Under the pieces are notes generated by a model. That model did no database searches. It worked only from the letters and a program-made list of their open reading frames with translations, and was not told the DNA's origin. From assembly GCA_030765185.1 (NCBI GenBank), contig JAVCDE010000005.1:1-46514 (forward strand): a DNA stretch of 46,514 nt. The letters are read 5' to 3'. This DNA comes from Candidatus Aceula meridiana (GTDB lineage: Bacteria > Omnitrophota > Gorgyraeia > Zapsychrales > Aceulaceae). Positions 1 to 46,514 of this stretch are shown piece after piece. The position numbers and the translations under genes were made by a program. The number at the start of each line of letters is the position of its first letter. Within the stretch, counting starts at the first letter, position 1.

Positions 1-1
1 A

Positions 2-817
2 GCTTTTTGTGATCTTTTAACAGAGAGAGGTCAAGAGTTTCATGCTTCTGCCGAGAAGGATTTAGATATTACTTCTAAGGAAGCAGTGACTCAGACTTTA
101 CAGGATTTTAAGCCTACCGTGGTTATTAATTGTGCTTCTTATAATGATGTTGATCAGGCAGAGGAGGACTCTGAGAAAGCTTTTTTGGTCAACGCAAAGG
201 CTGTTCAAGATCTTAGTGGGCTTTGTCAGAAATTTGGAATGTTTCTCGTTCACTTTAGTAGTGATTATGTTTTTGATGGAGAAAAAAAAGAGCCTTATGT
301 AGAAGCAGATAAGCCATGTCCGATTAGTGTCTATGGAGAGAGTAAGCTTAAAGGGGAAGAGGCCGTTGTTGAGCAGCTGGATAATTTTCTTATTTTTCGT
401 TTAAGTTGGCTTTATGGAAAAGGAAAACAAAATTTTTTATATAAGCTTTCTCAGTGGGCAAAACAAAGACCGATGCTGGAAATAGCTAGTGATGAAGTTT
501 CTATTCCAACATCGACCGCAATGGTTGCTGCAAAAAGCTTGCAAGCTATTGAAAAAGGAATTTCCGGAATTTTTCATCTAACGAATAGCGGTTCCTGTTC
601 GAGATTTGAACTTTCAGAATTCTTTCTTAAAGCAGCTGGTTTTGATAATATTGTTAAACCTGTGCCGATGGCGCAATTTCCAACAAAAGCAAAAAGGCCT
701 GGTTTTTCTGTAATGAGTAACGCAAAGATCGTCCAAGAGCTAGGGGAAGATATTCCTACTTGGCAGGAGTCGATGGAAATATTTATAAAAGAAAATAAGG
801 ATTTTTTTAAAGTTTAA
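2..817 (+). CDS. rmlD: dTDP-4-dehydrorhamnose reductase-like SDR (RmlD family), 5' truncated by window edge
   Basis: The reading frame is open from base 2, so the gene enters from outside the window. About 271 residues are visible against a usual length near 290, and the N-terminal Rossmann GxxGxxG is missing. What remains follows RmlD order: the VVINCASYNDVDQAEED segment, then SSDYVFDG, then VYGESKLKGE carrying the catalytic Tyr-x3-Lys. The family reduces dTDP-4-keto-6-deoxy-L-mannose to dTDP-L-rhamnose in the cytoplasm. RmlA, RmlB and RmlC are not visible, so another 4-keto-6-deoxysugar substrate is possible. The stop lies 9 nt before the next gene, which suggests one transcript for sugar-nucleotide synthesis. 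An internal GTG at 86 is not the start, because conserved RmlD sequence continues upstream of it. Confidence 0.85.
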   Translation, partial: AFCDLLTERGQEFHASAEKDLDITSKEAVTQTLQDFKPTVVINCASYNDVDQAEEDSEKAFLVNAKAVQDLSGLCQKFGMFLVHFSSDYVFDGEKKEPYVEADKPCPISVYGESKLKGEEAVVEQLDNFLIFRLSWLYGKGKQNFLYKLSQWAKQRPMLEIASDEVSIPTSTAMVAAKSLQAIEKGISGIFHLTNSGSCSRFELSEFFLKAAGFDNIVKPVPMAQFPTKAKRPGFSVMSNAKIVQELGEDIPTWQESMEIFIKENKDFFKV

Positions 818-826
818 GGAAATAAA

Positions 827-2023
827 ATGAAAATACCTTTTGGCACAATTACTATTAATCAAGAGACAAAAGATTTAGTCAATAAGGCTTTGGATTCCGG
901 GCGTGTTTCTAGCGGAAAATATGTTGGCGAATTTGAGAAACAATTTGCCAAGCTTGTTAATGCTAGACAAGCCGTTGCTGTTTCAAGCGGGACAGATGCA
1001 GATATTTTAGCATTGGCCGCGCTTTATGATTTTGGTGTAGAGAGGGGTGAGGATGTCATTGTTCCGTCGCTATCTTTTGTTGCAACTGGTAATGCAGTTT
1101 TACACGCAGGGCTTAATCCGGTTTTTGTAGATATTGATTATAAGACTTTAAATATTGATGAGAAAAAAATAGAGAGTGCTATTACCAAAAAGACAAAAGC
1201 TATTATGCCGGTTCATTTGATGGGTAAGCCTGCCAAGATGGATGTCATTATGGATATTGCTAAAAAGCATAATCTTTTTGTTATTGAAGATGCCGCTGAA
1301 GCGCATGGCGCTGTTTATAAAGGCAAAAAAGTAGGCGAGTGGGGAGACATGGCCGCATACAGCCTGTATATTGCGCATATTATTACAACAGTCGAAGGTG
1401 GCGTTGTGACATCTAATCGAGAAGATTTTGCAGAAATTTTACGATCTTTGCGTTGTCATGGCAGGGCTTGCAAGTGTGAAACATGTGTCGTTAATATTTC
1501 TAATGGCTATTGCGAAAAACGTTTTGCAAACGGTAAAGATATCCGATTTATTTTTGAACGCGTTGGCTATTCTTCAAAGATGAATGAGCTTGAGGCTGCT
1601 GTGGGGATTGCAAGTCTTAATATGTATCATGGCATCATCGAAAAACGACACTCTAACCTTGTTGCTATGATTGAGAGGTTAAGGGAATTTAGCGAATATT
1701 TAGATACCATCGAAGAAGAAAAAGATGAAAAGATTGGTCCGCATGCTTTTCCAATCATTGTAAAAAAAGGCGCTCCTTTTACTCGCAACGAGTTAGTCGG
1801 CCATTTAGAAAAGAATGGGATTGATACGCGGGATTTATTTTCTTCGATGCCTACCCAATGCCCTGGATTTAAGTTTTTAGGTCATAAATTGGGAGATTTT
1901 CCAGTGGCTGAGTTTATGGGTACTAATGGGCTTCATATTGGCGTGCATCAAGACATTCGTCAAGAGCAGATTGATTATATTATGGTAATGATTCGTGATT
2001 TTGTTAAAGAAAAGATTCGCTGA
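827..2023 (+). CDS. DegT/DnrJ/EryC1/StrS-fold enzyme with His for Lys: probable E1/RfbH-like sugar 3-dehydratase
   Basis: 398 aa, the usual size of PLP-dependent sugar aminotransferases. Family landmarks are SSGTDAD (53-59), the Asp of VIEDAAEAHG (152-161) and the segment YSLYIAHIITTVEGG (178-192). In ordinary family members this last segment carries the PLP lysine; here the residue is His184. A Lys-to-His swap is known in the 3-dehydratases ColD and E1 (RfbH/AscC). A cysteine group also follows (C210, C215, C217, C220, C229), close to the GRDCWC...CGKRF region of E1 that holds part of its [2Fe-2S] cluster. The E1 cysteine expected near residue 157 is Ala, so cluster binding is uncertain. The gene probably makes a 3-deoxy or 3,6-dideoxy sugar rather than an amino sugar. 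The start is a clear ATG after AAGGAAATAAA. Confidence 0.8.
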   Translation: MKIPFGTITINQETKDLVNKALDSGRVSSGKYVGEFEKQFAKLVNARQAVAVSSGTDADILALAALYDFGVERGEDVIVPSLSFVATGNAVLHAGLNPVFVDIDYKTLNIDEKKIESAITKKTKAIMPVHLMGKPAKMDVIMDIAKKHNLFVIEDAAEAHGAVYKGKKVGEWGDMAAYSLYIAHIITTVEGGVVTSNREDFAEILRSLRCHGRACKCETCVVNISNGYCEKRFANGKDIRFIFERVGYSSKMNELEAAVGIASLNMYHGIIEKRHSNLVAMIERLREFSEYLDTIEEEKDEKIGPHAFPIIVKKGAPFTRNELVGHLEKNGIDTRDLFSSMPTQCPGFKFLGHKLGDFPVAEFMGTNGLHIGVHQDIRQEQIDYIMVMIRDFVKEKIR

Positions 2024-2089
2024 AACAAAAAACAGAGTAGAGGGGTTAGCGCGCAGTTCGGAGGATAAGTCGTTATTTTGCTGTATACG

Positions 2090-2118
2090 TTGCAATTACT
2101 TAACAAATATGTTAAGAT
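2090..2118 (+). promoter_or_regulatory. Candidate promoter of the AbiE module, possibly giving a leaderless mRNA
   Basis: TTGCAA (2090-2095), a 17-nt spacer and TAAGAT (2113-2118) match the sigma70 boxes at four of six positions each. The start of transcription would fall about 7 nt downstream, at or near the ATG at 2125. No Shine-Dalgarno sequence precedes that ATG, so the antitoxin may be translated from a leaderless transcript. This rests on sequence pattern only. Confidence 0.4.
2099..2116. promoter_or_regulatory. 18-bp inverted repeat, probable AbiEi operator
   Basis: CTTAACAAATATGTTAAG is made of perfect 7-bp arms (CTTAACA/TGTTAAG) around 4 nt. It lies between the candidate -35 and -10 boxes and ends 8 nt before the antitoxin start. 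AbiEi antitoxins are known to bind inverted repeats and repress their own operon. That this palindrome is the operator is inference from its position. Confidence 0.55.
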
Positions 2119-2124
2119 TATGCT

Positions 2125-2763
2125 ATGAGATTTGATGAACTGATTAAGAAAGTGCACAATCTTCCTGTTATCGACACTGAAAGTTTGTTGGCAGGAGGTG
2201 CTGATGCAAGATCTATCCAGGTCCAAATCAGCCGTTGGCGTAGATCCGGTAAGCCTATTAAGCTTAAAAATAATATTTATTTATTGTCTAAGGATCTTCG
2301 TAAAATAGAAGCTCATGAATTTTATATTGCTTCTTTGTTAACAAAGCCTTCTTACATTAGCCTTGAGAAAGCTTTGGAGTATCACGGTCTTATCCCAGAT
2401 GCTGTTTCTGTTTATACTTGCGTGACGACAAAAAGGCCTAGAAAAATTACTACACCGATTGGTATCTTTGATTATCGGCATGTCAAAAATAATCTTTTTT
2501 GGGGATATCGCTCATTGATGATCGGAAAGCAGCTGTCCTTTATGGCTTATCCAGAGAAAGCGCTCTTGGATTTTTTTTATCTTCGAGGGCTATCTATCAA
2601 TATCGACTATCTTCAAGAGATGCGGTTGCAGAATTTAGAAGAGCTGGACTTGCCAAGGCTGGTGAGCTTTGCCAAGAAATTTCAAAGCCCCGGAGTTATC
2701 AAAGTCGCGAGTTTGATTGAAAGATACGCTTTAGAATACACTGGGTCAGGAAAGGATGCATGA
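2125..2763 (+). CDS. AbiEi-like type IV antitoxin / winged-helix autorepressor
   Basis: 212 aa. The N-terminal ~60 residues look like the AbiEi winged helix-turn-helix (SIQVQISRWRRSGKPIKL, then the NIYLL strand). The middle has the typical run SYISLEKALEYHGLIPDAV, and the C-terminal half carries MAYPEKALLDFFYLR, all characteristic of the AbiEi antitoxin family. These proteins neutralise the AbiEii nucleotidyltransferase without forming a stable complex and repress the operon. Its stop overlaps the start of the toxin gene by 4 nt (ATGA), the classic two-gene arrangement. It sits between sugar-nucleotide genes and glycosyltransferases with no functional link to them, which suggests a transferred stability or phage-defence cassette. 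Family assignment is firm; activity is untested. Confidence 0.85.
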   Translation: MRFDELIKKVHNLPVIDTESLLAGGADARSIQVQISRWRRSGKPIKLKNNIYLLSKDLRKIEAHEFYIASLLTKPSYISLEKALEYHGLIPDAVSVYTCVTTKRPRKITTPIGIFDYRHVKNNLFWGYRSLMIGKQLSFMAYPEKALLDFFYLRGLSINIDYLQEMRLQNLEELDLPRLVSFAKKFQSPGVIKVASLIERYALEYTGSGKDA

Positions 2764-3566
2764 AAGACCATCTGCTAGAATTAGTATCAAAAAAAGAAGG
2801 TTATAACGCAAAACTCAATTTAATGCGGGAGTATTTGCAGGCATATGTCTTAAGAGTTATGCACGATGAGGGTGTTTTTCGTTTTGCGGCGTTTTTAGGA
2901 GGAACAGCCTTGAGGTTTTTGTATGATTTGCCTCGCTTCTCTGAAGATCTTGATTTTTCGTTAGTTAGTAAGCCTTCTATTGATTTTTCTTCTTTGATGA
3001 AAAAGATAACGGCCGAACTCAAAGCCGCTGGATACGATGTCGTAACTACACATAATGATAAGAAAGTTGTTAACTCCGCTTTTATTAAATTTTCTGGATT
3101 AATGCACGAGGCAGGAATTTCACCTTTAGCAAGTCAAAAATTTTCTATTAAAATCGAAATTGATAGCAATCCTCCGCAAGGGGCGGAGGCGGAAGTCAAA
3201 GTCGTTAATAAATATTTTCCAATTTCTTTTTTATCTTATGAGGTCTCATCGCTTTTTGCCGGGAAACTGCATGCTTTGTTAAGCAGAAAATATACGAAAG
3301 GTCGGGATTATTTTGATTTAGGGTGGTATCTTGCAACATGGAAAGATTTATCGCCGAATCTTGCACTGCTTGTTAGTGCCTTGCGTCAGACTAAATGGCC
3401 TAAAACTATGCCGGCAGAGGATACCTGGAGGGATGTTGTTTATGAAGCGATCAGTGACGTGGATTGGAACACGGTCAGAAGAGATGTTGAGAATTTTCTT
3501 GAAAATCCAAGAGATTTAACCATTTTTACTAAAGAAAATGTCCTTGGGTTATTGCGCAAGTCTTGA
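2760..3566 (+). CDS. AbiEii-like nucleotidyltransferase toxin (DUF1814)
   Basis: 268 aa with the AbiEii motifs in order: GGTALR (47-52), RFSEDLDF (59-66, with the D63-x-D65 metal pair), KIEID (131-135) and KLHALLSRKYTKGRDYFDL (169-187). AbiEii toxins are nucleotidyltransferases of the polymerase-beta type; relatives modify tRNA 3' ends with nucleotides and stop growth. All catalytic positions I can recognise are intact, so it is probably active unless restrained by the antitoxin encoded just upstream. The start is the ATG inside the ATGA overlap with the antitoxin stop. Nearby non-TA relatives in this fold exist, but the pairing with AbiEi makes the toxin assignment strong. Confidence 0.87.
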   Translation: MKDHLLELVSKKEGYNAKLNLMREYLQAYVLRVMHDEGVFRFAAFLGGTALRFLYDLPRFSEDLDFSLVSKPSIDFSSLMKKITAELKAAGYDVVTTHNDKKVVNSAFIKFSGLMHEAGISPLASQKFSIKIEIDSNPPQGAEAEVKVVNKYFPISFLSYEVSSLFAGKLHALLSRKYTKGRDYFDLGWYLATWKDLSPNLALLVSALRQTKWPKTMPAEDTWRDVVYEAISDVDWNTVRRDVENFLENPRDLTIFTKENVLGLLRKS

Positions 3567-3613
3567 CGATGTTTTATTGATTGCTTAATTCTGATCGGGA
3601 AAGAATTGTTAAG

Positions 3614-4408
3614 ATGAAAAATTCTAAAGAAAAATTTTCAATTATTATGCCCGCCTACAACGAACAAGGGCGTATTGCAATAAGCATTGAAGAGGTCGCC
3701 AACACTTTTAAAGATTTTGGCTGTTCCTGGGAATTGATTATTTTTGATGATGGGTCAAGCGATCAAACTTATGAAAAAGCGCTTGAGTCAAAAGAAAAAT
3801 ATCCCAAAGAGCTTATTGTTAAAAGAAATTTTAGAAATATTGGAAAGGGAAGGGCGCTTAAAAAATCTATTCGTTATGCGACAGGAGATTATATTGTTTT
3901 TTTAGATGCCGATATGGACCTGCATCCTCGTCAGCTTCAGACTTTTTATGATATTTTAAAGCTTGATGATGCTGATGTTGTTGTCGGTTCTAAACAGCAT
4001 CCTAACTCTATCGTGGGATATCCTTTTTTACGTAAGATTTTAAGCCTAGGGTATTATTTGCTCATTCGTATTTTATTTAACTTACCTTGTCGTGATACGC
4101 AGACAGGTATTAAACTTTTTAAGGCTGAAGTATTGCGCAAAGTTTTTCCAAGGCTTCTTGTAAAGAAGTTTGCATTTGATTTAGAACTTTTAGTTAACAT
4201 TAACCATCTGGGATACAAAATTGTTGAGGCACCGGTTGTTCTTTCAAGCCAGCGTCTTAAGAATCGCATCAGCCATAAGTCTGTTGCTGTTATTTTCTGG
4301 GACACCTTAGCTGTTTGGTATCGCATGTATGTCAGAAAGTATTATGATCGTATCGATTATCATCGCCGTAAAAATATGGCAAAAGAATTTAGAAGAATGC
4401 GTAAATAA
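3614..4408 (+). CDS. Glycosyltransferase family 2, dolichyl-phosphate-sugar synthase-like
   Basis: 264 aa with a GT-A fold: FSIIMPAYNEQGRI at the N-terminus, the FDDGSSD nucleotide-binding motif (44-50) and the metal-binding DAD (98-100) in FLDADMDLHP. The sequence RDTQTGIKLFKAEVL is typical of the polyprenyl-phosphate beta-glycosyltransferase group (DPM1/DPG-like). No membrane segment is evident, so it would act at the cytoplasmic face, perhaps making undecaprenyl-phosphate-sugar for the GT-C-like proteins further down; that link is inference. A TTG at 3581 is in frame, but the ATG at 3614 sits just before the conserved domain. Its last 65 nt overlap the next gene in another frame. Confidence 0.8.
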   Translation: MKNSKEKFSIIMPAYNEQGRIAISIEEVANTFKDFGCSWELIIFDDGSSDQTYEKALESKEKYPKELIVKRNFRNIGKGRALKKSIRYATGDYIVFLDADMDLHPRQLQTFYDILKLDDADVVVGSKQHPNSIVGYPFLRKILSLGYYLLIRILFNLPCRDTQTGIKLFKAEVLRKVFPRLLVKKFAFDLELLVNINHLGYKIVEAPVVLSSQRLKNRISHKSVAVIFWDTLAVWYRMYVRKYYDRIDYHRRKNMAKEFRRMRK

Positions 4409-5324
4409 GTGTTCTTCTTTGGATTATCCTGATATTGAGATTATCATCTTGCCTGATGAGTCCATTGAAGGGGTTAGCTTGCCGCTTTGCGTTAAAGTTG
4501 TTCCAACGGGCAACGTGACACCTCCTTTAAAAAGAGATATTGGGGCGAAAGCCGCTACCGGAGAGATTTTAGCTTTCTTAGATGATGATGCTTATCCTGT
4601 AAGTGGATGGCTTGAGAGTGCTATTAAAATATTTAAAGAGAATCCTGATTATGCTTGTGTGTGTGGGCCGGCTGTAACGCCTTTAGACGATTCATTACGC
4701 GAGAAAGCCAGCGGCTTTGTTTATAGTTCTTTTTTAATGAGCTGTGGCCAGATTTATCGATATTTGCCACGAAGGCCTCGTTTTGTTGTCGATTATCCAA
4801 GCTGTAATTTTTTAATTCGGAAAGAAATTTTTGATAAAGTCGGTGGATTTGATACAAAATTCTGGCCCGGAGAGGACACCTTTTTGTGTCTTAAGGTTTT
4901 AGAAACAGGCAAAAAGATGTATTATCATCCTAAGGTTTTAGTTTTTCATCATAGGCGTTCTCTTTTTAAAAAACACTTAAGCCAAATTCGTAGCTATGCT
5001 ATGCACCGGGGTTATTTTGCAAAACGATATCCCAAGACTTCTTTGCGCTGGGATTATTTTATTCCATCGGCTTTTGTAGCTTTTCTTGTTGTTGGGCCTT
5101 TTATTCCTTGGGCTACAGATATTTATGTGCCTGTGGTGCTTTTTTATATAACGTCATGCCTTTTAACGAGTTTGATTTTAGGATTTAAGGCAAGAGAGGG
5201 CTTTCTAAGAAAACTAAGACTTGTTGATTTAATTTTTACTGGAATTGTCATGTCGCACATTATTTACGGCATTTTTTTTGTTAAGGGGCTTCTGGCCTCG
5301 CAGATGCCGGAAGAGAAATTATGA
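4344..5324 (+). CDS. Glycosyltransferase family 2 with C-terminal membrane segments
   Basis: About 326 aa. The N-terminus IVSIIIAVKIWQKNLEEC is the usual GT2 opening strand, followed by IEIIILPDES and the metal-binding FLDDDA (78-83). The motif GGFDTKFWPGEDTFLCLK holds the general-base ED. Two or three hydrophobic segments near residues 235-315 suggest membrane anchoring. The first ~22 codons overlap the 3' end of the upstream GT2 gene in a different frame. An ATG at 4329 would add five residues, but 4344 fits the conserved start best. Neither has a strong Shine-Dalgarno sequence, so translation is probably coupled to the gene upstream. The sugar and acceptor cannot be told. Confidence 0.8.
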   Translation: MIVSIIIAVKIWQKNLEECVNKCSSLDYPDIEIIILPDESIEGVSLPLCVKVVPTGNVTPPLKRDIGAKAATGEILAFLDDDAYPVSGWLESAIKIFKENPDYACVCGPAVTPLDDSLREKASGFVYSSFLMSCGQIYRYLPRRPRFVVDYPSCNFLIRKEIFDKVGGFDTKFWPGEDTFLCLKVLETGKKMYYHPKVLVFHHRRSLFKKHLSQIRSYAMHRGYFAKRYPKTSLRWDYFIPSAFVAFLVVGPFIPWATDIYVPVVLFYITSCLLTSLILGFKAREGFLRKLRLVDLIFTGIVMSHIIYGIFFVKGLLASQMPEEKL

Positions 5325-6793
5325 AAATTATTATTTGTTTCCCACCGTTAAATTCAGAAAAGGGCTGCCCGACCTTAGGGCAAAACCGCCAATTCCAATA
5401 TTTTAAAGAACCTACCTTGATTTATCCTGTTGTTCCTGCCATTGCCGCAACACTTTTAAAACAAAATGGTTTTGATGTTGTTTGGCTCGACTGTCTTGCT
5501 CAAAATATCACACAGGAAGACTTTTTTGCTATGGTTAAAGAGCAAACCCCGGACATCATTGCTTTTGAAACAAAGGCCCCTGTTATCAAAAAAGAATGGG
5601 AAATCGTTAATCGTCTTAAAAAAGAAAACCCAAAGCTTCTGACAGCTTTCTTTGGTGATCATGTTACAGCGCTGCCTCAAGAATCTTTTGAGCATTCAGG
5701 CATTGACTACGTTTTGACAGGCGGAGATTATGATTTTCTTCTTTTAAATCTGTGCAAACATTTACAAGATCCGCAAGGCATTAGTCTCGAAGGCGGTATC
5801 TGGATGCGCAAAGGGGAGGCCGCTGAAAGTACGGGTGATTTTACACTTGAGCATAATTTAGATATGCTTCCTTTTATCGATAGAGATTTAACTTGCTGGA
5901 AAGATTATGCGTATAAAAACGGAAATTATCGCCGTACGCCTGGAACCTATATCATGAGCGGGCGCGACTGCTGGTGGGGTAAATGTACGTTTTGTTCTTG
6001 GCCACAACTTTATCCTAAGTTTCGCGCCCGAAGCGTGAAAAATGTTTTAGATGAGATTCAGCACTTGGTAGAAACTTTTCATGTCCGCGAAATTATGGAT
6101 GATACAGGGACATTTTCTGTAGGCGCATGGCTAAAAGAGTTTTGCGAGGGGATGATTGAAAGAGGGTTAAATAAAAAAGTTACTTTAGATTGCAACATGC
6201 GTTTTGGGGCTGTGGATTTTGAAGGATACAAACTGATGCGTAAGGCTGGATTTCGGTTCCTACTCTTTGGAGTAGAGTCGGCGAACCAAGCAACATTAGA
6301 TAGAATTAAAAAAGATTTAACTGTCGAGGTGATAAAGAAATCTTGCAAAGAGGCAAGAGAAGCGGGACTTTATCCGCATATCACGATTATGTTTGGATAT
6401 CCTTGGGAAACATTGGAGGAGGCGAACAATACTTTTGATCTTGGCGCATGGCTTTTGAAAAAGGGTTATGCGTATACGATGCAATCGACCGTTGTCATTC
6501 CTTACCCGCGCACACCGCTTTTTGTTGAATGTGAGGAAAAGGGTTGGCTGACAACAGGAAGCTGGGATGATTTTGATATGAAGCGGCCTGTTATGAAATT
6601 AGGATTTTCAGAGAGTGAAATTCCAAAGCTTGTTCAAAAGCTTTATAGAGTCAGCTTTTCTCTGGAATTTATTTTTAGAAAAATTTTAAGTATTAGAGAG
6701 ATTGACGACATCAAGTATTTCTGGCGTGCATTTTTAAAAGTGATTGGACATATTTTGGACTTTAAAAGAAATAAACCTAAAAAACGATTATGA
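5321..6793 (+). CDS. B12-binding-domain radical SAM protein
   Basis: 490 aa. Residues ~1-150 look like a cobalamin-binding Rossmann domain (YPVVPAIAATLLKQNGFDVVWLD, then FFGDHVTALPQE), though no DxHxxG motif is present. The radical SAM domain begins near 200. Its cysteines are C217, C222 and C225 in RDCWWGKCTFC, a CX4CX2C spacing rather than the usual CX3CX2C. Relatives methylate or rearrange unreactive carbons in sugars, lipids and other metabolites. Start and stop each overlap neighbours by 4 nt (ATGA), so it is translationally tied to the GT2 before it and the flippase after it, suggesting it modifies the glycan or its lipid carrier. The substrate is unknown. Confidence 0.8.
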   Translation: MKIIICFPPLNSEKGCPTLGQNRQFQYFKEPTLIYPVVPAIAATLLKQNGFDVVWLDCLAQNITQEDFFAMVKEQTPDIIAFETKAPVIKKEWEIVNRLKKENPKLLTAFFGDHVTALPQESFEHSGIDYVLTGGDYDFLLLNLCKHLQDPQGISLEGGIWMRKGEAAESTGDFTLEHNLDMLPFIDRDLTCWKDYAYKNGNYRRTPGTYIMSGRDCWWGKCTFCSWPQLYPKFRARSVKNVLDEIQHLVETFHVREIMDDTGTFSVGAWLKEFCEGMIERGLNKKVTLDCNMRFGAVDFEGYKLMRKAGFRFLLFGVESANQATLDRIKKDLTVEVIKKSCKEAREAGLYPHITIMFGYPWETLEEANNTFDLGAWLLKKGYAYTMQSTVVIPYPRTPLFVECEEKGWLTTGSWDDFDMKRPVMKLGFSESEIPKLVQKLYRVSFSLEFIFRKILSIREIDDIKYFWRAFLKVIGHILDFKRNKPKKRL

Positions 6794-8055
6794 AGATCAA
6801 GCAGTTTTTAAAAACAGACTTCCTGAAACATTCGGCTATTGTCTTTGCAGGCACGTCTCTGGTGGGTGTCTTCAACCTGCTATACCATTTAGTCTCGGTA
6901 AGAATCCTTACGCCGGAAGACTATGGAACATTCAATGCTCTTATCGCTTTAGTAACTTTTAGCTCTATGACGTTCTCCCCTTTAAGAACAACGCTTGCAC
7001 GATTTTTCACGGAGTACATTGCAAAAAAAGATTACCAAACCTTAATAAATGTTTCAAGGAGGATTTTTCTAAGGACTATTTTTGTCAGTATTGGTGTTTT
7101 TTTATTTTTTGTATTCTTTTCAGGGCCATTAGCAGAATTTTTTAAGACGCAAAATTACTGTATTATTATTATCGGTGGGATTATTTCTTTATCTCTTCTT
7201 TCTCTGCTAGTTGCACCAATTTTTCAAAGTTTTCAGAAATTTAAATCGTTTTCTTTTCTTGGAATATTTTCTTCCTCGGGAAAGCTAGTTCTTGGAGGGT
7301 TTCTGATGGTTTTTGGCTTTGGCCTTTCAGGAGCTTTAGTAGGATTTCTCGTCGCACCGCTGTTAGTTCTTTTCTTTGGATTAATTGCACTTTTTTTAAA
7401 AAGAAAGGAAGTCTTTAATTTTAAGGAAAAATATCATTCATCGGTTAATTTGACTCCAATATATAGATATTTCCTTCCGGTTTCTCTAGCGGTGCTTTCT
7501 TTTTCTGTTCTTACAAATATTGATATTGTGCTAGTAAAGCGTTTTTTTTCACCTCTTGATGCTGGCCAGTATTCAGTAGCTCAAATCGTCGGAAAAATAT
7601 TTTTATATTTCCCGTCAGCTTTAGCCATTGTCATTTTTCCTAAAAGCACACAAGCTTATGTAACAAAGTCTCATTCAAATAAGATTTTGTATAAAGCTTT
7701 AATTTTAGCCGCATCTATGTCTGGAGTGGGAGTGATAATTTGTTTTTTGTTTCCTGGCTCTGTCCTTCAATTGTTAACAGGAAAGGCTAATCCAATAAGC
7801 AATAATCTTGTCGGGTTATTTGCTTTTTCGATGAGCTTCTATGCTCTCTTGTGGATTGTTGTTAATTTTTTATTGGCAACACACAACTTACGATTCTTAA
7901 AAAGAATTATTTTTTGTGCAATCGCACAAACGGTGGCCATTTGGTTTTTTCATTCAACCTTAAAGCAAGTCTTAGTCATCGTTTTTATGTTTTCCGTAAT
8001 TTCCTTTTTTGGCGTACTTTTTTGCGTCAATGATACAAAAGATAATTTAAGATAA
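6790..8055 (+). CDS. Wzx-like polysaccharide flippase (MOP superfamily)
   Basis: 421 aa, strongly hydrophobic throughout, with about 12 membrane segments. The N-terminal run VFAGTSLVGVFNLLYHLVSVRILTPEDYG contains the RxLxPEDYG pattern that opens Wzx and oligosaccharide flippases. The family moves undecaprenyl-pyrophosphate-linked repeat units across the inner membrane. It overlaps the radical SAM gene by 4 nt. A second flippase of the same superfamily lies at 25834, unusual for a single repeat-unit pathway. Confidence 0.82.
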   Translation: MKIKQFLKTDFLKHSAIVFAGTSLVGVFNLLYHLVSVRILTPEDYGTFNALIALVTFSSMTFSPLRTTLARFFTEYIAKKDYQTLINVSRRIFLRTIFVSIGVFLFFVFFSGPLAEFFKTQNYCIIIIGGIISLSLLSLLVAPIFQSFQKFKSFSFLGIFSSSGKLVLGGFLMVFGFGLSGALVGFLVAPLLVLFFGLIALFLKRKEVFNFKEKYHSSVNLTPIYRYFLPVSLAVLSFSVLTNIDIVLVKRFFSPLDAGQYSVAQIVGKIFLYFPSALAIVIFPKSTQAYVTKSHSNKILYKALILAASMSGVGVIICFLFPGSVLQLLTGKANPISNNLVGLFAFSMSFYALLWIVVNFLLATHNLRFLKRIIFCAIAQTVAIWFFHSTLKQVLVIVFMFSVISFFGVLFCVNDTKDNLR

Positions 8056-8083
8056 AACTAATATTAAACTAAAGAAACACATT

Positions 8084-8896
8084 ATGGAAATAAATGTTTT
8101 CGTAAGCGTCGTTATCCCTACAAAAAATTCGTCTGAACATTTAGACAAAGTGCTACTTTCTGTAAGAAATCAAACGTATCGAAATATTGAGATTATTGTG
8201 GTAGACAATGATTCCGTTGATGACACTCGAGAAATTGCTGCAAAGCATACTGATAAAATATATACCCAGGGATCGGAAAGAAGCTCGCAAAAGAATTTTG
8301 GAGCAAAAATAGCAAAAGGGGAGTACATTTTTTTCTTAGATTCAGATGCAGAGCCATCGGAGGAAGTCGTTTGGGAGTGCGCAAAATTAATTCAAAAGGG
8401 ATATGATATGGTTATTATCCCCGAAAAACATCTAGGTTCTAATTTTTGGGCAAGGGCAAAAGCCCTGGAAAGAGAATGCTTTTTAAATGACGATACCATA
8501 GAGGCTCCTTGGTTTTTCAAGAGAGATTCATTCTTTTCTGTTGGAGGATATGATGAGGAAATGTTTGCCGGAGAGGATTGGGACCTGTTTGAGCGGATGA
8601 AAGAAAAAGGATATCAGTTTACAAGAAATCAGTCTTTTATAAGGCATCATTTGGGACATCTAAAATTCTGGAAAGCGATTCGCAAGAAATATTATTACGG
8701 TAAGAACTTAGGTGTGTTTATCGAGAAGAATAAGAAATCTTTTTCACGAAGAATACCATTTTTACGGCCGGCCTATATTAGAAACTGGAGATTGTTGATA
8801 AGACATCCATTTTTAACAATAGGGTTTTTACTGCTTAAAGCCGCAGAGAGTTTTTTTATTCTTTTAGGCATTATTAAATATAAATTACAAAAATAA
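8084..8896 (+). CDS. Glycosyltransferase family 2
   Basis: 270 aa. Seen in order: VSVVIPTKNSSEHL, the IIVVDNDSVDDT motif (38-48), the metal-binding DSD (86-88), and FAGEDWDLFERMKEKGY with the ED base motif. The C-terminal tail ends in a hydrophobic stretch (FLTIGFLLLKAAESFFILLG), probably a membrane anchor. The family transfers a nucleotide-activated sugar with inversion; donor and acceptor cannot be read from sequence. It starts 28 nt after the flippase and ends one base before the next gene. Confidence 0.82.
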   Translation: MEINVFVSVVIPTKNSSEHLDKVLLSVRNQTYRNIEIIVVDNDSVDDTREIAAKHTDKIYTQGSERSSQKNFGAKIAKGEYIFFLDSDAEPSEEVVWECAKLIQKGYDMVIIPEKHLGSNFWARAKALERECFLNDDTIEAPWFFKRDSFFSVGGYDEEMFAGEDWDLFERMKEKGYQFTRNQSFIRHHLGHLKFWKAIRKKYYYGKNLGVFIEKNKKSFSRRIPFLRPAYIRNWRLLIRHPFLTIGFLLLKAAESFFILLGIIKYKLQK

Positions 8897-8897
8897 A

Positions 8898-9971
8898 ATG
8901 ATAGAAGAATATTCAAACATAATCGTTCAGTCTGTATTAGATCGAGGCGAGATTAAGTCCACGGATTGGGAAAACGTTGATCTTGAAAAACTTTTGGTTC
9001 AGGCCTCCCACAACAGAGTGCTTTATGCGTTCGTCAATAAATTATGGGATCTAAGAGAGCTTCTTCCAGAACAATATATTCATACATTAGAAGATGTGCG
9101 AAAAGAAGGTGAGCGTAATTTAAAAGCCTTAAGAAATACTCTCCTTCTTTTAGAAGAAACATTCAAGCGAGAAAATATTGATTATCTTATTGTGAAAACT
9201 TTTAAATATTTAGATTATGTAACTTTTGATGTTGATTTCTTGGTGCGATATCAAGATTTTCAAAAAGCCATAGAGATCTTAAAGAAAAATAATATCATCA
9301 TCAAACCTCATCCCAATCCAAAAACTCAAGGTTTACACCAGAGAAATTGTTTTAAGTCTGGCTATTTAAAAATGGATCTTCATCGTAAGTTTTTTTGGTT
9401 AGGTGTAGACCACGTTGATTCAGATTTTCTTTGGAAAGATACAACATGTCGAGACATTGCTGGAATCAAGTGCCCTGTGCCAAGCTTGGAAGTTGATTTC
9501 TTGCTGCACAACAAGCAATTGGTTTATGAAAGACGATATATAACGCTTCTTGACTTTTTAGCAGTCAAATGGGCTAATGATGAGGGCTTGAATTGGAATG
9601 ATATAGCAAAACAAGTTGTAGAACATCGATGGGATGACACATTCTTTGTTTTGCTTAATTGGCTGAATTATCTTCATCGAGAAATATTTCATGAAAACAT
9701 GGTGGATCCTGATAAGCATTTTTATAATAAAAAGTATACGATAAATGAAAGACAATTACGTCTGCCTTTTCATTATCCCGTCAAAGATGTCATGAAAGTT
9801 TTTAGTGAAATTGTAACTAAAAATAAGCATCTACCATCCCGGGAGTTTGCTTACTACTTTTTTACAACAGGAAGATATCTAGCAACCCACAGATTGCCTT
9901 TTTATGATCATTGGTATGATTTTAATAAGATTAATAAACGTAAATACAAAATAGGAAAGTGCATTAATTAG
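8898..9971 (+). CDS. Nucleotidyltransferase-like protein (NTP_transf_5 type)
   Basis: 357 aa. The segment IDYLIVKTFKYLDYVTFDVDFLVRY (94-118) matches the NTP_transf_5 pattern, in which a K-G-like strand is followed by a D-x-D metal pair (D111, D113) and a hydrophobic strand. The rest is helical with many aromatic residues (SYLKMDLHRKFFW-like region). Members are common in exopolysaccharide loci, often beside kinase-like genes such as the one at 11171, but their reaction is not established. The ATG follows the previous stop by one base. The K-T-F in place of the common K-G is a small deviation. Confidence is moderate for the family and low for a function. Confidence 0.65.
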   Translation: MIEEYSNIIVQSVLDRGEIKSTDWENVDLEKLLVQASHNRVLYAFVNKLWDLRELLPEQYIHTLEDVRKEGERNLKALRNTLLLLEETFKRENIDYLIVKTFKYLDYVTFDVDFLVRYQDFQKAIEILKKNNIIIKPHPNPKTQGLHQRNCFKSGYLKMDLHRKFFWLGVDHVDSDFLWKDTTCRDIAGIKCPVPSLEVDFLLHNKQLVYERRYITLLDFLAVKWANDEGLNWNDIAKQVVEHRWDDTFFVLLNWLNYLHREIFHENMVDPDKHFYNKKYTINERQLRLPFHYPVKDVMKVFSEIVTKNKHLPSREFAYYFFTTGRYLATHRLPFYDHWYDFNKINKRKYKIGKCIN

Positions 9972-10004
9972 CCTCTTAAGAGCTATTTTTGGAAAATTAT
10001 ATTT

Positions 10005-11174
10005 ATGAAAAAAGTACTTATTATAATTGATGGTTTGTGGCCGCCAGTAATAAAATCTAGCGGCATGAAGATAGTGCATGAGTATTTTAAAAGGTTGGCT
10101 GAAAATTATGAGATACACATACTTACTTCGACTACCAAGTTTATAGCGCCTAATTATGTTGAATGGGCCAAGCAACAAGAGGCTTATAATTTGTATTTTC
10201 ATTTTATAGATGCAAGAAGGTTTGACTTTAATTCTTTTCTCAAGCTGCTTGTCGGTAAAATTCTTTTTATTATTCATGTTTTTAAATTAATAAGGACTTT
10301 CAAGTTTTCTCTTATTCATGAATATGGTTCGCTTCCGATTCTTTCTTTGGTCACCTCTTTTTATAAAGTATATTTTAAAATTCCGGCAATCTTTACTACG
10401 TGCACTGTTAATACTTCTTTTCTCGCCTCTTTTCGATATGCTTGGGGAATTAAGTTCTTAGACTATTTTACTTTGGCTGGGATAGAACTTACAAAAAAGA
10501 CGTTATCATGTTGGCCACAATATAAGGAGAAAATAAAATTTACTCCTTTCGGTGTGGACATTACAAGCTTGAAGCAACCTTTTAAGAGGGAGGAGTTGTT
10601 AAAAAAATTTGGTTTACCAAGAAATAAGAAAATATACACTTTCATTGGACCATTAGAAGAAAGAAAGGGTTTCTTTACTTTAATAAAAGCCGTTAATCGG
10701 ATTAAGGAAGATGGATTTTTTCTGCTTATCGTAACTTATGGCTTAGGAGGAGTTGATTATAAGTTCAAGTCTCATTATGAGCAATTTAAAAAATTGATGA
10801 AAAATAAGAACTATAAGGTTATAACGGGAAATCAGAATGTTTCAGAAATTCTTCGATTAACGGATATTTTTGTTTTTCCTTCAACATCCCTGAAGGGAAC
10901 TTTAGCTCAACCGCTAACTTTGCTGGAGGCATTGTCTTTTGAGCTGCCTTGCATTGTTTCTGATTTGGAAGAGAACAAAAGGATTGTTCAAGATTATACA
11001 AATGGACTCTTGTTCAGACGGAAGGATGATGAGAGCCTGGCTGTTAAAATGGAGAAATTATTAAGATGCAATTTAAGCGATGGTGTTAGTTTAAATTTCT
11101 CGAAATTTAAAAAGGAATACGATATATCCAATACTGTTTTAACAGTGAAGGAGATATACGGTAATTTAATATGA
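10005..11174 (+). CDS. Glycosyltransferase family 4 (GT-B fold)
   Basis: 389 aa. The C-terminal donor domain is clear: KIYTFIGPLEERKGFFTLIKA, then LRLTDIFVFPSTSLKGTLAQPLTLLEALSFELPCIVSD, the usual nucleotide-binding and EX7E-like region in a slightly divergent form. The N-terminal half is the acceptor domain and carries the hydrophobic stretch LVGKILFIIHVFKLI. It is expected to add one sugar with retention on the cytoplasmic face. It overlaps the kinase-like gene downstream by 4 nt (ATGA). Sugar specificity is unknown. Confidence 0.82.
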   Translation: MKKVLIIIDGLWPPVIKSSGMKIVHEYFKRLAENYEIHILTSTTKFIAPNYVEWAKQQEAYNLYFHFIDARRFDFNSFLKLLVGKILFIIHVFKLIRTFKFSLIHEYGSLPILSLVTSFYKVYFKIPAIFTTCTVNTSFLASFRYAWGIKFLDYFTLAGIELTKKTLSCWPQYKEKIKFTPFGVDITSLKQPFKREELLKKFGLPRNKKIYTFIGPLEERKGFFTLIKAVNRIKEDGFFLLIVTYGLGGVDYKFKSHYEQFKKLMKNKNYKVITGNQNVSEILRLTDIFVFPSTSLKGTLAQPLTLLEALSFELPCIVSDLEENKRIVQDYTNGLLFRRKDDESLAVKMEKLLRCNLSDGVSLNFSKFKKEYDISNTVLTVKEIYGNLI

Positions 11175-11764
11175 TCATTGCTCTCATTGGACCAGATGGA
11201 TCCGGAAAATCAACTTACGCAGGGTTTATGCGAAATTATTTGAAGGAAAGTAAAAGCATGGCAAAAGTTTTTTATCCTTTTAATTATTTTTTGTTGAGAA
11301 AATTAATTGATAAATTTGCTAGATATAAAGAGAAGGATAAATTCTTGCAGCCCAGAAAGAATTGTAGTTTTTTATTTAAATTCTGGCCTTTTATAGCTTT
11401 AATTGATAATTGGATAGATTATTTGTTTCGATTGAAAAGGTTCAGAGGGGCAGTAATTTGTGATAGATATTATTACGATCTCGCAACTTCTTTTGCCGAG
11501 TTCAACTATAGTTTTGATTGGCTGTATCATCTATATTTAAAATGTATTCCAAAGCCTGATTTATGTTTTGTTTTTCTTGCTCCGCCAGAGGTTCTACGCA
11601 ATCGCGAAACTGGTGATATCCATGATTTATCCTTTTTTGAGAATCAAGTAGAGCGGTATCAGAAAATTTCTGAGAAAAGAAATTTCTTTAGAATAAATAC
11701 AAAACAACAAGATATGGAGAAGTGTCAGGAATTAATAAGAAAGATTATCAATCTGCGCTCGTAG
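11171..11764 (+). CDS. Thymidylate-kinase-like P-loop kinase in a glycan locus
   Basis: 197 aa. The Walker A motif is GPDGSGKST (7-15) and the DR motif is CDRYYYD (97-103), both as in the dTMP kinase family. A lid-like region follows LCFVFLAPPEVLRNR (131-145). The length suits the family, but the translated middle (WPFIALIDNWIDYLFRLKRF) is unlike housekeeping Tmk. Position inside a polysaccharide operon, four-base coupled to a GT4, argues for a dedicated role such as phosphorylating a sugar or lipid precursor. That role is inference; a true dTMP kinase cannot be excluded. Confidence 0.7.
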   Translation: MIIALIGPDGSGKSTYAGFMRNYLKESKSMAKVFYPFNYFLLRKLIDKFARYKEKDKFLQPRKNCSFLFKFWPFIALIDNWIDYLFRLKRFRGAVICDRYYYDLATSFAEFNYSFDWLYHLYLKCIPKPDLCFVFLAPPEVLRNRETGDIHDLSFFENQVERYQKISEKRNFFRINTKQQDMEKCQELIRKIINLRS

Positions 11765-11820
11765 AAGAAAGATATTAAATTTGTAATCTTTTTGAAATGC
11801 AAAGAATAGGATAAATAAAA

Positions 11821-12834
11821 ATGAATAGCGTATTAGTAACAGGGGGAACAGGATTTATCGGGAGTCATTTGACAGAAAGACTTTTAAAAGAGGGAAGAGA
11901 TGTTAGAGTTTTATCCTTGAACAGTTTAGCAGGCATCGAAAAAAAAGAAAATTTAGAAATTATCAAGGGCAAAGGGGCTAAAGTTTTTTATGGGGATCTC
12001 AGAGATAAAAAAAGTTTGGAATTGGCTTTAGATGGCGTTGAGTGTGTTTTTCATTTAGGAGCTATCTCAAGACCAATGTTCATACCAAGAAATCAGTATT
12101 TTGATGTTAATGCGGTAGGGACTAGGAATATTTTAGAAATTGCCAAAGCGAAAATGGTTAAGAAGTTCATTCATGTAAGCACTGTCTCTGTTTTAGGAGT
12201 CAGCCCGGATGGAAAACCTTTAAAAGAAAATGATTTTCAGGAAGAGAATTCTGATTATGGGTTAAGTAAAAAAGAAGGGGAGAAAATAGCATTAGATTTT
12301 TATAAGCATGAGAAACTTCCTGTCGTTGTTGTCCGGCCCTGTTTATGCTATGGCCCACGATGCGTTGTTCGACTTGTAATGTTTAAGTATGTTCAAAAGA
12401 GACTGTTTCCAACATTTAACAAAGGCCAAGCCTTGATGGAATTTTGCTATGTTGATAATGTTGTCCAGGCTTTAATGAGAGCTGAAAGGCAAGAGAATTT
12501 AGCTGGTCAAATTTTCAACATAACTGACGGAAGGTCTTATGAGGTTAAGGAAATTCTTGAAACAATTGCTGAAGAGCTGGGTATTAAGCCAGCCTTTATT
12601 GACCTACCTGTCTGGGTCGGAAAAATGGCTGGTTGTTTTATGGAGGTTTTAAGTAAGATGGTTGGCGTACACCCTCCTTTTTCCAGAACTGCTGCTGAGT
12701 GGATGTCTAAAAATATGAATGTCTATGACTGCTCAAAAGCAAAAAGGGATTTAATGTATAACCCAGAGATAAGTTTGCGCGAGGGAATCAAGCGAACAGT
12801 TAAGTGGTACAAAGAAAAGGGTTTAATAAAATAA
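11821..12834 (+). CDS. NAD-dependent epimerase/dehydratase (extended SDR, 3beta-HSD-like)
   Basis: 337 aa. The Rossmann motif GGTGFIG occupies 8-14, the catalytic pair is Y146-x3-K150 in DYGLSKKEGE, and a Ser/Thr lies at 120-121 in HVSTVSVLG. The C-terminal SLREGIKRTVKWYKEKG is the standard end of sugar-nucleotide epimerases. Features of the middle (VVRPCLCYGPRC, FCYVDNVVQAL) place it nearer the 3beta-hydroxysteroid dehydrogenase-like branch than GalE. It probably oxidises, reduces or epimerises a nucleotide- or lipid-linked sugar. An AGGATAAATAAAA ribosome site precedes the ATG. Confidence 0.8.
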   Translation: MNSVLVTGGTGFIGSHLTERLLKEGRDVRVLSLNSLAGIEKKENLEIIKGKGAKVFYGDLRDKKSLELALDGVECVFHLGAISRPMFIPRNQYFDVNAVGTRNILEIAKAKMVKKFIHVSTVSVLGVSPDGKPLKENDFQEENSDYGLSKKEGEKIALDFYKHEKLPVVVVRPCLCYGPRCVVRLVMFKYVQKRLFPTFNKGQALMEFCYVDNVVQALMRAERQENLAGQIFNITDGRSYEVKEILETIAEELGIKPAFIDLPVWVGKMAGCFMEVLSKMVGVHPPFSRTAAEWMSKNMNVYDCSKAKRDLMYNPEISLREGIKRTVKWYKEKGLIK

Positions 12835-13020
12835 AGCTTTTACTGTTGATCTCTATTCAGCTGCGCAAAAAAAGAAGTTGTTTTCTCGAAACATTTATAT
12901 TGATAAAAAAGTTTTAGTTCAAGAAGAAATTTTTGTTGTTAATAGAATAAGTTTAAATTGAAATATAACGATTAATAAATTTTTTCAAGAAAGTGTTTGA
13001 TTTTTTAGGGATTTAATTTC

Positions 13021-14154
13021 ATGAAGAAGATCCTCATCTTTAGCCACATATCCGAATCGTACGCTCCTACGTTTCCTTTCTTAAAATTTTTTAAAAATAA
13101 GAATGATGTTGAGCTAAGCTATATCCTCCATCCTCTAATAAAGACAGGAATAAAAAACTCAATTTTTTATGAATTTTATAGAAAAAAAGAAAGAATAATT
13201 ATAGAAAGACGATATCGTAGAAATATCTCGGTTTATTCTTATCTCTGGAATTTTTTTCAAAATATTATTTGGACTCTCAGAGAAGGGAAAAAATATCATA
13301 TTTGTTTTGGCTTGAATAATCTCAACGCCTTTTCAGGATTGATTTTAAAATTGTTTGGAAGAGTAGATAAAGTCATTTTTTATACCGTGGATTATTCTAC
13401 GGAAAGATTTAATAATCAAATAGTAAATTTTCTTTATAATTTAAGTGATAAAATATGCGTAAAATTTTGTGATTATACCTTAAGCGTCTCCCCGCGCATT
13501 ATCAATGTAAGAACCAAAATGGGTTTGCCCGATGAAAGAAATCTTTTGCAACCTAACGGGGTTCATATGTCAGAAATAGCAAAATCAACATCTTGCGACC
13601 TTGGGGATCCAGTCAAATTAATTTATGTCGGACATTTAACAAAATCTAAAGGGATTCATCTTATAATTGAAGCTATTCATCAGTTAAAAACTTTGGCTAA
13701 TTTTAAATTCGATATTTATGGTGATGGTCCTTTTTTGGAAAATATCAAAACCTTGATCCATAAATATCAATTACATAATCATGTAAAAATAATGGGAAAG
13801 AAGGGGCATAGAGAAGTTTTGTTAAAATATTCTGAATACGACATAGGGGTCGCTTTGTATACACGGGATGATTCGTTTAATTATTATTGTGATCCAGTAA
13901 AAGTAAAAGAGTACCTAGCAGCTGGCCTAGGTACTGTGATAAGCGATGTTCCTTATATCGCTGATATCATCCATAAAAATAAACTAGGATATAAAACTTC
14001 TAATTCAATAGAAGACATTAAGCATGTTTTAAACCTTGCTTCAGACAAGAAAAATGTTTTAGAAATTAAGGAAAATGTTAGAAATTTTAAGATCGACCTT
14101 GATTGGAACAATCTGTTTGATCGTAATTATGAGCGTATAGCTATTACAATATGA
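13021..14154 (+). CDS. Glycosyltransferase family 4
   Basis: 377 aa with a GT-B fold. Evidence lies in the C-terminal half: VKLIYVGHLTKSKGIHLIIEAI opens the donor domain, DIYGDGPFLENI follows, and KVKEYLAAGLGTVISDVPY is the usual helix after the nucleotide site. The acidic pair seen in many GT4s is weakly conserved. The N-terminal half contains FNLGLNNLNAF-like acceptor sequence rich in aromatic residues. The stop overlaps the methyltransferase start by 4 nt, so the two are co-translated. Sugar specificity unknown. Confidence 0.8.
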   Translation: MKKILIFSHISESYAPTFPFLKFFKNKNDVELSYILHPLIKTGIKNSIFYEFYRKKERIIIERRYRRNISVYSYLWNFFQNIIWTLREGKKYHICFGLNNLNAFSGLILKLFGRVDKVIFYTVDYSTERFNNQIVNFLYNLSDKICVKFCDYTLSVSPRIINVRTKMGLPDERNLLQPNGVHMSEIAKSTSCDLGDPVKLIYVGHLTKSKGIHLIIEAIHQLKTLANFKFDIYGDGPFLENIKTLIHKYQLHNHVKIMGKKGHREVLLKYSEYDIGVALYTRDDSFNYYCDPVKVKEYLAAGLGTVISDVPYIADIIHKNKLGYKTSNSIEDIKHVLNLASDKKNVLEIKENVRNFKIDLDWNNLFDRNYERIAITI

Positions 14155-15089
14155 ATATAAAGAAATACCTTCCTCTGTTATGTTGCCCTGATTGTTTAGG
14201 ACAGCTATCTTTATCGAGCCCGAATGCTTTGAGCTGCTTGAAATGTAGAAGACCTTTCTCGATAATTAAGGGCATTCCGGTTTTGTTGCCAAAAAGGTTG
14301 GAGCAAGAACAGCTTTTAGCTTTAGATGTATGGGGAAAGGAGTATCGAGAGTTATTAGAAAAGAAGGATTTTGAGTGTTGGGACAAATATTGTAGCGCAG
14401 ATGTAGCTCTTATTAAAGAAACTTCGGTTTTTAACAAAGAAAAAGATATTTTCTTGGAGCTAGGCTGCGGGAAAGCAAGGAATTGCGCCGCTCTTCTTAA
14501 GAAGGGTTATAAGAACGTGATAGGTGCGGATATTTGCCTTGATGCTTGCATATTAGCTTCAGAAATATGCGAGCACTATAGATTGACTGACTATTTTTTC
14601 TTAGTCGCTGATATCTACAAGCCTCCTCTAAAAAGAAATACTATTGATTTAATTTTTGCGGGAGGGAGCATAGAGCACTTTAGAGATACTCTAGGAGGAC
14701 TAAGAAAAACATATGATATTTTGAGAACTGACGGAAAACTTGTTGCCACAGTTCCGTACGTTTCAGTATCAACTCTTTTGCAAGGATTTCTAACTGGGAA
14801 TGTTCCACGGTTACCGATTTTAGGTAGTTTTTATGAATTTTTCCATACGAAAATTATGAAAAATAAAAATTTAATGTACGGCTTTGAGTATTCTTTCACC
14901 TGGAGAGAACTGCGTACTAGCTTAAAAAAGATAGGATTTATCGTTCATTGTTACGGATTGTATGATGTAGAGTATGACTTAAAATTTATTCCTTGTTTGT
15001 TAAAAAGAATTTTTCTTAAAATAATTCGGTTTAAATTATTTTGGCCTATGATTTATTTTTGTGCGGCAAAAAGTGAAAGAAAGAAATAG
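14151..15089 (+). CDS. Class I SAM methyltransferase with N-terminal Trm112-like zinc ribbon
   Basis: 312 aa. The first ~50 residues are a Trm112p-like zinc module (C12-x2-C15 and C29-x2-C32) ending in IKGIPVLLP, exactly the sequence style of that domain. Motif I of the methyltransferase fold is ELGCGKAR (103-110); the acidic residue of motif II lies in GADICLDA and the post-motif is FAGGSIEHFRD. Such fusions occur in glycan loci and probably methylate sugars or lipid carriers. It overlaps the GT4 upstream by 4 nt. Confidence 0.8.
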   Translation: MNIKKYLPLLCCPDCLGQLSLSSPNALSCLKCRRPFSIIKGIPVLLPKRLEQEQLLALDVWGKEYRELLEKKDFECWDKYCSADVALIKETSVFNKEKDIFLELGCGKARNCAALLKKGYKNVIGADICLDACILASEICEHYRLTDYFFLVADIYKPPLKRNTIDLIFAGGSIEHFRDTLGGLRKTYDILRTDGKLVATVPYVSVSTLLQGFLTGNVPRLPILGSFYEFFHTKIMKNKNLMYGFEYSFTWRELRTSLKKIGFIVHCYGLYDVEYDLKFIPCLLKRIFLKIIRFKLFWPMIYFCAAKSERKK

Positions 15090-15204
15090 ATTTATTGCCC
15101 TAACATAATTAAAGAGCAGAGATGTCAAGGGCAGCGTGCTTGAGAGAAGGCTTCTGGGTGAGAATTAACCAACTTTTAGAGAGTATTGTATAAAATAGAT
15201 AAAG

Positions 15205-17688
15205 ATGAGAAACTATCAATCTAGAAAAATTATAAAAATAGCAATAGGAATTCTTATCGTATTCTCGATGATAGCCGCCATTTATGGGCCATGGTTTAGC
15301 AGCCAAATGATCGCTAGGGGAGACTGGAAGGCTCGATCGGGTGAATGGATGTCTGATTATAGGACGCCGCCATCGATATGGGACCATAGTGATTTTGGTG
15401 GAGTTTCATTTTTATACAATGGAAGGATTACCAGGTATCCCCTGTTTTATCTGCAAGCTCAACTACATCAACAGCTAGGCCTTAGCTTTAAATGGACGGA
15501 GAGGATTCTTTGGTTTTTTCCATTTATAATTTTCTCTTTTTTATCAATGTATTTGTTATCAAGGTATCTTTTTAAAAATAATTTAGTTGCTTTCTTTTCT
15601 ATAATATATTTTATTTCTAATAATTTTATAGTTTTTCGAATGCACGGTGCACAGATGACTTTGGGAATGGCCTATGCCTTGACCCCGCTGGCCTTATTTC
15701 TTTTCATCAAGGGCTTAAAAGAAAGAAAATTTATTTTTATTTTCTTAAATGGACTTTCCTTAAGCATCATGGCTTATTATGATTTTAGAATAATATTTCT
15801 AGTTATCTTTATTCAGTTTTTATATTTGTGTTATTATTCATTTATTCTATCCTCAGAAAAGATTGTTTCTTTTTACTTGGGAATTAAAAGCTTTTGTTTA
15901 ATCGGAATTCTATTTTTATTCCTTAATATTTTCTGGATATTGCCGCTAATTCTTTCCAACCTCAAGGCTTCAATACCCTTTAGTCCTTTTTCATTTCAGG
16001 AAGTTATAACAAGGACAGATTTTTATAATGCCCTTGTTTTGTCAATAGGTGCCAATTCGAGCTTAAAAGGATATCTTTATCTTGATCAACAAATTTTTAC
16101 AGGATTGCTCGTATTTCTTCACATGATAATTTATGGATTTTATTTGTTAATTAAAGATAAAAAAGAAATAGCATTTTGGATGTTGCTATCTATTTTCTTA
16201 GCTTTTTTTGCAAAAGGATTAAGCGCGCCATTTCCGGAAATAAATAGCTTGTTCTATCAATACATGCCGTTTGCCTCTATATATAGACTTCCATCAAAAT
16301 TTTTAATAGTTGGAGGAACTTCCATCTCTTTGTGCTTTGGGGCAGGGTGTAACGCTCTGCTTTCGAGAATGAAGCGTCCTAAGCAGCACTTAATTTTATT
16401 TCTGTTTCTTACTCTCTTGCCACTTTTTATTATTTTTCCGGCACTATTTGGCCCTAATTCTCTTAAATCAATGGAAGGAGGATCCTCCTTCCATCCGTTT
16501 GTAGCAAAAGAATATTTTCAATATGAAAAATGGCTAAAGAATCAAAGTAGTCATTATAAGGTGGCTGTTTTGCCGGGGACCCCTAGTTATTATTTCTTCA
16601 ACAATCGATTTCCAAGATATGAACCGCTAACCAATATTCAGAGGAGGTCAGAAGTTGGTTCGTATTTCTCAGAAATAACAAACATATATAAGTTGAGTCT
16701 TGTTAACGAAAAGAATATATCCAAAGCTTTAGAATTAATAAATGTTAAATATGTCTTTTTGGCGCCACGGGACGACACTCTTTGGCCCTGGTATCCAAAA
16801 GATTCATATAATAAATATACGAAAAAACTTCTAGAAAGTGAAGGATTAAAAAGAACCAAACTTGATAATATATTTACAACAACAAATCCTTTGCCCAATT
16901 TTTTTATTAGCCAGAAGCTATTATATATCGATGGCTCACTAGATCATATTCTCAGTTACTTTAGAGACAAGAAGATAGATTTTGAGAAATCAACATTGCT
17001 GGACAAGCAGAAGGAGAGTTTTGTCAAGCCTGATCATGTCGCGATAGCTGTTTCATTAAATAAGTTTTGTCCAGAAAATAACACCTTTACCTTAGAGGTT
17101 AATTTACCAAAAATAGATAATTATTTTATCTATTTTAAGCAGTTTTCAGAACATATTGGTTATATAGAAATAAATGGAAAGAGAGTTGAAAGAAGTTCTG
17201 AGAAGAACACCTTTTTTATAAAGACTAGCTTTATTAAAGAGGGGATTAATGTTATTGATGTTGCTGCACTAAGTTCTGAAGATGCGGGTAAGTTGATAAA
17301 CAAACATTTTATTATAGCAGATAGGTCTATTCAGAATGTCTCTTCATCAGGCTCCGTCAATGTAGTGAGTAAAGAGGCAGGAAGAGCAAGATATAAAATT
17401 CAGATTTATAATTCCCCTAAGGGTAAATTTTATCTAAATTTCTTAGATAGCTATGATTCAAATTGGAAGATTAATGAAGGAGATAAGGCACTCTTAAGCG
17501 CTTGTGGAACAAACTATTTCTTGATAAGAAATAAAGAAGGAGATGCCCATTTAGAGTTTGTGCTTGAGCATATGCTTCAGAAGCATTTAGACGTCGGCTG
17601 GAGGATATTTCAAATTTCATGGATCAGCGTAGCGATATATTTGCTGTTCAGGTTAATCAGAAGAATTAATTATAGAAAGAGAGCATGA
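15205..17688 (+). CDS. Large polytopic membrane protein, GT-C glycosyltransferase-like, with C-terminal soluble domain
   Basis: 827 aa. An N-terminal membrane helix is followed by an external loop rich in Asp, Trp and Gly (RGDWKARSGEWMSDYRTPPSIW), then about ten more membrane helices up to residue ~425. The C-terminal ~350 residues are soluble and beta-rich, with one last helix near 800-817. This layout is that of GT-C enzymes and YfhO-like proteins, which use polyprenyl-phosphate sugars on the periplasmic side. The acidic residue in the first loop would be catalytic, but I cannot name which. It heads a four-gene envelope unit. It may add a side-chain sugar to the finished glycan; this is inference. 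Confidence 0.6.
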   Translation: MRNYQSRKIIKIAIGILIVFSMIAAIYGPWFSSQMIARGDWKARSGEWMSDYRTPPSIWDHSDFGGVSFLYNGRITRYPLFYLQAQLHQQLGLSFKWTERILWFFPFIIFSFLSMYLLSRYLFKNNLVAFFSIIYFISNNFIVFRMHGAQMTLGMAYALTPLALFLFIKGLKERKFIFIFLNGLSLSIMAYYDFRIIFLVIFIQFLYLCYYSFILSSEKIVSFYLGIKSFCLIGILFLFLNIFWILPLILSNLKASIPFSPFSFQEVITRTDFYNALVLSIGANSSLKGYLYLDQQIFTGLLVFLHMIIYGFYLLIKDKKEIAFWMLLSIFLAFFAKGLSAPFPEINSLFYQYMPFASIYRLPSKFLIVGGTSISLCFGAGCNALLSRMKRPKQHLILFLFLTLLPLFIIFPALFGPNSLKSMEGGSSFHPFVAKEYFQYEKWLKNQSSHYKVAVLPGTPSYYFFNNRFPRYEPLTNIQRRSEVGSYFSEITNIYKLSLVNEKNISKALELINVKYVFLAPRDDTLWPWYPKDSYNKYTKKLLESEGLKRTKLDNIFTTTNPLPNFFISQKLLYIDGSLDHILSYFRDKKIDFEKSTLLDKQKESFVKPDHVAIAVSLNKFCPENNTFTLEVNLPKIDNYFIYFKQFSEHIGYIEINGKRVERSSEKNTFFIKTSFIKEGINVIDVAALSSEDAGKLINKHFIIADRSIQNVSSSGSVNVVSKEAGRARYKIQIYNSPKGKFYLNFLDSYDSNWKINEGDKALLSACGTNYFLIRNKEGDAHLEFVLEHMLQKHLDVGWRIFQISWISVAIYLLFRLIRRINYRKRA

Positions 17689-17811
17689 ATTGAGAAGTCT
17701 ATTATTTAGAATTAATTGATAATAGGTTATTTTAGAGTTGATGAAAGATAGGAAAATCTCAATATTCGCTTGTCTTGAAAAAGTTTATTTTTAAAAAGTG
17801 CTGGAGAAGAA

Positions 17812-18867
17812 ATGAAAGATTTACTAATTCCTTCGTATTTAAAGAAAGTAGGGGCTGTCGTGAAGAGTAAAATTCTTTTAGTTATCGGAATAATAGCTCT
17901 CAGCCTTGCGGTAAGCTTTTTGTATGCCCATGTTGTAGTTTTTGATCCAGGGCATAAATTTGTATTGCATAGAGAGGTTGTCAATTTGAAAGAGAGCATG
18001 GCAAGGGTAAGTTTTAACATGCCCAGAGATGCTTATTTATTAAAAATTAAGCACATTATTTTGAAAAATCATCATAAAGGGATTCTTGTAAATGGACTGA
18101 GCATAAATTCTAACTTGTCCTGCTCAAGAAGAGGGATAGTCGAAACTAGCTATTTCTATGTTCCTCGAGAAGTAATGAGATCAGGGGAAAATATTCTTGA
18201 GGTATATTTCTCTGAAAATTGGCCTTCTGACATAGACGTTCAGATTCTCAATTATCAAAAAGAAATAAACAACCGCATATACATTTTATTTCCTGATTCG
18301 ATTAACCTGCCTTCAGGTGAAATGACATTTCAGGGTGTGGTTTTACCTGCATTTCTAATTTCTTTCTTTTTGCTTGGATCAATTTACTTCTTGAGAAAAT
18401 TGCTATCTCTTAACCTGAGAAGACTTTTTGTCTATGAGCTATATTCACTGTTACCATTTTTTATGTTCTTGATTTCTATATTTATATTTTCTGAAATAAA
18501 CAAAACTTATAAGGTTGTAATTAGCTCCGCTTATTTTTGGCTTCTTGGATTTGTTAGTTTCTTTTTTTGTATAATAAGCATAGTTTCTATTAAGCTCTTT
18601 CAAGGATATCTAAGGAAAGATTTCTTAATTTTTAATCCGAAAGCATTAAATATTTTAATTAAGGCATTTAAATGGTTTCGAAAGAAAGAGCTTTCTGATA
18701 AGTGTGTCATTTTCTTCATGCTACCCCTGTTGGTATGCCCTTTTTTTCTTATTTTAAATTTAGAATCGATGGTTAACGGATTAATTAGCATCAGCTATTT
18801 ATCATTAGTGGGCGGCTTGTCTATAAAGCTTATAAAATTTTCAAGAGGAGGAGGGTCTGAAAAGTGA
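17812..18867 (+). CDS. Membrane protein of unknown function with external beta-rich domain
   Basis: 351 aa and not recognised. One membrane helix lies near residues 19-40 (ILLVIGIIALSLAVSFLYAHVVV), an external beta-rich domain spans about 45-165, and roughly four or five helices fill the C-terminal half, ending in the cytoplasmic tail KLIKFSRGGGSEK. The external domain between an anchor and a polytopic part resembles accessory subunits of envelope glycosylation systems, but no named family is evident. A ribosome site (GGAGAAG) precedes the ATG. Its TGA overlaps the GTG of the next gene, so it is coupled to that GT-C-like protein and may be its partner. Confidence 0.6.
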   Translation: MKDLLIPSYLKKVGAVVKSKILLVIGIIALSLAVSFLYAHVVVFDPGHKFVLHREVVNLKESMARVSFNMPRDAYLLKIKHIILKNHHKGILVNGLSINSNLSCSRRGIVETSYFYVPREVMRSGENILEVYFSENWPSDIDVQILNYQKEINNRIYILFPDSINLPSGEMTFQGVVLPAFLISFFLLGSIYFLRKLLSLNLRRLFVYELYSLLPFFMFLISIFIFSEINKTYKVVISSAYFWLLGFVSFFFCIISIVSIKLFQGYLRKDFLIFNPKALNILIKAFKWFRKKELSDKCVIFFMLPLLVCPFFLILNLESMVNGLISISYLSLVGGLSIKLIKFSRGGGSEK

Positions 18868-20696
18868 AAAAACATCTTTTAGTTTCTGCTATTTTTGTAA
18901 TTCTTATTATAGCCATAACCTTTCCTTTAATTCTTAATTTAAACACCTGCATTCCGGCTTTCTTTAGCACTGATGAACCACAAGGCGTGCTTTGGAATAG
19001 TTGGCGGATACAACATTCTTTTCAAAATAAAATTCCTTTAAGACATACTTCTTTAACTTCTTATCCTTATGGTGTTAGCTTATATTCTTCAGGGTATGTT
19101 CCTTATTCTGGGGTAGGATTATTTTATTTCTTAAGTTTTTTTACCTCTCCTGCCCTCACTTGGAATATTCAAATATTACTTAATCTTTTTTTTACTGCAT
19201 TCTTTCTTTACCTTTTAATCTTCTTTTTAACTAAGAACCAGCTTGCAAGTGTATTTAGTGGGATTGTTTTTTCTTTTTCACCTCAGCATTTTGCGCGTAT
19301 TTGGCAACATTGGGGCTTGACCTATTGGCAATGGATCCCGTTGATACTGTTAGCTTCAGCATTGCTAAAAGAGAAAATTAGCAGAAAGAGAGCAATTTTA
19401 TTTTTTCTGTCTATAATCTTTCTTTTTTCTTTTGATTTTTCTATTATGTATTTTGGTGGCATGTCTTTAGGCTTGTTTTTGATATATGTACTTCTTTATA
19501 ATTGGAAGAGTAAGTTCTTCAAAAATTCTAGAGCTCTTAAGAGGGATGCAAAATATATCAAGAAAGTTTTTATTCTCGGACTATTGGCACTTATCCTCTT
19601 ATTTCCTCAATTTTATCCTATAATAAGAAATTATTTTAGTCCTCCTCTTGATATCGGGGCCTCAGGATACAATCCATATCTTCGCCCACTTGAGGATTTG
19701 TTTACTCAGTCGGCGAAACCTTTGAGTTATTTTTTGCCCTCCACAGAACATCCGATTTTCGGCGGTTTTACGCAAAATTTTATTGGGTCATTTTTGTGGG
19801 GCACAAGCGTGACTGAGCACCAGCTTTATCTAGGCTGGGTCGGTATTATTTTGTCTTTTATCGCGTTTCGTTATTGGCGAAAGAAACGCAAAGAAAAAGA
19901 TCAAACGTTTTTACAAAGTGATGAAAATTTTTATATTGGTTTTTTTATTTTTTTAGCACTCGCCGCATGGTTAATGTCCCAGCCGCCATGGTGGAATATT
20001 CTTGGATTTAAGGTCTATTTGCCGTCCTTTTTTCTTTATAAAATACTTCCGATGTATAGGGCTTACGGCCGTTTTGGGATTATTGTCATGCTCTCTGTAG
20101 CTTGCTTGGCTGGTTTTGGGTTAAAGATTCTTTTAGAACGACAAAAATCTAGAAGAAGGCGAATGGTTTTAGGCGTTTTTATCTGCATCTTAGCACTTTT
20201 TGAATTCTGGAACTGGCCACCTTTTAAAGTTTTAGATGTTTCGAAAGCACCTGAAGTCTATTCTTGGATTAAGGACCAGCCGGGAGATTTTGCGATTGCT
20301 GAGTATCCTCTAGATGCCGACGGTCCTCACGAAATGTATAGGTTTTATCAAATTTTTCATCATAAGCCTATTATTAACGCAACTCTGCCGGGCACCTATG
20401 CAAACCGAATTGCAAAAACCATGTTAAAGCTTTCCCAATATGAAGTAGCGCAAGAATTAAAATGGATGGGGGTCAAATACGTTTTTGTGCACAAAAATCA
20501 ATACCTTACGACAGATTTACAAGAAGATGCTGATGAGCTTAAGAAAATCCCTAAAAATAAAGGCTTAAAATTTGTTCGCTCTTTTTCTCCTGAGGCGTGT
20601 CCGGATGACACGCTTTGCAGCTGGAAATCTGGCCCCATTGATGTTTACGAGGTTATTGCCAGCCCTCTAAAACCAACAGAAGAAAGGATAAAATAA
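18864..20696 (+). CDS. GT-C-like polytopic membrane glycosyltransferase
   Basis: 610 aa. After a first helix comes the external loop FFSTDEPQGVLWNSWRI with D37-E38, the place where GT-C enzymes keep their catalytic acid. About eleven further helices run to residue ~450, and a ~160-residue soluble tail follows (PGDFAIAEYPLDADGPHEMY onward), similar in style to YfhO/DUF2079-type proteins. The start is a GTG inside a GTGA overlap with the upstream gene and has a strong site (AGGAGGAGGG) about 10 nt before it. It shares its overall layout with the protein at 15205; together they may add periplasmic branches. Confidence 0.65.
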   Translation: MKKHLLVSAIFVILIIAITFPLILNLNTCIPAFFSTDEPQGVLWNSWRIQHSFQNKIPLRHTSLTSYPYGVSLYSSGYVPYSGVGLFYFLSFFTSPALTWNIQILLNLFFTAFFLYLLIFFLTKNQLASVFSGIVFSFSPQHFARIWQHWGLTYWQWIPLILLASALLKEKISRKRAILFFLSIIFLFSFDFSIMYFGGMSLGLFLIYVLLYNWKSKFFKNSRALKRDAKYIKKVFILGLLALILLFPQFYPIIRNYFSPPLDIGASGYNPYLRPLEDLFTQSAKPLSYFLPSTEHPIFGGFTQNFIGSFLWGTSVTEHQLYLGWVGIILSFIAFRYWRKKRKEKDQTFLQSDENFYIGFFIFLALAAWLMSQPPWWNILGFKVYLPSFFLYKILPMYRAYGRFGIIVMLSVACLAGFGLKILLERQKSRRRRMVLGVFICILALFEFWNWPPFKVLDVSKAPEVYSWIKDQPGDFAIAEYPLDADGPHEMYRFYQIFHHKPIINATLPGTYANRIAKTMLKLSQYEVAQELKWMGVKYVFVHKNQYLTTDLQEDADELKKIPKNKGLKFVRSFSPEACPDDTLCSWKSGPIDVYEVIASPLKPTEERIK

Positions 20697-21466
20697 TGAA
20701 AAAAGTTTTGCTCGCTGTTCTTGCTATTTTAATGTGCCTAGTCGGCTATGAAATTTTTCACAACAGGCCACAGCCTGTATTAAATAATATGTACAGCAAA
20801 GGCCTCCTATCAAGCGAAGAAGGCACCACTTTAAAGTACACCGGATATTTTATGGGCGTTATCCCCATGGTGGATGTTGCGATTATTCAGGAAGATGGAG
20901 TTTTTTACGACAACAAGCCTGCCATTAAAATGGATTTTATCGTTACGCCGCTTTCGCCGATTTTTGATTTCTTTAAAGGCCGGGTGACAATGACATCCAT
21001 GATCGATGCTAAGGAAAAACATGCCCTTAAATTTACTGAACATGTTTATGTCCCCGGTTCTATCGACGAGAAAAAGGAAGTTTTTTATGACCAGGTAAGA
21101 CACACGATGAAAATAGCAGATGGCGAAGAGCGTGAGACGTTGCCGCACACCCAAGATTCTCTTTCGATGATGTATTTTCTAAGGCATAAAGATTTTGAGG
21201 AAGGGCAAGAGCTTGATTTGAATGTCAACACCAACCAAAAAAACTACCGTTTTTTAACAAAAGTTAATAAAAAAGAAATTTATTCCATTGGCGACACAAA
21301 AATATCCGTCCTATCAACAACCACCGAAATCAGGCGGCGTGATAAGAGCAGGCGTAATGTTACCAAAATGAGCCTTTGGCTGACAGAGGGTAATAAAGTG
21401 CCGTTTTTGATCAAGGTTTTTACAAGCGGCCTGCTGATTGTTTTCCGGCTAAATTATATTTCGTAA
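20696..21466 (+). CDS. DUF3108-like envelope protein
   Basis: 256 aa. An N-terminal hydrophobic helix (VLLAVLAILMCLVGYEIF) works as signal anchor; there is no convincing lipobox. The mature part is beta-rich and carries LKYTGYFMGVIPMVDVAI, then MTSMIDAKEKHALKFTE and KVPFLIKVFTSGLL, the pattern of DUF3108 proteins, which are periplasmic or outer-membrane associated and of unknown function. It overlaps the previous gene by one base (TAATG) and is followed by a strong terminator, so it closes the four-gene envelope unit. Its presence with two GT-C-like proteins suggests a role in handling or sensing the modified glycan. Confidence 0.65.
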   Translation: MKKVLLAVLAILMCLVGYEIFHNRPQPVLNNMYSKGLLSSEEGTTLKYTGYFMGVIPMVDVAIIQEDGVFYDNKPAIKMDFIVTPLSPIFDFFKGRVTMTSMIDAKEKHALKFTEHVYVPGSIDEKKEVFYDQVRHTMKIADGEERETLPHTQDSLSMMYFLRHKDFEEGQELDLNVNTNQKNYRFLTKVNKKEIYSIGDTKISVLSTTTEIRRRDKSRRNVTKMSLWLTEGNKVPFLIKVFTSGLLIVFRLNYIS

Positions 21467-21500
21467 AGGGTATAAGAGGCAAAAGAAGTTATCAAGAGAG

Positions 21501-21550
21501 AAAGGGGGGGGAGCCTGCCTTTAAGGGCAGGCTCCCCCCCTTTCTTTTTT
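21501..21550 (+). terminator. Very strong rho-independent terminator
   Basis: A near-perfect stem formed by a left arm of AAA, eight G and AGCCTGCC, a TTTAAG loop, and a right arm of GGCAGGCT, seven C and TTT (about 18 pairs). It is followed by a T-rich tract at 21541-21559. The stem is far richer in GC than the surrounding DNA. It lies 34 nt after the stop of the DUF3108-like gene and marks a transcription boundary before the wzz-gmd-fcl unit. Confidence 0.93.
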
Positions 21551-21885
21551 TGTTTTTTTCGCCATTCTGCGCGTTTTACCCTAAACATCGTTTTTTTAAG
21601 TCTATTTATTACAAGTGGTTATAATGTTCTTAGAAGAGCCTATCCTCATGATTTTTGTTTGACTTTCCTATAATAAAGAGTAAAATTATGAGGCATTTTC
21701 TTGGAATGAAAGTCATTGGAGGATATAAGGTTAAGGTTAGGTCGTAGCTCCTGATGTGTATAGAAAAGTCAAAACTACCAGGAAATTGAAATTGATTTAG
21801 GCGACTACTCTAATCCATGTATTAAACAACTATATAAACGTATTCAATTAAATATTATAAATATAGATACCTATAAAAGGAGGCT
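21551..21885 (+). other. Leader/promoter region of the wzz-gmd-fcl unit
   Basis: No intact gene in this stretch. Two TATAAT hexamers are present (21620-21625 and 21669-21674), but neither has a good -35 box at 16-18 nt, so the promoter is not fixed. A 19-codon open frame starts at ATG 21688 and ends near 21745; nothing supports it as a gene. From 21764 a relict of a Wzz N-terminus can be read (listed separately). Confidence 0.4.
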
Positions 21886-21889
21886 ATGA
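21764..21889 (+). pseudogene. Relict fragment of a second wzz N-terminus
   Basis: The frame from 21764 has no start codon and ends in TGA at 21887-21889. It encodes KSQNYQEIEIDLGDY and then loses resemblance. The 13 residues QNYQEIEIDLGDY match [13 protein letters not shown] of the functional wzz product starting ~100 nt downstream at 9 of 13 positions; the DNA agrees at 29 of 39 bases. The best reading is the remains of an earlier or duplicated chain-length regulator gene. A conserved leader peptide is an alternative. Confidence 0.5.
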
Positions 21890-22913
21890 TGCAAAATGAA
21901 GCCCAGAATTACGATGAGATGGAAATTGATTTAAGCAAATATGTTGAAGTGCTTTTTAAGCGCAAAAAGACCTTTTTGGCAGTCTTTCTGCTGATTCTTG
22001 CCATGGGATTTTTTTATATTTTGCTCACCCCAAAAATTTACAAGATCTCAACTTTGCTTCAACCACCGGTTAGTGGCGAGTCGTTAACTGGCGCCAATGA
22101 CCTTGTGTCTAATGAGAATTTGAAAGGCTTAATCGTAAACAATGCTTTTAACGAGAAAATAATAAAAAGGATGAATTTGGATTCTGACAAGATGGATCTG
22201 GAATTTGATGTGGTCATCCCGAAAGAAACTAATATTCTGAGAGTGGGCATTGATTGCGCTGACTGTCAAAGCAGAAAAAAGGAATTTGGCATCATTGTAT
22301 TGCAGAATTTGATTGATGTGATATCCGAGACCTATGGTAAACGCGTTGAAGTCAAAAACAGTGAAATTGTCAATCAGATAAAACAAAAAGAACATGCTAT
22401 CTCTAACGCCAAGGAAAAGGCTGAAAATTTAAAGGATCAGATTAAGGAAACAATTAACAGAGAGAGTAAGCTAGCTGAGGAAATCAAGAATATAAACGCA
22501 AATACAGAACAGATTTTAAGCAGTCGTGAGGATTTGTTAAAAGAAGGCAACATTTTAGACAGCACGTCCGTCTTGCTTCTGACGAATTTCATTCAGAATA
22601 ATTTAAGTTATTCAAACCAACTGAACAATCAATTTAGTACACTATCCATTCGTAAGGCTAATCTAGAGCTTGAGATCAAAGAGATTGACTCGAAGATCAG
22701 TGATTTTCAAATGGCCATTGACGAGTTAAACGCGAATAAAGTTTTTGTTTCAAATTTGAAAGTTCTTTCCCCACCAAAAGTCTCTCGTAATCCCATAAGC
22801 CCCAATAAAAAGAAAATTTTAGCCTTGGTCATATTTATGGGGTTCTTTTTTAGCGTTTTTGCGGTCTTTGCACAGGAATTTTGGCAACAAAATATTAAAG
22901 GAAAGATTAATAA

Positions 22914-22917
<4 letters not shown>
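21889..22917 (+). CDS. wzz: Wzz-like polysaccharide chain-length determinant
   Basis: 342 aa with the polysaccharide copolymerase plan: a short cytoplasmic N-terminus ([18 protein letters not shown]), a membrane helix (~27-46), a long periplasmic domain with coiled coil around residues 160-260, and a proline-rich [16 protein letters not shown] before the second helix ([18 protein letters not shown]). Wzz proteins set polymer length with the Wzy polymerase. No C-terminal tyrosine kinase domain is present. Two ATGs stand together at 21886 and 21889. The AAGGAGG at 21877-21883 is only 2 nt from the first and 5 nt from the second, so I chose 21889. The stop overlaps gmd by 4 nt. Confidence 0.85.
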
Positions 22918-24865
<1,948 letters not shown>

Positions 24866-25071
24866 AAAAATGAATTTGTTTAATAAAGAATGGCCGATTT
24901 ACTAATAAGTTATCTGTGATAATAAATGTTGCGAGAGAAGTATTTTCCAATCAAGAGTTTTCGTTGAAGAATACTCGCGAGCGGATGTCGGATAAACGGC
25001 TTTTTTTGTGTGGCATGGCATTATTGTGCTAATAAGAAACCATAGTAATTATTGAACTATTAGGAAATTCA

Positions 25072-25794
25072 ATGAACATAAAAAAAATCATAAAGCAGAT
25101 TATAAATAAAAGTGGCTATGATATTGTGCAATTCCATCCTGATTCTTCTCTTCTCGATAGACGAAGGAAACTAATGGTTAGTGAGAGAATAAATGTAGTT
25201 CTGGATGTCGGCGCGAATAGTGGTCAGTTTGCACAAGAACTAAGGAGTGTCGGTTGCAGGGAAAGAATAGTATCGTTCGAACCGCTTAGTTCTGCGTATG
25301 CGAAACTAGCAAGTAACAGTAGGTTAGATGTTTCATGGGAGGTATTTAATTTGGCTTTGGGGGATAAAGATGGGAAAGCAATAATAAATATTGCTGAAAA
25401 TTCTCAAAGCAGTTCTATTCTGAAAATGTTACCAGCGCATTTAAAGTCAGACCCTAATTCTGGGCATGTTGGCCAGGAGGAGATTGAAATAGCAAAACTT
25501 GATTCTGTTTTTGGTTTGTTGCACTTAGAAGGAAAGAGTATTTATTTAAAGATTGATACTCAAGGGTTTGAAGAAAGTGTTTTGAGAGGTGCAGAAAATT
25601 CTTTGCAATTTATTGATACAATACAGCTTGAGATGTCTTTAACCCCATTATATTGCGGTGAGCTTTTGTTTCCTGAGATGCATGCTTTACTTTGCGGGAA
25701 GGGTTATCAGATGATTTCAATAGAGCTTGGATTCGCAGACCCATGCACTGGCAGAGTGCTTCAGGTAGACGGCATATTTCATCGAAGAAATTAA
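25072..25794 (+). CDS. FkbM-family methyltransferase
   Basis: 240 aa. SAM-binding motif I is VVLDVGANSGQFA (42-54), the acidic end of the second strand is SFEPLSSAY, and YLKIDTQGFEESVLRGA is the FkbM signature, followed by QLEMSLTPLY. FkbM enzymes O-methylate hydroxyls, often on sugars of surface glycans. Its stop lies directly before the flippase region, and a second FkbM follows that flippase. The acceptor hydroxyl is unknown. Confidence 0.88.
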   Translation: MNIKKIIKQIINKSGYDIVQFHPDSSLLDRRRKLMVSERINVVLDVGANSGQFAQELRSVGCRERIVSFEPLSSAYAKLASNSRLDVSWEVFNLALGDKDGKAIINIAENSQSSSILKMLPAHLKSDPNSGHVGQEEIEIAKLDSVFGLLHLEGKSIYLKIDTQGFEESVLRGAENSLQFIDTIQLEMSLTPLYCGELLFPEMHALLCGKGYQMISIELGFADPCTGRVLQVDGIFHRRN

Positions 25795-25833
25795 TTGTTT
25801 GCTCAAGCGATCATAAAATTTATAGGAGTCGCA

Positions 25834-27198
25834 GTGCGATATATTTTTACCCTAGCCCTGAAAGTAAAGAAAACATTTCTTAGTTTATCGAATCTTTTGA
25901 AGATTCCTTTCCGTAAACAAAAATCAGAAATACTTAAGCGCAGCCTTCGCAATAGTTCATTTTCTATGTTTGAATATACAGTAACGCCGTTATTGTATAT
26001 TTTTTCTACCCCTTTTTTTATATATTATCTGGGACTAAACCATTATGGAATCTGGATGTTGGCAAATTCAGTCGCTGGGCTCTTAGGAGTTATGAACTTT
26101 GGCATAGGAGAGGCAACTGTAAAATATGTTTCCATGTATCGCGGTCGAGAAGATAAAAACGGCGTTGTAAAAGTTATCGCATCGACTTTCATCTTTTCCC
26201 TTCTTTTTTCTTTCGTTATACCGATTGCCTGTTGGTTCATAGCGCCGTTATTAGTCAGGGACATATTAAAAATTGCCCCAGAAGACTTTGTCATGGCAAC
26301 CGCTGCGATACGGATTGCTAGTGTTGTGTATGGAATAAGAATGATTCAGAGTGTTTTTGTAGCGGCATTACGCGGATTTGAGCGATATGATATAACTTCT
26401 TTAATAAACATTTTTACATTAATCATTACAACTGTTTCATCGCTGTTGCTTGTATTTCTGGGATATGGTATCGATATTTTACTATTAAGTACAGCGGGTA
26501 TTTTGTTTTTGAGTCTGATAGTCTCGATCGTGATTGTAGCGAGAGTTACGCCGAGCTTAATCCGACCACTAGCGTTAGATATAAAATCTATTAAAGAGAT
26601 TCTCAGCTTTGGATTTTTTAGCTGGATTCAAGGAATTGCGGCAGCATTATTTTCGCAGATGGATCGATTGATTATTGGCGCCTTCCTAGGGACTGTGGCC
26701 GTTTCTTACTATTCGGTTGCTTCCAATATAGCACGACAAGTACACGGCGGAGTAGGAGCTGCAACATCGTTTTTGTTTCCGTTAGTGAGCTCGGAGAAAG
26801 AAAAGAAGAATGGGATAATTCTAAAGAAGTTGTTTAAAAGAGCATTAGTGTTTAGTTTTGTCTTTTCCTTTTTAATTTTAATCTCTTTTTTTCTCTGGGG
26901 AAGAATTTTTCTTACCGCTTGGATGGGTGCTAGCTTTGCAAGTAATGCCTATGTATTGACGTTGCTTTTGCTTGGCGTTTATTTCTTGCTAGCTATCAAT
27001 GTCATCCCGCATTATTTTTTGTTAGGCTTTGGAGAAGTAAGGTTCGTTGCTTTTACGAATATTATGGGAGGAGTCGTTTCCACCGGAGGAATATTTCTTT
27101 TGATACCAGCTTTAGGAATTAATGGTGTTGCGATTGCTAAGTTTTTATATGTGCCTTTTGTTTTCTTAAATTTTTTAAAGCTTAGGAGGAAGTTATAA
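25834..27198 (+). CDS. Wzx-like flippase (second copy in the island)
   Basis: About 454 aa and 12-14 membrane segments. The N-terminal RNSSFSMFEYTVTPLLYIFSTPFFIYYLGLNHYGIWMLANSV is the usual MOP/Wzx opening, with LGLNHYGIWML close to the polysaccharide-flippase consensus. It would translocate an undecaprenyl-linked oligosaccharide. I chose GTG 25834 because AGGAG lies 5 nt upstream; a TTG at 25795 directly after the previous stop has no ribosome site. It is clearly diverged from the flippase at 6790. The next gene overlaps its stop by one base. Confidence 0.83.
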   Translation: MRYIFTLALKVKKTFLSLSNLLKIPFRKQKSEILKRSLRNSSFSMFEYTVTPLLYIFSTPFFIYYLGLNHYGIWMLANSVAGLLGVMNFGIGEATVKYVSMYRGREDKNGVVKVIASTFIFSLLFSFVIPIACWFIAPLLVRDILKIAPEDFVMATAAIRIASVVYGIRMIQSVFVAALRGFERYDITSLINIFTLIITTVSSLLLVFLGYGIDILLLSTAGILFLSLIVSIVIVARVTPSLIRPLALDIKSIKEILSFGFFSWIQGIAAALFSQMDRLIIGAFLGTVAVSYYSVASNIARQVHGGVGAATSFLFPLVSSEKEKKNGIILKKLFKRALVFSFVFSFLILISFFLWGRIFLTAWMGASFASNAYVLTLLLLGVYFLLAINVIPHYFLLGFGEVRFVAFTNIMGGVVSTGGIFLLIPALGINGVAIAKFLYVPFVFLNFLKLRRKL

Positions 27199-28007
27199 TG
27201 TTGATCAAGCTAAAATATATCTTTAGCCAGATATCCGCCTTGTTTTCGATGATAATTTTTCCTCCTGAGAAACTTAAAATTCGACAAGTTAAAGTGAATA
27301 ATTACCAACTACTCGTGTGCAGCAACGAAACCATTGGAAGGCAGATTGCTTGGAATGGTGGTTATGAAATAGCGGAGTCGAGGTTTATAGCCGATTTTAT
27401 AAAACCGACTGACGTATGCTTAGACGTTGGCGCTAATATTGGATATTATACGTTATTAATGGCTTCTAGGGTACCGAAGGGACAGGTATATTCTTTTGAA
27501 CCTGTACCCTTATGTTATCACCTTTTGCAGAGCAGCATCTATTTTAACAAATTTGTGAATATAACGGTTAATAATTGCGCCGTTGGAGAAGAAGCCGGTA
27601 AGGAGCCTTTATTCATTGCCAGCGATAGCGCGTTTTCTTCGTTGCGAAGTTCGATCGAATGTAACTTTGCCAAGAAAATAGACGTAAAAGTTATTACTCT
27701 CGATGATTATACAAGTTCCGAGGGAATTGCTAAAGTCGATTTCTTAAAAATTGATGTTGAGGGTGCAGAGATGCTGGTTATTAATGGGGCTACTAAGCTC
27801 TTAAGCGATGTAAATAGAAGGCCTCGGTTAATGATGTTGGAATTATCCGCATGTCACCTTCAAAAATTTTCTTCTAATGTCACAGCCATTGTCGATGTTT
27901 TGAAGACGCATGGTTATCACGCAAAGATTTTAAAGAACAATAAACTTCTATCTTATAATACTGAAGATTCATTAATGTATTATAATATTTTTTTTGTTTT
28001 GTTTTAA
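27198..28007 (+). CDS. FkbM-family methyltransferase
   Basis: 269 aa. Motif I is CLDVGANIGYYTLLMA (74-89), then YSFEPVPLCYHLL, and FLKIDVEGAEMLVINGA carries the FkbM catalytic region, followed by LMMLELSACHL. An N-terminal extension of ~65 residues precedes the fold. It starts in a TAATG overlap with the flippase. Likely substrate is a sugar hydroxyl of the growing or finished repeat unit; this is inference from context. Confidence 0.87.
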   Translation: MLIKLKYIFSQISALFSMIIFPPEKLKIRQVKVNNYQLLVCSNETIGRQIAWNGGYEIAESRFIADFIKPTDVCLDVGANIGYYTLLMASRVPKGQVYSFEPVPLCYHLLQSSIYFNKFVNITVNNCAVGEEAGKEPLFIASDSAFSSLRSSIECNFAKKIDVKVITLDDYTSSEGIAKVDFLKIDVEGAEMLVINGATKLLSDVNRRPRLMMLELSACHLQKFSSNVTAIVDVLKTHGYHAKILKNNKLLSYNTEDSLMYYNIFFVLF

Positions 28008-28066
28008 AAATCTTTTGGCTAGTGGGAGTGGTATAAAAACGTCTGCTAGGCTAGGGAATCATAAAA

Positions 28067-28957
28067 ATGAATGAAAAAAGTTGGCCTAAAATTAGCATTG
28101 TTACACCAGCCTTTAATGCGCGGCAATTCATTGAAGCTGCGATAAAATCGGTCCTGGAGCAAAATTACCCTAACCTTGAATACATTATAATAGATGGTGG
28201 CTCAACTGACGGTACTGTTGATATTATTAAAAAGTATGAGAAGCATATTTCGCATTGGGAAAGTAATCCAGATAGAGGGCAAACTCACGCGCTGAATAAA
28301 GGTTTTAGCAGGGCGACAGGTATTCTTCGTGGCTGGTTAAATGCCGATGAAGAATATCTTCCTGGAACATTGAGATGTGTGGGAGGTGAGTATAGTGCTT
28401 CTAACGATTTAGAATTAATTTATGGCAATCGATATTTTTTAAATTTAAATGTGGATCCTCCTGTAAAGAGGTTAGAAAAGATTTTTCCTATCCTGCCTTT
28501 TTCTTTGATGTTTTATACAGGAAGGATATTGTGTTCTGATGCCACATTTTGGACAAAACAGGTTCATGATGCGTTGGGTGAGTTAGACGAGGAGCGTTAC
28601 CCGCGTTACGCGATGGATGCAGAATGGCTTTTACGAGTAACTGGCATGGTCCATCGATGGAAACACATTGCTAAGCCATTGAGTGTGTTTAAGCTTCATG
28701 GAGTGAATATAACCACGGAGGCCGTAAACAGAGGACTTAGATATAATGAACAGATACGCCGTGCTTATGCAAAAGCACACGGAATATCTACTTTTAAGAT
28801 TTTTTTAGGATGGTTATGGTATTCAACGCGGTTAAGAATATGGGAAAAAGGAATTTTGGGCATGTTCACCCCTCCCCGGTGGGATACGTTTGCTTATCTT
28901 TTTCTTCATAAGTATAGAAAAAATAAGCAGAAGAATGGTTTTACTAAAAAGGCGTAA
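28067..28957 (+). CDS. Glycosyltransferase family 2, WcaA-like
   Basis: 296 aa. The N-terminus KISIVTPAFNARQFIEAAI leads to EYIIIDGGSTDGTVDII (38-54), a subgroup with DGGSTDG in place of DDGSxD. NPDRGQTHALNKGFSRATG and WLNADEEYLPG provide the donor site and metal motif (NADE instead of DxD). AMDAEWLLRVTG carries the later acidic residue. No membrane helix is evident. Inverting transfer of an unknown sugar. Confidence 0.85.
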   Translation: MNEKSWPKISIVTPAFNARQFIEAAIKSVLEQNYPNLEYIIIDGGSTDGTVDIIKKYEKHISHWESNPDRGQTHALNKGFSRATGILRGWLNADEEYLPGTLRCVGGEYSASNDLELIYGNRYFLNLNVDPPVKRLEKIFPILPFSLMFYTGRILCSDATFWTKQVHDALGELDEERYPRYAMDAEWLLRVTGMVHRWKHIAKPLSVFKLHGVNITTEAVNRGLRYNEQIRRAYAKAHGISTFKIFLGWLWYSTRLRIWEKGILGMFTPPRWDTFAYLFLHKYRKNKQKNGFTKKA

Positions 28958-29004
28958 TAATTTTGAAAAGATAGATTTACTGATTTACCCAAAGAAATTT
29001 ATAA

Positions 29005-30444
29005 ATGAAGAATTTTGGAAATTATAAAATAAGTGACTCATCTGTTTGGGTATCCAAGCGGATAATTTTTTTGCTTTGCTTGATATCTTTGATGCTTTTG
29101 TGGATGATGTTTTCGAGCGTTCTTCGTTCAGCAGACCAATGGTTTAGTAATATAGTAATTACGGCGATTATTTCTATGTTGTTGAGTGTTATCGCTGTGA
29201 ATACTATTACTCCACAGATCTCCAAGGCCATAAAATATTATTTGATTTTATGGGTGGTATTAAAAATCATATTCGCAGTATTTTATTTTAATGGTCAATT
29301 TATCCATCGTTTCGGAGACTCTGTGAATATAATACACTATGGTGATAGCAGCTATCATCATCAAGTGGCGGTTAATTACTATGGACATTGGTCAGAGGGA
29401 AAATTATTTACAAATCCAGATGAAATATCTTCGTCCATTAGCCAATGGGGCTATGACTATTTTCTTGGGATTCTTTATTATATTACAGGGCCGCTTCCTG
29501 AAACCGGGGTGATTGTTAATAGTTTTCTTGCTCTTATTTTTTGTTTGCTTGGTTATAAATTATTTATTTTGGCTGGTCTGTCACAAAGAAATGCACAGTT
29601 CGGACTGATAGCCCTGTCTCTCTTTCCACTTTTATGGATACTGAGTTCCTATCTATATAAAGATTCTCTTCTTTTTGTTGTTGTTCTCGCCTGTGTCATA
29701 GAAGTATTAAAGATACTAAAAAAACCTAGAATTAGAAATTATTTAACGGGGATGGCCTTATTTGTCATATTAGTGCCGTTAAGGTTTACATATATATTTC
29801 CGATATTCTTAATGCTTGTCATCGGGAGTGTTTATTTGGATAAAAAAAACCTGAGAATGAAGAGTATCACTCTTTTTTCTTACGGCATGTTTTTGTTATT
29901 GTTTTCAATTCTTCTAGATCGTCTTAATCTTTTTCATTCTGGGAGCATCATGAATATTGTCGGCTATATTAAGGTTGCTCTACAGGTGCCGACACTTGGT
30001 GGGCATTTCATGACGCAAGGCTTGGGAAAGAATATAAATTTATACAATTTTTATTATGTCCTTCCAGCTAAAGCAGTTTATATTTTGATGATTCCGTTTC
30101 CTTGGTTCGGATGGCAATCGAGGGCTGCCCAAATGTACTTCATCTTTAGCCATTTGGATGCGATCTATTATTTTTCCTTGCTCGTTTCTGTCGGAATGGC
30201 ATTTTATTATCGGAGAAAAATTCTTATAAGCAAAGAGCAAAAGCTTCTTTTGTTGGTTGGGCTGGCACTTTTTATTATACCTTTATTTATGTTTTTCCCT
30301 AGCAGGAGGTATGTTTCTGTTTGTGTTCCATTTTTTATGGCATATGCTCTGCCCATTTGGATAAAAAGAAAGTTTTTTTTAATAAGTATATTTATTTCTT
30401 TTGGAATAATATTAGTAATACAATTTCTATATTATCTTAGATAG
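29005..30444 (+). CDS. Polytopic membrane protein: candidate polymerase (Wzy-like) or GT-C enzyme
   Basis: 479 aa with about 11 membrane helices. The first large external loop holds HRFGDSVNIIHYGDSSYHH; the GDSxxYH pattern resembles the catalytic loop of GT-C/GT39-like proteins. YKDSLLFVVVLACVIEVLKI and PSRRYVSVCVPF occur in later helices and loops. O-antigen polymerases of Wzy type are poorly conserved but share the size and helix count. It sits among GT2, methyltransferase and fucosyltransferase genes and is the best polymerase candidate in this part of the island. The assignment between Wzy and GT-C stays open. Confidence 0.6.
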   Translation: MKNFGNYKISDSSVWVSKRIIFLLCLISLMLLWMMFSSVLRSADQWFSNIVITAIISMLLSVIAVNTITPQISKAIKYYLILWVVLKIIFAVFYFNGQFIHRFGDSVNIIHYGDSSYHHQVAVNYYGHWSEGKLFTNPDEISSSISQWGYDYFLGILYYITGPLPETGVIVNSFLALIFCLLGYKLFILAGLSQRNAQFGLIALSLFPLLWILSSYLYKDSLLFVVVLACVIEVLKILKKPRIRNYLTGMALFVILVPLRFTYIFPIFLMLVIGSVYLDKKNLRMKSITLFSYGMFLLLFSILLDRLNLFHSGSIMNIVGYIKVALQVPTLGGHFMTQGLGKNINLYNFYYVLPAKAVYILMIPFPWFGWQSRAAQMYFIFSHLDAIYYFSLLVSVGMAFYYRRKILISKEQKLLLLVGLALFIIPLFMFFPSRRYVSVCVPFFMAYALPIWIKRKFFLISIFISFGIILVIQFLYYLR

Positions 30445-30625
30445 ATTAAAAAGAGTTTGGATAAGTGACTGCGATCAACGGGAGTAATAGGTTCAGAGAT
30501 GTGAAATATTATGAAGATTTTTGGTAGTACAAAAATATGCTAGAATCATTTCTTAGATTTCGGTTCAGAATATAGTCATTGTGATTATTTATTGTGAAGG
30601 GATAAAGAAAGGGCGTTGGTCAAAA

Positions 30626-31255
30626 ATGAAAAATATCAAAACACCTTCCCTGTTAGATTTTTTGTTAATTCATGTAAGGAAAATTAAATATTTGTCACAA
30701 TTAATCAGGTGGAGGGCGCAGGGAAAGCCTATTCCTCCGCCTCACCTTTTCAAGCAACAGCTGCTGAAGTTTTATTCGAATGCATACGGATTAAGGACTT
30801 TGATTGAAACTGGGACATATAATGGTCAGATGATCCAAGCGATGGATAGCCATTTTGATTCTATTTATTCTATTGAGCTTAGCGAAGAATTGTACCATAA
30901 CGCAATAAATAAATTTCATGGAAAGCCAAAAATAAAACTGATCTATGGTGACAGCGGGAAAGAGCTGGGAAACATAATTAAAAAAGTTAATGAGCCTGCC
31001 CTTTTTTGGCTTGATGGTCATTATTCTGGGGGGGGGACAGCGAAGGGAAGCGAAGAGACCCCAATTGTTGAAGAGATTCAGCATATTCTTGACGATAAGG
31101 ATAGAAATCACGTCATCCTTATTGATGATGCCCGTCTTTTCGGAAGCAACATCGCTTACCCAGCCATAGAAAGTATCGAGAGGCTTATTAAAGCAAAATG
31201 GCCTCAGGCTAGAATTGTCGTCAAAGATGACATTATACGAATTACCAGAGGATAA
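30626..31255 (+). CDS. Class I SAM-methyltransferase-like protein
   Basis: 209 aa. LIETGTYNGQMIQAM stands where motif I should be (the usual GxGxG replaced by GTYNG), SIYSIELSEELY gives the acidic strand, and ALFWLDGHYSGGGTAKG and HVILIDDAR follow. This pattern is typical of a divergent methyltransferase group found in glycan clusters. The ATG at 30626 was taken because homology-like sequence begins after it; a GTG at 30581 would extend it by 15 residues. The next gene starts 7 nt after its stop. Confidence 0.68.
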   Translation: MKNIKTPSLLDFLLIHVRKIKYLSQLIRWRAQGKPIPPPHLFKQQLLKFYSNAYGLRTLIETGTYNGQMIQAMDSHFDSIYSIELSEELYHNAINKFHGKPKIKLIYGDSGKELGNIIKKVNEPALFWLDGHYSGGGTAKGSEETPIVEEIQHILDDKDRNHVILIDDARLFGSNIAYPAIESIERLIKAKWPQARIVVKDDIIRITRG

Positions 31256-31262
31256 AGATAAT

Positions 31263-32207
31263 ATGAATATTGAACAAATATTTTGTCCTGTTTGCAGCAC
31301 TTTAGAGCACAAGACTCTTTTCCCTGATCATAATCGTCGTGATAATATTGATTGCTCTGGTGTTTATGTGCAATGTGTAGGATGTTCTCTGGTTTATCTT
31401 GCGAAACGGCCTCCCTGGGAAGAGATTGTTAAATGTTATTCTTTTATGGATGAAAATCAGCCTGAAAGCATTAGGCATAATGGTGAGAAAAAGTTAAGTC
31501 AAGAGGTTCAAAAACCTGTGCCGGGATGGAAACAGATATTACGCAAAATTTATTTTCGCCCTCATTCTTGGCCGCTTGAAATTGTTCCTCAAGGAAGCAA
31601 AAGGCTTTTGGACCTTGGGTGTGGAAGCGGTGTAAAGCTTTTTGAATTTGCAGAACGTGGTTATGAGATTTGGGGTGTGGATGTAGGAATTGACGCAATT
31701 CGTCTTTGCAGAGAGATTCTTCCTCAGGGGTATTTTTTAAGAGGGGAATTGCAGCAAACAGGCCTCCCTGATGGGTATTTTGATTATATTCGAATAGATA
31801 ATGCGTTAGAGCATGTTCCGAATCCCAAAGAAGTGATTAGGGAATGCCGGCGTATTCTCAGTAAGAGTGGTAAACTTTTGATTTATGTTCCTCATGGCAG
31901 GAGTCTGAGTATGAGGTTTATGAAGGGGAATTCTATTTCTTCGTGGATACCGTTTCATCTTCAGCTTTTTACACGAAGATCGTTGAAACGATTGTTGGTT
32001 GACGCGGGTTTTAATGATACTCGTATTTATGGATACAATCCGATATCCTGGTTGCCCATGAGCATTATGCAGGGGAAAGGTAAAAATCAACCTATAGCGA
32101 AATTTAATTACCCGCGCTGGTTGGCTTACATATGTTATCCCATAGGCTGGGTTGCTGTAAAAATTGGAATAGCTGAAGAGCTAGTGGCGATAGGAAAAGA
32201 GGGATAA
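31263..32207 (+). CDS. Zinc-ribbon class I SAM methyltransferase
   Basis: 314 aa. The N-terminal four cysteines (C8, C11, C38, C41) form the metal-binding module common in sugar C- and O-methyltransferases of this family. Motif I is RLLDLGCGSGVKLFEFA (114-130), then GVDVGIDAIRLC, and YIRIDNALEHVPNPKEV is the post-motif with the usual EHVPNP. The acceptor is unknown. I chose ATG 31263 because AGAGGATAAAG lies upstream and the Cys motif begins right after it; a longer version would overlap the previous gene. Confidence 0.85.
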   Translation: MNIEQIFCPVCSTLEHKTLFPDHNRRDNIDCSGVYVQCVGCSLVYLAKRPPWEEIVKCYSFMDENQPESIRHNGEKKLSQEVQKPVPGWKQILRKIYFRPHSWPLEIVPQGSKRLLDLGCGSGVKLFEFAERGYEIWGVDVGIDAIRLCREILPQGYFLRGELQQTGLPDGYFDYIRIDNALEHVPNPKEVIRECRRILSKSGKLLIYVPHGRSLSMRFMKGNSISSWIPFHLQLFTRRSLKRLLVDAGFNDTRIYGYNPISWLPMSIMQGKGKNQPIAKFNYPRWLAYICYPIGWVAVKIGIAEELVAIGKEG

Positions 32208-32264
32208 AAATAAAATAGAGACAGAAACACTTTATTTTTTGTTTCTATGGAGCCAATATTTTTT

Positions 32265-33137
32265 ATGAATAAAATTATTGTTAGAGTTAAGGGGGGGCTG
32301 GGTAATCAGCTTTTTTGTTATGCGGCGGCCCGTCGTTTGGCGTTGGTCAATAGCGCAGAATTGGTTATTGATGATGTGACGGGCTTTGTGAGGGATGTTC
32401 AATATCGTCGTCAATATATGTTGGGCCGATTCAACATTGCAGCACGAAAGGCTACGCCGGCTGAGAGAATGGAGCCTTTTGAGAGATACCGTCGAGGCAT
32501 TAGGAAATTGCTGTCTTGCCGTATACCTTTTGAGAAAAGGTCTTATGTTGAGCAAGAGAGTATCGATTTTGATGCTCGGCTTCTAATGCTGAAGGCAAAA
32601 GGGACAATTTGTTTGGATGGGTACTGGCAGAGCGAGAATTATTTTAAAGATGTGGGCGAGCTCATTCGGCAGGATTTAAGGATTGTTTCGCCTGAAGATG
32701 AGGTAAATCAGAAAATGGCTAAAAATATTTTGGCTTGTGATGCTGTTGCAGTGCATATTAGATTTTTTGATAATTCGGAGAAGCTTAATAGTCTAAATAA
32801 TTTAGAAAAAGAATATTATTTTCGAGCTTTTTATAATATAAAAAAAATGACAAAAAATCCTCATTTTTTTATTTTTTCAGACAATCTTGATGCTGCGAGC
32901 AAAATGATTGGGTTACCAGAAAAAGAAATTACATGTGTGGATTGTAACCAAACAGATGACACTGCTTATGCAGATCTTTGGTTAATGACTCATTGCAAGC
33001 ATTTTGTCATTGCCAACAGCACTTTCAGTTGGTGGGGGGCATGGCTGGCGGAATCCCGGAATCCCAAGTCTGTGATTATTTCTGGCAATCGGTTTCCGAG
33101 TAAAGATACGGTCCCTAGTCGTTGGATTGTCTTATAG
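32265..33137 (+). CDS. Alpha-1,2-fucosyltransferase-like (GT11)
   Basis: 290 aa. The N-terminus IIVRVKGGLGNQLFCYAAAR has the GT11 hallmark GGLGNQLF (10-17), and NSTFSWWGAWLAE near the C-terminus is the third family motif. The central donor-binding HxRRGDY motif is changed to HIRFFD (164-169): His, Arg and Asp remain, but the second Arg and the Gly are Phe. GT11 enzymes move L-fucose from GDP-fucose to galactose or a similar hydroxyl. GDP-fucose would come from gmd/fcl at 22914-24865. ATG 32265 was preferred over 32247 because the conserved strand begins there. Specificity may be altered by the motif change. Confidence 0.82.
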   Translation: MNKIIVRVKGGLGNQLFCYAAARRLALVNSAELVIDDVTGFVRDVQYRRQYMLGRFNIAARKATPAERMEPFERYRRGIRKLLSCRIPFEKRSYVEQESIDFDARLLMLKAKGTICLDGYWQSENYFKDVGELIRQDLRIVSPEDEVNQKMAKNILACDAVAVHIRFFDNSEKLNSLNNLEKEYYFRAFYNIKKMTKNPHFFIFSDNLDAASKMIGLPEKEITCVDCNQTDDTAYADLWLMTHCKHFVIANSTFSWWGAWLAESRNPKSVIISGNRFPSKDTVPSRWIVL

Positions 33138-33170
33138 TGTGGTTGTAAATTTATTGGAAGGAAGAATGTG

Positions 33171-34088
33171 ATGGGAGCGTTAGAATATATAAATTGTCCG
33201 CTTTGCGATTCGCAAAAGAACACAAAATTATTCTTAGGGAAAGATTATCTGTATTCGAAAGAAGAATTTTCGGTTGTAAAGTGTCATGATTGCGGACTTC
33301 AATATACAAATCCGTGTGTTAAGGAAGATCAGATCGCATCCTATTATTATTCAGGTTATTCTTCACGTATGAATTCTAAGCTCCCCAATTTTTATAAGGG
33401 TGAGTGGGGTAGGCTTCAGCGGTTTTTTGGAAATATTCATTTTACAATATTAGAATTAATGCGATCGATCAATGCCAGGAAGGTTTTAGAGATAGGGCCT
33501 GGGAACGGAAGGTTGCTCTATTTTTTAAAGGCGCAAGGCTATGATGTCTCTGGAGTTGAACTAGATAGTGATCTTGCACGTAATATCTGGGATATGGGAA
33601 TTCCATGCTATTGCGGCAACTTAGACACGGTAATGGATGAGATAGGTGGAAAAAAGTTTGATCTTATTATTCTGTGCCAGACGTTTGAGCATCTGTATGA
33701 TCCCAAGAAGACACTAAAAAATATACACAGCCTTCTTGCAGAAAAAGGATATCTTTATATGGCTTTGCCCAATAGCGGTTCAATAGAGGCAAAGTTGTTT
33801 GACAAGTTCTGGCGGGGTCTTGATTTACCGCGGCATATAGTCCATTATGATAAAAAAACGGTTGGGAAGATTCTCAGAAAATCCGGATTTGATGTACTCC
33901 GGCAGGGAGATTTGATTTTTCCTTCTTCTTTTGTGGAAAGCATCGGTTTCCGTTATTTTCAAGATGCTAAAATGCCGCCAACCTTATATTATTTTTTATA
34001 CTATTTCCTAAAATTGACCGGTCCTGTCTGCCGAAAATTATTTGGTTCAGGTGTAATGACGGTGTTAGCAGCCAAGAGGCAATTATGA
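33171..34088 (+). CDS. Zinc-ribbon class I SAM methyltransferase
   Basis: 305 aa, same architecture as the protein at 31263: Cys pairs C9-x2-C12 and C38-x2-C41, motif I KVLEIGPGNGRLLYFL (104-119), then GVELDSDLA and LCQTFEHLYDPKKTL. RGLDLPRHIVHYDKKTV is typical of this family (Methyltransf_23). The Shine-Dalgarno AGGAAG at 33159-33164 is 6 nt from ATG 33171, better than from GTG 33168. The stop overlaps the radical SAM gene by 4 nt, so both may act on the same sugar. Confidence 0.85.
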   Translation: MGALEYINCPLCDSQKNTKLFLGKDYLYSKEEFSVVKCHDCGLQYTNPCVKEDQIASYYYSGYSSRMNSKLPNFYKGEWGRLQRFFGNIHFTILELMRSINARKVLEIGPGNGRLLYFLKAQGYDVSGVELDSDLARNIWDMGIPCYCGNLDTVMDEIGGKKFDLIILCQTFEHLYDPKKTLKNIHSLLAEKGYLYMALPNSGSIEAKLFDKFWRGLDLPRHIVHYDKKTVGKILRKSGFDVLRQGDLIFPSSFVESIGFRYFQDAKMPPTLYYFLYYFLKLTGPVCRKLFGSGVMTVLAAKRQL

Positions 34089-35443
34089 AAGTCTTGTTTA
34101 TAAACGCAATAGATAGTTTAAAAAGAATTGAGACGGTCTATCCGCCATTAGGATTGGGGTATTTGTCTGCTGTTTTAAAAAGGCGCTTTAAAGATATGGA
34201 GATTCGGATCGTTGATAGGGACATTAAGACCGTTCTTAAATCTTTCTCTCCGGATGTGGTCGGCATCTCGGCTGTTTCACAAAATTATGGAAAAGCTATA
34301 AAAATGGGAAGACTATGCAAATCATTGCAAATTCCAGTTTTTGTCGGTGGAGTGCATATTACGTTATTGCCCGATTCCTTATCTCCGGCGTTTGATTTTG
34401 GTGTGCATGGAGAAGCTGAAAATACGATCATTGATGTTATGGAATATTTAAGAAAATGCGGAACTTTTGGTTTTTCAGATATGCAAGATATTAAAGGGCT
34501 TATTTTACATTCCGAAGAAGGGGTCAAGCTTACTGAGGCCAGACCCCTTATTGAGGACCTTGATTCAATCCCTCTTCCTGATCGGGATTTATTGAATATC
34601 CCAATAGGACAAAGCACCTATATGTTCACATCCAGGGGGTGCCCGTATAAGTGTATATTTTGTGCTTCAACGAGATTCTGGGATAATGTCAGATGGTTTT
34701 CAGCTGACTATGTTGTGCATGAGATCGAAGTGATATTAAAAAAATATAAACCTTTAGCGATATCTTTTTATGATGATCTTTTTATCGGGAATTTGCCCCG
34801 GCTGAAGAAGATCGTTGATCTCCTTTGCGCGAAAGGCATACAGAAACGCGTGGAATTCGGATTCGCTTGTCGCGCAAATTTAGTTAATGACAGATTGATC
34901 AAGATTTTAAAGCCTTTAAAAGTAAGCATGGTCTGTATGGGGTTGGAATCGGGATGTCAGAGGACATTGACGTATTTGAAAGGTCCGGGGATAACGGTTG
35001 ATCAAAATTTGCGTGCTGTTGAAATTTTCGCAAAGGCGAATATACGGGTTCAGGGTACTTTTATTATTGGATCCCCCTATGAAAATGAAAAAGAGATTTT
35101 GGAGACATTGGATTTTATTAAAAAAAGTCGGTTGAGCACTTTTGAAGTGTATACATTAAGCCCTTTCCCAGGAACCTTGATCTGGGAGACAGCAAGGCAT
35201 ATGGGTGTCGTGTCAGATAATATGGATTGGGGTCGGCTGGCCGTTGATTCTCATTGTTCAGAAAATAAAATATTGCTTTCTCAAATTCAACCTGAACGGC
35301 TGTTGGCATTATGCAATCTTTTTGAAAAAGAGAAAAAGAGAAAAAGATTGCGTTTATTTTGGTACACATTCCGGAAATTTCTTCAAGATCCGGTGTGGAT
35401 GATCAAAAAGATCTATTATCGTTATCTGAGGGTGATAATTTAA
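34085..35443 (+). CDS. B12-binding-domain radical SAM protein
   Basis: 452 aa. The cobalamin-binding domain covers ~1-150: PPLGLGYLSAVLKRRF, then VGISAVSQNYG and PVFVGGVHITLLP. The iron-sulfur cysteines are C186, C190 and C193 in SRGCPYKCIFCAS, the canonical CX3CX2C. Later, GLESGCQRTLTYLKGPG and GTFIIGSPYENEKEI are standard for the B12/radical SAM (BchE-type) class. Such enzymes do C-methylations and ring rearrangements. It is 4-nt coupled to the methyltransferase before it and 1-nt coupled (TAATG) to the CgeB-like glycosyltransferase after it. Its cluster spacing differs from the paralogue at 5321. Confidence 0.88.
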   Translation: MKVLFINAIDSLKRIETVYPPLGLGYLSAVLKRRFKDMEIRIVDRDIKTVLKSFSPDVVGISAVSQNYGKAIKMGRLCKSLQIPVFVGGVHITLLPDSLSPAFDFGVHGEAENTIIDVMEYLRKCGTFGFSDMQDIKGLILHSEEGVKLTEARPLIEDLDSIPLPDRDLLNIPIGQSTYMFTSRGCPYKCIFCASTRFWDNVRWFSADYVVHEIEVILKKYKPLAISFYDDLFIGNLPRLKKIVDLLCAKGIQKRVEFGFACRANLVNDRLIKILKPLKVSMVCMGLESGCQRTLTYLKGPGITVDQNLRAVEIFAKANIRVQGTFIIGSPYENEKEILETLDFIKKSRLSTFEVYTLSPFPGTLIWETARHMGVVSDNMDWGRLAVDSHCSENKILLSQIQPERLLALCNLFEKEKKRKRLRLFWYTFRKFLQDPVWMIKKIYYRYLRVII

Positions 35444-36465
35444 TGAACATCTTGATTTATGGTGAAGAATGTTGGTATGGTGTTGTGCCGCCTCTAAAAA
35501 AAGCGTTTGAGTCCTTCGGCGCTAAGACGGATGTATTTGATTGGACGCAGTATTTGTTTCGGTCAAAACAGGTTAATATGGTTAATAGAATTTTAGATCG
35601 CGCATTTTTAAAGAATGTATCAGCTTATATTAACCAGGCTTTTTTGAAACAAGCAAAAGAAAGACAGTATGATATTATTTTTATTCTTCAGGGTGGACGA
35701 TTGTGTGCTAAGACGATTCTGTCTTTAAGAGACGTGTGCAGCTGTATTGCGAATTGGAATATTGATGATTTTTTTAATTCCAAAGTAGGGATTGAAGACG
35801 CCATGTCTTTTCAGTGCTATGATTTAATATTTTCTGCTCGGAAACATCTATTTGAAGAATATTATGCAAGGGGTGCAAGACGGATGGAGCATCTAGATTG
35901 GTTCTATTATTCTGACAGGCATTTCCCAATTGTGGCTAATGTGTCGACCCTATCTCAATGGACGAGTGACATTGTTTTTTTAGGAACATGGAGCCGTCAT
36001 CGGGAAAAGGTTCTTAGCCGGTTAGACGGTTTTCATGTTTCGATATGGGGTAATTATTGGCATAGGGCGGACAGGGCGTTTCGTAATAAATTCCGTATTT
36101 TATATAAAGAGGCGTGGTTTCAGGAAATGTCACAGGTGGTAAATTCATCCCAAATAGTGCTAGATGTTTTGACAAAGGAGAATCGAGATAAAACAAATTT
36201 AAAAACATTTCAAATTCCTGCCTGCGGCGGATTTCTTTTAACCGAAAGGACCGAAGAAATATTAGAGTTATTCGGGGAGGGGAAAGAGGTTGCCTGTTAT
36301 GGTTCAGAAGCAGAAATGATATCAAATTGCAATTATTATTTAGCACATGAAACTGAACGGCAGCAGATAGCCGGAAGCGCTTATGCCAAACTAATGCAAG
36401 GAAAACATACTCTGCAGGATCGGGCGCGGAAAATATTCGATGTTTGTTGCAAATTTTCAAGATAA
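35443..36465 (+). CDS. CgeB-like glycosyltransferase (GT1-type C-terminal domain)
   Basis: 340 aa. The N-terminus MNILIYGEECWYGVVPPLKKAFESFGA is the strand-helix start of CgeB-like proteins; IIFILQGGRLC and ANWNIDDFF follow. The C-terminal part has LKTFQIPACGGFLLTERTEEI, the signature of the Glyco_trans_1_2 domain, and GEGKEVACYGSEAEM. The family name comes from a spore-coat maturation protein, but members in glycan loci are expected to transfer sugars. It starts on the TAATG overlap at 35443 and the next gene follows after about 20 nt. Confidence 0.8.
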   Translation: MNILIYGEECWYGVVPPLKKAFESFGAKTDVFDWTQYLFRSKQVNMVNRILDRAFLKNVSAYINQAFLKQAKERQYDIIFILQGGRLCAKTILSLRDVCSCIANWNIDDFFNSKVGIEDAMSFQCYDLIFSARKHLFEEYYARGARRMEHLDWFYYSDRHFPIVANVSTLSQWTSDIVFLGTWSRHREKVLSRLDGFHVSIWGNYWHRADRAFRNKFRILYKEAWFQEMSQVVNSSQIVLDVLTKENRDKTNLKTFQIPACGGFLLTERTEEILELFGEGKEVACYGSEAEMISNCNYYLAHETERQQIAGSAYAKLMQGKHTLQDRARKIFDVCCKFSR

Positions 36466-36485
36466 TGTAAGGAAGCTCCTTGATC

Positions 36486-37409
36486 ATGGCTATGGATGAG
36501 AAAAAAGTTTTTGTTGTAATTCCTAATAAGAATGGTGTTTGCCATCTTTCTTATTCTTTGGCCTCGCTAGCTGAAACTTTATATAAAAATTTTCAAATGG
36601 TCATTGTTGATGATTATTCTATCGATGGATCTGTGGCATTTATTGAAAAGCATTATCCAACATGCAAAATAATCAAAATGGAGGTTAATAAGGGATTTGC
36701 GGGAGCCGTTAATCAGGGCATCCGGTATTCGTTTGAGCACGGGGCTGATTATATTGCTGTTTGTAATAATGACGTTAAAGTATTGCCTGAGTGGATAGAT
36801 TTAGTTGTTGATGTTTTTAGGAAGAATAAAAACATCGGGTTGGTTGGTTTTAAGGAAATCCTTAAGGAAAGGGAAGCTTTGTTTTATGATTGGAATGCGA
36901 CTAGTAAGGTTAAGTATAAAGAAGTGCATGGGTTGCCTGGGTGCCTGTATGTTTGTCCCGTGGAGATATTTAGAGCGGTTGGCTTATATGATGAGTCTTA
37001 TTTTATGTATGGTGAAGACAATGACTTTTTTTTGCGGCTAAACAAATTGAGTTATTCCTTAATTCAAACAAATATTCCTGTATGGCACTACGGTGAAGGT
37101 TCTTCTCAAGGTCAGAAGTTTTTTGTCACATGGTTGGCATATAGAAACGCCTTAAGGGTTGCAATCAAGAATAAAACTTTTGCCGAAATAATTTGGTTGG
37201 TTTTATCGTTACTCAATCAAGGCTGCAATCCGTTTTTATCAAACAAAAAGGATGATCCGAGTTGCAAAAGGTTGAGGCGATATAATATAGGTATTAATTT
37301 TATGCTCATTCTTGGGAGTTGTCTCTGGAACATAATAAATATTTTTTCAACATTGAGAGCGCGGAATGTTGTAATAGGCAAAGTTAAAGAGAGATTCCAA
37401 GGGAAATAA
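36486..37409 (+). CDS. Glycosyltransferase family 2, rhamnosyltransferase-like group
   Basis: 307 aa. FVVIPNKNGVCHLSYSLASL begins the GT-A fold, VIVDDYSIDGS (39-49) is the nucleotide motif, NKGFAGAVNQGI is typical of the WbbL/rhamnosyltransferase subgroup, and CNNDVKVLPEW (93-103) holds the metal site. MYGEDNDFFLRL carries the ED motif. A hydrophobic C-terminus (FMLILGSCLWNIINIF) may attach to the membrane. AAGGAAG stands 10 nt before ATG 36486; a TTG at 36480 is possible. A substrate such as dTDP-rhamnose would fit the RmlD-like gene at the left edge but is not shown. Confidence 0.85.
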   Translation: MAMDEKKVFVVIPNKNGVCHLSYSLASLAETLYKNFQMVIVDDYSIDGSVAFIEKHYPTCKIIKMEVNKGFAGAVNQGIRYSFEHGADYIAVCNNDVKVLPEWIDLVVDVFRKNKNIGLVGFKEILKEREALFYDWNATSKVKYKEVHGLPGCLYVCPVEIFRAVGLYDESYFMYGEDNDFFLRLNKLSYSLIQTNIPVWHYGEGSSQGQKFFVTWLAYRNALRVAIKNKTFAEIIWLVLSLLNQGCNPFLSNKKDDPSCKRLRRYNIGINFMLILGSCLWNIINIFSTLRARNVVIGKVKERFQGK

Positions 37410-37449
37410 TTTTTATGGTAGTCCTTAATGTGCTTTTTGGAGATGTTGA

Positions 37450-38589
37450 ATGAAAATTGCAGTTATTAATATAACAGCAGGTGGAATAAGTGGAGGATAT
37501 CGTAAGTATCTGCAGCATATGATCCCTTTGTTTTCTCAGCGTACAGAGACTGAAGAGATATTATGCATCTCGCCTCATGCGTGGGGAGTTGAGAATTGGT
37601 TCGGGAATATTGAAAAGGTGGAATTTTATTCATATAAGAAATTCAATATGCTGAAAACATCCAATAAGAAGATTACGAAATATTTAGATGATTTTAGTCC
37701 AGATGTTTTGCTTGTACCAGTTGAGCGATGTTTTTCATATAAGAACGTTCCGGTTGTTAATATGCTTCAAAATATGGAGCCATTGGCTTATTTGAATGAA
37801 GGCAATCCTTTATTTGAAAAGTTGAGGAATTTGCTTCGTGCGCGAACTGCTAAAAAAGCCATGGAAAGAGCTGATAAAATAATTGCTGTTTCCAGGTTTG
37901 TTAGATCATTTCTAATGCAAGACTTGAAGATTTCGGAGAGTAAAATAGAATTGATCTATTACGGGATGGACGATGTCAGTGATTGTAATGTTGTTAAATC
38001 GCGCAATATACCTATTGGCTGGGAAGAAAAGTTTATTTTTACTGCTGGTTCGATTCGGCCGGCTAGGGGGCTGGAGGATTTGCTGCAAGCAATGCGGCGT
38101 TTAGGCGATGGGGGCGGAGAGTCATTACATTTGGTCATAGCAGGAGAGGTAAGCCCTAATATGGTAGCGTATCAAAATAAATTGAAGAGATGGATTGAAG
38201 AAAAAGGGCTTCAGGATAGAGTTTGCTGGACAGGAGGGTTGGTTGAAGAAGAGATGAGGTGGTGTTATAATACTTGCAAAATTTTTGTAATGACCAGTAG
38301 GGTTGAGTCTTTCGGTCAAATAGCATTAGAGGCATTGTCGCAGGGAGCAATGTGTATATCTACAGATAGCTCATGTTTGCCGGAAATTTTTGGTGATGCA
38401 GCAATTTATTATTCACCTAAGGATATCGATGCTTTGGTTAAAGCTATTCAATCAGTTTTAAGGTGGGGTCCTCAAAAGCAGGAAAATGTACAGAAAAAAG
38501 CAAAAGTTCAAGCGGTACAATTTTCTTGGGATACTTGTGCGAGAAAAACAGTTAAGCTATTAGATAAAATCTTAGGTGACATCAAATGA
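37450..38589 (+). CDS. Glycosyltransferase family 4
   Basis: 379 aa. The N-terminal GGISGGYRKYL is the acceptor-domain glycine loop. The donor domain opens at FIFTAGSIRPARGLEDLLQAMRRL, and CKIFVMTSRVESFGQIALEALSQGAMCISTD contains the EX7E motif (ESFGQIALE). It ends in the ATGA overlap with the SDR gene downstream. A retaining sugar transferase on the cytoplasmic face; sugar unknown. Confidence 0.86.
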   Translation: MKIAVINITAGGISGGYRKYLQHMIPLFSQRTETEEILCISPHAWGVENWFGNIEKVEFYSYKKFNMLKTSNKKITKYLDDFSPDVLLVPVERCFSYKNVPVVNMLQNMEPLAYLNEGNPLFEKLRNLLRARTAKKAMERADKIIAVSRFVRSFLMQDLKISESKIELIYYGMDDVSDCNVVKSRNIPIGWEEKFIFTAGSIRPARGLEDLLQAMRRLGDGGGESLHLVIAGEVSPNMVAYQNKLKRWIEEKGLQDRVCWTGGLVEEEMRWCYNTCKIFVMTSRVESFGQIALEALSQGAMCISTDSSCLPEIFGDAAIYYSPKDIDALVKAIQSVLRWGPQKQENVQKKAKVQAVQFSWDTCARKTVKLLDKILGDIK

Positions 38590-39578
38590 AAGAAAATAGC
38601 ATGCGAATATTAGTTACAGGCGGTTCCGGTTTTATAGGCACAAATTATATGGATTCTTTAGTGCAAAAGGACATAGAGGCGTTTATTAATATTGATTTTA
38701 AGGCTCCGCGAAATCCTGAGCATAATAAATATTGGCGAGATTGCAATATTTTGGACAAGTCTAAGTTTGAGAAAATAGTAAAAGATTTTGCGCCAACACA
38801 TATTGTGCATTTGGCAGCAACATGTGGTTTGGGTAAGAATATGGACGATTTTGCAGCAAACACTGAAGGTGTCGAAAATTTGATGTGTATACTTAATGGT
38901 GTTCCTTCGGTTAAACATGCCATATTTACATCTTCATTATTAGTCTGTGAACCAGGTTATATACCTAAACATGATACAGATTATAAACCTTATACTGTTT
39001 ATGGAGAAAGTAAGATGCTTGGCGAGAAGATTGTCCGTTCTAGAGAGAATCTTGCTTATACGTGGACAATTATTCGTCCTATTTCTATTTGGGGTCCTTG
39101 GATCGTAGAACCTTTTACGAACTTTTTTAAATTAATTTCTAAAGGTTTATATTTTCATATAGGTTCAGGGCATTGTTTAAGGACATTTGGTTATGTAGAA
39201 AATACGGTTTTTCAGATGCAAAAAATATTGTTAAGGTCGCTAGAAAACAGCACAAATGAGACTGTATATGTATCGGATAACATCCCAGTAGATTTATGTG
39301 ATTTTGCTTCTGAGGCAGGGAGAGCAATAAACGGTAAGAAGATTAAGCATATGCCTTTAATAATAGTAAGGATGGTTGCAAAAATAGGTGATTTTTTAAA
39401 AATGGTGGGATGGAAAAATGTTCCGTTAACAAGTTTTCGACTTAAGAATATGCAAACAGAACTAGTTTATACAGATCTACTTGAGCCTATTGCTAAGATA
39501 TCCGGGCCTTTGCTTTATGATTATAAGGCGGCTGTTGATAGAACTGTTAAATGGTTGAAAAAAGAAAAGATAATTTAA
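38586..39578 (+). CDS. NAD-dependent epimerase/dehydratase (extended SDR)
   Basis: 330 aa. TGGSGFIGTNYMDSL is the coenzyme loop, HLAATCGLGKNMDDF follows the fourth strand, and the catalytic pair is VYGESKMLGEK (Tyr-x3-Lys) preceded by FTSSLLVCE. The C-terminus AAVDRTVKWLKKEKI is standard. Start at ATG 38586 in the ATGA overlap; an inner ATG at 38601 would remove five residues. Substrate not determinable. First of three neighbouring SDRs that alternate with a 2-epimerase. Confidence 0.82.
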   Translation: MKENSMRILVTGGSGFIGTNYMDSLVQKDIEAFINIDFKAPRNPEHNKYWRDCNILDKSKFEKIVKDFAPTHIVHLAATCGLGKNMDDFAANTEGVENLMCILNGVPSVKHAIFTSSLLVCEPGYIPKHDTDYKPYTVYGESKMLGEKIVRSRENLAYTWTIIRPISIWGPWIVEPFTNFFKLISKGLYFHIGSGHCLRTFGYVENTVFQMQKILLRSLENSTNETVYVSDNIPVDLCDFASEAGRAINGKKIKHMPLIIVRMVAKIGDFLKMVGWKNVPLTSFRLKNMQTELVYTDLLEPIAKISGPLLYDYKAAVDRTVKWLKKEKII

Positions 39579-39591
39579 GGGGAGTTTTATA

Positions 39592-40521
39592 ATGAAAATA
39601 TTAGTGACGGGTGGAGCGGGCTTTATAGGCACAAATTTATGCAATGAATTAAGGTCTAGGGGACATGAGGTTATAGCGTGTGATCTCTATAATACTGATC
39701 GAGATGATTATATCAGATGTGATGTTGGTAAAAGCCGACAGATTGAAAAGGTGTTTGAGCAATATGGTCCATTTGATTATGTTTATCATTTGGCTGCTGA
39801 GTATGGTCGCTGGAATGGCGAGGCGTATTATGAGAATCTTTGGCAGACAAACATGATCGGCACAAAGCATATGATTAGGATGCAAGAAAAAGAGAAGTTT
39901 AGAATGATCTTTTTTTCTTCAGCAGAAGTTTATGGTGATTATGCTGGGGAAATGACAGAGGCTGTGATGGAGGAAAATAGGATAAAAGATACTTATCAAA
40001 TGAATGATTTCGCTATATCCAAGTGGGCAGGAGAATTATCTTGTCTTAATTCAGCGAACATGTTCGGCACAGAAACTGTTAGGGTGCGTCCGGTTAATTG
40101 TTATGGGCCACATGAAGAATATACGCCGTATAGAGGCTTTATACCGAAATTCATTTTTCATGCACTGCATGGCAAACCGTATACAGTTTTCAAGGGGCAT
40201 AAAAGAATCATAGATTATGTTGAAGATACATGCAGGACATTTGCAAATATTTGTGAGAATTTCAAACCAGGAGAAGTCTATAATGTCGGGGGAAGATCAG
40301 AGTGGGAAATGGATATCAGTGAATATTCTAACCTGATTCTAGGGACGGTTGGTGTTTCTGAATCGCTTGTGACGTACAAGGAATCTGAGCCATTTACCAC
40401 GAAAGTCAAAAAGATGGATTTTTCTAAAGCGGTAAGAGATCTAAAGCATGATCCCAAGATTGACCCTAAAGAGGGGATCAAGAGGGCCGTCGAGTGGATG
40501 AAATGGTTTTATCGTCTATAG
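39592..40521 (+). CDS. NAD-dependent epimerase/dehydratase with catalytic Tyr replaced by Phe
   Basis: 309 aa. TGGAGFIGTNLCNELRSRGHEV is intact for cofactor binding, HLAAEYGRWNGEAYY and FFSSAEVYGDY follow. Where the active-site Tyr should be, the sequence reads NDFAISKWAGE: F140 and K144, codon TTC at 40009-40011. Without Tyr the normal proton transfer would be impaired, so the enzyme may be inactive, use another residue, or act as a binding partner. A strong GGGGAG site stands before the ATG. The C-terminus PKEGIKRAVEWMKW is complete, so this is not a decaying gene by other signs. Confidence 0.8.
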   Translation: MKILVTGGAGFIGTNLCNELRSRGHEVIACDLYNTDRDDYIRCDVGKSRQIEKVFEQYGPFDYVYHLAAEYGRWNGEAYYENLWQTNMIGTKHMIRMQEKEKFRMIFFSSAEVYGDYAGEMTEAVMEENRIKDTYQMNDFAISKWAGELSCLNSANMFGTETVRVRPVNCYGPHEEYTPYRGFIPKFIFHALHGKPYTVFKGHKRIIDYVEDTCRTFANICENFKPGEVYNVGGRSEWEMDISEYSNLILGTVGVSESLVTYKESEPFTTKVKKMDFSKAVRDLKHDPKIDPKEGIKRAVEWMKWFYRL

Positions 40522-40553
40522 AAACGTATCGAGTTAATTCTTTAAATAAAGAG

Positions 40554-41732
40554 ATGAATGTGAGTAAAAAGAAAATAAAAGTTCTATTCGTTTTTGGAAC
40601 AAGACCAGAAGCCATAAAAATGGCTCCTGTTATTAAAGAATGTCAAAAAAATAAAAGTAAATTTAAATCCATAGTGTGTGTTACGGCGCAACATAGGCAA
40701 ATGTTAGATCAGGTTTTGAACTTGTTTAGCATTAAGCCTGATTATGATCTTAATATAATGACTAAAAAACAGTCATTGCCGAAATTAAATGCAAAAATGC
40801 TTGTCGGCGTTAGTGATGTCATAGAAAAATCTGGTCCTGATATTATGGTTGTTCAGGGAGATACCACCACCACCTATGCAGCCGCACAAGCTGCTTTTTA
40901 TGCAAAAGTTCCCGTCGCGCATATAGAAGCCGGGCTAAGAACATATGATAAGGGTAGCCCGTTTCCAGAGGAAGTTAATCGTTGTTTAACAAGTGTTCTT
41001 TCAGAAATCCATTTGGCTCCTACAGAAATGGCAAGGAAGAATTTGCTTAGAGAAAATTATGATAATTCTTCAGTTTTCGTCGTTGGCAATACAGTCATAG
41101 ATGCCCTTAAGAGTGTGCAAATAAAACATAAAAAGCTGAATATCAAAAGCAAATGGGAAAGATGGTTTTTAAAGAATTTCGATTTTGATCTATCGAAAAA
41201 GAGCACAACGATTTTAGTTACAGGGCATAGAAGAGAAAGTTTTGGAAAAGGGTTTATGAATATTTGTAAAGCCTTGGGTGATCTGGCGAAGAATAATAAG
41301 CACATACAGATTATTTATCCTGTACATTTAAATCCAAATGTGCAAAAACCAGCTTATGAGATCTTAGGTGATGTGGCCAACATACATTTGATATCGCCTT
41401 TAGATTATGAACCTTTTGTTTTTTTAATGAATCGAGCAAAACTTATTTTAACAGATTCAGGAGGCGTTCAAGAAGAGGGGCCTTCTTTTGGCATTCCTGT
41501 TCTTGTGATGCGAGACACCTCTGAAAGGATGGAGGGTGTTAAGGCCGGGTCTGCAAAATTAGTTGGAACACATGCAAAAAGTATTACATCTCAGGTTCAA
41601 AAGCTTTTAGATAACAGTATTGAGTATAAGAAAATGTCAAAAGTTGTTAATCCTTACGGAGATGGTAAAGCAAGCCAAAGAATTATGAAGATAATAGATG
41701 GTTATTTCAGGAGGAAGAAACATGACAAGTAA
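40554..41732 (+). CDS. wecB: UDP-N-acetylglucosamine 2-epimerase (non-hydrolysing)
   Basis: 392 aa. KVLFVFGTRPEAIKMAPVIKE is the diagnostic N-terminus, followed by VTAQHRQMLDQVL, VQGDTTTTYAAAQAAFYAKVPVAHIEAGLRT, EEVNRCLTSVLSEIH, GHRRESFGKGF and TDSGGVQEEGPSFGIPVLVMRDTSER, all hallmarks of the family. It interconverts UDP-GlcNAc and UDP-ManNAc, or acts on a related amino sugar (as in L-FucNAc synthesis). ATG 40554 starts after the preceding stop; earlier in-frame starts overlap that gene and add a non-conserved tail. Its end overlaps the next gene by 11 nt. Confidence 0.92.
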   Translation: MNVSKKKIKVLFVFGTRPEAIKMAPVIKECQKNKSKFKSIVCVTAQHRQMLDQVLNLFSIKPDYDLNIMTKKQSLPKLNAKMLVGVSDVIEKSGPDIMVVQGDTTTTYAAAQAAFYAKVPVAHIEAGLRTYDKGSPFPEEVNRCLTSVLSEIHLAPTEMARKNLLRENYDNSSVFVVGNTVIDALKSVQIKHKKLNIKSKWERWFLKNFDFDLSKKSTTILVTGHRRESFGKGFMNICKALGDLAKNNKHIQIIYPVHLNPNVQKPAYEILGDVANIHLISPLDYEPFVFLMNRAKLILTDSGGVQEEGPSFGIPVLVMRDTSERMEGVKAGSAKLVGTHAKSITSQVQKLLDNSIEYKKMSKVVNPYGDGKASQRIMKIIDGYFRRKKHDK

Positions 41733-42834
41733 TGAAAAAAGAATTCAGTTGGTGAATGAATATTTAATGGAGTTGAATTTAGAAAAGAAGCTCACACAGC
41801 ATTATAAGGACAGGAATATTTTGGTGACGGGCGGAGCAGGTGCTATCGGCAGTAATTTAATACTCGCTCTTTCTGAATTGGTTGGCAGTGGCGGTAAAGT
41901 TGTTATATTAGACAATTTATCGTCGATTAGGGAGAAAAAGTCTTGGAATGTTGTTCCTTTGGATAACATCATGTTTGTTCAAGGAGACGTGAGGAGTGAT
42001 ATTGATCTAAAACGCGTTTTTAAAGAAGACATCTCTATGGTGTTTCATTTGGCAGCTTTTTTTGCTAATCAGAATTCTATTGATTATCCTGAAACTTCAG
42101 CTGAGGTCGATATCATTGGATTGATAAAACTTCTGGAGTATTCACGTCTAGGTGGCATCGAAAGAGTGGTTTATGCGTCCAGCGGATGTGCCATTTATGG
42201 TTCTTATCCTAAGCTTCCTCTAAAAGAAGATTTTATTTCTATGCACTTAACCACGCCTTATCAGATTAATAAAATGACCGGGGAGATGTACTGTAATTTT
42301 TATGCACATCATTATGATATGCAGATCGTTAATTGTCGTTTTTTTAACTCTTATGGGCCGGGAGAGGTTCCTGGCCAGTATCGCAATGTTATTCCGAATT
42401 TTATTTATTGGGCAATGAAGGGCCAGTCTTTACCGCTTACGGGGACGGGGGAAGAGACCAGGGATTTTGCTTATGTATTAGATCTAGTACAGGGACTCAT
42501 TAAATCTGGTTTTTATCAAGAGGCCGCTGGTGAGAATTTTAATTTGGCGTCAGGGAGAGAGATCAGTATTAAAGACATGGCTTTATTGGTAAATGAGACG
42601 ACAGGAAATAAGGCGGATTTGATATTTAAACCACGGAGGAAATGGGATACGAAGCTAAGGCTGTTAGCGTCTATTGAAAAAGCTCAAAAGTTAATACATT
42701 ATCAGCCCATGATAGAATTTAAAGATGGGTTTTTGAAAAATATTGAATGGTTTAAAGATAATTGGGACATGATCGAGAACATGGCCGATTTTACACCTGG
42801 AATGAGTAGCGCGGTAAGAAATGAAAAAGAATAA
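41722..42834 (+). CDS. NAD-dependent epimerase/dehydratase (GalE/UDP-glucuronate decarboxylase-like SDR)
   Basis: 370 aa with a ~35-residue N-terminal extension before NILVTGGAGAIGSNLI. HLAAFFANQNSIDYPETSAEVDIIG and YASSGCAIYGSYP precede the catalytic PYQINKMTGE (Tyr-x3-Lys). RFFNSYGPGEVPGQYRNVIPNFI is the typical substrate loop. AGGAGG (41709-41714) lies 7 nt before ATG 41722, which fixes the start and leaves an 11-nt overlap with the epimerase gene. Sugar substrate unknown. Confidence 0.84.
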   Translation: MTSNEKRIQLVNEYLMELNLEKKLTQHYKDRNILVTGGAGAIGSNLILALSELVGSGGKVVILDNLSSIREKKSWNVVPLDNIMFVQGDVRSDIDLKRVFKEDISMVFHLAAFFANQNSIDYPETSAEVDIIGLIKLLEYSRLGGIERVVYASSGCAIYGSYPKLPLKEDFISMHLTTPYQINKMTGEMYCNFYAHHYDMQIVNCRFFNSYGPGEVPGQYRNVIPNFIYWAMKGQSLPLTGTGEETRDFAYVLDLVQGLIKSGFYQEAAGENFNLASGREISIKDMALLVNETTGNKADLIFKPRRKWDTKLRLLASIEKAQKLIHYQPMIEFKDGFLKNIEWFKDNWDMIENMADFTPGMSSAVRNEKE

Positions 42835-44056
42835 AAGCGTCCTAATAATTACAGAACGTTTTTATCCAGAAGAGTTTGGGATTAATGATTTGGCATTGGC
42901 TTGGCGCGCTAAGGGCTTTGAGGTCGCTGTCTTAACACAATTACCCAGCTACCCTTTTGATAAAATTTATGATGGATATACTAATAAATTGTTTCAAAAG
43001 GAGAAATGGGAAGGGATTAAGATTTACAGAGTTTGCTCTTTGATGGGATACAGAAAGAACGTATTTTTAAAAGTTTTGAATTATTTATGGTTTGCCTTTT
43101 TGGCATCGTTTACGGTATTGTTTATCGGGCGAAAATATGATGCCATATTTGTTTATCAGGTCGGTCCTTTAACACAGGCGATTCCTGCAATGATCGCCAA
43201 GACATTTTTTCAAATAAAAATGTATCTGTGGACGTTAGATATTTGGCCGGATACGGTTTACGCCTATGGATTTAAACGGGGGAAGTTTTCTGCTAAATTG
43301 TTGAATTGGTTTGTTGGTTTGGTTTATAGGAATTGCGAAACGGTATTTATTTCTTGCAGGGGGTTTAAGGAAAAGATTCAATGTTATGCGCCGAATGCCT
43401 GTATCGTTTTTGCGCCGCAATGGGCTCCATCTGAGATGAATTTTCGCGATATACGATCTCAAAGGTGTTTCCATGAAGGATTCAATTTTACCTTTGCTGG
43501 GAATATCGGAAAAGTCCAGAATTTAGAGAATGTTATCCGGGTTTTTTGTCTGGCTCAAAGGCGATACCGTGATATGAATTTAAACATTATCGGAGATGGA
43601 TCGCATTTAGAGTGTTTGAAAGATATTGCCAGCAAGGAAAAAGTGCAAAATGTGTTTTTTTGGGGAAGGCAGCCGTTAAAAGAAATGCCGCAGTGGTTTG
43701 AAGAAAGTGATGCATTAATTATTTCCCTGGTTGATAAGCCGATATTTTCATTAACTGTTCCGGCGAAATTTCAGGCATATCTCGCTTCACGTAAACCCAT
43801 TTTTTGTGTGATGAGAGGAGAAACAGCCTCATTGGTGAAAGATTACAATATTGGGTTGATTGCAGACCCTGCTGATGAAAATGCGATTCAGTCGGGGTTT
43901 GAGAATTTTTTTAATTTGCCTCAGGAAAAAGCTCGAGAATTTAAGAAAAATATGCATATCCTTTTGGAGAAAGAATTTGATCATGATAAGGTGATCCAGA
44001 GGATGACAAAAAAGATTTTTGATGTTTTTGCGGCAGAAGAAGGAGCCTCTTCGTGA
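42821..44056 (+). CDS. Glycosyltransferase family 4, WbuB/WcaI-like
   Basis: 411 aa. VLIITERFYPEEFGINDLALAWRAKGFEVAVLTQLPSYPFDKIYDGY is close to the WbuB/WcaI opening. Then YQVGPLTQAIPAMIAK and MYLWTLDIWPDTVYAYG, a trait of this group. The donor domain starts at FTFAGNIGKVQNLENVI, and LTVPAKFQAYLASRKPIFCVMRGETASLV is the nucleotide-site helix. WbuB-type enzymes often add N-acetylfucosamine to lipid-linked GlcNAc or QuiNAc; the SDR immediately downstream fits this, but the sugar is inferred. It overlaps both neighbours (14 nt and 4 nt). Confidence 0.85.
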   Translation: MKKNKSVLIITERFYPEEFGINDLALAWRAKGFEVAVLTQLPSYPFDKIYDGYTNKLFQKEKWEGIKIYRVCSLMGYRKNVFLKVLNYLWFAFLASFTVLFIGRKYDAIFVYQVGPLTQAIPAMIAKTFFQIKMYLWTLDIWPDTVYAYGFKRGKFSAKLLNWFVGLVYRNCETVFISCRGFKEKIQCYAPNACIVFAPQWAPSEMNFRDIRSQRCFHEGFNFTFAGNIGKVQNLENVIRVFCLAQRRYRDMNLNIIGDGSHLECLKDIASKEKVQNVFFWGRQPLKEMPQWFEESDALIISLVDKPIFSLTVPAKFQAYLASRKPIFCVMRGETASLVKDYNIGLIADPADENAIQSGFENFFNLPQEKAREFKKNMHILLEKEFDHDKVIQRMTKKIFDVFAAEEGASS

Positions 44057-45003
44057 ATATTTTAGTTACTGGGGCCAATGGTTTTATTGGGCGAGCATTG
44101 TGCCGTGTTTTAACGGTGCAGGGGCATGTTGTCCGGTCTGCGGTGCGCTCTGTAGAGAAATTTGAACAGCTGCCGGATGGTGGTGAAAAAGTTTCTGTGG
44201 GTGATATTGGGTCGAATACAGAATGGTCATCAGCATTGGAGGGCATTGACGCAGTCGTTCATTTAGCGGCCCGTGTCCATATTTTTAAAGAATTGACCGC
44301 TGATTCACTTGAGGCATTTCGCAAAGTGAACGTGTTGGCAACTGAACGCCTGGCGCTAGCAGCTACAAAGGCAGGAGTTAAAAGATTTATTTTTATCAGC
44401 TCCGTCAAGGTTAATGGCGAGGGAAGTTCGCAGCCATACACTGAGAGCGACTGCCCTAATCCTCAAGATGCTTATGGAATCAGCAAGCGTGAAGCTGAGG
44501 ATGTGTTGAGGATAATCGCGGCTGAGACAGGGATGGAGGTTGTTATTCTACGACTGCCGTTAGTTTATGGCCCAGGGGTGGGGGCGAATTTTAAGAATTT
44601 GACTAAGCTTGTTGCTCTTGGCGTACCGCTGCCGTTTAAGAATATTGATAATCAGCGCAGTTTTATTTATCTTGGCAATTTGATAGATGCTATTGCTGTA
44701 TGCGTTGAACATCCTAAGGCTACAGGAGAGACTTTTTTGATAAGCGATGGCGAGGATGTTTCTACTCCGGATTTAATGAAAATAATAGCGAATGCATTAG
44801 GTAAGAAGTTAAGATTATTTTCTTTGCCTTATGGTATTTTAAGGATATTGTGCAAAATTGCAGGCAAGAGTGAGCAGTTGGAGAAATTGACAGGGACTCT
44901 TCTCGTTGATAGCAGTAAAATTAGGGATTTGCTTGATTGGAAGCCACCCTTTAGTCTTGAGGAAGGCATCAAAGAAACTGTGAAGAAGGGTATTAGCGTT
45001 TAG
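44053..45003 (+). CDS. NAD-dependent epimerase/dehydratase, WbpV/QuiNAc-type 4-reductase-like
   Basis: 316 aa. NILVTGANGFIGRALCRVL, then VHLAARVHIFKE, FISSVKVNGEGSSQPY and catalytic DAYGISKREAEDVL; LPLVYGPGVGANFKNL is typical of the WbpV/WreQ group that reduces UDP-4-keto-6-deoxy-GlcNAc to UDP-N-acetylquinovosamine. The start is GTG inside a GTGA overlap, with AGGAGCC as ribosome site. Its last codons and stop merge in phase with a heptanucleotide repeat tract. A second near-copy of its 3' coding end lies at 46371-46394. In other loci a WecA/WbpL-type initiating transferase follows such a gene; none is found here. Confidence 0.85.
   Translation: MNILVTGANGFIGRALCRVLTVQGHVVRSAVRSVEKFEQLPDGGEKVSVGDIGSNTEWSSALEGIDAVVHLAARVHIFKELTADSLEAFRKVNVLATERLALAATKAGVKRFIFISSVKVNGEGSSQPYTESDCPNPQDAYGISKREAEDVLRIIAAETGMEVVILRLPLVYGPGVGANFKNLTKLVALGVPLPFKNIDNQRSFIYLGNLIDAIAVCVEHPKATGETFLISDGEDVSTPDLMKIIANALGKKLRLFSLPYGILRILCKIAGKSEQLEKLTGTLLVDSSKIRDLLDWKPPFSLEEGIKETVKKGISV
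44959..44982 (+). repeat. Left copy of a 24-bp near-direct repeat (3' coding end of the SDR gene)
   Basis: These 24 bases encode EEGIKETV. They match 46371-46394 at 22 of 24 positions, differing at the fourth and seventeenth base. The two copies enclose the heptad repeats and the XRE/Fic gene pair. Confidence 0.7.
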
Positions 45004-45062
45004 TATATGGTATGCAGTATGTAGTATATGGTATCTAGTATGGAGTATGTGGTATGTAGTAC
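45000..45062 (+). repeat. Heptanucleotide tandem repeat, nine units (consensus NNRGTAT)
   Basis: Nine consecutive 7-mers can be laid out: TTAGTAT, ATGGTAT, GCAGTAT, GTAGTAT, ATGGTAT, CTAGTAT, GGAGTAT, GTGGTAT, GTAGTAC. The first unit contains the TAG stop of the SDR gene, and TTAGCGT just before it is in phase. Heptad tandem repeats are known from cyanobacteria (STRR sequences); a shared mechanism is not implied. Confidence 0.85.
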
Positions 45063-45087
45063 TCAGGATGGCGTTGAGCGGATATGT

Positions 45088-45114
45088 CCCACCTTCGCGC
45101 AAGGCTTCGGCGGG
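45088..45114. repeat. 27-bp GC-rich interspersed repeat, copy 1
   Basis: Begins CCCACCTTCGC and ends GGCTTCGGCGGG. It recurs with small changes at 45120-45145. It is much richer in GC than the surroundings and contains a small CCTT/AAGG hairpin. Its placement between heptad tracts suggests an interspersed repeat family. Confidence 0.7.
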
Positions 45115-45119
45115 TAAAT

Positions 45120-45145
45120 CCACCTTCGCCGTAGGCTTCAGGCGG
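45120..45145. repeat. 27-bp GC-rich interspersed repeat, copy 2
   Basis: Reads CCACCTTCGCC, then GTAGGCTTCAGGCGG. It aligns to copy 1 with a few substitutions and one extra base. It runs directly into the second heptad tract. Confidence 0.7.
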
Positions 45146-45173
45146 ATAGCGGATAGTGTTTAGTGGATAGAGA
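45146..45173 (+). repeat. Heptanucleotide repeat, four units (ATAGCGG type)
   Basis: ATAGCGG, ATAGTGT, TTAGTGG, ATAGAGA. The same heptad type returns at 46409-46443 on the other side of the XRE/Fic pair. Confidence 0.7.
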
Positions 45174-45200
45174 GAGATTTCTATTCTTTTAGGATTAGTT

Positions 45201-45220
45201 TGTTGACATATTAGACAACA
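45201..45220. promoter_or_regulatory. Operator palindrome 1 for the XRE/Fic operon
   Basis: TGTTGACATATTAGACAACA: TGTTG-N10-CAACA, half-sites agreeing at 7 of 10. It covers the -35 box TTGACA. A second palindrome of identical plan lies 33 bp downstream, centre to centre. Confidence 0.8.
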
Positions 45221-45231
45221 TATACTATACT
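45203..45231 (+). promoter_or_regulatory. Strong sigma70-type promoter of the XRE/Fic operon
   Basis: Consensus -35 TTGACA (45203-45208), 17-nt spacer, -10 TATACT (45226-45231). It is the best promoter in the window. The start of transcription would fall inside operator palindrome 2, so binding at either palindrome should block RNA polymerase. Confidence 0.85.
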
Positions 45232-45233
45232 TA

Positions 45234-45253
45234 TGTTGATATATAAGTCAACA
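45234..45253. promoter_or_regulatory. Operator palindrome 2 for the XRE/Fic operon
   Basis: TGTTGATATATAAGTCAACA: same TGTTG-N10-CAACA plan, half-sites agreeing at 8 of 10. It begins 2 nt after the -10 box and covers the expected transcription start. Spacing of 33 bp from palindrome 1 places both on the same face of the helix. Confidence 0.8.
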
Positions 45254-45289
45254 ATAAGTAGCTGTATAGAGCATTAAAAGGATGCAAAT

Positions 45290-45760
45290 ATGAAAAATAA
45301 GAATCTTCAGAGCACAAGAAAACAAATCGATGCCAAGCTTGTGAAAATAAAACGATTGGGAGCAATGGCGCAGCGTCCGTCTAAGGGATGGATTTATGTT
45401 ATACGGACGTCTCTAGGTCTTAACGTAAGGCAGTTCGCTGAACTCATGGGTGTTGACAAATCACGGATTAGCCGTATGGAAAAAGACGAGATCAGGGGAT
45501 CTTTAACGATTCATTCTCTTCGCCATGCCGCCCAAATTTTGGGCTGTGAGCTTGTTTATGCATTTGTTCCTTTAAAGAATCTTGAGGATGTTGTTAGAAA
45601 AAGAGCAGGGGTTGTTGTCCAACAACAACATGATCGTAGTTCGCATACGATGGCGTTAGAAGGCCAGGAATTGGATCAGCAACAGAAGAAGTCTTTTTTT
45701 AAAGCAGAAATTGAACAATTGTGTCGAGAAACGCCAAAATATTTATGGGAGAGGTCATGA
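45290..45760 (+). CDS. XRE-family repressor, 'mobile mystery protein A' type
   Basis: 156 aa. A helix-turn-helix of the XRE class lies at about 36-90: WIYVIRTSLGLNVRQFAELMGVDKSRISRMEKDE, then SLRHAAQILGCELVYAFVP. The pattern and pairing fit the family called mobile mystery protein A, which is always found upstream of a Fic-family mobile mystery protein B and often on mobile DNA. Its role is probably antitoxin-like or at least autoregulatory: the promoter before it carries two matching palindromes. AAAAGGAT stands 6 nt before the ATG. The stop overlaps the Fic gene by 4 nt (ATGA). The Gln-rich VVQQQHDRSSH region after residue ~105 may be a linker. Confidence 0.88.
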   Translation: MKNKNLQSTRKQIDAKLVKIKRLGAMAQRPSKGWIYVIRTSLGLNVRQFAELMGVDKSRISRMEKDEIRGSLTIHSLRHAAQILGCELVYAFVPLKNLEDVVRKRAGVVVQQQHDRSSHTMALEGQELDQQQKKSFFKAEIEQLCRETPKYLWERS

Positions 45761-46344
45761 GTAAATCAAAGATCTATCCTCAGGAAACTCCTCTTGACCC
45801 TGATGAAGAAAATGGATTGCTGATAGCACATATCACAACCCGCAAGGAGCTCAACTATTGGGAACAGAGCAATATTGCTCAAGCCATGCAATGGTTAGCT
45901 AAGAAACAACAAAAAAATTCTTTAACTGTTATTTTTATTCGTAAACTTCATAAAAAGATGTTTGGTATGGTTTGGGCTTGGGCTGGAGAGTTTCGTAAAA
46001 GTGACAAAAATATAGGTGTTCCAGCACGGCTTGTTGCCTCTGAGCTACAGAAGCTTTGTGATGACGCTGAGTTTTGGGTTAGAAATAAGACTTTTTCTAG
46101 CGATGAAATTGCTGCGCGCTTTCATCATCGTTTGACGTGGATTCATCCATTTCCTAACGGCAACGGTCGACACGCACGTTTGATGACGGACCTTTTTTTG
46201 AAAACTATTTTTAATGCGCCTTGTTTCACGTGGGGTTCAGTCAATTTGATACAACAAGATTCTGCGCGAAAACGTTATGTTAGCGCGCTGCAATCTGCGG
46301 ACGCTGGTGATTTTAGGCCATTGTTGGATTTTGTTAGGACATAA
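45757..46344 (+). CDS. Fic/Doc-family AMP-transferase, 'mobile mystery protein B' type
   Basis: 195 aa. The Fic motif is HPFPNGNGRHAR (130-141), with catalytic His130 and phosphate-binding loop intact. WAWAGEFRKSDKNIG (74-88) is the flap region before it, and DEENGLLIAHITTRKELNYWEQ at the N-terminus is typical of mobile mystery protein B. Fic enzymes usually transfer AMP (or another nucleotide part) to Ser, Thr or Tyr hydroxyls of target proteins and act as toxins or regulators. I do not see a clear inhibitory [S/T]xxxE[G/N] helix; TTRKEL (27-32) is the nearest match but lacks the final Gly/Asn. Start is the ATG in the overlap with the XRE gene. Confidence 0.9.
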   Translation: MSKSKIYPQETPLDPDEENGLLIAHITTRKELNYWEQSNIAQAMQWLAKKQQKNSLTVIFIRKLHKKMFGMVWAWAGEFRKSDKNIGVPARLVASELQKLCDDAEFWVRNKTFSSDEIAARFHHRLTWIHPFPNGNGRHARLMTDLFLKTIFNAPCFTWGSVNLIQQDSARKRYVSALQSADAGDFRPLLDFVRT

Positions 46345-46370
46345 ACCGAACATGGCGATAGCTTTTTTTT

Positions 46371-46394
46371 GAGCAAGGCATCAAAGCAACTGTG
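46371..46394 (+). repeat. Right copy of the 24-bp near-direct repeat (remnant of an SDR 3' end)
   Basis: Reads EQGIKATV in the frame matching the SDR gene at 44053. 22 of 24 bases equal 44959-44982. The frame closes at TAG 46408-46410 (EQGIKATVGLQRE) and runs straight into the ATAGCGG heptads. It begins 27 nt after the Fic stop. Confidence 0.65.
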
Positions 46395-46408
46395 GGACTT
46401 CAGAGGGA

Positions 46409-46443
46409 ATAGCGGATAGCAGATAGAACATAGCTGATATTGG
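46409..46443 (+). repeat. Heptanucleotide repeat, five units, right of the XRE/Fic pair
   Basis: ATAGCGG, ATAGCAG, ATAGAAC, ATAGCTG, ATATTGG. First unit identical to the first unit of 45146-45173. The last 71 nt of the window after it hold nothing I can name. Confidence 0.75.
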
Positions 46444-46514
46444 GCGGTAAAGAGCGAAATGTGAAAAGTTGGATGAGGATTATCGATGTAGGTTGAAGGA
46501 TAAAAAGAAGAATC

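Follow-up and report, generated by a model that had tools for sequence, protein, structure and literature searches.

Copies of an SDR gene end flank an XRE/Fic cassette at a defence hotspot with no visible integrase

In the window analysed here, a 46,514-nucleotide stretch of a contig of Candidatus Aceula meridiana, the last base (46514) is also the contig edge, and the continuation of the locus lies on contig C14. Close to this edge an XRE/Fic gene pair stands behind the 3' end of an SDR gene, and a second copy of that gene end follows the Fic gene (Table 1). This arrangement raises the question of how the pair came to lie at the SDR gene end, and whether it can still be exchanged there.

Table 1. 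Features around the XRE/Fic cassette, in window coordinates
Feature	Position	Strand	Basis or remark
SDR gene (NAD-dependent epimerase/dehydratase family, polysaccharide cluster)	44053..45003	+	PF01370, 137.3 bits; left flank of the hotspot
Left repeat copy	44957..44982	+	Native SDR 3' end; encodes LEEGIKETV
Heptad array, TAGTATATGGTATG...	45001..45061	+	TRF; begins at the SDR stop codon
Two CCACCTTCGC..AGGCTTC units	45089..45139	+	Nowhere else in own assembly at <=2 mismatches
TAG-N4 heptads	45142..45170	+	Upstream of the XRE gene
Promoter-like TTGACA-17-TATACT (45203-45231) within operator-like half-sites TTGTTGAC ... GTCAACAA	45200..45255	+	Half-sites spotted by eye
XRE protein, mobile mystery protein A, probable antitoxin	45290..45760	+	TIGR02612, 144.2 bits (cut-off, 122.6 bits)
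Fic protein, mobile mystery protein B, probable toxin	45757..46344	+	TIGR02613, 255.2 bits (cut-off, 124.4 bits); PF02661
Right repeat copy	46369..46394	+	Encodes EQGIKATV, in frame to TAG at 46410
Stretch of 127 nt identical to the start of contig C14	46388..46514	+	Starts one base past the last mismatch between the repeat copies
TAG-N4 heptads	46410..46433	+	After the right repeat copy

The Fic gene lies directly downstream of the XRE gene, and its start overlaps the XRE stop by 4 bp (ATGA). The catalytic motif of Fic proteins is HxFx(D/E)GNGRxxR. Compared with this consensus, the motif found here, HPFPNGNGRHAR, carries N at the position usually occupied by D or E, as it does in three relatives. 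The C-terminal TMALEG of the XRE protein fits the Fic-inhibiting motif (S/T)xxxE(G/N), which PMC3667792 describes for the partner of class I Fic toxins. T120 and E124 of the XRE protein were invariant in 4/4 homologs, the residue after E being K in the other three. We infer that the two genes form an autoregulated Fic toxin–antitoxin pair. Positions 45200 to 45255 may represent its autoregulated promoter, a putative assignment made by sequence resemblance: the promoter-like site matches 11/12, and the region contained 4 such sites versus 3.4 expected from shuffles. No RNA element between 44000 and 46514 matched Rfam at gathering score.

The two SDR gene ends constitute a direct repeat with 24/26 identical bases, the same match that the first-pass annotation had described as a 24-bp recurrence (22/24) behind the Fic gene. 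When the right-hand sequence was shuffled 12 times, the best 26-mer matches were 16 to 18. With up to 3 mismatches allowed, the 20-nt core of the repeat has two sites only in the assembly. The 26-nt core was found nowhere else in the assembly, the other cassettes of the island included. The repeat is sharply bounded. Flank alignments were no better than shuffles, which reached the observed score in 1823/2000 cases upstream and 1067/2000 downstream, and aligning the two 3' regions, as had been proposed, brought out no homology beyond 26 nt. A gapped alignment apparently continuing into the heptads was discarded because its flanks scored no better than shuffles, and Campbell-type integration over long homology was ruled out because the match stops at 26 nt. 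Both copies do run on into TAG-bearing heptads, as previously noticed; the in-frame TAG stops (45001-45003 and 46410-46412) each open an array. It should be noted that homologous recombination usually calls for more than 26 nt with two mismatches, and that a site-specific core could equally be of this length.

Comparison with eight ortholog sequences identified the left copy as the native SDR 3' end. It shares 16 to 21 of 26 bases with them, and the right copy 14 to 19. Seven of the eight are nearer to the left copy, by exactly two bases, and in these both differences are private to the right copy; the exception, G014, carries both right-copy states (E-Q and E-A). Endings of the EEGIKETV type are also found in other epimerases. 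Because the right copy is closest to the SDR gene of its own locus, and because its differences are private in 7/8 comparisons, later duplication is its most likely origin, rather than a foreign epimerase of which it would be the stub.

The cassette is part of a larger structure. The first-pass annotation had described the XRE/Fic cassette alone; the locus is an island spanning contigs C9, C14, and C15, in which five toxin–antitoxin or candidate-defence cassettes (XRE/Fic, HTH-HipA, DUF1016-SNase, AbiEi/AbiEii, and AAA/DUF4143) lie between the SDR and sugar-transferase genes, XRE/Fic being the outermost. The congener G001 holds AAA/DUF4143, HTH-HipA, DUF1016-SNase, a second HipA, and another AAA/DUF4143 between the same two flanks. 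The best PADLOC matches were AbiEi, AbiEii, PDC-S04 for Fic, PDC-M03A for HipA, PDC-S02 for DUF1016, and PDC-S01 for AAA (no curated cut-offs); such a match is not proof of defence, because the library covers known and candidate systems. No integrase was present among the island genes scanned, in line with the earlier observation at the cassette itself, and we regard the locus as a defence hotspot without a visible integrase.

Insertion of the cassette at the SDR 3' end, as first proposed, is well supported by relatives in which the site is empty. In G046, G014, L065, L066, and L067, the SDR gene is joined directly to the sugar transferase; four of them share a 4-bp ATGA overlap, and the join in G046 is similarly tight. 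Each of these loci has a single SDR-end copy, the best other same-strand match being 15 to 19 of 26, versus 15 to 17 in one shuffle per locus. The 26-nt ends were scanned directly because tblastn is blind to copies of this length and missed the right copy of our own locus; when the final 46 residues of the SDR protein were compared in this way with 15 loci and the window, a second partial copy came up in L094 alone. The eight SDR loci, own included, thus comprised five empty ones, two filled ones (own and congener), and L094, which is without the sugar transferase in the part examined. The SDR proteins of the empty relatives are only 50 to 64% identical to our own; no same-species strain without the cassette was found. 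The sugar transferase occurred in 6/48 genomes at E <= 1e-50, G003 and G025 included, and in G003 a glycosyltransferase, not an SDR gene, precedes it.

Other remnants of gene ends were also detected. Within our island, 31 nt of the DUF1016 gene start lie ahead of the sugar transferase. In L094, an SDR 3' stub follows about 45 bp after an AAA/DUF4143 gene; it is identical to the SDR gene of the same locus at 64/74 nt, and its end resembles the L065 to L067 genes more than that SDR gene does. An apparent second stub in a Methanothrix MAG (L103) was rejected, as it belongs to a different, longer-tailed epimerase whose end lies at a contig edge.

We consider it probable that XRE/Fic is the outermost cassette of an island grown between the SDR and sugar-transferase genes, and that it was inserted behind the SDR end with duplication of 26 nt via host recombination or repair. 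A chromosomal toxin–antitoxin and defence island would have grown between two genes that are directly coupled in relatives, and the self-contained XRE/Fic operon would have entered just past the last SDR codons, leaving the SDR gene intact on the left and, on the right, 26 nt of its 3' end a second time. Host recombination or repair would have joined the incoming DNA at short repeats, such as gene-end copies or intergenic heptads, with no dedicated integrase. Since the SDR gene is whole on the left and a second copy stands on the right, recombination between the copies would delete about 1.4 kb and yield an SDR gene that is again in frame.

The heptads might be expected to supply a common border. 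In our genome they are nearly confined to the island, and the 45001-45061 array is the sole one matching RGTATNNRGTATNNRGTAT in the assembly. In the congener, the first-slot cassette lies between the copies of a perfect heptad direct repeat of 36 nt, and the last SDR codons belong to a heptad array that is 27/29 identical to the one behind the second HipA. Heptads in the congener also adjoin housekeeping genes (fatty-acid synthesis and triosephosphate isomerase), and therefore they are not a proven recombination site. None were found in the stretches examined at three other full-length mobile-mystery pairs of the order (G005, G019, and G029). These two observations weakened the case for heptads as the cassette's own recombination site and speak against the earlier idea of a border shared by cassettes. 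Folded attC-like heptad sites were discarded, there being no stable fold.

The contig break lies where one would look for it if the population also contained an allele joined at the repeat. The break is no more than suggestive, and the argument is indirect, because a branch after base 46514 would give the same 127-nt overlap. In such an allele, which may persist in the population, the left SDR copy (...AAAGA|AACTGTG) would run into GGGACTTCAG. The predicted junction was absent from the loci examined, and the right-junction pattern, which would fit it too, matched window-end copies only (10/129 loci). We regard as doubtful an ongoing integrase-free exchange, by which the lineage's cassettes would move at one site via gene-end or heptad repeats and XRE/Fic would undergo excision or exchange at the 26-nt repeat within the living population, re-forming the SDR gene each time. 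The break nevertheless bears on the rival explanation that survives best, namely, that the 26-nt copy is filler, templated during an unrelated insertion by error-prone end joining or template switching and irrelevant to mobility. The sharp limits of the repeat on both sides, the similar 31-nt scar, and the lack of a dedicated tyrosine recombinase among those found would all suit filler, but a break exactly at the repeat hints at a present or past crossover point in the population, and we consider filler rather unlikely.

Site-specific integration in trans would treat the repeats as attL/attR-like cores and the native gene end as the target, a non-autonomous toxin–antitoxin unit being moved by XerCD or another element's integrase. 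A direct repeat of plausible core length at a gene 3' end, the predicted restoration of that gene in frame, and a cassette without a recombinase are consistent with this, as is the presence of XerC and XerD; toxin–antitoxin-carrying dif modules in Acinetobacter have been reported to be moved by Xer. The Fic protein also had matches on 269 plasmid records, all below 60% identity, and the best 15 of the 269 were all annotated as mobile mystery protein B; flank DNA from 45062 to 45300 had no plasmid match. However, a genome-wide search for tyrosine recombinases in the assembly (94.6% complete) found XerC and XerD only, both on contig C32, and no recombinase to which the 26-nt repeat could be assigned. 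Compared with E. coli dif, the best dif-like site in 44901-46514 scored 18/28 and lay inside the heptads; 20 shuffles gave 15 to 18, and 2/20 reached 18. The 26-nt core showed no strong self-complementarity, with at most 8 matches across the offsets tested, and neither the confinement of this core to one cassette nor the different repeat at the congener's first-slot cassette fits a common site. Integration in trans is therefore unlikely. A Xer dif module was dismissed, as no dif-like site was found in that stretch. So was an integron gene cassette: attC-like folding of five flank stretches was no better than in shuffles (z of -0.13 to 1.06), and XerC and XerD both score below the integron-integrase cut-off TIGR02249. 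No tRNA was found in L001, L003, L015, or L049. Very unlikely is the alternative raised at first pass, a right copy left over from the 3' end of another SDR allele that was replaced along with part of the polysaccharide cluster: the stub in L094, the recurrent epimerase endings, and the states shared with G014 would agree with it, but the right copy has 24/26 identity to its own SDR gene, whereas no ortholog compared exceeds 19/26, all its third codon positions agree with that gene, and homology is lacking outside the 26 nt.

The locus offers a testable scar, the duplicated end of a gene, together with relatives whose sites are empty or filled, and the contig break at the repeat leads one to expect particular junction reads. 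A direct answer could thus be sought here as to whether host recombination on short repeats moves such cassettes. Our search, which covered few subscription-journal papers and no bioRxiv preprints, found no publication describing this locus and no literature on Omnitrophota defence islands. Defence hotspots that lack a visible mobile element have been described before. Acinetobacter plasmids reportedly carry dif modules, small toxin–antitoxin cassettes that lie between short recombination sites and have no recombinase of their own. Our cassette resembles these in its size, its short repeats, and the absence of its own recombinase, but the 26-nt repeat is not dif-like and copies a coding gene end. 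As in other mobile mystery protein A/B pairs, both proteins score above the curated cut-offs and A precedes B, whereas the location on a genome contig inside a polysaccharide cluster, with a duplicated host gene end as flank, is different; the order's three other full-length pairs also differ in having no heptads nearby. Intergenic 7-nt direct repeats such as TAACTGA are described for Beggiatoaceae in PMC4679880. Those lie mostly just upstream of start codons and have another sequence, whereas the arrays flanking our cassette start at or follow stop codons. The closest parallel concerns the locus as a whole. E. coli hotspot #37 and the core defence hotspots of P. aeruginosa, as presented in PMC10121019, have fixed core-gene flanks, are empty or variably filled, and often lack a detectable mobile element. 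Our locus likewise has fixed flanks, is empty in some relatives, and holds different defence-type contents in others. Many of those hotspots contain integrase or recombinase genes, whereas none was recognized in this island; here a polysaccharide SDR gene and a sugar-transferase gene form the flanks, and the single-operon cassettes have gene-end scars and heptads between them.

As the first-pass annotation had proposed, the 3' end of the SDR gene, an epimerase/dehydratase gene of the polysaccharide cluster, recurs behind the Fic gene. The two copies agree at 24 of 26 bases, against 16 to 18 when the right-hand sequence was shuffled (12 shuffles); beyond the 26 nt, the flanks aligned no better than shuffled sequence. 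The TAG at which the reading frame of each copy ends doubles as the first one in an array of TAG-bearing heptads, in agreement with the earlier description. With up to three mismatches, a 20-nt core of the repeat was found at just these two sites in the 1.91-Mb assembly.

Positions of features in the window and in related sequences
Feature	Sequence	Position
SDR gene (+)	window (C9)	44053-45003
Left repeat copy (native SDR 3' end)	window	44957-44982
Promoter-like site	window	45203-45231
XRE gene	window	45290-45760
Fic gene	window	45757-46344
Right repeat copy	window	46369-46394
Start of contig C14	window	46388
AbiEii-type pair	window	2125-3566
31-nt scar	C15 (L015)	1721-1751
Source of scar	C14	1880-1910
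SDR 3' stub	L094	5429-5557
Insert within SDR gene	L094	8738-8800
50-nt palindrome	L094	7849-7898
Heptad-plus-block duplication	L049 (G001)	3630-3982
Two further AAA/DUF4143 ATPase genes	G001 contig C15 (L105)	~39.8-43.8 kb

Empty sites with a single copy, which had been suggested as the check, exist in relatives. At five loci (genomes G014 and G046; L065, L066 and L067), the SDR gene joins the sugar-transferase gene directly, through a 4-bp ATGA overlap in four and comparably tightly in G046. Each has one SDR-end copy, the next-best same-strand match reaching 15 to 19 of 26 (15 to 17 in one shuffle per locus). In our genome, across contigs C9, C14 and C15, the two genes are parted by XRE/Fic, HTH-HipA, DUF1016-SNase, AbiEi/AbiEii and AAA/DUF4143 cassettes, all on the same strand. 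The congener G001 carries AAA/DUF4143, HTH-HipA, DUF1016-SNase, a second HipA and another AAA/DUF4143 there. Both genomes have the HipA and SNase cassettes (nucleotide identity 85% and 79%, respectively) in matching order. This suggests that the island is older than the split between these species, and that different cassettes later took the first slot, XRE/Fic here and an ATPase in G001. In G003, of the same family, a DUF1016-SNase cassette lies between heptads at the far side of the sugar-transferase gene. Our polysaccharide cluster also holds a second AbiEii-type pair (PF08843 in gene 2, no Pfam match in gene 1) between genes that by eye resemble an aminotransferase and a glycosyltransferase, and two further ATPase genes lie near heptad arrays on the island's contig in G001.

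The first-pass annotation had named the stub of a different, lost epimerase gene as an alternative origin of the right copy. SDR orthologs were found at 57% (G001), 55% (G046) and 50% (G014) protein identity among 54 genomes, ours included, and at 60 to 64% in L065, L066, L067 and L094 among 40 loci; the four closest loci were all from Omnitrophota, which makes our genome a probable member of this phylum. Over the 26 nt, seven orthologs and a stub in L094 match the left copy at 16 to 21 positions and the right copy at 14 to 19. Seven of these eight are nearer the left copy by two bases, the exception being G014, which has both right-copy states. The lysine codon after ETV is kept in the left copy and in L065 to L067 and is absent from the right copy. 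Because of this codon and the closeness of the orthologs to the left copy, the right copy is most likely a later-altered duplicate of the genome's own SDR end rather than a remnant from another epimerase.

Contig C14 (4.6 kb) begins with the last 127 nt of the window, and C15 in turn with the terminal 127 nt of C14. Both overlaps are exact and leave the orientation unchanged; the second break falls within the AbiEii gene. C14 starts at the first base past the last mismatch between the copies (the preceding base is C in the right copy but A in the left one). A 127-mer assembly graph holding an allele that passes through the repeat, from the left copy or other sequence, into the right-hand side would break exactly here, which is suggestive of such an allele. 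A graph branch after 46514 could produce the same overlap. The predicted SDR allele joined at the repeat without the cassette was in none of the first 129 loci fetched.

Heptads had been described as enclosing the cassette. In our genome, RGTATNNRGTATNNRGTAT matched one array only (6 overlapping matches) and four TAG-N4 units matched two (3 matches, one a contig-overlap double); all flank the XRE/Fic cassette, and reversed patterns gave 0 matches. GCGGATAGCRGATAG occurs at one additional place, on C32. In G001 the arrays are commoner (23 matches) and lie behind the SDR gene, behind four of five island cassettes and also beside housekeeping genes. Heptads are a feature of both species, concentrated at the island; that they belong to the cassette is not proven. 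Behind the congener's SDR gene, a 164-nt heptad-plus-block unit is tandemly duplicated (97%).

No integrase was recognized among the scanned island genes, and a genome-wide search limited to tyrosine recombinases found only XerC and XerD. The 26-nt repeat was not dif-like, the heptads showed no folding, and no tRNA gene was present in L001, L003, L015 or L049. Scars occur elsewhere too. In our genome, the start of the DUF1016/SNase gene recurs over 31 nt at 90% identity directly before the sugar transferase. About 45 bp past an AAA/DUF4143 gene, L094 has an SDR stub of 42 codons (23 of 26 bases identical to the SDR end of its locus, 29 identical bases consecutive). In G001, perfect 36-nt copies of a heptad repeat bound the first-slot cassette, and the final codons of the SDR gene form part of a heptad array. 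Since edge repeats recur with differing sequence, we infer that cassettes are more probably joined by host recombination or repair acting on short repeats than by one site-specific enzyme. The SDR gene of L094 also contains an in-frame insert (net ~15 codons) with a palindromic stretch by eye, and a perfect palindrome lies upstream, with several shorter ones in the locus.

By NCBIfam, the XRE and Fic proteins are mobile mystery proteins A (144.2; cut-off, 122.6) and B (255.2; cut-off, 124.4). B proteins exceeded the cut-off in 4 of 48 genomes, ours included, and a fifth has a partial one below it. The Fic protein matched 269 plasmid records, every one below 60% identity; the 15 listed are all annotated mobile mystery protein B. 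Its Fic motif, HPFPNGNGRHAR, has N where D or E is usual, which makes catalysis uncertain. TMALEG, in the C-terminal part of the XRE protein, fits the Fic-inhibiting motif published in PMC3667792. All four homologs compared keep the T and E of this motif, although in the three besides ours E is followed by K. Upstream, a promoter-like site matched 11 of 12 positions, sites of any quality numbering 4 in the region against 3.4 expected by chance. By eye it sits amid repeated GTTGAC/GTCAAC half-sites, an arrangement like that of autoregulated pairs.

What the first reader, a model, noticed from the sequence alone, without database searches (positions are those of the whole stretch)
45201..45253. 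Twin 20-bp palindromes straddling a consensus promoter of the mobile mystery pair
TGTTGACATATTAGACAACA and TGTTGATATATAAGTCAACA share TGTTG-N10-CAACA, lie 33 bp apart centre to centre (three helical turns) and cover the -35 and the transcription start of a TTGACA-N17-TATACT promoter. It predicts cooperative binding of mobile mystery protein A and tight autorepression. I know of no described operator for this family.
Basis: partly seen in the sequence, partly recalled or inferred. Interest (0 to 1): 0.7.

Follow-up and report, generated by a model that had tools for sequence, protein, structure and literature searches.

The report
Operator ruler of a Fic toxin-antitoxin pair
In front of a little-studied two-gene unit (a DNA-binding protein plus a Fic enzyme) sit repeated binding sites whose letters change from species to species while their 32-33 base-pair spacing stays fixed, which points to a self-regulating switch made of proteins lined up at set intervals on one face of the DNA.

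Summary
No such pair arose in 5,000 shuffles, and the pair is unique in the 1.9-Mb genome.

The architecture, however, is conserved. In 52 homologous loci (Omnitrophota, Desulfuromonadales and relatives, proteobacteria, a Euzebya plasmid), best lags are 33 bp (29 loci) and 32 bp (13) out of 47 tested; 18 of 23 representatives under 60% identity agree. Sequences differ between clades and follow the recognition helix (partial r 0.39). Arrays hold 2-5 sites, the last often over the ribosome-binding site. HipB-type controls, flanking DNA and shuffles lack the peak; other helical-phase lags (21/22, 42/43) are flat.

Best reading: an autoregulatory operator array of an XRE-Fic toxin-antitoxin-like pair, with adjacent A dimers coupled over a fixed distance. 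Binding, cooperativity and toxicity are inferred, not shown. Multi-operator autoregulation is known (hipBA: 28/39/28 bp), so this is a new variant of a known kind.

The parts
45201..45220 (.). Operator site O1, TGTTGACATATTAGACAACA; contains the -35 hexamer
   Evidence: shuffle test
45234..45253 (.). Operator site O2, TGTTGATATATAAGTCAACA; covers the inferred transcription start
   Evidence: lag 33 ranks 1 of 47 in this locus
45203..45208 (+). -35 hexamer TTGACA (inside O1)
   Evidence: 11/12 match with a 17-nt spacer
45226..45231 (+). -10 hexamer TATACT (in the O1-O2 linker)
45276..45283 (+). Likely Shine-Dalgarno region (AAAAGGAT). In many homologues a third site lies here; in the window no recognisable third TGTTG-type site is left
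   Evidence: sequence; comparison
45290..45760 (+). mobile mystery protein A: XRE/HTH protein (HTH about aa 34-83) with a long C-terminal helix ending in TMALEGQ (aa 120-126); proposed repressor and antitoxin
   Evidence: AlphaFold model; conservation
45757..46344 (+). mobile mystery protein B: Fic-fold protein, motif HPFPNGNGRHAR; proposed toxin; start codon overlaps the stop of A by 4 bp (ATGA)

Best explanation
The two palindromes are operators for the XRE protein (A) of an autoregulated XRE-Fic toxin-antitoxin-like operon. They belong to a family-wide operator array with a fixed 32-33 bp pitch (about 3.1 helical turns). An A dimer binds each 20-bp dyad. Because the pitch is the same in loci whose dyad sequences are unrelated, and other helically phased distances are not used, neighbouring dimers are probably tied together over about 110 Angstrom by a bridge of fixed length. 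The bridge could be the long N- and C-terminal helices of A or, as toxins do in phd-doc, the toxin B itself. The complex blocks RNA polymerase at the -35 and the start site here and, in other members, often also covers the ribosome-binding site. Loss of A would derepress the operon. A probably also neutralises B; its invariant M-x-L-E-x-Q helix is the candidate inhibitory element. SHOWN: positions, spacing, conservation, site/linker contrast, recognition-helix correlation. INFERRED: binding, cooperativity, repression, bridge, toxicity, neutralisation.
For: Lag scan of 52 upstream regions: lag 33 best in 29 and lag 32 in 13; mean z 2.71. In 23 representatives below 60% identity, 14 are best at 33 and 4 at 32, mean z 2.98, against at most 0.63 in adjacent control regions and at most 0.78 in shuffles; 20 of 23 exceed all 200 shuffles. 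Binomial chance at any single lag about 1e-16; below 50% identity, 10 of 16 at 33 and 3 at 32; lags 21/22 and 42-44 are flat. Successive spacings (chained within 31-34): 66 x 33 and 22 x 32, none at 31 or 34; 25 loci have three sites, two have five. Sites 0.69-0.71 identical within a locus against 0.32-0.33 for linkers. Operator distance correlates with recognition-helix distance, r 0.63, partial 0.39, 0 of 2000 permutations. Controls: 25 HipB-type loci peak at 50 and 27, not 33. Sites are dedicated: no further pair in the genome. Nearest folds of A are the antitoxins HipB and HigA, though with weak E-values, 0.02 and up. In Mesorhizobium loti a mobile mystery B gene is among the 50 most heat-induced genes (M 4.02; PMC3989490), consistent with a derepressible operon.
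Against: No binding or expression data. The site/linker identity contrast is partly selected for by the scan, which maximises site similarity. Three of the 23 representatives (L034, L060, L083) show no clear array. In the window only two sites are recognisable. The single-chain A-B model gave pTM 0.57 with a disordered linker, so it says nothing reliable about docking. The permutation test keeps overall protein distance only as a linear covariate, so shared descent may account for part of the correlation.
Confidence: 0.8

Rival explanations
1. The array is a relic of tandem duplication of a 33-bp unit; the spacing reflects descent, not function.
For: Equal spacing is what tandem duplication gives.
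Against: Linkers between sites are only 32-33% identical while sites are about 70%. The pitch is the same across proteins under 50% identical with different dyads, and dyad symmetry itself is kept.
Confidence: 0.05
2. Only helical phasing matters: sites must be on one face of the DNA, with no contact between the bound dimers (for example independent sites of different strength).
For: 33 and 32 bp are close to three turns.
Against: Lags of two and four turns (21/22, 42/43) show no excess, so a particular distance is preferred, not just a phase.
Confidence: 0.12
3. The dyads act in the RNA as hairpins (attenuator or translational control) rather than as DNA operators.
For: In many members the last site covers the Shine-Dalgarno sequence and sites lie in the 5' leader.
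Against: O1 overlaps the -35 hexamer and would not be transcribed in this locus. The dyads share half-sites across copies and vary with the recognition helix of a DNA-binding protein, which hairpins would not require. 20-bp dyads without a loop are typical of dimer sites.
Confidence: 0.05
4. The sites bind a different host regulator, not protein A.
For: No binding data exist.
Against: The arrays travel with A across phyla, differ within a phylum, and their sequence follows the recognition helix of A; the own genome has no other pair.
Confidence: 0.05

Closest known systems
hipBA operators of Escherichia coli (HipB, XRE antitoxin)
   Same: XRE antitoxin gene first, toxin second; four dyad operators upstream; HipB is among the nearest folds to A
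   Different: Spacing is 28, 39 and 28 bp (measured on MG1655), not a constant 33. HipA is a kinase, not Fic. In 25 HipB-type loci the best lags are 50 and 27.
Class I Fic toxin-antitoxin pairs (VbhT-VbhA, EcFicT-EcFicA)
   Same: Small upstream gene overlapping a Fic gene; B has the Fic fold; A has an invariant Glu in a helix resembling (S/T)xxxE(G/N)
   Different: VbhA and FicA are recalled as small helical antitoxins without an XRE domain. The G/N after the Glu is not conserved in A. The Fic motif has N instead of D/E (44 of 44).
phd-doc operator with conditional cooperativity
   Same: Fic-fold toxin; antitoxin dimers on neighbouring sites bridged by the toxin (PMC4803016)
   Different: Phd is not an XRE protein; site geometry differs; bridging is only a hypothesis here.
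Xre-Fic/Doc gene pairs listed by Makarova et al. 2009 (PMC2701414)
   Same: The gene association Fic_Doc next to xre was recorded (22 occurrences)
   Different: The passages found say nothing of operators or of the mobile mystery families (no hit for 'mystery' or TIGR02612).

Membership tests
Mobile mystery protein A (TIGR02612) | Score over the curated cut-off along the whole length | tested here: met
   144.2 bits against 122.6, aa 7-155 of 156
Mobile mystery protein B (TIGR02613) | Score over the curated cut-off | tested here: met
   255.2 bits against 124.4
Canonical Fic AMP transferase | Motif HPFx(D/E)GNGRxxR | tested here: not met
   Window HPFPNGNGRHAR; N at the D/E position in 44 of 44 members with a matched motif. 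Fold and the rest of the motif are kept.
Class I Fic toxin-antitoxin | Antitoxin with (S/T)xxxE(G/N) | tested here: inconclusive
   Window TMALEG fits. Across 52 members the Glu is invariant and S/T is present in 49, but the next residue is mostly D, N, K, A or Q rather than always G/N.
Class I Fic toxin-antitoxin | Inhibitory helix docks in the Fic active site | tested here: inconclusive
   Single-chain A-B model of L075 has pTM 0.57 and a disordered linker; no coordinates or PAE could be read
Type II toxin-antitoxin system | B is toxic and A neutralises it | not testable with these tools
   Needs an experiment
Type II toxin-antitoxin system | Two-gene operon, antitoxin first, with operator-like sites at the promoter | tested here: met
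   4-bp overlap of A and B; sites at the promoter with a conserved pitch. Autoregulation itself is inferred.
hipBA-type operator set | TATCC-N8-GGATA sites spaced 28/39/28 | tested here: not met
   Site sequence and spacing differ

The most novel reading that the evidence does not exclude
A family-wide operator ruler: a protein assembly of A, or of A with the Fic toxin B, has a rigid 32-33 bp repeat and lines up along one face of the promoter and leader DNA as a short filament of two to five units. Operator letters and recognition helix evolve freely together while the pitch cannot change, so the pitch alone identifies the operators of most members.
Probability: 0.45. Interest if true: 0.7.

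Novelty: new variant of a known kind. Interest (0 to 1): 0.57.

Why it matters
It turns a pair of genes known mainly by the name 'mobile mystery' into a system with a testable regulatory anatomy. A fixed pitch with freely changing site sequence is a clean natural record of repressor-operator co-evolution (about 50 protein-operator pairs), and it predicts operators in most members from sequence alone. It also predicts a rigid protein bridge between bound dimers that can be sought in a structure.

Tried and rejected
The literal family motif TGTTG-N10-CAACA: absent from the other 51 loci. A regulon in the host genome: the four other single matches are at chance level. Phage or viral copies: no match in phages and none confirmed in viral contigs with a single protein or an alignment. 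First nine-row alignment too divergent for the contig scan. Single-chain A-B model, reading the TAA between in-frame A and B of L075 as a residue: domains confident, relative placement not. No solved relative of A by sequence. A weak GCAT-N7-ATGC dyad at 45271-45285 in the window was considered as a third site and rejected: the half-sites differ and its centre is 34.5 bp from that of O2.

Full report
1. The observation. Both are exact TGTTG-N10-CAACA, the only two exact matches in the window. The whole genome (1.91 Mb, 33 contigs) has this one pair and four further single matches, no more than the backwards control pattern. In 5,000 dinucleotide-preserving shuffles of 45090-45289 no pair of identical 5-N10-5 dyads appeared. 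The promoter TTGACA-N17-TATACT is an 11/12 match: the -35 is in the first dyad, the -10 in the linker, the inferred start in the second dyad. The genes behind it are mobile mystery A, an XRE/HTH protein (TIGR02612, 144.2 bits), and mobile mystery B, a Fic-domain protein (TIGR02613, 255.2 bits); they overlap by ATGA.

2. Read literally, the proposed test fails. But by eye most loci had other palindromes repeated at 33 bp, for example L002 with TGTTTAGTTATAATTCAACA-type dyads at -118, -85 and -52 (relative to the profile match) and L009 with TATGCTATATTTAGCATA-type dyads at -114, -81 and -48.

3. Statistics. For each locus I scored, at every lag from 14 to 60, the best set of four half-sites (two dyads) by mutual identity. 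Lag 33 was best in 29 of 52 loci and lag 32 in 13; mean z was 2.71 at 33 and 0.74 at 32, next 0.45. In 23 representatives under 60% amino-acid identity, 14 were best at 33 and 4 at 32, mean z 2.98. The regions just upstream and inside the gene gave at most 0.63, shuffles at most 0.78, and 20 of 23 loci beat all of 200 shuffles. Under 50% identity, 10 of 16 are best at 33 and 3 at 32; the chance of 14 of 23 at any one lag is about 1e-16. A control set of 25 HipB-type XRE antitoxin loci peaks at 50 and 27, with z -0.09 at 33, so the method reads family-specific spacing and 33 is not a general property of XRE promoters.

4. Anatomy of the array. Successive spacings, chained within 31-34 bp, are 33 (66 times) or 32 (22 times) and never 31 or 34; 25 loci have three sites, 15 two, 5 four and 2 five. 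Two plain cases of five are L058 (-141, -109, -76, -43, -11) and L070 (-138, -106, -74, -42, -10). The last centre lies most often 10-13 bp before the start codon, over the Shine-Dalgarno sequence (18 of 48 loci). The linkers are only 32-33% identical against about 70% for the sites, which speaks against simple tandem duplication, although the site value is raised by selection of the best match. Lags of two or four turns show nothing, so a fixed distance is kept, not just a face of the helix. In the window only two sites can be recognised.

5. Link to protein A. The dyad sequence differs between clades (for example TGTTGAC, ATATGCT, AGTCAAT, TTATAAC and TGCTTC half-sites). Operator distance correlates with distance of the recognition-helix segment, r 0.63, and 0.39 after removing the rest of the protein, with 0 of 2000 permutations as high. 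This is what a cognate repressor-operator pair should show.

6. How it probably works (inference). A dimers occupy each 20-bp dyad. With 13 bp between sites, the HTH domains are unlikely to touch; a bridge over about 110 Angstrom centre to centre is needed. The model of the window's A (mean pLDDT 91) has a long N-terminal helix (4-26) and long C-terminal helices (98-123, 130-147) beside the HTH, whose nearest solved folds are HipB and HigA. Either these helices or the Fic protein could be the bridge, as the toxin is in phd-doc (PMC4803016). Repression would follow from covering the -35 and the start. The heat induction of a mobile mystery B gene in Mesorhizobium loti (M 4.02, PMC3989490) fits a derepressible operon, but that locus was not examined here.

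7. Is it a toxin-antitoxin system? Gene order, overlap and the Fic domain fit, and Makarova et al. (PMC2701414) listed Fic/Doc-xre pairs. PADLOC's candidate defence family PDC-S04 matches B. In A, the residues M, L, E and Q of [ST]-M-x-L-E-x-Q are invariant in all 52 proteins and S/T is present in 49. The window's TMALEG matches the (S/T)xxxE(G/N) inhibitory motif of Fic proteins and antitoxins (motif as given in PMC5651007), but the G/N is not conserved in the family. In B the acidic residue of HPFx(D/E)GNGRxxR is N in all 44 proteins with a matched motif, so the chemistry may not be ordinary AMP transfer. An attempt to see docking in a natural in-frame A-stop-B read of L075 gave confident domains but no reliable placement (pTM 0.57). 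Toxicity is untested.

8. Comparison. hipBA of E. coli is the nearest known design: an XRE antitoxin with four dyads, but at 28, 39 and 28 bp. The held literature contains the words 'mobile mystery' in four papers, none about regulation in the passages found, and searches for 33-bp or tandem operator arrays in antitoxin systems found no match. The library lacks most subscription papers, so this is not proof of novelty. I rate it a new variant of a known kind.

Noticed in passing
window 44957-44982 and 46369-46394: A 26-nt direct repeat (92% identical), the first copy being near the 3' end of the upstream NAD-dependent epimerase-like gene, flanks the A-B pair with 1.4 kb between; it looks like a trace of insertion.
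   Followed up: partly
window 46388-46514: The contig end is identical over 127 bp to the start of contig C14 of the same genome, which goes on with HipB-like and HipA genes, a DUF1016/SNase protein and an AbiEi-like protein: probably a toxin-antitoxin island.
   Followed up: partly
L011-L018: More distant XRE genes of the same phylum are also followed by Fic genes (mostly HPFxNGNGRWAR); three of eight have their best lag at 32-34, so a sister family may share the ruler.
   Followed up: partly
window 46112-46180 (B) and homologues: Asn replaces the acidic residue of the Fic motif in 44 of 44 mobile mystery B proteins with a matched motif.
   Followed up: partly
L096-L125: HipB-type antitoxin loci show their own preferred dyad spacings (50 and 27) in the same scan, suggesting that operator pitch may be a family mark of XRE antitoxins in general.
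   Followed up: no
window 45001-45170: Short degenerate repeats (TAGTATATGGTATG, CCACCTTCGCCGTAGGCTTC, GCGGATAG) fill the gap between the epimerase gene and the operators; GCGGATAG-like repeats return after B.
   Followed up: no
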